Below are positions 1 through 35,780 of a DNA stretch of 35,780 nucleotides, piece after piece. The notes beneath the pieces are model-generated. The model had not been told where the DNA came from. It saw only the letters and a list, made by a program, of their open reading frames with translations, and made no database searches. This stretch comes from Bacteroidales bacterium (GTDB lineage: Bacteria > Bacteroidota > Bacteroidia > Bacteroidales > UBA12170): positions 1 through 35,780 of the forward strand of contig JAGGUP010000164.1 in assembly GCA_021158405.1 (NCBI GenBank). Direction: 5' to 3'. Positions within the stretch are counted from its first letter, which is position 1. Every line of letters begins with the position of its first letter. The position numbers and the translations under genes are program-made.

Positions 1-93
1 AGAGCACTAATTATGGTTGTTGGAATTCATAAATGAAAAAAAGATGCAGATTATCAATTATATTTGTTGATAGATTGCAATAAATACTAAACA

Positions 94-133
94 GGTGCAG
101 AGCACCGTTAATCTGAATTGGTGCAGAGCACCG
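94..133. repeat. Two direct copies of a small palindrome
   Basis: GGTGCAGAGCACCG occurs at 94-107 and again at 120-133. Each copy is an inverted repeat (GGTGC-AGA-GCACC), and the two starts are 26 bp apart. They lie just upstream of the first OmpA gene. The window begins with AGAGCACTAAT, which could be the cut end of a third, diverged copy, but that is weak. Inferred to be a dispersed intergenic repeat; a transcription-factor site is the alternative. Confidence 0.7.
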
Positions 134-192
134 ATAATATTTGTTATTCAACCATAAAATCCAAAAACAGTATATTTGTTCAAAACCCGATT

Positions 193-2136
193 ATGAACGT
201 ACGCAAAATATCAATTTCTATATTCCTTTGGTTGATATCATTTATCTTATGGGGGCAGAATCTGCCCACCAAATCAAAAAGAGCAGAAAAATATTTTATT
301 GAGGCAAGAAAAGAATATACTCTTGGCAATTCTGTTCAAGCGGAATTGCTTTTGAAAAAAACAATAAAGATTGACAAGAACTTTTTAGCTGCTTATTTTT
401 TAACTGCTACCATTAAAGAAGAATTAGGATATCCATTAGCTGCCATTGAATACTATAAAAAAGGACTCGCCATAAATCCTGATGCGGCGCCAACCGGGTA
501 CTATTATTTAGCAAAAGTCTATCTTTCACAAGGAATGTATACCGAAGCACAAGTTACTTTTACAAAATGTTTGAGTTTTATAAACATTAGTCCGCGCGTA
601 AGAAAAGAGTCTGAATTTCAATTAAAAAACTGTCTTTTCGCATTGAAAGCCATTCAAAATCCGCTGGCATTTAAACTTAAAAACTTGGGAGTAAATATCA
701 ATACTAAAGAATCAGAATATTTCCCTACACTTACCGTTGATAATCAGTTTCTACTCTTTACCAGAAGAATCTCCAGCCAAAAGAAATACGTTCAGGAAGA
801 TTTTTTTGGAGCTGATAAACTCAACGATAGTTTATGGCAAGAAAGTTTCTCGATGGTGGAGCTCAATACTCCTTTCAACGAAGGTGCGGCAAGTCTTTCT
901 GCAGATGGAAAAACACTCGTTTTTACGGCTTGTGAAAACTATGGAGAATATGGTGATGAACGAAAAGGATATGGAAGTTGCGATTTATTTTTTGCCCGCA
1001 AAATAGGAAATCACTGGAGCAAACCTATTAATATGGGAGCTCCAATTAACACATCGAATTGGGAAAGTCAGCCCTCGCTTTCCGCTAATGGAAAAAGCCT
1101 TTATTTTATCCGAGCCAAAAAAAAATTACAAGGTCATTCTGATATTTACCGTTCCGATTTAGACGAAAATGGGTTTTGGAAAACACCGGTTAAATTAAAC
1201 TCTAACATCAATACCAGCAAAGACGAACTATCTGTTTTTATTCATCCCGACAATCAAACGCTTTATTTTTCTTCTAAGGGACATATCGGAATGGGAGAAA
1301 CAGATATTTATCTTTCGAGATGGAAGGAAGAAACACAAGATTGGGGAGAAGCAATAAATCTTGGCTATCCAATAAATACGTATAAAGATGAAAACAGTAT
1401 CTTGGTCTCTCCTGATGGGAATTTGGCCTATTTTGCTTCTGATCGACCAGAAGGATTTGGAGAATTAGATTTGTATTCTTTTCAATTGCCAAAGCAGCTT
1501 CAACCCGAAAAAATCACTTATTTAAAAGGGAAAGTATTTGATGCTCAGACACAGGAAGTCTTAAGTGCCACATTTGATCTCATTGATATTGAGACTGGAA
1601 AACAGCTGCTTAATTCGGATTCCGATAGTAGTAACGGAAGCTTTTTATTGACTTTGCAACTAGGAAAAAATTATCTGCTTAATGTTTCTCTTCCAGGCTA
1701 TTTATTTTATTCAGATCAGTTTCTTTTGCAAAATGCTTTTAGCAATCAAAAGCCATTTTTAAAAAACATTCCCTTACAACCCATTGGCATCAATCAAAAA
1801 GTGATTTTAAAAAACATCTTTTTCAAAACCGGTCAATCAGAATTGCAAAATAATTCCGAAATTGAATTAGGAAAATTAATCTCATTTTTAAATGATAATC
1901 CAAAAGTGCATATCGAAATTCAAGGACATACAGATACGATCGGAACTGATGAGTATAATTTGAATCTTTCCATCGAACGTGCCAAATCCGTTTATAATTT
2001 CTTAATTGAGCATGAAATTCCAGCAGAGCGATTGAGTTATAAAGGATTAGGTTATCTACAGCCCGTAGAAGAGAACGATACGGAAGAAGGTCGGGCACAA
2101 AATAGACGGACAGAATTTGTAGTTACTCAAATATAA
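193..2136 (+). CDS. OmpA-family outer-membrane protein with TPR and PD40 repeats
   Basis: 647 aa from ATG 193. This start gives a clean signal peptide (MNVRKISISIFLWLISFILWGQ); the open frame extends upstream only into the palindromic repeat, so the longer version is rejected. Domains in order: TPR helices (about 30-160), a beta-propeller of PD40/WD40-like repeats (about 185-440, with repeated S.DG..L.F motifs), a carboxypeptidase-regulatory-like fold (about 455-540), and an OmpA C-terminal peptidoglycan-binding domain (about 541-647, with GHTDTIG and NRRTEFVV). The domain order matches PorE, the T9SS protein of Porphyromonas, but that protein is a lipoprotein and this one has no lipobox Cys, so a PorE role is not claimed. 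Likely periplasmic or outer-membrane-anchored, tethering to peptidoglycan. A paralogue with the same order lies at 28491-30947. Confidence 0.88.
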   Translation: MNVRKISISIFLWLISFILWGQNLPTKSKRAEKYFIEARKEYTLGNSVQAELLLKKTIKIDKNFLAAYFLTATIKEELGYPLAAIEYYKKGLAINPDAAPTGYYYLAKVYLSQGMYTEAQVTFTKCLSFINISPRVRKESEFQLKNCLFALKAIQNPLAFKLKNLGVNINTKESEYFPTLTVDNQFLLFTRRISSQKKYVQEDFFGADKLNDSLWQESFSMVELNTPFNEGAASLSADGKTLVFTACENYGEYGDERKGYGSCDLFFARKIGNHWSKPINMGAPINTSNWESQPSLSANGKSLYFIRAKKKLQGHSDIYRSDLDENGFWKTPVKLNSNINTSKDELSVFIHPDNQTLYFSSKGHIGMGETDIYLSRWKEETQDWGEAINLGYPINTYKDENSILVSPDGNLAYFASDRPEGFGELDLYSFQLPKQLQPEKITYLKGKVFDAQTQEVLSATFDLIDIETGKQLLNSDSDSSNGSFLLTLQLGKNYLLNVSLPGYLFYSDQFLLQNAFSNQKPFLKNIPLQPIGINQKVILKNIFFKTGQSELQNNSEIELGKLISFLNDNPKVHIEIQGHTDTIGTDEYNLNLSIERAKSVYNFLIEHEIPAERLSYKGLGYLQPVEENDTEEGRAQNRRTEFVVTQI

Positions 2137-2156
2137 ATCCCAATTAATTATACACT

Positions 2157-2189
2157 ATTGGATAAATATGGATATTTTAAATACCTTTG
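2157..2189 (+). promoter_or_regulatory. hydE promoter (Bacteroidota type)
   Basis: ATTG at 2157-2160, 21 bp, then TACCTTTG at 2182-2189. This fits the Bacteroidota -33/-7 pattern (TTTG-N19-21-TAnnTTTG) and lies 19 bp before the hydE start codon. Confidence 0.65.
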
Positions 2190-2204
2190 TGAATAATTTA
2201 ACAA
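2187..2204. promoter_or_regulatory. Possible CRP/FNR-family operator at hydE
   Basis: TTGTGA-ATAATT-TAACAA matches 11 of 12 positions of the symmetrical CRP-type consensus TTGTGA-N6-TCACAA. Its left end overlaps the -7 box, so only the right half is independent evidence. A similar box is found at hydG (8355-8372). Confidence 0.4.
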
Positions 2205-2208
2205 TAAA

Positions 2209-3300
2209 ATGACGAGAGTAACTTCTATACTGAATCAACAAAAGTTCTCAAAAGAGGATTTGCTATTTTTATTGAAAACAGAGGGTGATAATCTGAAGCA
2301 TCTCTTTGAAAAAGCCGCTGAAATCAAAAAAGAGAACGTCGGTAATAAAGTATATTTCCGAGGTTTAATAGAATATTCCAATATTTGTTCGAAAGATTGT
2401 TTTTATTGTGGTGTTCGTCGGAGCAACAAAAATATCCAGCGTTATCAATTAAATGATAATGAAGTAATTCAGGCTGCACAATTCGCTTTTGATCAGAGAT
2501 TTGCTTCCTTGGTGATTCAATCAGGAGAACGAAGCAACAAAGCTTTTACTGAGCAAATGGAGAAACTGATTATAGAAATAAAAAAAATAGGGAACAGCGC
2601 TTTAGGAATCACCTTATCTTGTGGGGAACAGAGTATTGAAACTTATAAGCGTTGGTTTGATGCAGGCGCTCATCGCTATTTGCTTCGCATAGAAACCAGT
2701 AATGAAAATCTGTATTATAAGATTCATCCAAAAGATAAAACTCACAATTTTCAGAAGCGAATTCAATCTCTTCACGATTTAAAAGAAGTTGGTTATCAGG
2801 TCGGCACGGGCATTATGATTGGACTTCCCTTTCAAACAATGGAGGACTTAGCCGATGATTTATTATTTTTCAAAAATTTGGATATTGATATGGCCGGAAT
2901 GGGTCCTTATATTGAGCACAAGCAAACACCTCTTTATCAATTCCGTAATACACTCCATCCTCTTAAAGAACGTTTTAAATTAAGCCTAAAAATGATTGCT
3001 TTACTTCGATTAATAATGCCAGATATAAATATAGCTGCCACAACCGCTATGCAAACAATTGACGCTGAAGGACGTGAAAAAGCGTTAATGGTTGGCGCCA
3101 ATGTAATTATGCCAAATTTAACTCCTTTAAAATACCGAGAGGATTATTTGTTATATGAAGACAAACCTTGTATTGACGAAGAAGCTGAGGCTTGTAAGAA
3201 TTGCTTGGAAGCACGTATTCATAGAACAGGAAACTCAATTGCTTACAATGAATGGGGAGATTCACTTCATTTTAAGAAAAGGAGTTCAACATTAAATTAA
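2209..3300 (+). CDS. hydE: [FeFe]-hydrogenase H-cluster radical SAM maturase HydE
   Basis: 363 aa. HydE is a radical SAM enzyme needed, with HydF and HydG, to build the 2Fe subcluster of [FeFe]-hydrogenase in the cytoplasm. The cluster motif CSKDCFYC is visible with Cys60, Cys64 and Cys67, preceded by the typical YFRGLIEYSNIC. Later segments GIMIGLPFQT and GMGPYIEHKQTP are characteristic of HydE, and they distinguish it from biotin synthase and from PylB-like relatives. Length is normal for the family. The start ATG 2209 sits 19 bp behind a good -7 box. The 3' end overlaps the convergent cardiolipin synthase gene by 9 bp. The partner hydG is at 8394; hydF and hydrogenase subunits are not in the window. 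Confidence 0.95.
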   Translation: MTRVTSILNQQKFSKEDLLFLLKTEGDNLKHLFEKAAEIKKENVGNKVYFRGLIEYSNICSKDCFYCGVRRSNKNIQRYQLNDNEVIQAAQFAFDQRFASLVIQSGERSNKAFTEQMEKLIIEIKKIGNSALGITLSCGEQSIETYKRWFDAGAHRYLLRIETSNENLYYKIHPKDKTHNFQKRIQSLHDLKEVGYQVGTGIMIGLPFQTMEDLADDLLFFKNLDIDMAGMGPYIEHKQTPLYQFRNTLHPLKERFKLSLKMIALLRLIMPDINIAATTAMQTIDAEGREKALMVGANVIMPNLTPLKYREDYLLYEDKPCIDEEAEACKNCLEARIHRTGNSIAYNEWGDSLHFKKRSSTLN

Positions 3301-4776
3301 AGGAGAAGTCAATCGTGAAACCGATTCTTTTAATTTATCAAGCAAAGAACGTTTCTTCCATTGTGCTTGTAGAATTTTTCTGGATTGTTGCTTGTCCTTT
3401 TGGAATTGTTTCCTCAATTTTTGATTTACATCTCGATCGTAAATGAGAGCACTAATTTCAAAATTATGATAGAAAGATCGGTAATCGAAATTGGCAGAAC
3501 CTAGCACCGACAAATAATCATCAATCACCATAATCTTTGCATGAATAAATCCGGTTTCATAAAAATACACCCGAATATTAGCGCTTAAAAGATCAGTAAT
3601 ATAAGAGCGAGAACTGTATTGCACCAATCGACTATCCATTCTTCCGGGAAGAATTATTCGCACATCTACTCCACCGGCTGCGGCAGTTTTCAAAGCCATT
3701 AGAATACTTTCATTTGGTACAAAATAAGGCGTGCATATACAAATACTTTTTTGCGCTGAGCTAATAGCTGTAAAATAGGCATTCAGGATATTTTGCGTAG
3801 AAGATTCAGGTCCGCTATTGGCAATTTGTATGTATTTATCTCCTTGAAAATTAATGCTGGGAAAATATTTAGCCGGAGTTTTATCAAACTTATTGGTCAC
3901 AAAATAGCGATCTACCAAGAAAACAGCCTCCAACATTTTTACTGCATCACCATAAATTCGGATATGCGAATCGCGCCAAAATCCCAAATCACCATCACCA
4001 TAAATATATTTATCGGCAATATTTATTCCACCCGTATAACCAATGGCACCATCAATCACAACAATTTTTCGGTGATTACGATAATTGATTTTACTTGTCA
4101 GACGAGGAAAACGAACAGGGCGAAAAATATGTACTTCGGCGCCTGCTTTTCTTAGTGTTTCAATATAGCGATCAGAAAGTGTCCGACTTCCAATTCCATC
4201 TAACATCAGACTTACCTCAACGCCGCTCTTTAAGCGATCGAGCAAAATGCTTTGAATATGATCGGCCACTTCTCCATCTTCAAACAAATAGTACTCTATG
4301 TGAATAAATACTTCTGCAGTTTTTAAATCTTTATACAGCTGATTATATACTTCCTCTCCTTTGTGGTATATTTCGAGTGTATTATTCACAGAAAGAAAGG
4401 AAGAATTCTCATTCAGTAATAATCTGATTAACTTTAAATTAGTGATCACTTGTGGATCGTGAATATCATTTACATTTTGCAAGGCTCTCAATTGAGAATC
4501 ACTAACCTGCCTAATCTTCACCAATTCGCGAATTTTCAATCTCTTAAAAATCCACCTTTTTCGAATGCGTTGGCCAAAGAAAAAATAAAACACCAATCCT
4601 ATATATGGCAACATTACCAAAACTACCACCCAACTCAATGTTGAAGAAGGATTTCGATTTTGAAGCAACGTACGCAAAATAATAAATATCGCTACTATAT
4701 ATATAAATACAATTCCTGAAATAGAAATCCATTTCCAAGCTAAAGTATCCATAAAAAGTAGCTGATGTATTTGCAT
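3292..4776 (-). CDS. cls: Cardiolipin synthase (phospholipase D family)
   Basis: 494 aa. Membrane enzyme that joins two phosphatidylglycerols into cardiolipin. Two N-terminal membrane helices (about 10-35 and 40-65, including the PLDc_N-type LSWVVVLVMLPYIGLVFYFF) precede two PLD domains. Both HKD motifs are intact: NHRKIVVIDG near residue 233 and HAKIMVIDD near residue 410, each followed by the usual G-[GS]-x-N segment. A second ATG eight codons in (4752) starts a protein that begins MDTLAWKW and is an equally good start. Its promoter lies at 4793-4822. The gene converges on hydE with a 9-bp overlap and no room for a terminator between them. Confidence 0.93.
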   Translation of the reverse strand: MQIHQLLFMDTLAWKWISISGIVFIYIVAIFIILRTLLQNRNPSSTLSWVVVLVMLPYIGLVFYFFFGQRIRKRWIFKRLKIRELVKIRQVSDSQLRALQNVNDIHDPQVITNLKLIRLLLNENSSFLSVNNTLEIYHKGEEVYNQLYKDLKTAEVFIHIEYYLFEDGEVADHIQSILLDRLKSGVEVSLMLDGIGSRTLSDRYIETLRKAGAEVHIFRPVRFPRLTSKINYRNHRKIVVIDGAIGYTGGINIADKYIYGDGDLGFWRDSHIRIYGDAVKMLEAVFLVDRYFVTNKFDKTPAKYFPSINFQGDKYIQIANSGPESSTQNILNAYFTAISSAQKSICICTPYFVPNESILMALKTAAAGGVDVRIILPGRMDSRLVQYSSRSYITDLLSANIRVYFYETGFIHAKIMVIDDYLSVLGSANFDYRSFYHNFEISALIYDRDVNQKLRKQFQKDKQQSRKILQAQWKKRSLLDKLKESVSRLTSPLI

Positions 4777-4792
4777 TAATTAAGTTATTGAG

Positions 4793-4822
4793 CTAAGATA
4801 AGTAAAATAGTGCTTTTTCAAA
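4793..4822 (-). promoter_or_regulatory. Promoter of cardiolipin synthase gene
   Basis: On the minus strand TTTG (4822-4819), 18 bp, then TATCTTAG (4800-4793). One base departs from the TAnnTTTG consensus. Transcription would start about 10-15 bp before the first ATG. Confidence 0.45.
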
Positions 4823-4864
4823 CAAGCTTTAGAAAGAATTAACAATAGAAACCACAAATTCAGC

Positions 4865-4872
4865 TAATTTTG
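4865..4872 (+). promoter_or_regulatory. Possible rimO -7 element
   Basis: TAATTTTG matches TAnnTTTG. No good -33 partner is seen. If used, the whole palindromic element at 4886-5048 would be transcribed as the rimO leader. Confidence 0.35.
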
Positions 4873-4885
4873 CATTTTTTATAAA

Positions 4886-5048
4886 GAACTTGTTTAAAGT
4901 TAAAGAGTGATTTCGAGAGTAAACCAATGGTGTCCAGTGACGAATCTCATTTTTTATTGCATAGCCTTGGCTACGGAATCAAAAATAGCTGAAGTCAATG
5001 GCACCAAGGGTTCGCTCGCAGTTTTACTGTTTGACTTTAAACAAGTTC
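4886..5048. repeat. 163-bp imperfect palindromic element (MITE-like)
   Basis: The ends GAACTTGTTTAAAGT (4886-4900) and its exact complement (5034-5048) are a perfect 15-bp inverted repeat. Pairing continues, with mismatches and small gaps, all the way to a perfect centre TAGCC-TT-GGCTA at 4962-4973. By eye about 70% of bases pair across both arms. There is no ORF inside. This is the build of a small non-autonomous mobile element or a large dispersed hairpin; no target-site duplication was clear. It ends 16 bp before the rimO start codon. Confidence 0.8.
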
Positions 5049-5064
5049 AAAGCTTTAAAAATCT

Positions 5065-6378
5065 ATGAAGACTAAGTCTAAAAATAAAACCATCAATATT
5101 ATCACTATGGGATGTAGTAAGAATCTGGTAGATTCTGAACACCTTATGGGACAACTGAGAGCTAATGACCTCAGCGTAGTACACCAGTCGGAAGAACAAA
5201 AAAACGATATTGTCATTATCAATACCTGTGGTTTTATTAACGATGCCAAAGAGGAATCGATAGATATGATTTTGGATGCCGTGGAAGCAAAAAAAACGGG
5301 TGAAGTTGAAAAAGTATATGTTATGGGTTGCCTCTCGGAGCGTTACAAAAAAGAGCTTCCTAAAGAAATTGATGGTGTGGATGGCTTTTATGGAGCTGCC
5401 GATTTACCCAAAATTGTTAGCGATTTAGGCGCTGATTACAAAACCGAACTGGTTGGAGAACGCCTTTTGACAACTCCATCGCATTATGCTTATTTAAAAA
5501 TATCGGAAGGTTGCGATCGTAAATGTTCTTTTTGTGCTATTCCATTGATTCGGGGGAAACATAAATCTGTTCCAAAAGAAGAGCTGCTGATAGAGGCTCA
5601 AAAATTAGCCGACCAAGGCGTTAAAGAGCTGATTTTGATTGCTCAGGATTTAATTTTGTATGGAATTGATCTTTATAAAAAGCAAGCTTTATCAGAATTG
5701 GTAAAAGAGCTTACAAAAATTAAGGGTGTTGAATGGATTCGTTTGCATTATACTTTCCCTACCAATTTCCCGGAAGATGTTTTGGATCTTATTCGAGATG
5801 AACCCAAAGTGACCAATTATATCGATATTCCATTGCAACATATCAACGATCGAATTTTGCGTTCGATGAAACGTGGTCATACAGGGAAAGGAACAAGAGA
5901 ATTGGTTCAATCTATGCGTGACAAAGTTCCGGGAGTCGCCATTCGCACCACTTTTATTGTGGGTTACCCCAATGAAACGGAAGAAGAATTTAATGAGCTT
6001 CTAGATTATGTACGAGAAGCCCGTTTTGAACGTTTGGGTGTATTTACCTATTCGCCGGAAGAAGATACCGCCGCTTTCAAATTAGAAGATAATGTTCCTG
6101 AGGAAATTAAGCAAGAGCGTAAAGAGCAGCTGATGGAACTACAACAAAGTATTTCCGATGAAATAAATCAAAATCGCATTGGTGATCTATACAAAGTGAT
6201 AATCGATCGAAAAGAAGATATTTATTATGTTGGTCGCACGGAATATGATTCGCCTGAAGTTGATAATGAAGTTCTAATTTGTGGAGAACAAGATGATCTT
6301 AAGATCGGGTCTTTTTACACTATTCTAATCACCAAAGCCGACAGCTTCGATTTGTACGGAAAAGTAATGGATAGCTAA
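5065..6378 (+). CDS. rimO: Ribosomal protein S12 methylthiotransferase RimO
   Basis: 437 aa. RimO adds a methylthio group to an aspartate of ribosomal protein S12. The N-terminal MTTase domain carries three cluster cysteines: Cys17 in ITMGCSKNLVDSE, Cys55 in INTCGF, and Cys89 in MGCLSERY. The radical SAM domain follows with CDRKCSFC (Cys150, Cys154, Cys157), then a C-terminal TRAM domain (about 370-437). The MGCSKNLVDSEHLMG opening is typical of RimO; the tRNA-modifying relative MiaB has a different N-terminal signature. Length is normal. A 163-bp palindrome sits immediately upstream, and a spacer rich in hairpins lies downstream. Confidence 0.95.
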   Translation: MKTKSKNKTINIITMGCSKNLVDSEHLMGQLRANDLSVVHQSEEQKNDIVIINTCGFINDAKEESIDMILDAVEAKKTGEVEKVYVMGCLSERYKKELPKEIDGVDGFYGAADLPKIVSDLGADYKTELVGERLLTTPSHYAYLKISEGCDRKCSFCAIPLIRGKHKSVPKEELLIEAQKLADQGVKELILIAQDLILYGIDLYKKQALSELVKELTKIKGVEWIRLHYTFPTNFPEDVLDLIRDEPKVTNYIDIPLQHINDRILRSMKRGHTGKGTRELVQSMRDKVPGVAIRTTFIVGYPNETEEEFNELLDYVREARFERLGVFTYSPEEDTAAFKLEDNVPEEIKQERKEQLMELQQSISDEINQNRIGDLYKVIIDRKEDIYYVGRTEYDSPEVDNEVLICGEQDDLKIGSFYTILITKADSFDLYGKVMDS

Positions 6379-6600
6379 TTGAGATTGTATTAAACATTAA
6401 TAAAACTCCTCGTAGCAAGCTGACGAGGTATCTCAATGGAATCTTGATTTTTTAATACGCATCAAGATGTGTGGAACCGATTCCGGCATGGTCGGAAGAG
6501 CTCAACGATTTAATAAAACCCATGAGATCCCTCGACTATCGCTCGGGATCAGTTCGGCTAAATGATTTTGAAAAATAAAATCATAGTCTCACTGATTTAA
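6379..6600. repeat. Hairpin-rich spacer with dispersed-repeat fragments
   Basis: The 313-bp gap between rimO and the next gene holds several stem-loops in a row. TTGAGAT (6379-6385) pairs with ATCTCAA (6430-6436) around an inner CCTCGT/ACGAGG (6408-6413/6423-6428). ATCTTGAT (6441-6448) pairs with ATCAAGAT (6461-6468). GATCCC and GGGATC flank a TCGACTATCGCTC loop near 6530-6550. ATGATTTT (6562-6569) pairs with AAAATCAT (6577-6584). The first could end rimO transcription, although there is no T-tract directly after it. The GAGATCCCTCGAC...CTCGGGAT segment resembles the repeats at 9850 and 11245. Confidence 0.6.
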
Positions 6601-6654
6601 CTCTTTATAACGAAGATGGAATTTGTTTTCGTTTTCAATTGACAGATAATTTCG

Positions 6655-6662
6655 TAGATTTG
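6655..6662 (+). promoter_or_regulatory. -7 element of dihydrolipoyl dehydrogenase gene
   Basis: TAGATTTG matches TAnnTTTG, 30 bp before the ATG. No well-spaced TTTG is visible upstream. Confidence 0.45.
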
Positions 6663-6692
6663 CATAAAATTAAACCCTAATTTAGAATCAAT

Positions 6693-8084
6693 ATGAATTA
6701 TGATATACTTGTATTAGGCAGTGGACCAGGTGGTTATGTTGCTGCCATCCGCGCATCCCAATTGGGCAAAAAAGTAGCAGTTATTGAGCGAGCAGAATTG
6801 GGCGGAATCTGCCTAAACTGGGGTTGTATTCCAACCAAAGCCTTATTAAAAAGCGCTCAGGTGTATAATTATGCATCTCACGCTAGTAATTATGGAATTA
6901 AAATTGCCGGTGAAATAGAAGCCGATTTTGAAGCCATTGTAAAACGCAGCCGTGGAGTTGCCGAAAATATGAGCAATGGTATTCAATTCTTATTTAAAAA
7001 GAACAAAGTCGATTTAATTCAAGGTTTTGGTAAAATTAAACCCGACAAAAAAATTGATGTAACAGATGCTAATGGTAAAACCAAAGAATATTCCGCTGAT
7101 CATATCATTATTGCTACCGGAGCGCGTTCTCGAGAATTACCTAATTTGCCTATTGACGGTAAAAAAATTATTGGTTACCGCCAAGCAATGACACTCGACA
7201 AACAACCCAAATCGATGGTAGTTGTTGGTTCAGGCGCTATTGGCTCCGAATTTGCCTATTTCTATAATAGTCTGGGCACGAAAGTAACTCTTGTTGAATT
7301 TTTAAACAATATTGTCCCTCTTGAAGACGAAGAAGTTTCTAAACAGTTGGGACGCAGCTTTAAAAAAGCCGGAATGAAAGTAATGGTTTCTAGTGAAGTT
7401 ACTAATGTGGATACCTCAGGAGTTAAATGCCAAGTAACAATCAAAACCAAAAAAGGCGAAGAAAAAATTGAAGCTGATATAGTTCTTTCAGCCGTTGGCA
7501 TTGCTACCAATATAGAAGCTATTGGATTGGAAGAAACCGGAATTGCTACGGAAAGAGGAAAAGTTTTGGTTGATGAATATTTCCATACCAATGTGGATGG
7601 CTATTACGCCATTGGCGATATCATCCCTGGTCCTGCTCTAGCGCATACAGCTTCTCACGAAGGAATTATTTGTGTTGAGAAAATTTCCGGCCACCACCCT
7701 AGCCCGATGAATTATAATAACAATCCCGGTTGCACTTATACAAATCCTGAAGTTGCCAGTGTTGGTTATACAGAAAAAGCGGCTATTGAAGCGGGATATG
7801 AAATTAAAGTCGGCAAATTCCCTTTTAGCGCTTCCGGAAAAGCAAGTGCCGGTGGAAATAAAGAAGGTTTTGTAAAAGTTATTTTCGATGCCAAATATGG
7901 CGAATGGTTAGGATGTCATATGATTGGTGATAATGTAACAGAAATGATTGCAGAAGCCGTTGTCGCTCGAAAACTTGAAACCACAGGACGAGAAATTATA
8001 GAAGCTGTCCATCCTCATCCAACAATGTCGGAAGCTATTATGGAAGCTGTAGCAGCTGCTTATGATGAAGTGATTCATATTTAA
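6693..8084 (+). CDS. lpdA: Dihydrolipoyl dehydrogenase
   Basis: 463 aa. FAD flavoprotein that reoxidises dihydrolipoamide in 2-oxoacid dehydrogenase complexes or the glycine cleavage system, passing electrons to NAD+. Visible features: the N-terminal FAD-binding LGSGPGGYVAAIRA; the redox-active disulfide pair Cys40/Cys45 in GGICLNWGCIPTK; the NAD-binding VVVGSGAIGSEFAYF; the second FAD contact YAIGDI; and the C-terminal catalytic His in HPHPTMSEA. Length is typical. No E1, E2 or glycine-cleavage genes are adjacent, so which complex it serves cannot be told from the context. Confidence 0.94.
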   Translation: MNYDILVLGSGPGGYVAAIRASQLGKKVAVIERAELGGICLNWGCIPTKALLKSAQVYNYASHASNYGIKIAGEIEADFEAIVKRSRGVAENMSNGIQFLFKKNKVDLIQGFGKIKPDKKIDVTDANGKTKEYSADHIIIATGARSRELPNLPIDGKKIIGYRQAMTLDKQPKSMVVVGSGAIGSEFAYFYNSLGTKVTLVEFLNNIVPLEDEEVSKQLGRSFKKAGMKVMVSSEVTNVDTSGVKCQVTIKTKKGEEKIEADIVLSAVGIATNIEAIGLEETGIATERGKVLVDEYFHTNVDGYYAIGDIIPGPALAHTASHEGIICVEKISGHHPSPMNYNNNPGCTYTNPEVASVGYTEKAAIEAGYEIKVGKFPFSASGKASAGGNKEGFVKVIFDAKYGEWLGCHMIGDNVTEMIAEAVVARKLETTGREIIEAVHPHPTMSEAIMEAVAAAYDEVIHI

Positions 8085-8095
8085 TGGATTATAGA

Positions 8096-8128
8096 AGTGA
8101 TACGATGACTTCGAGTCATCGTATCACT
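8096..8128. repeat. Perfect 15-bp-stem palindrome, copy 1
   Basis: AGTGATACGATGACT (8096-8110), loop TCG, then the exact complement (8114-8128). It starts 11 bp after the stop of the upstream gene and may act as a terminator hairpin, but there is no T-run after it. A copy differing only in the loop lies at 21242-21274. The rest of the spacer to 8349 shows nothing recognisable. Confidence 0.85.
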
Positions 8129-8349
8129 AAAACAAACTATATGTTACAATATAATACTGGCTAAACTAAAAGCTCATTCCGTTCACCGACTTCGCAGAAA
8201 AGAATATTTAGGAAATGTTGCTGAAGCCAGCAAAAAACATGATTATTCCGAGCTAAACAAACATTAGAGCTTAATCTATAAGTACTTAATTCTATTTCAA
8301 AATAAATAGGAATATTGATACCAAAATAGTGGAATATTAAAAAAAGATG

Positions 8350-8357
8350 TATCTTTG
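8350..8357 (+). promoter_or_regulatory. hydG -7 element
   Basis: TATCTTTG matches TAnnTTTG, 36 bp before the hydG ATG. Upstream TAGTGG (8327-8332) sits 17 bp away and resembles TATTGG at hydE, but is a poor -33. Confidence 0.5.
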
Positions 8358-8372
8358 TGAATTGATTAACAG
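8355..8372. promoter_or_regulatory. Possible CRP/FNR-family operator at hydG
   Basis: TTGTGA-ATTGAT-TAACAG matches 10 of 12 positions of TTGTGA-N6-TCACAA. It has the same position relative to the -7 box as the box at hydE (2187-2204). Confidence 0.4.
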
Positions 8373-8393
8373 TAGATATTTTTGCATCAAATT

Positions 8394-9827
8394 ATGAAGT
8401 TTACACCGGAAAAATACAAGATCGCCGATCAAAGCATGAAATCGTTTATCGACGTTGAAGAAATTAATAGTTTAATAGACCACAGTATTGCTACTCCTGA
8501 GCTTGTAGATCAAGTTATTCAGAAGTCATTAAACAAAAAACGACTGACGCTTCAGGAAACGGCCATTTTAGTAAACGCCAATGATCCGGAATCCATCAAA
8601 AAAATAAAAGAAGGCGCTCATAAATTAAAAGAAACAGTTTACGGAAATCGTATTGTTCTATTTGCGCCACTTTATGTTGGAAACAAATGTCTGAATAACT
8701 GCAAATACTGTGGTTTCAGAGTTTCAAATAAAGAACAAATCAGAACTACGCTCAACGACCAATCATTAGTAAAAGAAGTAGAAGCCCTCCAGGATAATGG
8801 TCAAAAACGTTTGATTTTAGTTTACGGAGAGCATCCTGAATATACTCCTGAATTTATTGCTCATACAGTAAAAGTGGTTTATAGTGTAAAAAAAGGCAAT
8901 GGCGAAATTCGTCGTGTAAATATCAATGCGGCACCACTTTCAATCGAAGGTTTTAAAACCGTTAAAGATTCAGGAATAGGAACCTATCAGGTTTTCCAGG
9001 AAACTTATCATCCCGAATCCTATAAGAAATACCATGTAAGTGGCGCTAAACGCGATTACAATAATCGTTTGACATCGCTCGACCGAGCTATGGAAGCCGG
9101 CATTGATGATGTAGGAATTGGTGCTTTATTTGGATTGCACGATTGGCGTTTCGAAGTTTTAAGTTTAGTAAGACACGCTAACCATTTAGAAGCTTGTTAT
9201 AACGTTGGTCCTCATACTATTTCATTTCCTCGTTTACAAGTTGCCTCTACTTTTAAACAAGAAGAAAAATATAAAGTATCCGACGAAGATTTTACACGCT
9301 TAGTTGCTATACTTCGTCTTGCTGTTCCTTATACAGGAATGATACTCACGGCTCGCGAACCGGAAGCCATTCGTAAAGAAGTCCTTCAGTTTGGGGTTTC
9401 TCAGATTGATGCCGGAACAAAAATTGAGCTTGGAGAATATGCCAAGAAAGAAGAAGACATCGTGGATCAAAACCTTAATCGCGAGCAGTTTAAGATTAAT
9501 GACGATCGTTCTTTAGGAGATGTGATTGATGAGCTTCTCGACGATTCTTATTTGCCAAGTTTTTGTACCGCTTGTTATCGCTTAGGAAGAACAGGAGAAC
9601 ACTTTATGGAATTCTCAGTTCCAGGATTTATTAAACGTTTTTGTTCTGCAAACGCGATTCTAACATTGGCAGAATATATAATGGATTATGCCAAGCCTTC
9701 TACTGCTGAAAAAGGTTGGAAAGTGATAGAAAAGAATTTAGTTGATTTGGAGGAATTTAAGAATACGGATGAAATAAAAACTCGTATTGAGCGGATTAAG
9801 CAAGGAGAGCGAGATCTGTATTTTTAG
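8394..9827 (+). CDS. hydG: [FeFe]-hydrogenase H-cluster radical SAM maturase HydG
   Basis: 477 aa from ATG 8394; the frame is open upstream to a TTG, but this ATG has the better spacing to the -7 box. HydG cleaves tyrosine to make the CO and CN- ligands of the H-cluster. The N-terminal radical SAM cluster motif is CLNNCKYC (Cys99, Cys103, Cys106). The second, C-terminal cluster of HydG is present as CxxC-N22-C (Cys391, Cys394, Cys417, in CTACYRLGRTGEHF and KRFC). The C-terminal cluster sequence and length separate it from the thiamine enzyme ThiH. hydE lies about 5 kb upstream; hydF is not in the window. Confidence 0.96.
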   Translation: MKFTPEKYKIADQSMKSFIDVEEINSLIDHSIATPELVDQVIQKSLNKKRLTLQETAILVNANDPESIKKIKEGAHKLKETVYGNRIVLFAPLYVGNKCLNNCKYCGFRVSNKEQIRTTLNDQSLVKEVEALQDNGQKRLILVYGEHPEYTPEFIAHTVKVVYSVKKGNGEIRRVNINAAPLSIEGFKTVKDSGIGTYQVFQETYHPESYKKYHVSGAKRDYNNRLTSLDRAMEAGIDDVGIGALFGLHDWRFEVLSLVRHANHLEACYNVGPHTISFPRLQVASTFKQEEKYKVSDEDFTRLVAILRLAVPYTGMILTAREPEAIRKEVLQFGVSQIDAGTKIELGEYAKKEEDIVDQNLNREQFKINDDRSLGDVIDELLDDSYLPSFCTACYRLGRTGEHFMEFSVPGFIKRFCSANAILTLAEYIMDYAKPSTAEKGWKVIEKNLVDLEEFKNTDEIKTRIERIKQGERDLYF

Positions 9828-9849
9828 AAAATTGGAGTAAAACAAACCC

Positions 9850-9948
9850 GTCATTTCGACGAAACGGAGTGTAGGAGAACGGCGAAGCCCTTACCGCAGG
9901 TAAATCTGTTCCAATAGAAGGAGATGCCTCGCTATCACTCGGCATGAC
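9850..9948. repeat. Dispersed palindromic repeat (GTCATTTCGAC type), copy 1
   Basis: GTCATTTCGAC (9850-9860) opens and GGCATGAC (9941-9948) closes a complex stem-loop region; GTCAT and ATGAC pair at the ends. The inner part ATCTGTTCCAATAGAAGGAGA aligns with the repeat at 11245-11363 downstream of the next gene. A half copy CCCGTCCTTTCAAC follows at about 9957. Inferred to be a REP-like intergenic repeat. Confidence 0.65.
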
Positions 9949-10015
9949 AGAATAGCCCGTCCTTTCAACCTTTGATTTTTCAACTTTCTTACCTTCGACT
10001 TCTTCACTTTATTTC

Positions 10016-10023
10016 TACCTTTG
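10016..10023 (+). promoter_or_regulatory. -7 element of aminotransferase gene
   Basis: TACCTTTG, an exact TAnnTTTG match, 15 bp before ATG 10039. This implies a very short leader and supports that start. Confidence 0.55.
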
Positions 10024-10038
10024 CAAAAAAGCCGAATT

Positions 10039-11235
10039 ATGCACCTTTCTAACCGTCAATTATACTATCAACATTTAGCCGTTCCTGCCAATGTTCCTGA
10101 AGCTTTAGAAATTATAAAAGCCGAAGGCATTTATCTATTCACCGATAAAGGAGAAAAATACGTCGATTTGGTTTCCGGTGTTTCAGTCAGCAATATCGGT
10201 CATCGCCATCCAAAAGTTGTAGAAGCCATTAAAAAGCAAGTGGATAGCTATATGCATCTGATGGTTTATGGCGAATTTATTCAATCACCACAAGTGCAAC
10301 TCGCCGGAAAATTAGCCGAAAATCTACCGGCAAATTTAGATGCAGTTTTTTTGGTCAATTCGGGTAGCGAAGCTATTGAAGGAGCTATGAAATTAGCCAA
10401 AAGAAGTACTGGCAGAAGCGAAATTATCGCTTTCAAAAACGCATATCACGGAGGAACACAAGGAGCTTTGAGCATCTTGGGAAACGAAGAACTGAAATAT
10501 GCTTTTCGTCCTCTTCTCCCCGACATTCGCTTCTTAGCGTTTAATAATTTTGAGGACTTATCACAAATCACAAAAAAAACAGCTGCTGTTGTCGTGGAAG
10601 CCATTCAGGCAGAAGCCGGGATTATTTTACCAAAACTAGGTTATCTAAAAGCCATGCGAGAACGTTGTACTGAAGTTGGTTGTGAACTGATTTTAGACGA
10701 TATCCAAATGGGATTTGGACGAACAGGGAAACTCTTCAGCTTTGAAAATTACGATTTTATTCCCGATATAATCACCTTAGCCAAAGGAATGGGAGGCGGT
10801 ATGCCAATAGGTGGATTTGTATCTTCAAAAGAAAAAATGAATCTATTACATTCTCAACCTACTTTGGGTCATATCACTACTTTTGGAGGTCATCCCGTGA
10901 GTGCAGCTGCTGCATTGGCGAGTTTGGAAGTATTGACTGAAACCGATCTTATCCAACAAGCAGATAAGAAAGGAAAGCGATTTGCAGATGCTATCCTTGG
11001 GCATCCTTTGGTAAAAGAAATCCGACAAATTGGATTGATGTTGGCGGTGGAACTTATTAATGAAGAATCAGCCACACAAGCCATGGCAAAACTATTTTCA
11101 AACCGTTTAATTGTTGATCAATTTTTGTTCAACAGAAACAGTTTCCGTATTGCTCCTCCTTTGACCATTACATTGGAGGAAGTTGATGAGATTATTAAAA
11201 CTGTGATTAAAAGTCTGGATCAAATAAAAGAATAA
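10039..11235 (+). CDS. Class III PLP-dependent aminotransferase
   Basis: 398 aa from ATG 10039; an upstream TTG start would fall inside the -7 box and is rejected. Class III aminotransferases use pyridoxal phosphate and usually act on omega-amino groups (ornithine, acetylornithine, lysine, 4-aminobutyrate). Visible features: VDLVSGVSVSNIGHRHP at the N-terminus, NSGSEAIEGAMKLA and NAYHGGTQGALS in the cofactor domain, LILDDIQMGFGRTGK with the cofactor-binding Asp, and the Schiff-base Lys in LAKGMGGGMPIGGF. The exact substrate cannot be read from the motifs and no pathway genes are beside it. It is bracketed by two related palindromic repeats in the same orientation (9850 and 11245). Confidence 0.88.
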   Translation: MHLSNRQLYYQHLAVPANVPEALEIIKAEGIYLFTDKGEKYVDLVSGVSVSNIGHRHPKVVEAIKKQVDSYMHLMVYGEFIQSPQVQLAGKLAENLPANLDAVFLVNSGSEAIEGAMKLAKRSTGRSEIIAFKNAYHGGTQGALSILGNEELKYAFRPLLPDIRFLAFNNFEDLSQITKKTAAVVVEAIQAEAGIILPKLGYLKAMRERCTEVGCELILDDIQMGFGRTGKLFSFENYDFIPDIITLAKGMGGGMPIGGFVSSKEKMNLLHSQPTLGHITTFGGHPVSAAAALASLEVLTETDLIQQADKKGKRFADAILGHPLVKEIRQIGLMLAVELINEESATQAMAKLFSNRLIVDQFLFNRNSFRIAPPLTITLEEVDEIIKTVIKSLDQIKE

Positions 11236-11244
11236 ACTCCAATT

Positions 11245-11363
11245 CTGTCATTTCGACAGAGCGCAACATCACATCATCTCGATCCGTCGGCTGACGGAGA
11301 GAGATCTGTTTCATTAGAAGAAGACCTCTCATTCCATTCGAGGTGCAGAATCATTCGGAATGA
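11245..11363. repeat. Dispersed palindromic repeat (GTCATTTCGAC type), copy 2
   Basis: CTGTCATTTCGACAG (11245-11259) is itself a hairpin. It is followed by CCGTC-GGCT-GACGG (11284-11297), an ATCTGTTTCATTAGAAGAAGA segment aligning with copy 1, and TCATT-CGG-AATGA (11351-11363). It fills the spacer between the aminotransferase and GH92 genes and may end transcription of the former. Confidence 0.65.
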
Positions 11364-11404
11364 TCACTTTTTTTGTCATCTTTGTAGATATAAATACCAT
11401 AATT

Positions 11405-14371
11405 ATGTCAAAATCGATACAATCTTTCTTTTTAGTACTTATTGTGCTTAGTCTATTTTCTTGTACTCAGGAACCAAAAGAAATTACTTCTTATGTCAAT
11501 CCATTTATCGGAACCGGCGGCCACGGTCACACCTATCCAGGGGCTACTCTTCCATTTGGAATGGTTCAGCTGAGTCCCGATACACGTATCAATGATTGGG
11601 ATGGCTGTTCAGGTTATCATTATTCCGATTCCACCATTTTAGGTTTTAGCCACACTCATTTAAGTGGCACAGGTGTTGGCGATTATGGGGATATTCGCCT
11701 TATGCCCACCGTTGGAAAACTACAAACGAATCCGGGTAATTCTTCAAGAACTGAAGCAGGTTATCGTTCTGCTTTTTCTCATCAAAGCGAATTGGCTTCA
11801 CCGGGATTCTATAAAATTAATCTGGAAGATTATAATATCGATGTAGAATTAACAAGTACTGAAAGAACCGGATTTCATAAATATATTTTTCCAAAAAATG
11901 ATTCTGCTCATATTATTATTGATTTAACCGAATCGGTAGTGAGCGAAAAAATATTGGGCTTAGAAATAACTATTGAAAATGATTCTACGATAAGTGGAAA
12001 ACGTCAAAGCAAAGGATGGGCTGACAATCAGCATATATATTTTGTTGCGCAATTTTCAAAACCTTTTCGTTCTTTTGGAATAGCTGAAAATGGAAAATTA
12101 AATCCAGGACTAAAAACTGCAAAAGCACTTGATTTAAAGGCTTGGGTCAATTTTCAAACGAAAGAAAGAGAAGAAATTTTAGTGAAAGTAGGAATTTCAG
12201 CGGTAAGTATAGATGGAGCTCGAAACAATCTTGAAACAGAAATTCCGGATTGGGATTTTGATAAGATCAAACAATCTGCAAATGAAAAATGGGAAAAGGA
12301 ATTAAGCAAGATAAAGGTTGAAGGTAAAAACAAAACCGACAAATCTATTTTCTATACAGCGCTCTATCACAGCTTATTGGCTCCAAACTTATTTTCCGAT
12401 GTAAATGGAAATTACCGTGGGCATGATCAACAAATTCATCAAGCCAATCATCCGGTATATACCGTTTTTTCACTTTGGGACACTTTTCGAGCTGAGCATC
12501 CTCTTTTGAGTATTATCGATCAAAAGCGAACCAACGATATGATTAAAAGTATGCTTTTAATGTATGAGCAAGGCGGATTATTACCCGTTTGGGAATTGGC
12601 GGCCAACGAAACCAATTGTATGATTGGATATCATGCTGTTCCTGTAATTGCGGATGCGATAATGAAAAACATCGGCGATTTTGATCAAAAATTAGCTTTT
12701 GAAGCGATGCAAAAAAGCGCCAAAATGGATTTGTTTGGTTTGAAAAATTATATGGATTTTGGCTATGTTAAAGCCGATGAAGAAAGCGAAAGTGTTTCCA
12801 GAACTTTGGAATATGCTTACGACGACTGGTGTATTGCTCAAATTGCCAAATATTTAAATGACACCACAAATGAAATCTATTTTAATAAAAGAGCGCAAAA
12901 CTATCAAAATGTTTTCGATTCTTCTACGGGTTTTATGCGAGCACGCATCAATGGCGGTTGGCAACAACCCTTTTCGCCAACGGAAGTCAATTTTCATTTT
13001 ACGGAAGCCAATTCCTGGCAATACAGTTTATTTGTTCCTCAAGACATCAACCGCTTAATCGAATTATTGGGTGGTGACGCTTCTTTTGATAAAAAACTCG
13101 ATGAATTATTTAGTACCAACGAAGAATTATCAGGTCGTCAACAGTCTGATATTACAGGTTTAATAGGTCAATATGCACATGGAAACGAGCCTAGTCATCA
13201 TATGGCCTATCTGTATAATTATATTGGAAAACCAGCTAAAACACAAGAAATTGTTCATCAAATAAAAACGGAATTATATTCAAATAATCCCGATGGATTG
13301 AGTGGAAACGAAGATTGCGGTCAGATGTCGGCCTGGTATGTGATGAGTGCTTTGGGCTTTTATCCCGTTACTCCCGCATCAAATAAGTATGTTATTGGAA
13401 CCCCCACTTTTGACAAAGCAAGCATTCAGCTTGAAAACGGAAAAACATTTATTGTTTCAGCAAAAAATGCTTCTAGCGAAAAATACTTTATTCAAAAGGC
13501 AACATTAAACGGAGAGAATTATCCAAATTCTTTTTTATCACATAGTGATTTAATGCAAGGTGGAGAATTATGTTTTTCGATGAATAATGTTCCAAATCAG
13601 GAATGGGGAAAAGCACCTGAACAAAGACCTTTTCAGATAATAGATAAGAATAGGATTTGTCCAACGCCAAGTATAAGTTCAGAAGCTTTGACTTTTCGCG
13701 ATAGTTTGCAAATTGACATGAGTAATTTATTAAGTGACGCTCAAATCTTTTATACTATTGATGAATCAAAGCCAACAAAAGAATCACTAAAATTCAGCTC
13801 TCCTTTCAATATTAATAAATCGACTCATTTTAAAGCACTTGCAATACACCCTGAATTTGGAAAAAGCCAACAAATTGAAGCTTCCTTTTATAAAGTGGAT
13901 GGAAATACAAGTATCACATTAACAAACCCATACAGCAAACTTTATTCAGCCGGAGGCGATTTAGCATTAATTGATCAGGTAAGAGGAAATGAAAATTTCA
14001 AAACAGGTACATGGCAAGGATTTTATGGACTTGATTTGGAAGCTATTCTTGATTTAGGTAAAACTCAAACCGTCAAACAACTCGAATTGGGTTGTATACA
14101 AGACATATATTCCTGGATTTTTATGCCGGAAGAAGTCCGGTTTTACACTTCCAATAATGGTTTAGATTGGGCTTTAGCAGGAATTGTTCCTAATGATGTT
14201 GATGAAAAACACAATGGAGGAATAATTAAAAAATTTAGCATAAACCTTATTCCTTTTCGAAAAGTGCGTTATATAAAAGTCCTAGCAAAAAACAGAGGGA
14301 ATTGCCCCGATTGGCATGTTGGAGCAGGAAATAAGAGCTGGATTTTTGCAGATGAGATTGTGGTTAGATAA
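11405..14371 (+). CDS. GH92-family alpha-mannosidase lipoprotein with C-terminal accessory domains
   Basis: 988 aa from ATG 11405; this start gives a lipoprotein signal (MSKSIQSFFLVLIVLSLFSC, lipobox Cys20), which the longer open frame would bury. GH92 enzymes are calcium-dependent exo-mannosidases, mostly alpha-1,2. Family marks: YVNPFIGTGGHGHTYPGATLPFG near the N-terminus, VELTSTERTGFHKY, and GNEDCGQMSAWYVMSALGFYP near 634-655. The two-domain catalytic core ends near 745. The extra 240 residues look like a chitobiase-C-type beta-sandwich (about 760-840, IFYTIDESKPT) and an F5/8 type C carbohydrate-binding module (about 850-988). It probably acts at the cell surface or in the periplasm. No SusC/SusD pair is near, so this is not an obvious polysaccharide utilization locus. 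A CATCTTTG (11377-11384) upstream is a plausible -7. Confidence 0.92.
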   Translation: MSKSIQSFFLVLIVLSLFSCTQEPKEITSYVNPFIGTGGHGHTYPGATLPFGMVQLSPDTRINDWDGCSGYHYSDSTILGFSHTHLSGTGVGDYGDIRLMPTVGKLQTNPGNSSRTEAGYRSAFSHQSELASPGFYKINLEDYNIDVELTSTERTGFHKYIFPKNDSAHIIIDLTESVVSEKILGLEITIENDSTISGKRQSKGWADNQHIYFVAQFSKPFRSFGIAENGKLNPGLKTAKALDLKAWVNFQTKEREEILVKVGISAVSIDGARNNLETEIPDWDFDKIKQSANEKWEKELSKIKVEGKNKTDKSIFYTALYHSLLAPNLFSDVNGNYRGHDQQIHQANHPVYTVFSLWDTFRAEHPLLSIIDQKRTNDMIKSMLLMYEQGGLLPVWELAANETNCMIGYHAVPVIADAIMKNIGDFDQKLAFEAMQKSAKMDLFGLKNYMDFGYVKADEESESVSRTLEYAYDDWCIAQIAKYLNDTTNEIYFNKRAQNYQNVFDSSTGFMRARINGGWQQPFSPTEVNFHFTEANSWQYSLFVPQDINRLIELLGGDASFDKKLDELFSTNEELSGRQQSDITGLIGQYAHGNEPSHHMAYLYNYIGKPAKTQEIVHQIKTELYSNNPDGLSGNEDCGQMSAWYVMSALGFYPVTPASNKYVIGTPTFDKASIQLENGKTFIVSAKNASSEKYFIQKATLNGENYPNSFLSHSDLMQGGELCFSMNNVPNQEWGKAPEQRPFQIIDKNRICPTPSISSEALTFRDSLQIDMSNLLSDAQIFYTIDESKPTKESLKFSSPFNINKSTHFKALAIHPEFGKSQQIEASFYKVDGNTSITLTNPYSKLYSAGGDLALIDQVRGNENFKTGTWQGFYGLDLEAILDLGKTQTVKQLELGCIQDIYSWIFMPEEVRFYTSNNGLDWALAGIVPNDVDEKHNGGIIKKFSINLIPFRKVRYIKVLAKNRGNCPDWHVGAGNKSWIFADEIVVR

Positions 14372-14377
14372 GTTAGA

Positions 14378-14425
14378 AGTATTTAAAGTTAAGAGTATTT
14401 AAAGTTAAGAGTATTTAAAGTTGAC
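14378..14425 (+). repeat. Three tandem 16-bp repeats
   Basis: AGTATTTAAAGTTAAG is repeated exactly at 14378-14393 and 14394-14409, with a third copy at 14410-14425 ending GAC instead of AAG. Downstream CTAACTTTAATTTACTT (about 14443-14459) is roughly complementary and could pair with a repeat unit. AGGCACT then recurs three times before 14513. The tract lies between the GH92 gene and the B12 riboswitch promoter. Confidence 0.85.
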
Positions 14426-14526
14426 TCACTTAAGACTCCTCTAACTTTAATTTACTTCAGGCACTTTCAACTTTAGGCACTCATAACTTAAGCTCACTCT
14501 AGGCACTTATAAACATTTTTCAAACA

Positions 14527-14559
14527 ATTGTTTTGCGAATACAAAATTACCTACCTTTG
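14527..14559 (+). promoter_or_regulatory. Promoter of the B12 uptake operon
   Basis: ATTG at 14527-14530, 21 bp, then TACCTTTG at 14552-14559. Transcription would begin just before the riboswitch, as expected. Confidence 0.65.
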
Positions 14560-14571
14560 CTCAAAATGGTA

Positions 14572-14775
14572 AAGGGTTCACTTTTGTGTAATCCTTTAAA
14601 AGGGAATCAGGTGAGAATCCTGAACAGTTCCCGCTGCTGTAATGCCTGATCCGTCAGACTTCGACTAAAGTTCAGTCGAACACTAACGGATGATGGTTTT
14701 AGCACCTCAAACCCACTGTCCGCCTTGGCGGATGGGAAGGAAGTCTAAAATCGGGATAAGTCAGAAGACCTGCCA
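14572..14775 (+). ncRNA. Cobalamin riboswitch
   Basis: The leader of the btuB-like gene has the conserved landmarks of the cobalamin riboswitch in order: GGGAATCAGGTGAGAATCC, then CAGTTCCCGCTGCTGTAAT, then ACCCACTGT, GATGGGAAGG, and the B12-box AGAAGACCTGCC ending at 14774. Binding of adenosyl- or related cobalamin is expected to turn off the downstream transport genes. Peripheral arms hold two neat hairpins, TTCGACT-AAAGTTC-AGTCGAA (about 14659-14679) and TCCGCC-TT-GGCGGA (about 14719-14732). The 130 bp between the B12-box and the ATG at 14905 would be the expression platform; it includes GAC-GAAA-GTC and a pyrimidine-rich TTTTACCCTTTG, but no clear terminator with T-run. Boundaries are approximate. 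Confidence 0.93.
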
Positions 14776-14904
14776 TTCGAATACAATATTTAATGCTTTC
14801 GGTGAAAAGGCAATAAGTAGTTTGACGAAAGTCATTTTACCCTTTGTAATCCCGTTATTTAGCAAAAGATGTTGTTGATTATTTAATGATTTTAAATATC
14901 AATA

Positions 14905-16818
14905 ATGCTAAAGAGGAAATTGATTGTTTTGTTTTTCTGCATGTTCGCAACAGCGGCCATTGCTCAGGATTCCTATGATACTTCGGTGCTACTGCAAGAA
15001 ATTAGTATCAACTCCTATCGATTTGAACAGTTCTCGGAAGGAAGCAAACAGCAAAGAATTGACTCCACTTCAAAATCCAATCATTTTGCTAGCACGGTGG
15101 CCGAAGCACTAAACAGTCTCTCCACTTTATACCTTAAATCATACGGAATTTCCGGCAATACAAGCATCAGTTTAAGAGGAACTTCGGCTGCACATACGGC
15201 CATTTTATGGAATGGAATCAATTTGCAAGATCCTTTAAATGGAGGAACTAATCTGGAACTTATTCCTTTACAAGCTGTTGACGAGTTAATAGTTCAATAC
15301 GGTGGCTCAGGAGCATTATTTGGAAGTGGAGCCATCGGAGGCGCTATTTTAATGCAAAGCAAAGCACAATTTCAAACGGGATTAAAAACATCTGTTAATG
15401 TTGGAATTGGAAGCTTTAGTAGTTATTTCGCACAAGCATCCATCCAAAAAGGAGGAAAAAAAACGGCTGCTTCATTACGCCTTTTCTATCGTCAAGCCGA
15501 GAATGATTTTCCTTTTGAAAACACTCAGCAGTTCGGGCATCCTGAAATGACACAGACAAATGCAACAGTAAAATATTTTGGAATAAGTCAAGACAGTAGG
15601 TTTTTACTTGCAGAAAACCAACAAATAAACACACACATATGGCTTCAAAAATCCACACGTGAATTGCCTCCAAATATGACTATACTGGTGAGCAAACAAT
15701 TGCAAACCGATGAAGCCTTACGTTTCTCTACAGATTACACACTTTCCACATCTCAATATGATTTAATGGCTCGTGTGGGGTTACTATGTTCTAAACTAAT
15801 CTATAACGATTCCTTAAGTAGAATTTATGCCAAGCATATATCCAGAAGTGCTATACTTGAAACGGAGCTTAATTATAAAATAAAAACAAATCATTTATTA
15901 AATTTTGGTATTCACGAAAGGATTGATTGGGGAGAATCTGATAATTATGCTCAAATTAGTCACCGAAATAATTTAGCATTTTTGTTAAGCTATAAAGTTT
16001 GGAATACCGAGAAAACATTACATATTTCAAGTAGTATCCGACAAGAAATTATTGATGAGAATTGGAGTCAAGCCACTCCTGCCCTTGGTTTAACTTATAA
16101 GCTTGGTGAATATTTACAATTTTCGGGCAAAGTGTCTCGTAATTACCGTCAACCCACTTTTAACGATTTATTCTGGCAAGGTGGATTTGCCCAGGGCAAT
16201 CCCGATTTATTGCCTGAATCGGCTTGGGCGCAAGATATTGGTGCTTCTTTCCAAAAAGCAAACAACAAAAGCAATTTCAGCCTTAGTTTATCAGCATTCA
16301 ATACTTATATCAAAAACCTAATCTTATGGATTCCTATTCAAGGCATCTGGATTCCTCAGAATCAAAAAGAAGTCTGGTCAAGAGGAATTGAAACAGACCT
16401 TAAGTTCAGTAAAACCGTACAAAAATTAAAACTGAATTTCGAGCTTCATTATTCCTTTAATCCTTCAACATTAGAGAAAAAAGCAGGTAATGAAACGGAT
16501 GCCATCTTAAATAAGCAGCTTATTTACACACCTAAGCATCAAGCAAAAGCTTTCATTTCCTTTCAGTATCCACTTGGAAATCTATCTATTGAAGAGCAGT
16601 ATGTTGGAAAGCGATTTACCACAGCAGATAATACCAAATGGTTGGACGCCTACCCTTTAACAAATATTATTTTAAGTAGCTCATTCAAAAAGGAGAAGCA
16701 AAACTGGGGACTAAGCTTTCGCTTGAATAATGTATTCAATCAAGAATATCAAAGTATGGAAAACTATGCTTTACCCGGAAGAAATTATCAAATCAGTATT
16801 CACTATAATTTTAATTAA
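14905..16818 (+). CDS. btuB: BtuB-like TonB-dependent outer-membrane receptor
   Basis: 637 aa. Brings cobalamin or another corrinoid across the outer membrane with energy from TonB. A signal peptide (MLKRKLIVLFFCMFATAAIAQ) precedes a TonB-dependent plug domain (about 45-155; SISLRGTSAAHTAILWNGINLQDP and GGSGALFGSGAIGGAILM), then a 22-strand-type barrel ending in the aromatic strand YQISIHYNFN. Length (about 640) fits BtuB, which is shorter than the SusC receptors. The specificity call rests on the riboswitch in its leader and on the BtuG- and BtuF-like genes that follow 10 bp and about 1.2 kb downstream. A substrate other than B12 cannot be excluded from the protein alone. Confidence 0.9.
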   Translation: MLKRKLIVLFFCMFATAAIAQDSYDTSVLLQEISINSYRFEQFSEGSKQQRIDSTSKSNHFASTVAEALNSLSTLYLKSYGISGNTSISLRGTSAAHTAILWNGINLQDPLNGGTNLELIPLQAVDELIVQYGGSGALFGSGAIGGAILMQSKAQFQTGLKTSVNVGIGSFSSYFAQASIQKGGKKTAASLRLFYRQAENDFPFENTQQFGHPEMTQTNATVKYFGISQDSRFLLAENQQINTHIWLQKSTRELPPNMTILVSKQLQTDEALRFSTDYTLSTSQYDLMARVGLLCSKLIYNDSLSRIYAKHISRSAILETELNYKIKTNHLLNFGIHERIDWGESDNYAQISHRNNLAFLLSYKVWNTEKTLHISSSIRQEIIDENWSQATPALGLTYKLGEYLQFSGKVSRNYRQPTFNDLFWQGGFAQGNPDLLPESAWAQDIGASFQKANNKSNFSLSLSAFNTYIKNLILWIPIQGIWIPQNQKEVWSRGIETDLKFSKTVQKLKLNFELHYSFNPSTLEKKAGNETDAILNKQLIYTPKHQAKAFISFQYPLGNLSIEEQYVGKRFTTADNTKWLDAYPLTNIILSSSFKKEKQNWGLSFRLNNVFNQEYQSMENYALPGRNYQISIHYNFN

Positions 16819-16828
16819 ATCACACAAA

Positions 16829-17908
16829 ATGAAACTTAAAAACATTATTTATTTATTTGTATTCTCGCTTTTATTTGTGAGTTGTACTAAAACCGAAGAT
16901 ACTCCTGATTATGGAGAATATGGTGCCGGAGTATTAATTAGCAATGAAGGTACCTTTGGTGCCGGAAACGGATCAATCAGTTATTACAACCCTAATACCG
17001 ACTCTGTTACAAATGAAATATTTCAGCTCGAAAACAGCAGAAGTTTAGGCGATGTAGTTCAATCGGTAAGCCGTATTGGTGATTATACTTTTATTCAGAT
17101 CAATAATTCTAATAAGATTGAAGTGGTTGATGCCAAGAGTTTTGTAGAAATGGGTGCAATCCAAAAATTAACTCAAGTACGGTATGCTATCGGTGATGAG
17201 AATACAGCCTATGCCTCTGCTTGGGGTACTTGGGGTGCTGATGGAAAAGTGTATATTATTGATGTAAATACTTTAAGTGTTACCGATTCTGTTTCCACAG
17301 GATTAGGTCCTGAAGCTATGGTTTTACTTAATAACAAACTTTTTGTGACCAATAGTGGTGGTTGGGGTTTTGACAATACACTAAGCGTTATCGATCCTAC
17401 TACTAAAACCGTTTTAGAAACAATTGAAGTTGGAGCAAATCCAAAATCCATGGTCGTTGATAAAAACGATAACCTGTGGGTATTATGTTCAGGAAGTGCA
17501 TTATACGATGAAAATTGGACTCCAATAGGACATCGTCCAGCAAAGTTGGTACAAATCAATGCTTCAACAAATGCAATCATAAAAGAAATTCCTCTTTTTG
17601 ATGAGCAGCATCCATCAAAATTGGCTATAAATTCTGATGGCGATAAGCTTTATATTGGTGCTGGGTTTGGGTTTAATGGAATTTACACTTTTAACATAAG
17701 TGATGCTTCCTTTACAGAAACACAGCTGATAAATAAATCATTCTATGGTTTTGATGTCAATCCAGAAGATGGTGTTATTTTTGGCTATGAAGCTTTAAAC
17801 TTTACCGAAAGAGGAAAACTTTATCGTTATAGCGAATCAGGTGCAGAATTAGGTAATTATTTAGTTGGCATTGCACCAAATGGTTCATCGTTAAAACGGA
17901 ATAAATAA
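16829..17908 (+). CDS. btuG: BtuG-like surface cobalamin-binding lipoprotein (DUF5074 beta-propeller)
   Basis: 359 aa from ATG 16829, 10 bp after the receptor stop codon; the frame extends upstream inside the receptor gene but that part is a shadow. The N-terminus is a lipoprotein signal (MKLKNIIYLFVFSLLFVSC, Cys19). The rest is a beta-propeller of YncE/DUF5074 type, with repeats such as LFVTNSGGWGFDNTLSVIDPTT and KLYIGAGFGFNGIYTFNISD. In Bacteroides, BtuG proteins of this fold are surface lipoproteins that bind B12 very tightly and hand it to BtuB. The position between a riboswitch-controlled receptor and a binding lipoprotein supports the same role here. Function is inferred from fold and context; residues that contact B12 were not identified. 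Confidence 0.82.
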   Translation: MKLKNIIYLFVFSLLFVSCTKTEDTPDYGEYGAGVLISNEGTFGAGNGSISYYNPNTDSVTNEIFQLENSRSLGDVVQSVSRIGDYTFIQINNSNKIEVVDAKSFVEMGAIQKLTQVRYAIGDENTAYASAWGTWGADGKVYIIDVNTLSVTDSVSTGLGPEAMVLLNNKLFVTNSGGWGFDNTLSVIDPTTKTVLETIEVGANPKSMVVDKNDNLWVLCSGSALYDENWTPIGHRPAKLVQINASTNAIIKEIPLFDEQHPSKLAINSDGDKLYIGAGFGFNGIYTFNISDASFTETQLINKSFYGFDVNPEDGVIFGYEALNFTERGKLYRYSESGAELGNYLVGIAPNGSSLKRNK

Positions 17909-17920
17909 TTATAATAAAGA

Positions 17921-18011
17921 TACTTTGTGGTTTCTTATTGCTATCCTTTGTGTTACTTTGTGATAAAACATTTTCCCACCACAAAGGGACTCGAAGGCAT
18001 GCACAAAGACT
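17921..18011. repeat. CACAAAG-type dispersed repeat between btuG and btuF
   Basis: CTTTGTGG near 17923 and CCACAAAG near 17979 are complementary, with further CTTTGTG and CACAAAG units between and after (CCTTTGTGTTACTTTGTG; GCATGCACAAAG). Similar material lies at 23871-24014 and 33578-33646. Confidence 0.6.
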
Positions 18012-18048
18012 CACTAAAAAAATACAACAATTCAAAAAATTTGAAAAT

Positions 18049-19200
18049 TTGAAAAAGATCTTGCTTCTATATTTGGTCTTTATCTTTCTAAACTCTTGTA
18101 CTTTTCAGCAAGAAAAAGAAAAGCAGAAAAGGTCATCTGGTGTAAAATATGCCAAGGGCTTTAGCATTGAATCGAATGAACATTATAAAAAGCTCAGCAT
18201 ATTAAATCCTTGGGACAACTACAAAGTTTACGCTACTTATTATGTTCTAAAAGACAGCATAAAGCCTCCTTCCAATGAAAATGAATTAACTTTCTATTTT
18301 CATCACACGCCAAAATCTATTGCCTTGCACACAGCAGCTCAAGCAGCGACTTTAAAAGCTTTGGATTTAGAATCCTTAGTAAAAGGAATAACTGATCCCC
18401 GCTTTTTCTATGAACAGAAATATGCAGAGAAACTCGATAAAGGAGAGCTAATCCAAACAAGCAATGCAGTCCAAATTAATAAAGAACGCATACTTCTTCT
18501 CCATCCCGATATAGTGATTACCAATGGCTGGAACACCGTAAATACCGATCATCAAATGTTAATTAAAATGGGAATTCCGCCTCTTTTTATGATCGAATGG
18601 ATGGAAACGGATCCTCTAGGCAGAGCCGAATGGATTAAAGCGCTCGGATTTTTATTTGACAAGGAAAGAGAAGCTGATTCTATTTTCAATATGGTAAAAA
18701 CAAATTATCTGGCAATAAAAAAACAACACTCCGGAAATGTGATAAGACCAACAATTTTGCACGGCGAAGAGTATAATGGAGTGTGGTATGTAGCTGGTGG
18801 ACAAAGCTATATTGCAAAAATATATGCAGACGCAGGTGCAAAATATTTATGGAAAGACAACGATAAAACAGGAAGTTTACCTATCGATGTCGAAGTGGTA
18901 TTGGAAAAAGGAGCTTCGGCCGATTATTGGTTTACCACATTTGGGCAAAACGTGGCAGATATCGAGCATATCAAACAGGAAAAATACAGTATTTTAAATT
19001 CGGTGAAAAACGAAAAGATTTATTCAAACATTAACAGAACTCGCAAAATGGGAGGCAATGATTTTTGGGAAACAGGCAATTATCGCCCCGATTTAATCTT
19101 AAAAGATATTACAGGAATTCTTTATCCGAATCAATCTCCCAAGAACAGTTTGATGTTCTACAAAAAATTGAATCTGAATTACTTAGACGCAAGTAACTAA
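18049..19200 (+). CDS. btuF: BtuF-like ABC transporter substrate-binding lipoprotein
   Basis: 383 aa if started at TTG 18049, which gives a good lipoprotein signal (KKILLLYLVFIFLNSC). No ATG precedes the signal in this frame; the longer frame to TTG 17938 translates the CACAAAG repeat (HHKGTRRHAQR) and is rejected. The body is a periplasmic-binding-protein type 2 fold: IALHTAAQAATLKALDLESLVKGI, then KERILLLHPDIVITNGW, MGIPPLFMIEWMETDPLGRAEWIKALG, and a second lobe with GVWYVAGGQSYIAKIYADAGA. This matches the BtuF/FepB class for corrinoids or ferric siderophores. The riboswitch-led operon favours cobalamin. The permease and ATPase (BtuC, BtuD) are not downstream. Confidence 0.83.
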   Translation: MKKILLLYLVFIFLNSCTFQQEKEKQKRSSGVKYAKGFSIESNEHYKKLSILNPWDNYKVYATYYVLKDSIKPPSNENELTFYFHHTPKSIALHTAAQAATLKALDLESLVKGITDPRFFYEQKYAEKLDKGELIQTSNAVQINKERILLLHPDIVITNGWNTVNTDHQMLIKMGIPPLFMIEWMETDPLGRAEWIKALGFLFDKEREADSIFNMVKTNYLAIKKQHSGNVIRPTILHGEEYNGVWYVAGGQSYIAKIYADAGAKYLWKDNDKTGSLPIDVEVVLEKGASADYWFTTFGQNVADIEHIKQEKYSILNSVKNEKIYSNINRTRKMGGNDFWETGNYRPDLILKDITGILYPNQSPKNSLMFYKKLNLNYLDASN

Positions 19201-19222
19201 CTTATTTCCTGCAACTTTTTAT

Positions 19223-19648
19223 TTAAAAAACAATCTTAAACTGAAACGTATTGTCTATTTGTTTCCGTGATAGATATAGAATCAAATAATAAGGTGCGAG
19301 TAAAGCCAGAGCTAATAATCCGGCAAGACCTTCGCTTTCCAAAGTTTGAGTAAAAACTATAAGTCCAATCAACAAAACCAAGAAAGGAAAAACATAACCA
19401 AACATAACCGCCCAGGTTCCAAGCGATTGATCCATCATCACGGTCACCTTATCTCCGACTTGATAATTGTCGTACAAACCTCTTTTTACGTCCACATTTT
19501 TCTCCTCCACATCCGAAGCCGAACAGGCTCCTTTTACCTGACAAGATGCACAAGACGCTTTGGAAACAATCATCACCCTAATCACGTCTTTGGTCAAATG
19601 ACTAATAATGCCTTCGTGGGTAATATTATCTTGTGGTAAATCGCTCAT
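19223..19648 (-). CDS. RseC/SoxR-reducing-system family membrane protein
   Basis: 141 aa. The cysteine cluster CASCQVKGACSA (about 33-44) near the N-terminus and two adjacent membrane helices (about 78-120, VMFGYVFPFLVLLIGLIVFTQ and a following LLALALLAPYYLILYL) define the RseC family. Members sit with Rnf or SoxR-reducing electron-transfer complexes in many bacteria; in Bacteroidota an rnf cluster is the usual neighbour, but none is here. The precise role in this group is uncertain. It converges on the btuF-like gene with a 22-bp gap. Confidence 0.85.
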   Translation of the reverse strand: MSDLPQDNITHEGIISHLTKDVIRVMIVSKASCASCQVKGACSASDVEEKNVDVKRGLYDNYQVGDKVTVMMDQSLGTWAVMFGYVFPFLVLLIGLIVFTQTLESEGLAGLLALALLAPYYLILYLSRKQIDNTFQFKIVF

Positions 19649-19751
19649 TCCTCTTGCTTTTTAATGGCGGCAAAAGTACAAATTTTATTTAGTTGAACTC
19701 AAATTATACCTCACACCTTTGTGGAAAAGTTTGTTGATGCAATTTTATTTT

Positions 19752-19784
19752 TTTTGAAAACGATTCCTAAAATGATTATCTTTA
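19752..19784 (+). promoter_or_regulatory. Promoter of the T9SS cargo gene
   Basis: TTTTG ending at 19756, 20 bp, then TATCTTTA (19777-19784), one base from TAnnTTTG. It lies 45 bp before ATG 19829. Confidence 0.5.
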
Positions 19785-19828
19785 GAGCTTTAATCCAAAA
19801 CATTGATTCTCATTTAAAAAATAGCATT

Positions 19829-20998
19829 ATGAAAAAAATCTTTACATTCTTTTCTCTTCTATTCATTTACAACTTAGCAATAGCTCAAGATGCATGTAAC
19901 AACTATTGGTCTGCCATTTCCCCGGACGGGAATCATATTTATTTTTCATCAGATCGAGACGGTGGAAAATTTGAAATTTATCGAGTAGATATCGATGGAT
20001 CATCAAACCCAGTTCGTCTAACTAACGATGATACTGTTGATAAACTTTATCCTGCCATAAGTTATGATGGATCATTAATTGTCTTTCAATATGGGAATTA
20101 TGGTTCAACTGCCGAAGTTTATATTATGAATAATGATGGCACAAACCTTACTCAATTGACAGACAATGGTGTTTATGATGGTTATCCCAATTTCTCTCCG
20201 GATGGAACCAAAATTGTCTTTGATGCTTGGGATAATACAGATTACCCTGAAATATTTACAATGAATATTGATGGAACCGATCGAATACAATTAACAAATG
20301 AAACAGGTGCTTATTGGCAAAGTGCACCTATTTATAATCCTTCTGGTACTAAGATAATAATGAGTAAAGGTTTTAATGCTGATAACCACTTTGTACAAAT
20401 GGATTTAGACGGCAGTAATAGGGTTGATATTACTCCTTATAACGATCCATTAAGTGATATGGATTCCGGTTTGCATTTTAATGCCGATGGTTCAAAAATT
20501 GCCTTCTATACCAATGAATATGCTGGTGGATATAATACAGGTTGTGATATTGTGACCGCTGACGCAGATGGTTTAAATTGGATTCCATTGACACATTCAA
20601 CATACAAAGATTGCTATGCTTTCCCATTTTTCCATCCAACAAATGGAAAAATTTATTACTCATTCAATCCGGGAGGAACAGGAACTTGGAGTATTTACAA
20701 AATGGATTTGGATGGCTCCAATCCAGAAAAAATATCAACATGTACCTCTGTTGGAATCGATGAAAATTTCGATCTGAGTAAAAAACTTATCTATCCAAAT
20801 CCTGCAAAAAGCACTTTAAACATTGATTTTGAAGGTGAATTCAGTTTGGAGATTTATGATTTAACTGCCAGACTCGTATTAAAATCCAAAACAAAGAAAA
20901 CGGATATCAGCCAACTTAAACAAGGAATTTATATGGTTAGCCTAAAAGATAGTAATGAAAGGGTAATTAAAGTAGAAAAATTAGTGAAATCTGAATAG
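19829..20998 (+). CDS. Secreted TolB-like propeller protein with T9SS sorting domain
   Basis: 389 aa from ATG 19829, which starts a signal peptide (MKKIFTFFSLLFIYNLAIAQ); the frame upstream is leader only. The middle is a chain of TolB/PD40 beta-propeller repeats (SPDGNHIYFSSDRDGG, ISYDGSLIVFQYG, SPDGTKIVFDAWD, NADGSKIAFYTN). The last about 75 residues form a type A T9SS C-terminal sorting domain: KLIYPNPAKSTLNIDF, LEIYDLTARLVL, and ISQLKQGIYMVSL. Such a domain directs export across the outer membrane by the type IX system, so the cell should have a T9SS elsewhere. The target is probably the cell surface or medium. Substrate unknown. Confidence 0.88.
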   Translation: MKKIFTFFSLLFIYNLAIAQDACNNYWSAISPDGNHIYFSSDRDGGKFEIYRVDIDGSSNPVRLTNDDTVDKLYPAISYDGSLIVFQYGNYGSTAEVYIMNNDGTNLTQLTDNGVYDGYPNFSPDGTKIVFDAWDNTDYPEIFTMNIDGTDRIQLTNETGAYWQSAPIYNPSGTKIIMSKGFNADNHFVQMDLDGSNRVDITPYNDPLSDMDSGLHFNADGSKIAFYTNEYAGGYNTGCDIVTADADGLNWIPLTHSTYKDCYAFPFFHPTNGKIYYSFNPGGTGTWSIYKMDLDGSNPEKISTCTSVGIDENFDLSKKLIYPNPAKSTLNIDFEGEFSLEIYDLTARLVLKSKTKKTDISQLKQGIYMVSLKDSNERVIKVEKLVKSE

Positions 20999-21083
20999 TT
21001 TTTTCTTCCTAGATTTTCTTATTTTTTCCTAAATCATTGGTTTTCTAGAAGGTAAAAATCAAGTTTGAAAAGGCAAAAAATAC

Positions 21084-21113
21084 TTTGCAAAACCGAAAAC
21101 ATTTGTACTTTTG
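21084..21113 (+). promoter_or_regulatory. Promoter of SRP RNA gene
   Basis: TTTG (21084-21087), 18 bp, TACTTTTG (21106-21113). Transcription would begin at or just before the GGGGTAAG that opens the SRP RNA. Confidence 0.6.
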
Positions 21114-21116
21114 CAC

Positions 21117-21214
21117 GGGGTAAGTCTTGTACGACCAGCTCCCTCAGAACTCCCCCAGGACGGGAACGTAGCAAGGGTATGAGGTTGTAGCGGTGCGATG
21201 CAAGTAGCTTACCC
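21117..21214 (+). ncRNA. ffs: Small signal recognition particle RNA (4.5S-type)
   Basis: GGGTAAG (21118-21124) pairs with CTTACCC (21208-21214), making the closing stem of a rod-like RNA of about 98 nt. The conserved apical domain that binds Ffh is visible as CAGGACGGGAACGTAGCAAGGGTA, with the GGAA tetraloop region and the asymmetric AGCA side. This RNA works with Ffh and FtsY to deliver nascent membrane proteins. It has its own promoter and a T-run after the stem. Confidence 0.95.
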
Positions 21215-21221
21215 TTTTTTT
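21208..21221 (+). terminator. SRP RNA terminator
   Basis: The closing strand CTTACCC is followed directly by TTTTTTT (21215-21221), so the RNA's own stem with the T-run ends transcription. Confidence 0.7.
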
Positions 21222-21241
21222 GTGCCTTTTTCTTTCCCTAA

Positions 21242-21311
21242 AGTGATACGATGACTTGGAGTCATCGTATCACTATAACCTAAGACGATCCAATGTCATC
21301 GTATCACTATA
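21242..21311. repeat. Palindrome copy 2 plus a half copy
   Basis: AGTGATACGATGACT-TGG-AGTCATCGTATCACT (21242-21274) has the same arms as the palindrome at 8096-8128; only the loop differs (TGG versus TCG). A further right arm GTCATCGTATCACTATA recurs at 21295-21311, with a decayed left arm before it (ACGATCCAAT). Confidence 0.85.
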
Positions 21312-21361
21312 CCAAGCAACCCAAAAAAATCCATTTATCCCCCAGAATCCAAGAGCTTCCT

Positions 21362-21369
21362 TATATTTG
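21362..21369 (+). promoter_or_regulatory. -7 element of ABC exporter operon
   Basis: TATATTTG matches TAnnTTTG, 18 bp before ATG 21388. No convincing -33 box. Confidence 0.45.
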
Positions 21370-21387
21370 CTAAAAAATAAGTAAAAT

Positions 21388-22305
21388 ATGCTTTTTGAAT
21401 CTAAAAATATAGTCAAACGTTATGCAGCGCACACCGCCCTTGATGGAGTGAGCATTGCTGTTCCGGAGCAAAGCATTTTCGGATTACTAGGCCCGAATGG
21501 TGCAGGAAAAACAACTTTGATACGCATCATAAATCAAATAATTGGCCCCGATGAAGGCGAGCTATTTTTTGAAGGAAGAAAACTACAGCCAACTGATATT
21601 TATCGCATTGGTTATCTTCCTGAAGAACGTGGATTATATAAAAAAATGAAGGTTGGAGAACAAGCCATTTATTTATCCCAACTAAAAGGTTTATCTCGTG
21701 CCGATGCTATTCGGGAATTAAAAATTTGGTTCGAAAAATTCGACATTGGTGATTGGTGGGACAAAAAAGTGGAAGAGCTTTCGAAAGGAATGCAACAAAA
21801 AATACAATTTATTGTTACAATTATCCACAAACCAAAACTACTTATTTTCGATGAGCCTTTTAGTGGTTTCGATCCTATCAATGTCCATTTGCTCAAGCAA
21901 GAAATTTTAAATTTGAAAAACGAAGGCGCCAGCATCATTTTTTCGACACATAATATGGCTTCCGTCGAAGAAATTTGCGATCATATCAGCCTTATCAATC
22001 AATCAAAAACAATACTTGAAGGAGAAGTTGAAAGCATTAAGAATCGCTTTAAAGACAATATTTACGAGGTGGAATGGCTTGGAGACAAGGAAAAAATGAA
22101 ATCCAATCTCCCCGTCTTTTTGAACATTTTAGATCAAGGACATTCCAACGGATCAAACAAAACCAAATTTCAAATTGAAAAAGGAAGCAAACCCAACGAT
22201 TTGATGAAATTTCTAATGAAAGATTATGATGTACTGGGTTTAAAAGAAATTCTTCCCAGTATGGACGAGATTTTTATACAAAGTGTGAATGCTTCTTCAA
22301 AATAA
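21388..22305 (+). CDS. ABC transporter ATP-binding protein (NatA-like)
   Basis: 305 aa. Nucleotide-binding subunit of an ABC-2 exporter. Walker A is GPNGAGKTT (about 35-43), the signature is LSKGMQQK, Walker B is LLIFDEPFSGFDP, and the switch His is in STHNM. The Q-loop region reads GYLPEERGLYKKM, a form typical of the NatA/YhaQ/EcsA group. The last about 80 residues are a DUF4162-type extension common in that group. The permease starts 6 bp after its stop, so the two are one operon. NatAB of Bacillus exports sodium; the cargo here is not shown. Confidence 0.92.
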   Translation: MLFESKNIVKRYAAHTALDGVSIAVPEQSIFGLLGPNGAGKTTLIRIINQIIGPDEGELFFEGRKLQPTDIYRIGYLPEERGLYKKMKVGEQAIYLSQLKGLSRADAIRELKIWFEKFDIGDWWDKKVEELSKGMQQKIQFIVTIIHKPKLLIFDEPFSGFDPINVHLLKQEILNLKNEGASIIFSTHNMASVEEICDHISLINQSKTILEGEVESIKNRFKDNIYEVEWLGDKEKMKSNLPVFLNILDQGHSNGSNKTKFQIEKGSKPNDLMKFLMKDYDVLGLKEILPSMDEIFIQSVNASSK

Positions 22306-22311
22306 AATAAG

Positions 22312-23661
22312 ATGAGTAAAATTAGCCTAATTATACAACGAGAATATCTTACAAGAGTAAAAAAACGTTCCTTTATCCTACTTACTTTTCTAGGACCTCT
22401 TTTAATGGCTTCCATTTGGATAATTCCAATTTATCTATCGGGATTTTCAGAAGAAGCAAAAGTAATCAGTGTCTTAGATGAAACAGGTGTTTTCTTGGAT
22501 AAATTTGAGGGGGACGAAAATTTGCAATTTGTAGAAGCCGTTCCTCAACTAAAAGCAGCTAAGGAGAATCTAAATAAACTGGACAATTATGCTTTGCTCT
22601 ATATTCCCAAACCTGACTTACATGTCCCTAATACGGCCATCTTATACAGTAAAAACCAAGCTAGCTTAGATGTAAAAAACTACATTAAAGGCGTGATGAA
22701 AAAAGAAATCGAAGCTCAGAAACTAGCCTTGCATGGCATCGATCCAGAAACACTTCTATCCATCAAAACAAATGTTTTTATAAGTTCTATAAAAGTGGAT
22801 GATAGCGGAAATGAAGAAAAAAACTCTACAGAAATAAGTATGGCTGTCGGAATGTTCAGCTCTATTTTAATCTATTTCTTTATTTTTCTTTTTGGCGCTC
22901 AGGTTATGCGTGGCGTAATCGAAGAAAAAACCAGTCGAATAATTGAAGTAGTTATTTCAAGTGTAAAACCGTTTCAATTAATGATGGGGAAAATACTGGG
23001 CATTGCACTGGTTGGTTTTACACAATTTATGCTTTGGGTGTTATTAACTTCCACACTTGTTTTTGGATTCCAATATGCTTATCAGGATGAATTAAAAGCC
23101 TTTCAAAAAGGCCAAATCATTGAAACAAGCCAAGGTTTATTTCCCGATGCACCGGTAGAAACTATAATGGATGAAACAGCAGACACACAGCAACAAGACG
23201 AAAATATAGGATTCTTTATCGATGCGCTTTTAGCTATTGATTACCCCGTAATTTTAGGTGCTTTCTTATTTTATTTCCTTGGAGGTTACTTATTGTATGC
23301 AGCCTTATTTGCCGCTGTTGGTTCAGCGGTGGATAGTGAAGCTGACACCCATCAATTTATGATGCCAATTACCATTCCTTTGATATTAAGTATCGTAATG
23401 GCCCAATTTATTATTACAAATCCACATGGTTCGGTAGCCTTTTGGATGTCGATGTTTCCCCTAACTTCTCCAATAATTATGATGATTCGGATTCCTTTTG
23501 GTGTTCCTTATTGGCAGATTTTAACTTCGGGATTACTCTTAATTATAGGTTTTATTTTCACAACCTGGGTAGCTGCTAAAATATACCGTACTGGAATTCT
23601 GATGTATGGAAAGAAAGTCAATTACAGAGAACTCTGGAAATGGTTATTTTATAAAACTTGA
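22312..23661 (+). CDS. ABC-2 family permease (NatB/YhaP-like)
   Basis: 449 aa. Membrane partner of the ATPase just upstream. The first helix lies near residues 20-45, followed by a long external loop (about 45-170) and then five or six helices (from about 175, MFSSILIYFFIFLFGAQVMRG, to the C-terminus). The segment IEEKTSRIIEVVISSVKPFQLMMGKILGIALVGFTQ is a hallmark of the ABC2_membrane_3 family. An acidic external insert (about 275-305, DETADTQQQDEN) is unusual but not out of family range. A perfect hairpin at 23765-23787 lies downstream. Confidence 0.9.
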   Translation: MSKISLIIQREYLTRVKKRSFILLTFLGPLLMASIWIIPIYLSGFSEEAKVISVLDETGVFLDKFEGDENLQFVEAVPQLKAAKENLNKLDNYALLYIPKPDLHVPNTAILYSKNQASLDVKNYIKGVMKKEIEAQKLALHGIDPETLLSIKTNVFISSIKVDDSGNEEKNSTEISMAVGMFSSILIYFFIFLFGAQVMRGVIEEKTSRIIEVVISSVKPFQLMMGKILGIALVGFTQFMLWVLLTSTLVFGFQYAYQDELKAFQKGQIIETSQGLFPDAPVETIMDETADTQQQDENIGFFIDALLAIDYPVILGAFLFYFLGGYLLYAALFAAVGSAVDSEADTHQFMMPITIPLILSIVMAQFIITNPHGSVAFWMSMFPLTSPIIMMIRIPFGVPYWQILTSGLLLIIGFIFTTWVAAKIYRTGILMYGKKVNYRELWKWLFYKT

Positions 23662-23764
23662 TGAATCAAAATCATTGTTGTCAGACAAAATAAAAAATTT
23701 ATCTGCTACGCGGAAAATTCTCCGTAGGAAATTTAGTATTATTGTAAAATCAAACATCAATCGT

Positions 23765-23787
23765 GTTTTACCTCTACGAGGTAAAAC
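23765..23787. repeat. Perfect 10-bp-stem hairpin after the ABC permease
   Basis: GTTTTACCTC-TAC-GAGGTAAAAC. Without a T-run it is not a classical terminator, but it could fold to end or stabilise the permease message. CTACGCGGA...TCCGTAGG near 23706-23728 is a second, imperfect stem. Confidence 0.65.
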
Positions 23788-23870
23788 TTAATAAGCGTTT
23801 CAAATAGATGGACAAGTTTTAATCGTACACTACTGACTTAAAATATAAAATAAAGGCAACTATTCAGTGT

Positions 23871-24014
23871 CAAAACTCGAAGAAATTTATGCGTTTTCTT
23901 TGTGATACTCAGTGTCTTCTTTGTGGTTCTCTGTGAAATAGCTATTACACTTCCAAAGGAATCCCTTCGGAAAAAGTTACTCAGAGAAACACAAAGTGAC
24001 ACAAAGATTAAGTG
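23871..24014. repeat. CACAAAG-type dispersed repeat with nested hairpins
   Basis: CTTTGTGGTTCTCTG (from about 23920) is nearly complementary to CAGAGAAACACAAAG (ending about 23997). Inside is a smaller hairpin TTCCAAAGG-AAT-CCCTTCGGAA. Extra CTTTGTG and CACAAAG units flank it. It occupies most of the 477-bp spacer between the ABC permease and the next gene; the rest of that spacer has nothing recognisable. Confidence 0.65.
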
Positions 24015-24138
24015 ATAATTATTGAAAACACTTACCTTTCTTACTTTTTAGCATACTGATTAGTTACAAATAAAGTAATAAAATGCCAAGTGCACAATTT
24101 ATCTGACTTAATTGCAACATACTGAAACAAACTAATAT

Positions 24139-24705
24139 ATGAAACATAGATTATTATTAATAACAGCATTATTTGGATTAACTTTTTTTGCTAATTCACA
24201 ATCTATAAGTGTCGAAAAGTCATCTTATGGAATTCAATCAGGAATATTGGGTATTTGGGTTCACAATGAGTCCCATATATCAAATAGTATTGCTTTAAGA
24301 ACTGAATTAGGAATGGATGTCGGTTTTTGGGCAGGAACTTTTTATCCAAAAACAGGATATTTATTTAGTCCAGTAATTACGCTTGAACCCAGATGGTACT
24401 ATAATTTGAAGAAAAGACATTCAAAATCTAAAAATATCTTTGGTAACAGTGGGAATTTTCTGACTATTAAAAGCAGTTTTCATCCTAATTGGCTTGTAAT
24501 TTCTAACTATGACAATGTTGAAATCGTGAATCAAATCTCTTTTATTCCTACTTGGGGGATAAAAAGGAATCTTGGAAAGCACTTTACTTATGAAACAGGA
24601 ATTGGAATTGGTTACCGTTACTTTTTTGCAAAAAGTGCCGGTTACTATAAAAATGAAGGGGAAGCAGCATTAAACTTACATCTAAGAATTGGATATAGAT
24701 TATAG
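24139..24705 (+). CDS. Small outer-membrane beta-barrel protein, function unknown
   Basis: 188 aa. A signal peptide (MKHRLLLITALFGLTFFANSQS) is followed by alternating hydrophobic and polar strands: SISVEKSSYGIQSGILGIWVHN, SIALRTELGMDVGFWAG, FSPVITLEPRWYYNL, TYETGIGIGYRYFF, and a last strand LNLHLRIGYRL ending in the aromatic/hydrophobic pattern of barrel proteins. This suggests an eight-strand outer-membrane barrel. I do not recognise a specific family and the neighbours give no role. No clear promoter was found. Confidence 0.75.
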   Translation: MKHRLLLITALFGLTFFANSQSISVEKSSYGIQSGILGIWVHNESHISNSIALRTELGMDVGFWAGTFYPKTGYLFSPVITLEPRWYYNLKKRHSKSKNIFGNSGNFLTIKSSFHPNWLVISNYDNVEIVNQISFIPTWGIKRNLGKHFTYETGIGIGYRYFFAKSAGYYKNEGEAALNLHLRIGYRL

Positions 24706-24709
24706 AATT

Positions 24710-24802
24710 TATTGTTTTTATTCACAAAATAAATACAAGGTTCATATTGGTTCAAAAGATGGAGAAATAACGGATGAAAATTGTATTGTTGTAAAACCAT
24801 AA
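24710..24802 (+). pseudogene. Possible C-terminal gene remnant
   Basis: In the +1 frame after the barrel gene, 30 codons run to a TAA at 24800. They read YCFYSQNKYKVHIGSK, then DGEITDENCIVVKP, which looks like coding sequence but has no start and no conserved domain I can name. It may be the tail of a lost gene or chance. Confidence 0.25.
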
Positions 24803-24921
24803 ATAGATTTAATTTATTGAATTTTAATATATTAAATATCCCCTATTACTCATAGCTTAGTCTGTTATGTTTAGTATCCAAATCTTTTGGTAATTTGTTT
24901 CTAAAGATTGAAATTTTATCC

Positions 24922-24929
24922 TACTTTTG
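24922..24929 (+). promoter_or_regulatory. -7 element of secDF
   Basis: TACTTTTG matches TAnnTTTG, 39 bp before the ATG. The nearest TTTG is 24 bp upstream, longer than ideal. Confidence 0.45.
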
Positions 24930-24968
24930 CTCATTGTAAATTTTTTAAAAAAACAAATATAAAAACAC

Positions 24969-27900
24969 ATGCAGAACAAGGGTGCTATACGATTTTTTGC
25001 CATTGCCTTTGCCCTCGTTTGCGTTTTTCAACTTAGCTATACTTATTTTGCCAAAAGTGTTGAAAAAGACGCATACGAATACGCAAATTCAACGCAAGTT
25101 GAAGAGCTAGCAAAAGCAATTGCAAAAGGAGACAACCTAATAGAAGGTAAAGTCTATGATTCTATTTCAAAAACGAATGAAAAATTCTATTTGGATTCTA
25201 TTCAAAATGAAGTAGTTTACAATATAGGGATTAGACAATATACGTATAAAGAAGTTAAAGAAAGAGAACTCAATCTTGGTCTTGACCTTAAAGGCGGAAT
25301 GAATGTTACGCTTGAGATTTCAGTTCCTGATATTATCAAGGCTCTTTCCGGTTACAGCAAGAACGCTACTTTTAACCAAGCTATTGCATTAGCTTCGGAA
25401 AAGCGAAAAAGTACAGACCTTGCTTTTATCGATTTGTTTAAAGAATCCATTAACGAAATTGATCCAAATTTCAGCCTTGCTAGTGTTTTTAGCACTATCG
25501 AATTAAAAGACAAGGTGAGTTATAATTCAACAAACGATGAAATTATTGTTGTTTTAAATAAAGAAATTGACGGCGCTATCGATCGTACTTTCAATATTTT
25601 AAATACACGTATCAATCGTTTTGGTGTTTCTCAGCCTAATATTCAGCAATTACAAACAAAAGGGCGTATTCTGGTTGAACTTCCAGGTATTAAAGATCCG
25701 GCTCGTGTTCGTAAGCTTTTGCAAGGAACTGCCAAACTCGAATTTTGGGAAACTTATACTTTCCCTGAAGTAATTGATTATTTTACCGAAGCCAATGCAA
25801 AACTTGCTGAGCTTAATCAGGTAAATAAAATCCTTACTGATAAAGAGCAAGTAGCTGAAGAAACTCAAGTAACTGAAAAAGCAGATACTGCTGAATCCAG
25901 TTTGATTAAGCAAGTAGAGCAAGATGCTTCTACCAATCAAGAAGCCGCTTATGATAAATATCTTGAAGCCAATCCTCTGTGGGCTGTCTTACAGCCTTCT
26001 TTGGTTCAAAATGCCTCAGGACAATCTTTCCCGGCAAAAAACGCTCGTGTTGGATTTGCCTCTGTTAAAGATACTGCACGCGTAAATGCTTTATTGAAGC
26101 AAGTTAAAACGGTTTTTCCTAGCAATTTACGTTTATTTTGGACAATCAATCCGGTTGAAAAAGGATCAGATGTTCACGAATTGGTAGCGATTAAAGTTAG
26201 CTCACGCGATGGCCAGCCAGCTTTAGGTGGTGATGTTATTGTGGATGCGTCTCAAGAATACAGTCCAACAGGAGGAGTAGAAGTTTCTATGTCGATGAAT
26301 AGCGAAGGTGCTCAAGCATGGAAACGTTTAACCGGTGACAATATTGGTCGTCAGATTGCCATCGTTTTAGATGATTATGTATATTCTTATCCAAATGTTA
26401 ACTCCGAAATTGCCGGTGGACGTTCGTCTATATCTGGCGGAGGAATGACAGTTGAAGAAGCTTTAGATATTTCAAACATTCTGAAAGCAGGTAAAATGCC
26501 TGCTCCTGCAATTATTGTACAGGAAGAAATTGTTGGTCCTAGTCTTGGACAAGAAGCCATTACTTCCGGTTTATGGTCGTTTATTATTGCCTTCCTTGCG
26601 GTTCTATTGTTTATGCTTCTCTTTTACAATCGTGCCGGATGGGTAGCCAACATTGCCTTGATAACTAATATCTTATTCATCTTTGGTGTTCTGGCCTCTT
26701 TAGGAGCTGTATTAACTTTGTCCGGTATTGCAGGTATTGTGTTAACGCTGGGTATGGCTGTGGATGCAAACGTAATTATTTTCGAACGTATTAAAGAAGA
26801 ACTACGATTAGGCAAAGGCATTCAATTAGCTATTACAGATGGTTATAAAAACGCTTATTCTGCCATTATAGATGGAAACGTTACCACATTGTTAACAGCT
26901 ATTGTACTTTATATATTTGGTAGCGGTCCTATTCAAGGTTTTGCCACCACACTTATCATTGGTATTTTTGCTTCATTATTCTCAGCTATTCTTATTACTC
27001 GTTTGATTTTCTCCAGATTGATGGATAAAAATAAAGTGGTTAAATTTGGTAATAAGCATACAGAAAACTTTTTAGCCAATGTCAATTTTGATTTTATTGG
27101 CAAACGTAAAATTGCTTATATCATTTCAGCTGTCATCCTGATTGTAGGAATTGGTTCCTTAGCAACAAAAGGATTAAGTTTTGGCGTTGATTTCTCCGGA
27201 GGACGATCTTATATTATTCGTTTCGATGAAGCAGTAAATACAACCGATATCCGTAAGGCTTTGTCCGATGCTTTTGGTACTTCTCCCGAAGTAAAAACTT
27301 TTGGTCCTGATCGTCAGGTTAAAGTTACTACACAATATATGATTGATGATGATAGCGATAATGTAGATGAAATTGTTCAACACAAAATCTTTGATGCATT
27401 GAGTCCATTCTATAAAAAAAGTATTACTTACACTCAGTTTTCTGGTGATACAGGTGATACAGAACAATTAGTAGGAATTCTAAGCTTGCAAAAAGTAGGA
27501 CCAACTATTGTGGATGAAATTATTCGCGGTGCTTTCTTTGCTATCTTTTTTGCTCTGATTATTATCTTAGGATACATTACTCTTCGCTTTAAGAAATGGC
27601 AATATGGTGTTGGAGGTGTTGTGGCCTTGTTCCACGATGCTTTAATCACCGTAGGTTTGTTCTCTATTTTCTATGGTATATTACCTTTTAGTATGGATGT
27701 AGATCAAGCGTTTATTGCAGCTATTCTAACTATTATCGGTTATTCTATCAACGATACGGTTATTATCTTTGACCGTATTCGTGAAAATACAGGCTTGCAT
27801 AAAAAACTCAGCTTGAAAGAAAATATGAATAACGCATTGAACAGTACGCTTCCTCGTACTTTGAATACTTCAGGAACAACGATGATTGTATTGCTTATCA

Positions 27901-28067
27901 TATTTATTTTTGGAGGTGAAATTATCAGAGGCTTTATATTTGCCCTATTAACAGGTGTTATAGTAGGAACATATTCATCACTATTTACAGCTAGTCCAAT
28001 TGCTTATGATTTATTAAAGGGTGACAAACAAGACATCCAACCAAAAAAAGTTAGCAAAAAGAAATAA
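24969..28067 (+). CDS. secDF: Fused protein translocase subunit SecDF
   Basis: 1032 aa. SecD and SecF assist the SecYEG channel by using the proton gradient to pull proteins out on the periplasmic side. The SecD part (about 1-690) has an N-terminal helix, LGLDLKGGMNVTLEI, and a large P1 domain (with an acidic/Gln-rich stretch near 300-325), then six helices starting at ITSGLWSFIIAFLAVLLFML, with GMAVDANVIIFERIKEE. The SecF part (about 700-1032) has GVDFSGGRSYIIRF and IGYSINDTVIIFDRIREN. Both charged signature segments (DANVIIFERI; NDTVIIFDRI) are intact. A fused SecDF is usual in Bacteroidota. A strong terminator follows, so it is probably a single-gene unit. Confidence 0.97.
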   Translation: MQNKGAIRFFAIAFALVCVFQLSYTYFAKSVEKDAYEYANSTQVEELAKAIAKGDNLIEGKVYDSISKTNEKFYLDSIQNEVVYNIGIRQYTYKEVKERELNLGLDLKGGMNVTLEISVPDIIKALSGYSKNATFNQAIALASEKRKSTDLAFIDLFKESINEIDPNFSLASVFSTIELKDKVSYNSTNDEIIVVLNKEIDGAIDRTFNILNTRINRFGVSQPNIQQLQTKGRILVELPGIKDPARVRKLLQGTAKLEFWETYTFPEVIDYFTEANAKLAELNQVNKILTDKEQVAEETQVTEKADTAESSLIKQVEQDASTNQEAAYDKYLEANPLWAVLQPSLVQNASGQSFPAKNARVGFASVKDTARVNALLKQVKTVFPSNLRLFWTINPVEKGSDVHELVAIKVSSRDGQPALGGDVIVDASQEYSPTGGVEVSMSMNSEGAQAWKRLTGDNIGRQIAIVLDDYVYSYPNVNSEIAGGRSSISGGGMTVEEALDISNILKAGKMPAPAIIVQEEIVGPSLGQEAITSGLWSFIIAFLAVLLFMLLFYNRAGWVANIALITNILFIFGVLASLGAVLTLSGIAGIVLTLGMAVDANVIIFERIKEELRLGKGIQLAITDGYKNAYSAIIDGNVTTLLTAIVLYIFGSGPIQGFATTLIIGIFASLFSAILITRLIFSRLMDKNKVVKFGNKHTENFLANVNFDFIGKRKIAYIISAVILIVGIGSLATKGLSFGVDFSGGRSYIIRFDEAVNTTDIRKALSDAFGTSPEVKTFGPDRQVKVTTQYMIDDDSDNVDEIVQHKIFDALSPFYKKSITYTQFSGDTGDTEQLVGILSLQKVGPTIVDEIIRGAFFAIFFALIIILGYITLRFKKWQYGVGGVVALFHDALITVGLFSIFYGILPFSMDVDQAFIAAILTIIGYSINDTVIIFDRIRENTGLHKKLSLKENMNNALNSTLPRTLNTSGTTMIVLLIIFIFGGEIIRGFIFALLTGVIVGTYSSLFTASPIAYDLLKGDKQDIQPKKVSKKK

Positions 28068-28086
28068 GCTGATTCATAACGATATT

Positions 28087-28120
28087 AAAAGTCCCGTCAT
28101 TCGTGTCGGGACTTTTTTTA
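28087..28120 (+). terminator. Intrinsic terminator of secDF
   Basis: AAAAGTCCCG (28087-28096) pairs perfectly with CGGGACTTTT (28107-28116), loop TCATTCGTGT, followed by more T residues. It stands 19 bp after the secDF stop. Confidence 0.9.
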
Positions 28121-28126
28121 TTTTTG
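28119..28126 (+). promoter_or_regulatory. -7 element of tatA unit, abutting the terminator
   Basis: TATTTTTG matches TAnnTTTG and begins on the last T of the secDF terminator. It lies 19 bp before ATG 28145. Confidence 0.45.
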
Positions 28127-28144
28127 CACAAAACAAAAAGATTA

Positions 28145-28465
28145 ATGATACCTTCTATGCTTCTCTTTCTTGATATAAGTGGTGGTGAACTTGCTCTAAT
28201 CGTCCTGTTTATTTTTATTGTTCTAGGACCGGATAAATTGCCTGAAATTGCTCGAAAATTCGGCAAAATAATGCGCTTTATAAGGAAAGCTACTGATGAT
28301 ATTAAAAGAGAAATTAATATTGATGAAGATCTTATTCAAAAGCCTCGCTCCTATTCTTACACAAAAAAAACATCTCTTATAGAGAAAAAGACATCTCCCA
28401 AACCGTCGGTAGATAATTCAGAAGAAAAAGCAACAAAATCAGAAGACAATAAAACAGAAATTTAA
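28145..28465 (+). CDS. tatA: Twin-arginine translocase subunit TatA/TatB family
   Basis: 106 aa from ATG 28145; ATG 28157 (MLLFLDISGG) is also possible, while the upstream GTG lies in the secDF terminator and is rejected. Layout is that of TatA/TatB: a single short N-terminal helix (GGELALIVLFIFIVLGPDKLPEIA), the hinge with GP and LPE, an amphipathic helix (RKFGKIMRFIRKATDDIKREI), and a charged, Ser/Lys-rich tail. The family helps fold-stabilised proteins cross the inner membrane. The motif does not clearly separate TatA from TatB, and tatC is not here. The next gene starts 25 bp on, so they are likely cotranscribed. Confidence 0.88.
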   Translation: MIPSMLLFLDISGGELALIVLFIFIVLGPDKLPEIARKFGKIMRFIRKATDDIKREINIDEDLIQKPRSYSYTKKTSLIEKKTSPKPSVDNSEEKATKSEDNKTEI

Positions 28466-28490
28466 TGGTTTAAAAGAGAAACTTATTCTT

Positions 28491-30947
28491 ATGCTCAAAC
28501 AACGCTCCATTTTTTTAATCTTATTTCTCCTTCTCTCGATCTCCTTTATAGGTGCTCAAAATAGAAATATTAAAATTGCTGATCAGGCATATGCAGAAGA
28601 ACGCTATTCTGACGCAGTTCAAAAATATTTAAAAGGAAATAAAAAGATCAAAAACAAGAGTATGGAAAAAGAGCGCGTGAATATTCAAATAGCGAGATCT
28701 TATCTATTTATGAATAATCTCAAGCGAGCAAAATCATATTATTCACGCCTAATAAGAGCAAAAGCACAAGAATCTAAACCGGAACTGCAAAAAGAATACG
28801 CTCGTATTTTACTCGGACTTGCCGAATACGATGAAGCCAAAAAACAATTTGAAGAATATCAAGCCTTGGTTCCAGACGATCCACAAAGTCAAATTGGTTT
28901 AAAATCAGTTGAAATGATCCAGGAATGGACTAAAAATCCAATCAATTACAAGATTGAAAATATACGTAAAATAAATACACGTTATAGCGAATTTTCACCT
29001 GCTTACTTCGATAAAAATTACCAGAGTATTGTGTATACCACCACAAGAGAAGATGCGGTTGGAAAAGCAAAAGATGGCTGGACCGCAATGGATTTCAGCG
29101 ATTTGTATTCCAGCAGAATAGATAGTAAAGGCATTTGGACTGCTCCCGAAACCATCGACGATACTGAAACCGTCAATACTTCTGCAAATGAAGGTCAAGC
29201 CGTTTTAAACGATCGTTTTAGTACAATGTATTTTACGCGCTGTTTTCAATCGGAAGTTAAAGCGAGTGGATGCGCCATTCTGGAAGTGAAAAAATCCGGT
29301 CGTCTTTGGTCCAATCCAAAAATTGTGGTTTTGGGAGGCGATAGTAGCAGTTCCATTGGTCATCCTACACTCTCTTCGGATGAGAATACAATCCTTTTTT
29401 CTGCCGACTTTCCAAATGGTTCCGGCGGACAAGACATCTACATTGCACACAGAAAGAAAAAAGGGGATAAATTTATGCTTCCTCGAAATCTGGGAACAAT
29501 AATTAATACATCAGGCGAAGAATTATTTCCATTTCTTCGTAACGATACGCTGCTCTATTTTGCTTCAAACGGACATATTGGCATGGGCGGATTGGATTTG
29601 TATAGAGTGACTATAAAAGGGGATACAGCAGCTTCTAAGGTAGAGAATATGGGTAACCCTATCAATTCATCAGGCGATGATTTTGGAATTACTTTTAATC
29701 CGAATCAATTCGAAAGCGGATTCTTTTCTTCAAATCGATCCGGCGGCCGCGGACAAGAAGACATTTATTCCTTTAGTTTGCCTCCTATAGAGTTCGCCAT
29801 TCAAGGTACGATTATAGATGATTACAGTTTGCAACCAATCAAAGACTTAGAAGTTTTATTGTATACAAATTCTAAAAATATAGGCAAAAGCAAGACAAAT
29901 TCAAAAGGCCAATTTAGTTTTCCCACTTCGACTTTTCAAAGAGAAAAAAATTATGAAATCAGCATAGCAAAGGAAAACTATTTAACACAAAAAATCAGTG
30001 AATCAACAAAAGGTCTGGAGCATAGCAAAACCTTTGAGGAAGACGTTCGATTGATGCGTATTCCTGAAAAACCCATCCTTCTCCCCGAAATTCTTTTTGA
30101 TCTGGCCAAATGGGATCTAAAACCTCTTTACGAAGATTCTTTGCGAGGATTAATAGGCACTTTGGATGCAAATCCAAGTCTTGTTATTGAGCTTGGAGCA
30201 CATACAGATATGCAGGGAAATGCAGAACAAAATGATATCTTGAGTCAGAAAAGAGCGGAATCTGTCGTCGATTATATGATTGTTCGTGGCATCGATCCTG
30301 GACGATTAATCGCTAAAGGATATGGAGAACGTGCACCCAGAATGTTGGAAAAAACAATCGATAAAAAAGGATTAATTTTTAATGAAGGAACGCTGCTAAG
30401 TGAAGATTTTATCAATCAACTTCCTGAAAACAAGAAAGCGATTGCAAATGAGCTTAACCGACGCATTGAATTCCGTGTGCTTAGAAGAAATTACGAAACC
30501 ATCGATTATAGAAAGCAAGATACCAGCAAAAGCATCGCTTTAGTGGAAGCCGGAATGGAAAATGCTATTCAAGTCAATTTAATTGAGCCCGACTTATGGG
30601 AAATGCCGGTAAAAATTAACAATTACCCCGATCAAGTGATTTATACGCCTCTAACCAAACTCAATACCCTAAGTGTTGCGTTCGCTTTAAAATTATTGGA
30701 AGAAGGTGTTATTTCAAAAGATAACTTTGTTGGGGATGCCGAGAGCTTGATACAGGCTGGAACTATTGCGCATAAGACGCTCATCATAATTCCTGAATTA
30801 TCCATTGGAAATAAAAAAATTGAAAATATAGAAGTATGGGTTTGGCACGATTCACTCTATCCTTTCATTATAAATAAAGAAACCTTAAATCGTTTTGGAA
30901 AACCCGAATTCGATACAAAAACGAACAAAACATTGATAATCAACTAG
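28491..30947 (+). CDS. OmpA-family protein with TPR, PD40 and a retropepsin-like C-terminal domain
   Basis: 818 aa. A signal peptide (MLKQRSIFLILFLLLSISFIGAQ) is followed by TPR helices (about 25-140), a PD40 propeller (about 150-430; FSPAYFDKNYQSIVYTTT, TLSSDENTILFSADFPNGSG), a carboxypeptidase-regulatory-like domain (about 435-510), and an OmpA peptidoglycan-binding domain (about 535-665; GAHTDMQGN, NRRIEFRVL). This is the same order as the first gene of the window. The tail (about 700-818) is extra: it resembles a retropepsin fold (ALKLLEEGVISKDNFVG; ELSIGNKKIENIEVWV; LNRFGKPEFD), but the position of the catalytic DTG/DSG reads KLNTLS, so it would be inactive. It lies between tatA and purM with gaps of 25 and 2 bp, which suggests one operon. 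Role in the envelope is inferred. Confidence 0.88.
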   Translation: MLKQRSIFLILFLLLSISFIGAQNRNIKIADQAYAEERYSDAVQKYLKGNKKIKNKSMEKERVNIQIARSYLFMNNLKRAKSYYSRLIRAKAQESKPELQKEYARILLGLAEYDEAKKQFEEYQALVPDDPQSQIGLKSVEMIQEWTKNPINYKIENIRKINTRYSEFSPAYFDKNYQSIVYTTTREDAVGKAKDGWTAMDFSDLYSSRIDSKGIWTAPETIDDTETVNTSANEGQAVLNDRFSTMYFTRCFQSEVKASGCAILEVKKSGRLWSNPKIVVLGGDSSSSIGHPTLSSDENTILFSADFPNGSGGQDIYIAHRKKKGDKFMLPRNLGTIINTSGEELFPFLRNDTLLYFASNGHIGMGGLDLYRVTIKGDTAASKVENMGNPINSSGDDFGITFNPNQFESGFFSSNRSGGRGQEDIYSFSLPPIEFAIQGTIIDDYSLQPIKDLEVLLYTNSKNIGKSKTNSKGQFSFPTSTFQREKNYEISIAKENYLTQKISESTKGLEHSKTFEEDVRLMRIPEKPILLPEILFDLAKWDLKPLYEDSLRGLIGTLDANPSLVIELGAHTDMQGNAEQNDILSQKRAESVVDYMIVRGIDPGRLIAKGYGERAPRMLEKTIDKKGLIFNEGTLLSEDFINQLPENKKAIANELNRRIEFRVLRRNYETIDYRKQDTSKSIALVEAGMENAIQVNLIEPDLWEMPVKINNYPDQVIYTPLTKLNTLSVAFALKLLEEGVISKDNFVGDAESLIQAGTIAHKTLIIIPELSIGNKKIENIEVWVWHDSLYPFIINKETLNRFGKPEFDTKTNKTLIIN

Positions 30948-30949
30948 CA

Positions 30950-32128
30950 ATGAACGATTCCTTAAAATACAACCAACGTGGAGTTTCTGCATCAAAAGAA
31001 GATGTTCACGAGGCTATAAAAAATATTGATAAGGGGCTGTTTCCAAAAGCTTTTTGCAAGATTATCCCCGACATTCTAGGCGGTGATAATACTTTTTGTA
31101 CACTTATGCATGCCGATGGTGCAGGTACAAAATCGTCTTTGGCTTATATGTATTGGAAAGAAACAGGTGACTTATCTGTATGGAAAGGCATTGCTCAAGA
31201 TGCGATAGTGATGAATTTAGATGATCTGATTTGTGTTGGAGCTACCGAAAATATTCTGCTTTCCTCAACCATTGGACGAAATAAAAATCGCATTCCCGGC
31301 GAAGTTATTAAGGCTATTATTCAGGGAACAGAAGAAATTCTTGCTCATTTGCGCGAATTAGGAATCTCCATTTATTCTACCGGAGGTGAAACCGCCGATG
31401 TGGGTGATTTGGTTAAAACAATTATTGTTGATTCTACAGTAACAGCGCGCATGAAACGCGAGAATGTTATCGACAATGCAAATATTCAGGCTGGGGATGT
31501 CATTATTGGACTTTCTAGTTTCGGACAGGCTACTTATGAAACAGAATATAATGGTGGTATGGGAAGCAATGGCTTGACTTCTGCTCGTCATGATGTTTTC
31601 GCTCATTATCTTGCAAAAAAATATCCCGAAAGCTATGATGAACAAGTCCCTGATAGTTTGGTTTATTCAGGAAAATTGAAATTAACAGATGCCACAGAAA
31701 TTGAAGGCGTAGATGCAGGAAAACTTGTATTATCTCCTACTCGCACCTATGCTCCCATTATCAAATCTATTTTGGATCAATACCGGCCTCAGATTCATGG
31801 CATGGTGCATTGCAGTGGAGGAGCGCAAACAAAAGTCTTACACTTTATTGATAATCTGCATATTATAAAAGATAATCTATTTGATGTTCCGCCTCTTTTT
31901 AAGCTCATTCAAGAACAGTCGGGAACAGATTGGAAAGAAATGTATAAAGTCTTTAATATGGGTCACCGTATGGAGATTTATGTTCCTGAAAACATCGCGG
32001 AACATTTAATTCAAATATCCCGTTCTTTCAATGTCGATGCACAAATAGTTGGGCGAGCAGAAAGTTCTGACACTAAAAAACTTACAATAAAAAGTAGCCT
32101 GGGAGAATTTATTTACAATAAAACTTAG
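30950..32128 (+). CDS. purM: Phosphoribosylformylglycinamidine cyclo-ligase (PurM)
   Basis: 392 aa. PurM (AIR synthase) uses ATP to close the imidazole ring of 5-aminoimidazole ribonucleotide in purine synthesis. It opens with YNQRGVSASKEDVHEAI and shows HADGAGTKSSLAYMYWKET, DAIVMNLDDLICVGAT, YSTGGETADVGD, and GLSSFGQATYETEYNGGMGSNG. The length, about 40 residues longer than E. coli PurM, is that of the Bacteroidota form. The start ATG is 2 bp after the OmpA-family stop, so it is probably translated from the same message. No other pur genes are nearby. Confidence 0.93.
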   Translation: MNDSLKYNQRGVSASKEDVHEAIKNIDKGLFPKAFCKIIPDILGGDNTFCTLMHADGAGTKSSLAYMYWKETGDLSVWKGIAQDAIVMNLDDLICVGATENILLSSTIGRNKNRIPGEVIKAIIQGTEEILAHLRELGISIYSTGGETADVGDLVKTIIVDSTVTARMKRENVIDNANIQAGDVIIGLSSFGQATYETEYNGGMGSNGLTSARHDVFAHYLAKKYPESYDEQVPDSLVYSGKLKLTDATEIEGVDAGKLVLSPTRTYAPIIKSILDQYRPQIHGMVHCSGGAQTKVLHFIDNLHIIKDNLFDVPPLFKLIQEQSGTDWKEMYKVFNMGHRMEIYVPENIAEHLIQISRSFNVDAQIVGRAESSDTKKLTIKSSLGEFIYNKT

Positions 32129-32239
32129 GATTTAAACCCTCAATACATCATAATCATTTTAGCTTATATTTAATATTTATCACGATAAAGCACTGAATAA
32201 CAAAAAGAAATAATAACATTAATAATTGAATCTTAGCAA

Positions 32240-32284
32240 CTTAGCGAGAAAAACATCTCGCAAAGACGCAGTGACGCAAAGAAG
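32240..32284. repeat. GCGAGA/TCTCGC hairpin with CGCAAAGACGC repeats
   Basis: GCGAGA (32244-32249)-AAAACA-TCTCGC (32256-32261), followed by CGCAAAGACGCAGTGACGCAAAG. The purine-rich run ends about 17 bp before the pepT ATG. It resembles the CACAAAG spacers elsewhere. The rest of the purM-pepT gap shows nothing else. Confidence 0.6.
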
Positions 32285-32301
32285 ACTAAAAAACCAAAAC
32301 A

Positions 32302-33540
32302 ATGCAAAAAATAATCGATCGTTTCGTAAAGTACATAAAAATTGACACTCAATCAGATCCTAACAATTCGGCTTTTCCAAGTACAGAGAAGCAATGGGAT
32401 TTAGCCCATATTCTAGTCAATGACTTGCAGGAAATAGGAATGGAAGAAGTTAGTCTGGATGAAAATTGCTATGTAATGGCTACGCTTCCTTCCAATGTAG
32501 ATTTTCAGGTAGCTACCATTGGTTTTATTGCTCATTTAGATACAAGCCCTGATTATTCAGGAACGAATGTAAAACCACAGTTTCACCCAAATTACGACGG
32601 AAAAGATATTGTATTAAACAAAGAGGAAAATATCATTTTATCTCCAAGTTATTTTGAAGACTTATTGCTTTATAAAGGTCAAACCCTAATTACTACTGAC
32701 GGGAATACTTTATTAGGAGCAGATGATAAAGCGGGTATAACAGAAATCGTTTCTGCAATGGACTATTTGATCAAACATCCTGAAATAAAACACGGGAAGA
32801 TCAGGATAGGCTTTACTCCTGATGAAGAAGTTGGAAAAGGAGCTCATCAATTTGATGTAGAAAAATTTGGTGCAGAATGGGCTTATACCATGGATGGCAG
32901 TATGGTTGGAGAATTAGAATACGAGAACTTTAATGCTGCTTCGGCCAAAGTAATAATTAATGGAAAATCTGTACACCCGGGTTATGCCAAAGGAAAAATG
33001 ATCAATTCCATATTAATTGCGAATGAATTTATTGCTTCATTACCTCAAAATGAGATTCCTCAGGAAACGGAAGGCTATGAAGGTTTTTTCCATCTTCACG
33101 ATATAAAAGGAGATATTGAAAAAACGGACTTGGAATATATCATTAGAGATCATAATAAGGAATTGTTTGAAAATCGAAAAACAGTGTTTCAAAAAGCCGT
33201 TGATGAATTGAATATAAAGCTAGGCTCTCCACTGGTTGAAGTTGAAATAAAAAACCAATATTTTAATATGCACGAACAAATTGAGCCTGTTATGCATATT
33301 ATTCATATTGCCGAAGAAGCTATGAAAATAGCAGGCATAAAACCAATAATTCACGCAATTAGGGGCGGCACCGACGGCGCTCAATTATCTTATAAGGGAT
33401 TGCCTTGTCCAAATATATTTACTGGAGGTCATAATTTCCATGGACGATATGAATTTATTACTGCTGAATCTATGCAAAAAGCGACTGAGGTAATTGTGAA
33501 TATTTCTATGATTACTGCAAGAAAAGCAAAAAGGAATTAG
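32302..33540 (+). CDS. pepT: Peptidase T (tripeptide aminopeptidase)
   Basis: 412 aa. Cytoplasmic zinc peptidase of the M20B family that removes the N-terminal residue from tripeptides. Metal-binding and catalytic segments are in place: [12 protein letters not shown] (His78, Asp80), [10 protein letters not shown] (Asp141), [10 protein letters not shown] (catalytic and ligand Glu), [18 protein letters not shown] (Asp ligand), and near the C-terminus [14 protein letters not shown]. Length and order match PepT throughout. No clear promoter; a repeat hairpin sits in the leader. Confidence 0.95.
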
Positions 33541-33577
33541 GGTTATTGCATCTAAATTACTTTGATTACCTTCGTGC

Positions 33578-33646
33578 TCCTTTGTGGTAAAATATAATAA
33601 ATGAACCACAAAGGAAACTAAGTACATCACAAAGGAAACACAAAGT
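33578..33646. repeat. CACAAAG-type dispersed repeat with perfect 11-bp hairpin
   Basis: TCCTTTGTGGT (33578-33588) pairs exactly with ACCACAAAGGA (33605-33615) across a 16-nt AT loop. Further CACAAAGGAAACACAAAG follows. It could end transcription of pepT, but it looks like the same repeat family as 17921 and 23871. Confidence 0.7.
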
Positions 33647-33689
33647 CGGATTTCATTTTATATCAAACATAAAATCCATTTCATTTTTC

Positions 33690-33697
33690 TATTTTTG
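33690..33697 (+). promoter_or_regulatory. -7 element of arginine deiminase gene
   Basis: TATTTTTG matches TAnnTTTG, 17 bp before ATG 33715. Confidence 0.4.
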
Positions 33698-33714
33698 CAT
33701 AAAATTCCTAAACA

Positions 33715-34977
33715 ATGAAAGAGAGAATCAATGTACAAGTATCTTCAGAAATTGGTGACTTAGAAGCCGTCCTTTTACACACACCCGGAAGTGAAGTTGA
33801 AAATATGACTCCACAGAATGCGGAGCGCGCTTTGTATTCCGATATTCTAAATCTTACCGTTGCGACTCAAGAATATAGCGAACTTCATCAAGTATTAAAC
33901 AAGCTTACTTCTACTTTTCAGATAAAAGATCTCTTATTCGATATTTTAAAAAATGACAAAGTACGCGAAAATATGATTCATCGGATTGTGCAAACTGAAC
34001 ATTTGGAAGCCTACGAACCCTATCTTCTTGATTTAGACAATCAAGAACTTGCACGTCAATTGATTGAAGGAGGGATGATGATAAAAAATAATCTGACTCG
34101 TTTTCTTGATCCTGATCGGTTTAGCCTAAAACCTTTGCATAATTTCTTTTTTACACGTGATGCTTCCATGACGATAAATAATAAAGTCCTGATTGGAAAA
34201 ATGGCAAGTAAAGTGCGCGACAGGGAGTCTTTAATCATGGAAAACATCTTCGATTTTCATCCCAATTTCAATATAAAAACAGTAAATCCTTTGAGCTTTA
34301 CCGGCAATACGGATAAAATTACCATAGAAGGTGGTGATGTATTGATTGCAAGAGAAGATATTTTAGTTATTGGCCATGGACCACGTACAACCTCACAAGG
34401 AATTGATTTTGTTATTGAATGCTTGAAAAACACAAAAAAAAGGCGACATATTATAGTTCAGGAGCTACCACATTCTCCAGAGTCTTTTATCCATTTAGAT
34501 ATGGCATTTACTTTTCTTGATAAAGATAAATGCATGGTGTATGAACCTGTAATCCTCCAACAAAATCGTTACAAGACAATTCATATTATCATCGACGGAG
34601 AAAAAGTAGAAAGTATTAAAGAAGTAGATAATATTCTGGTGGCTCTCAAATCTTTGGGAATGGATATGGAACCCATCGTTTGTGGTGGCTCTAAAGATGA
34701 GTTCACTATGGAGCGCGAGCAGTGGCACAGCGGCACCAATTTCTTTGCTGTAGGTCCGGGAAAAGTAATAGGCTATGGAAGAAATGAACATACTATCAAT
34801 GAAATGAATAAACATGGATTTGAGGTATTAAAAGCGCAAGATGTAATTCAAGACAGAATTAAATTAAACGATTACCAAAAATACGTGATTACAATAGAAG
34901 GTTCTGAATTAGCTCGTGGTGGTGGTGGCGCGCGTTGTATGACTCTGCCACTCGCACGTAAAGCAGTTGATTGGTAA
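33715..34977 (+). CDS. arcA: Arginine deiminase
   Basis: 420 aa. Hydrolyses L-arginine to citrulline and ammonia, the first step of the arginine deiminase pathway, which yields ATP without oxygen. The catalytic set of the guanidino-group-modifying family is complete: FFTRDASM (Asp), TIEGGDVLIA (Glu-Gly-Gly-Asp), HLDMAFTFLD (His), and the nucleophile Cys408 in GGGGARCMTLP. Length matches characterised deiminases (about 410-420). The next steps, ornithine carbamoyltransferase and carbamate kinase, and the antiporter are not in the window. The rsmI-like gene begins 1 bp after its stop, so the two are likely cotranscribed. Confidence 0.93.
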   Translation: MKERINVQVSSEIGDLEAVLLHTPGSEVENMTPQNAERALYSDILNLTVATQEYSELHQVLNKLTSTFQIKDLLFDILKNDKVRENMIHRIVQTEHLEAYEPYLLDLDNQELARQLIEGGMMIKNNLTRFLDPDRFSLKPLHNFFFTRDASMTINNKVLIGKMASKVRDRESLIMENIFDFHPNFNIKTVNPLSFTGNTDKITIEGGDVLIAREDILVIGHGPRTTSQGIDFVIECLKNTKKRRHIIVQELPHSPESFIHLDMAFTFLDKDKCMVYEPVILQQNRYKTIHIIIDGEKVESIKEVDNILVALKSLGMDMEPIVCGGSKDEFTMEREQWHSGTNFFAVGPGKVIGYGRNEHTINEMNKHGFEVLKAQDVIQDRIKLNDYQKYVITIEGSELARGGGGARCMTLPLARKAVDW

Positions 34978-34978
34978 C

Positions 34979-35695
34979 ATGAAGCAAACAGGAAAATTAT
35001 ATCTAATCCCTAATTCGCTGGGCTCGGACGATTTAAATGCAATCCTTCCCCAAGAGAATTTTAATATTATTAAAAATATCCAAACATTTATTGTTGAGAA
35101 TTTACGTACTGCACGTAGGTTTTTATCAAAGGCTGGTCATAGTGGCAATATAGATAAACTCGATTTCTTTATTTTAAATGAACATACAAATACCAACGAA
35201 CTAAGCGATTATCTGGAAACTATTAAGCAAGGAAAAGACATCGGTTTACTTTCAGATGCAGGCGTTCCTTGTGTAGCAGATCCGGGCGCTGATATCGTAA
35301 GCATGGCACAAAATCAAGGAATTCAAGTAGTTCCATTGGTTGGTCCCTCTTCTATTCTGATGGGATTAATGGCTTCGGGATTTAACGGACAGAATTTTGC
35401 TTTTGTAGGTTATTTGCCAAGAGAGCAAAGCGAACGCAATAAAAGAATAAAAGAGCTTGAAACGAGAGTTTATAAAGAAGAGCAAACCCAGCTTTTTATT
35501 GAAACGCCCTACCGGAATAATCAGATGTTTGAAAGTTTGTTGGGGCAATGCAATCCTGAAACTAAAGTATGTGTGGCCTGCGAAATCAGTCTTGAAACAG
35601 AATATATTGTTACTCACAAAGTGAAGGACTGGAAAAAGTTAAAGACGAAAATCGATTTAAAGAAGCGGAATACGTTGTTTCTGATTTATAAATAG
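34979..35695 (+). CDS. RsmI-family SAM-dependent methyltransferase
   Basis: 238 aa from ATG 34979, which directly follows the arginine deiminase stop; a TTG start four codons earlier would overlap it. The tetrapyrrole-methylase fold is shown by LYLIPNSLGSDD, GKDIGLLSDAGVPCVADPGADIVSMA, VVPLVGPSSILMGLMASGFNGQNFAFVGYLP, and FIETPYRNNQMFESLL. RsmI methylates the 2'-OH of C1402 in 16S rRNA. This short form, with a divergent N-terminus (full RsmI has about 280 aa with GTLYVVATPIGNL), is common in Bacteroidota, so rRNA methylation is likely but not certain. The minus-strand intron remnant begins right at its 3' end. Confidence 0.87.
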   Translation: MKQTGKLYLIPNSLGSDDLNAILPQENFNIIKNIQTFIVENLRTARRFLSKAGHSGNIDKLDFFILNEHTNTNELSDYLETIKQGKDIGLLSDAGVPCVADPGADIVSMAQNQGIQVVPLVGPSSILMGLMASGFNGQNFAFVGYLPREQSERNKRIKELETRVYKEEQTQLFIETPYRNNQMFESLLGQCNPETKVCVACEISLETEYIVTHKVKDWKKLKTKIDLKKRNTLFLIYK

Positions 35696-35780
35696 CAGAT
35701 AAAGCTCTTAGCCGTGTGCCAGTAGCCTTTTCTCGTGTTCGCCCACTCCCAAGCCTTGTATTTATTGATACCAAGCCTGA
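35686..35780 (-). pseudogene. Group II intron reverse transcriptase/maturase, truncated C-terminus
   Basis: Minus-strand reading enters from the window edge and gives RLGINKYKAWEWANTRKGYW followed by HTAKSF, which matches the conserved C-terminal end of group II intron-encoded reverse transcriptases (LGI.K..A..WANTRK.YW..A.S.I). Normally about 20 more residues follow (SPIL...LTN/SNE-type), then the intron RNA domains V and VI. Here the frame runs at once into the 3' end of the methyltransferase gene and stops at 35686-35688 (ICYL-stop). The element is therefore truncated at about 35697. Most of the gene lies beyond the window. Confidence 0.6.

Follow-up and report, generated by a model that had tools for sequence, protein, structure and literature searches.

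The forward-strand open reading frame at positions 28491–30947 of the window (the whole 35,780-nucleotide stretch of Bacteroidales DNA analysed here) encodes a protein of 818 aa that resembles the periplasmic scaffold PorE and extends approximately 150 residues beyond the last domain described for PorE. What is this extra tail, and what might it do on a protein expected to bind peptidoglycan? A first-pass annotation had likened it to clan AA (retropepsin-like) aspartic proteases, suspected that it was catalytically dead and treated it as a peculiarity of one gene.

A PorE-like scaffold with an additional domain

The NCBIfam model for PorE (NF052230, T9SS_PorE) matches residues 9–665 with 532 bits, below its curated cut-off of 600. 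The domain order (TPR, propeller, carboxypeptidase-regulatory-like domain, OmpA_C) is that of PorE; the OmpA, PD40 and TPR_14 models score above their cut-offs, and CarboxypepD_reg and the other TPR models below. A signal peptide, read by eye (residues 1–22; 28491–28556), lacks a lipobox Cys and ends at a junction, A22-Q23, that is invariant across 11 aligned rows. It is followed by a TPR region (residues 62–134; 28674–28892), in which Pfam TPR_8 covers residues 62–92 below cut-off and TPR_14 residues 97–134 above it, and by a WD40-like (PD40) repeat above cut-off (residues 334–372; 29490–29606), presumably part of a propeller; that the whole propeller is present would follow from the layout described for PorE in the available text of PMC7192894. 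The carboxypeptidase-regulatory-like domain (residues 437–504; 29799–30002) is matched by CarboxypepD_reg. The OmpA_C peptidoglycan-binding domain (residues 536–625; 30096–30365; Pfam, 51 bits) has D573, N581 and R588 with the spacing of the PorE triad Asp576/Asn584/Arg591, and this pattern, with Gln permitted in place of Asn, recurs in 127 of 132 full-length relatives. A lipobox-like start, searched with a simple pattern, was detected in only three of the 132.

The tail itself (residues 690–818; 30558–30944) is separated from the OmpA domain by a linker (residues 675–689; 30513–30557). When the two domains were modelled together (28 rows), both folded, the linker stayed below a pLDDT of 50 and the pTM was 0.48, which suggests that the tail is tethered to the OmpA domain rather than docked on it. 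The words by which it had originally been noticed are all present in the 818-aa frame and in the order described: LLEEGVIS (735–742), LSIGNKKIENIEV (770–782), NRFGKPEFD (800–808) and TLIIN (814–818). The paralogue in the same window (open reading frame 118–2136, 672 aa) finishes with its OmpA domain (residues 568–663) and indeed has no tail. Several genomes, including that of the window, possess a second PorE-like gene, which counts against firm orthology with PorE.

The tail has a predicted retropepsin fold

Structure prediction and profile comparison together show the tail to be a predicted retropepsin-fold (clan AA) domain lacking the D-T-G motif; by sequence profile, it is homologous to domains with that motif on other proteins of Bacteroidota. 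The AlphaFold2 model of the tail has a mean pLDDT of 94.2 and a pTM of 0.87. A Foldseek search of the PDB with this model returned the Rickettsia protease APRc at the top (5c9f, E = 3.0e-5), and all 17 matches at E ≤ 0.001 were APRc or Ddi-type retroviral-protease-like domains. A second structural aligner gave Z 11.2 for Ddi1 (7efy; rmsd 2.8, 103 residues aligned) and Z 10.5 for APRc (5c9d; rmsd 3.6, 110 aligned). The structural check proposed by the first-pass annotation thus came out in favour of a retropepsin-like fold (Foldseek 3.0e-5, Z of 10–11).

Taken alone, the tail matches nothing in Pfam or NCBIfam, and phmmer found nothing credible in the PDB, the sole match being a kinase at E = 1.2; its kinship can therefore be demonstrated only through its relatives. 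Within a set of 34 aligned tails, 16 match PF13975 (best 1.1e-5) and 18 match the clan AA model TIGR02281 (best 8.5e-7), and the profile of all 34 retrieves Rickettsia APRc in register, at E = 0.021. Profile-profile comparison of the tail family with its DTG-bearing relatives (21 of 23 copies, L093 and L098 being omitted as too divergent) gave a probability of 99.9% and E = 2.9e-33; the DTG-bearing profile also matches the tail of the window protein directly (E = 1.6e-13). The clan-AA-like order of elements is thus more than a chance resemblance.

The catalytic motif is missing from every PorE-body copy tallied

In the profile-profile alignment, FIFDTGAS of a DTG-bearing relative lies over VIYTPLTK of the window protein, such that the D-T-G columns correspond to T719-P720-L721 (30645–30653). 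No Asp aligns there, as had been supposed. The absence of D-T-G was thus correctly recognised from the start, but its place was assigned to KLNTLS (723–728), four residues off; this stretch falls under the S-x-x-x-[IL]-S that follows in DTGASxVxIS.

We tallied the motif over 209 domain hits, dropping those under 80 profile positions and duplicate domains. The tally covers the loci fetched up to that point and not the full set of 135 order-wide matches; G296 and G023:C179 (stops inside) and G343 (partial) are among the matches outside it. The regions had been picked for fetching by open reading frame length and score, blind to the motif. Among the resulting 170 distinct copies, D[TS]G occurs in none of the 146 on PorE-like bodies and in 23 of the 24 on other reading frames, the 24th (L092) being a fragment cut by its contig. 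The verdict "probably dead" gains strength from this split. Following the aligned position through the homologues, we found a lone Asp, with no [TS]-G after it, in 73 of the 146 PorE-body copies; T-P-L is the reading in the window protein and its genus (10/146), and another cluster has S-Q-N (21/146). The three catalytic columns carry 1.8, 1.3 and 0.7 bits in 70 dead rows versus 4.3, 3.8 and 4.3 bits in 23 DTG rows, and residues 720–726 of the dead set stay at 0.7–1.3 bits (719: 1.8). Given the lone Asp in half of the copies, some trace of function may persist at the site.

In three loci (L113, from G258:C206, L112 and L079) the tail is a second, divergent copy, and the same genomes also have the usual one. 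The second copy of L113 reads D-P-G-T-S, the closest approach to an intact motif noticed among PorE-body copies.

Purifying selection on the dead domain

On PorE-like scaffolds of many Bacteroidales the dead domain is kept by purifying selection. The dN/dS of the tail (NG86) is 0.03–0.10 in all eight pairs compared, similar to the propeller and OmpA parts where these were computable, with dS near or at saturation in many of the pairs; identity of the tail ranges from 67 to 91%, as in the body. Helix, flap and strand columns remain conserved in dead rows, and L736, I741, F746, I759, V784, G803 and F817 are conserved equally to the DTG set or more (70 versus 23 rows). The presumed flap tip, G757-T758-I759 (30759–30767), identified as such by its place, is likewise retained: the 70 dead rows have G in 54, T or S in 52 and I in 60 cases.

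Reading frames are also largely intact, 133 of the 135 order-wide matches being free of internal stops. Among the 80 named loci (the best 80 of 584), 79 have a match that reaches residue 803 or beyond, and in the remaining one, L214, the contig ends first; an origin of the tail by chance read-through was dropped on this ground. The gene is in pieces in three of the same 80 loci, either by assembly error or by real loss: L140 and L179 are broken within the body, and L146 has two in-frame stops, one of them inside the tail.

A comparison of hydrophobicity over 127 columns showed that positions 697, 708, 733, 750, 753, 763 and 816 became hydrophobic in dead copies, of which the model places 697, 708 and 816 on terminal strands or on strands next to them; the dead copies are less hydrophobic at 691, 722, 730, 734, 747, 752, 755, 775, 785 and 798. 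As the comparison is between two clades, its p values carry no independent weight, and the pattern serves as a lead only.

Genomic context

The gene occupies a conserved neighbourhood of the order secDF-tatA-X-purM, where X is the PorE-like gene. In the window, all on the forward strand, it is preceded by secDF (24969–28067; NCBIfam, 1313 bits), which 57 of 70 testable loci have no more than 4.5 kb upstream, and by a TatA/B-type translocase gene (28103–28465; Pfam TatA_B_E, 2.3e-10), whose upstream presence was detected at 44 of 80 loci; it is followed by a purM-like AIRS gene (30950–32128; Pfam AIRS and AIRS_C), the direct downstream neighbour at 65 of the 73 loci that could be assessed. The genome also encodes PorM/GldM and two PorP-family proteins above cut-off. 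Since the protein scores 532 bits against a cut-off of 600 and has no lipobox, a role in the type IX secretion system (T9SS) is suggested by resemblance only.

Elsewhere in the window, the product of 19721–20998 combines PD40 with a Por_Secre_tail sorting domain and is likely to be exported by the T9SS as cargo. Three radical SAM genes lie close together (2209–3300, 5065–6378 and 8382–9827), two of which have BATS domains (a weak match in one case), the third being of the UPF0004/TRAM type; they possibly serve cofactor or hydrogenase maturation.

Distribution and probable origin of the fusion

Far from being peculiar to one gene, the domain proved to be a trait of many Bacteroidales. The tail is present in 10 of the 11 genomes of the window's family (which holds one genus), and 120 of 393 genomes sampled from the order encode the domain on one protein or another; PorE-like bodies were detected in 271 of 295. 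A sample of 395 genomes from the phylum yielded five matches, namely the window's own genome and four outside the order. None of these four copies is on a PorE-like body, as judged by length or eye; three have D-T-G and one D-T-L. The latter (L220) is another case of motif loss, on a non-PorE protein. Titles of the relatives (best 80 of 584) are mostly those of metagenome-assembled Bacteroidales or Bacteroidetes, Lentimicrobium included, some from rumen, and a few name Chlorobiota or Sphingobacteriia.

A tree of 93 domains (69 PorE-body copies left from the 146 after thinning at 60% identity, with L092 and the 23 DTG copies) parts dead from DTG-bearing domains by a single branch with support of 100/99. 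With the motif columns removed, the branch keeps support that is moderate only (84/83; recovered in 86% of 200 bootstrap trees). Presence of the tail requires 4 changes on a quickly built tree of 90 bodies versus 22.6 in shuffles; a single gain with a few losses would agree with this, the direction not being provable from such a tree. Some PorE-like genes in the same neighbourhood lack the domain, and their products end in a short extension that is often of low complexity.

One PorE-like protein (L234:3806–6262) carries a different C-terminal extension of about 150 aa; the SPOR domain guessed in it by eye was not confirmed by Pfam. Mobile elements yielded no carrier: 25 pattern matches on viral contigs include no relative, and 35 plasmid records match, none covering 80% of the query; the best, a Parabacteroides plasmid, matches residues 63–668 and stops before the tail.

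DTG-bearing relatives on other proteins

The non-PorE copies found across the order are on small proteins of about 180–290 aa, several of them lipoprotein-like by eye, and on others; when nine longer carriers were scanned, eight had TPR repeats and one a Fib_succ_major domain. Six of the TPR proteins (L082, L083, L086, L090, L096 and L097; 480–742 aa, several with a signal peptide by eye) bear the DTG domain at the C-terminus and are possible active counterparts of the PorE tail. In L085:391–1524 the DTG-bearing domain is fused ahead of the Fib_succ_major domain.

A search of the window's own assembly (96.3% complete) with the DTG profile gave no further copy at E ≤ 0.01, and no active partner is thus seen there. 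A separate weak match in this genome (C52, E = 0.27) is by eye an HdrA-like oxidoreductase and was dismissed as chance. Other members of the genus have D-T-G proteins that match the DTG profile weakly. Three proteins of the genus (L275, L280 and L277; 305–403 aa, lipoprotein-like by eye) contain two tandem retropepsin-like domains, the first with D-T-G and the second with D-Y-G or D-L-G, possibly a two-lobed bacterial form with one weakened site.

A probable docking or pairing module

We infer, as the likely account, that a retropepsin domain was fused to a T9SS-like scaffold in Bacteroidales, lost catalysis and was kept as a non-catalytic docking or pairing module. Fusion behind the peptidoglycan-binding domain would most simply have happened once, with catalysis being lost early afterwards. 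The OmpA domain would serve as the wall anchor of the protein, the TPR/propeller end would hold an outer-membrane partner (PorP in Porphyromonas gingivalis), and the flexibly tethered tail would add a further, non-catalytic contact in the periplasm. That the tail is under purifying selection and has retained its core and flap would fit a reuse for binding.

Such a contact could take two forms, to which we give about equal likelihood: two scaffolds may pair through the platform of N- and C-terminal strands, as retropepsins dimerise, or the tail may grip a partner protein or peptide. In retropepsin dimers the active-site loop helps to hold the two subunits together (the 'fireman's grip'). This loop is precisely what the tail has lost, which weakens the case for pairing of the classical type.

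More speculatively, the tail may be a lineage-wide pseudoprotease: Bacteroidales would have put an envelope retropepsin on a PorE-like wall anchor with its catalysis off, and the flap and terminal-strand platform would recognise a periplasmic element such as a T9SS sorting signal, a PorP loop or a second anchor. If this tentative idea is true, secretion or cargo anchorage in these bacteria relies on a dead HIV-protease-like domain.

The alternative that survives best would make the tail a ligand-binding pseudoprotease, its cleft and flap holding a peptide, e.g. a stem peptide of the wall, a loop of PorP or a sorting signal of the T9SS. Retropepsin clefts do bind extended peptides, and the presumed flap-tip G-[TS]-I is among the well-kept columns. 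Retropepsins, however, need two protomers to make the cleft, and in the dead tails the sequence of the loop that forms its floor is randomised; we regard this reading as possible, if somewhat doubtful. It seems improbable that the tail is a mere spacer or a cap stabilising the OmpA domain. Several tail-less relatives do have short low-complexity extensions at its place, but preservation of a precise fold is not to be expected of a spacer, and the OmpA domain and tail are predicted to have no fixed mutual orientation (pTM 0.48).

Continued aspartic protease activity, by way of other residues or of an Asp supplied by a partner, is very unlikely. It could draw on the Asp in the catalytic column of 73 of the 146 PorE-body copies and on the D-P-G of the second copy in L113, but T-P-L stands at the site in the window protein and its genus, none of the 146 copies has D[TS]G, and a half-site heterodimer would require an active partner, whereas the window's assembly (96.3% complete) holds no other copy at E ≤ 0.01 by the DTG profile. 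Equally hard to credit is a decaying remnant without function: the tail is missing from several PorE-like genes of the same neighbourhood, the active-site loop drifts freely and L146 has a stop inside the tail, yet dN/dS (0.03–0.10) and identity (67–91%) are as in the body and 133 of 135 order-wide matches lack internal stops.

Should the tail be, as we prefer, a dead domain retained for docking or pairing, a conserved retropepsin on a bacterial wall-binding scaffold would clearly exemplify how a protease fold can become a binding part. The most familiar dead aspartic proteases come from the pepsin family. In the open-licence PMC literature we found no report of a retropepsin domain on an OmpA/PorE-type protein of Bacteroidetes; what that literature offered on retropepsin-like pseudoproteases concerns Babesia, and what it offered on aspartic pseudoproteases and bacterial secretion systems is, by titles and opening lines of abstracts, on other subjects. 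The PorE-type anchor, for which four domains are described in P. gingivalis, has a fifth in many relatives, mostly known from metagenomes. Because DTG-bearing relatives exist in the same order, the change from enzyme to scaffold is directly testable.

Comparison with known systems

PorE of P. gingivalis (PG1058) is, in the available text of PMC7192894, a lipoprotein with four described domains, the last of which (OmpA_C, 534–668) was solved with a peptidoglycan fragment; it complexes with the barrel PorP and type B cargo (PMC9143113, available text). The window protein is like this PorE, as so described, in the order of TPR, propeller, carboxypeptidase-regulatory-like domain and OmpA_C, in its peptidoglycan triad and in matching the PorE model over residues 9–665. 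It differs in having a fifth domain, of predicted retropepsin fold, in being without a lipobox and in scoring below the model cut-off.

RloA of Pseudomonas aeruginosa, like the tail, has a secreted bacterial retropepsin fold and is linked to envelope stress; unlike the tail, it forms DTG dimers with peptidase activity, and OmpA is absent from the available text of its description (PMC12239564). APRc of Rickettsia conorii (5c9b/5c9d/5c9f) resembles the tail in predicted fold over the whole domain, but is a protease with D-T-G, which the tail lacks. An exported protein of Bacteroides fragilis (PDB 9iy9, a 420-aa chain titled putative endopeptidase) matches the predicted fold of the tail with Z 9.5 and the DTG-family profile at 5.2e-7. 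The bacterial clan AA proteases of the TIGR02281/PF13975 type, Bacteroidales copies included, are homologous to the tail along its whole length. Off PorE bodies, 23 of 24 fetched copies keep D[TS]G (the other being the contig-cut fragment), whereas the PorE tails do not.
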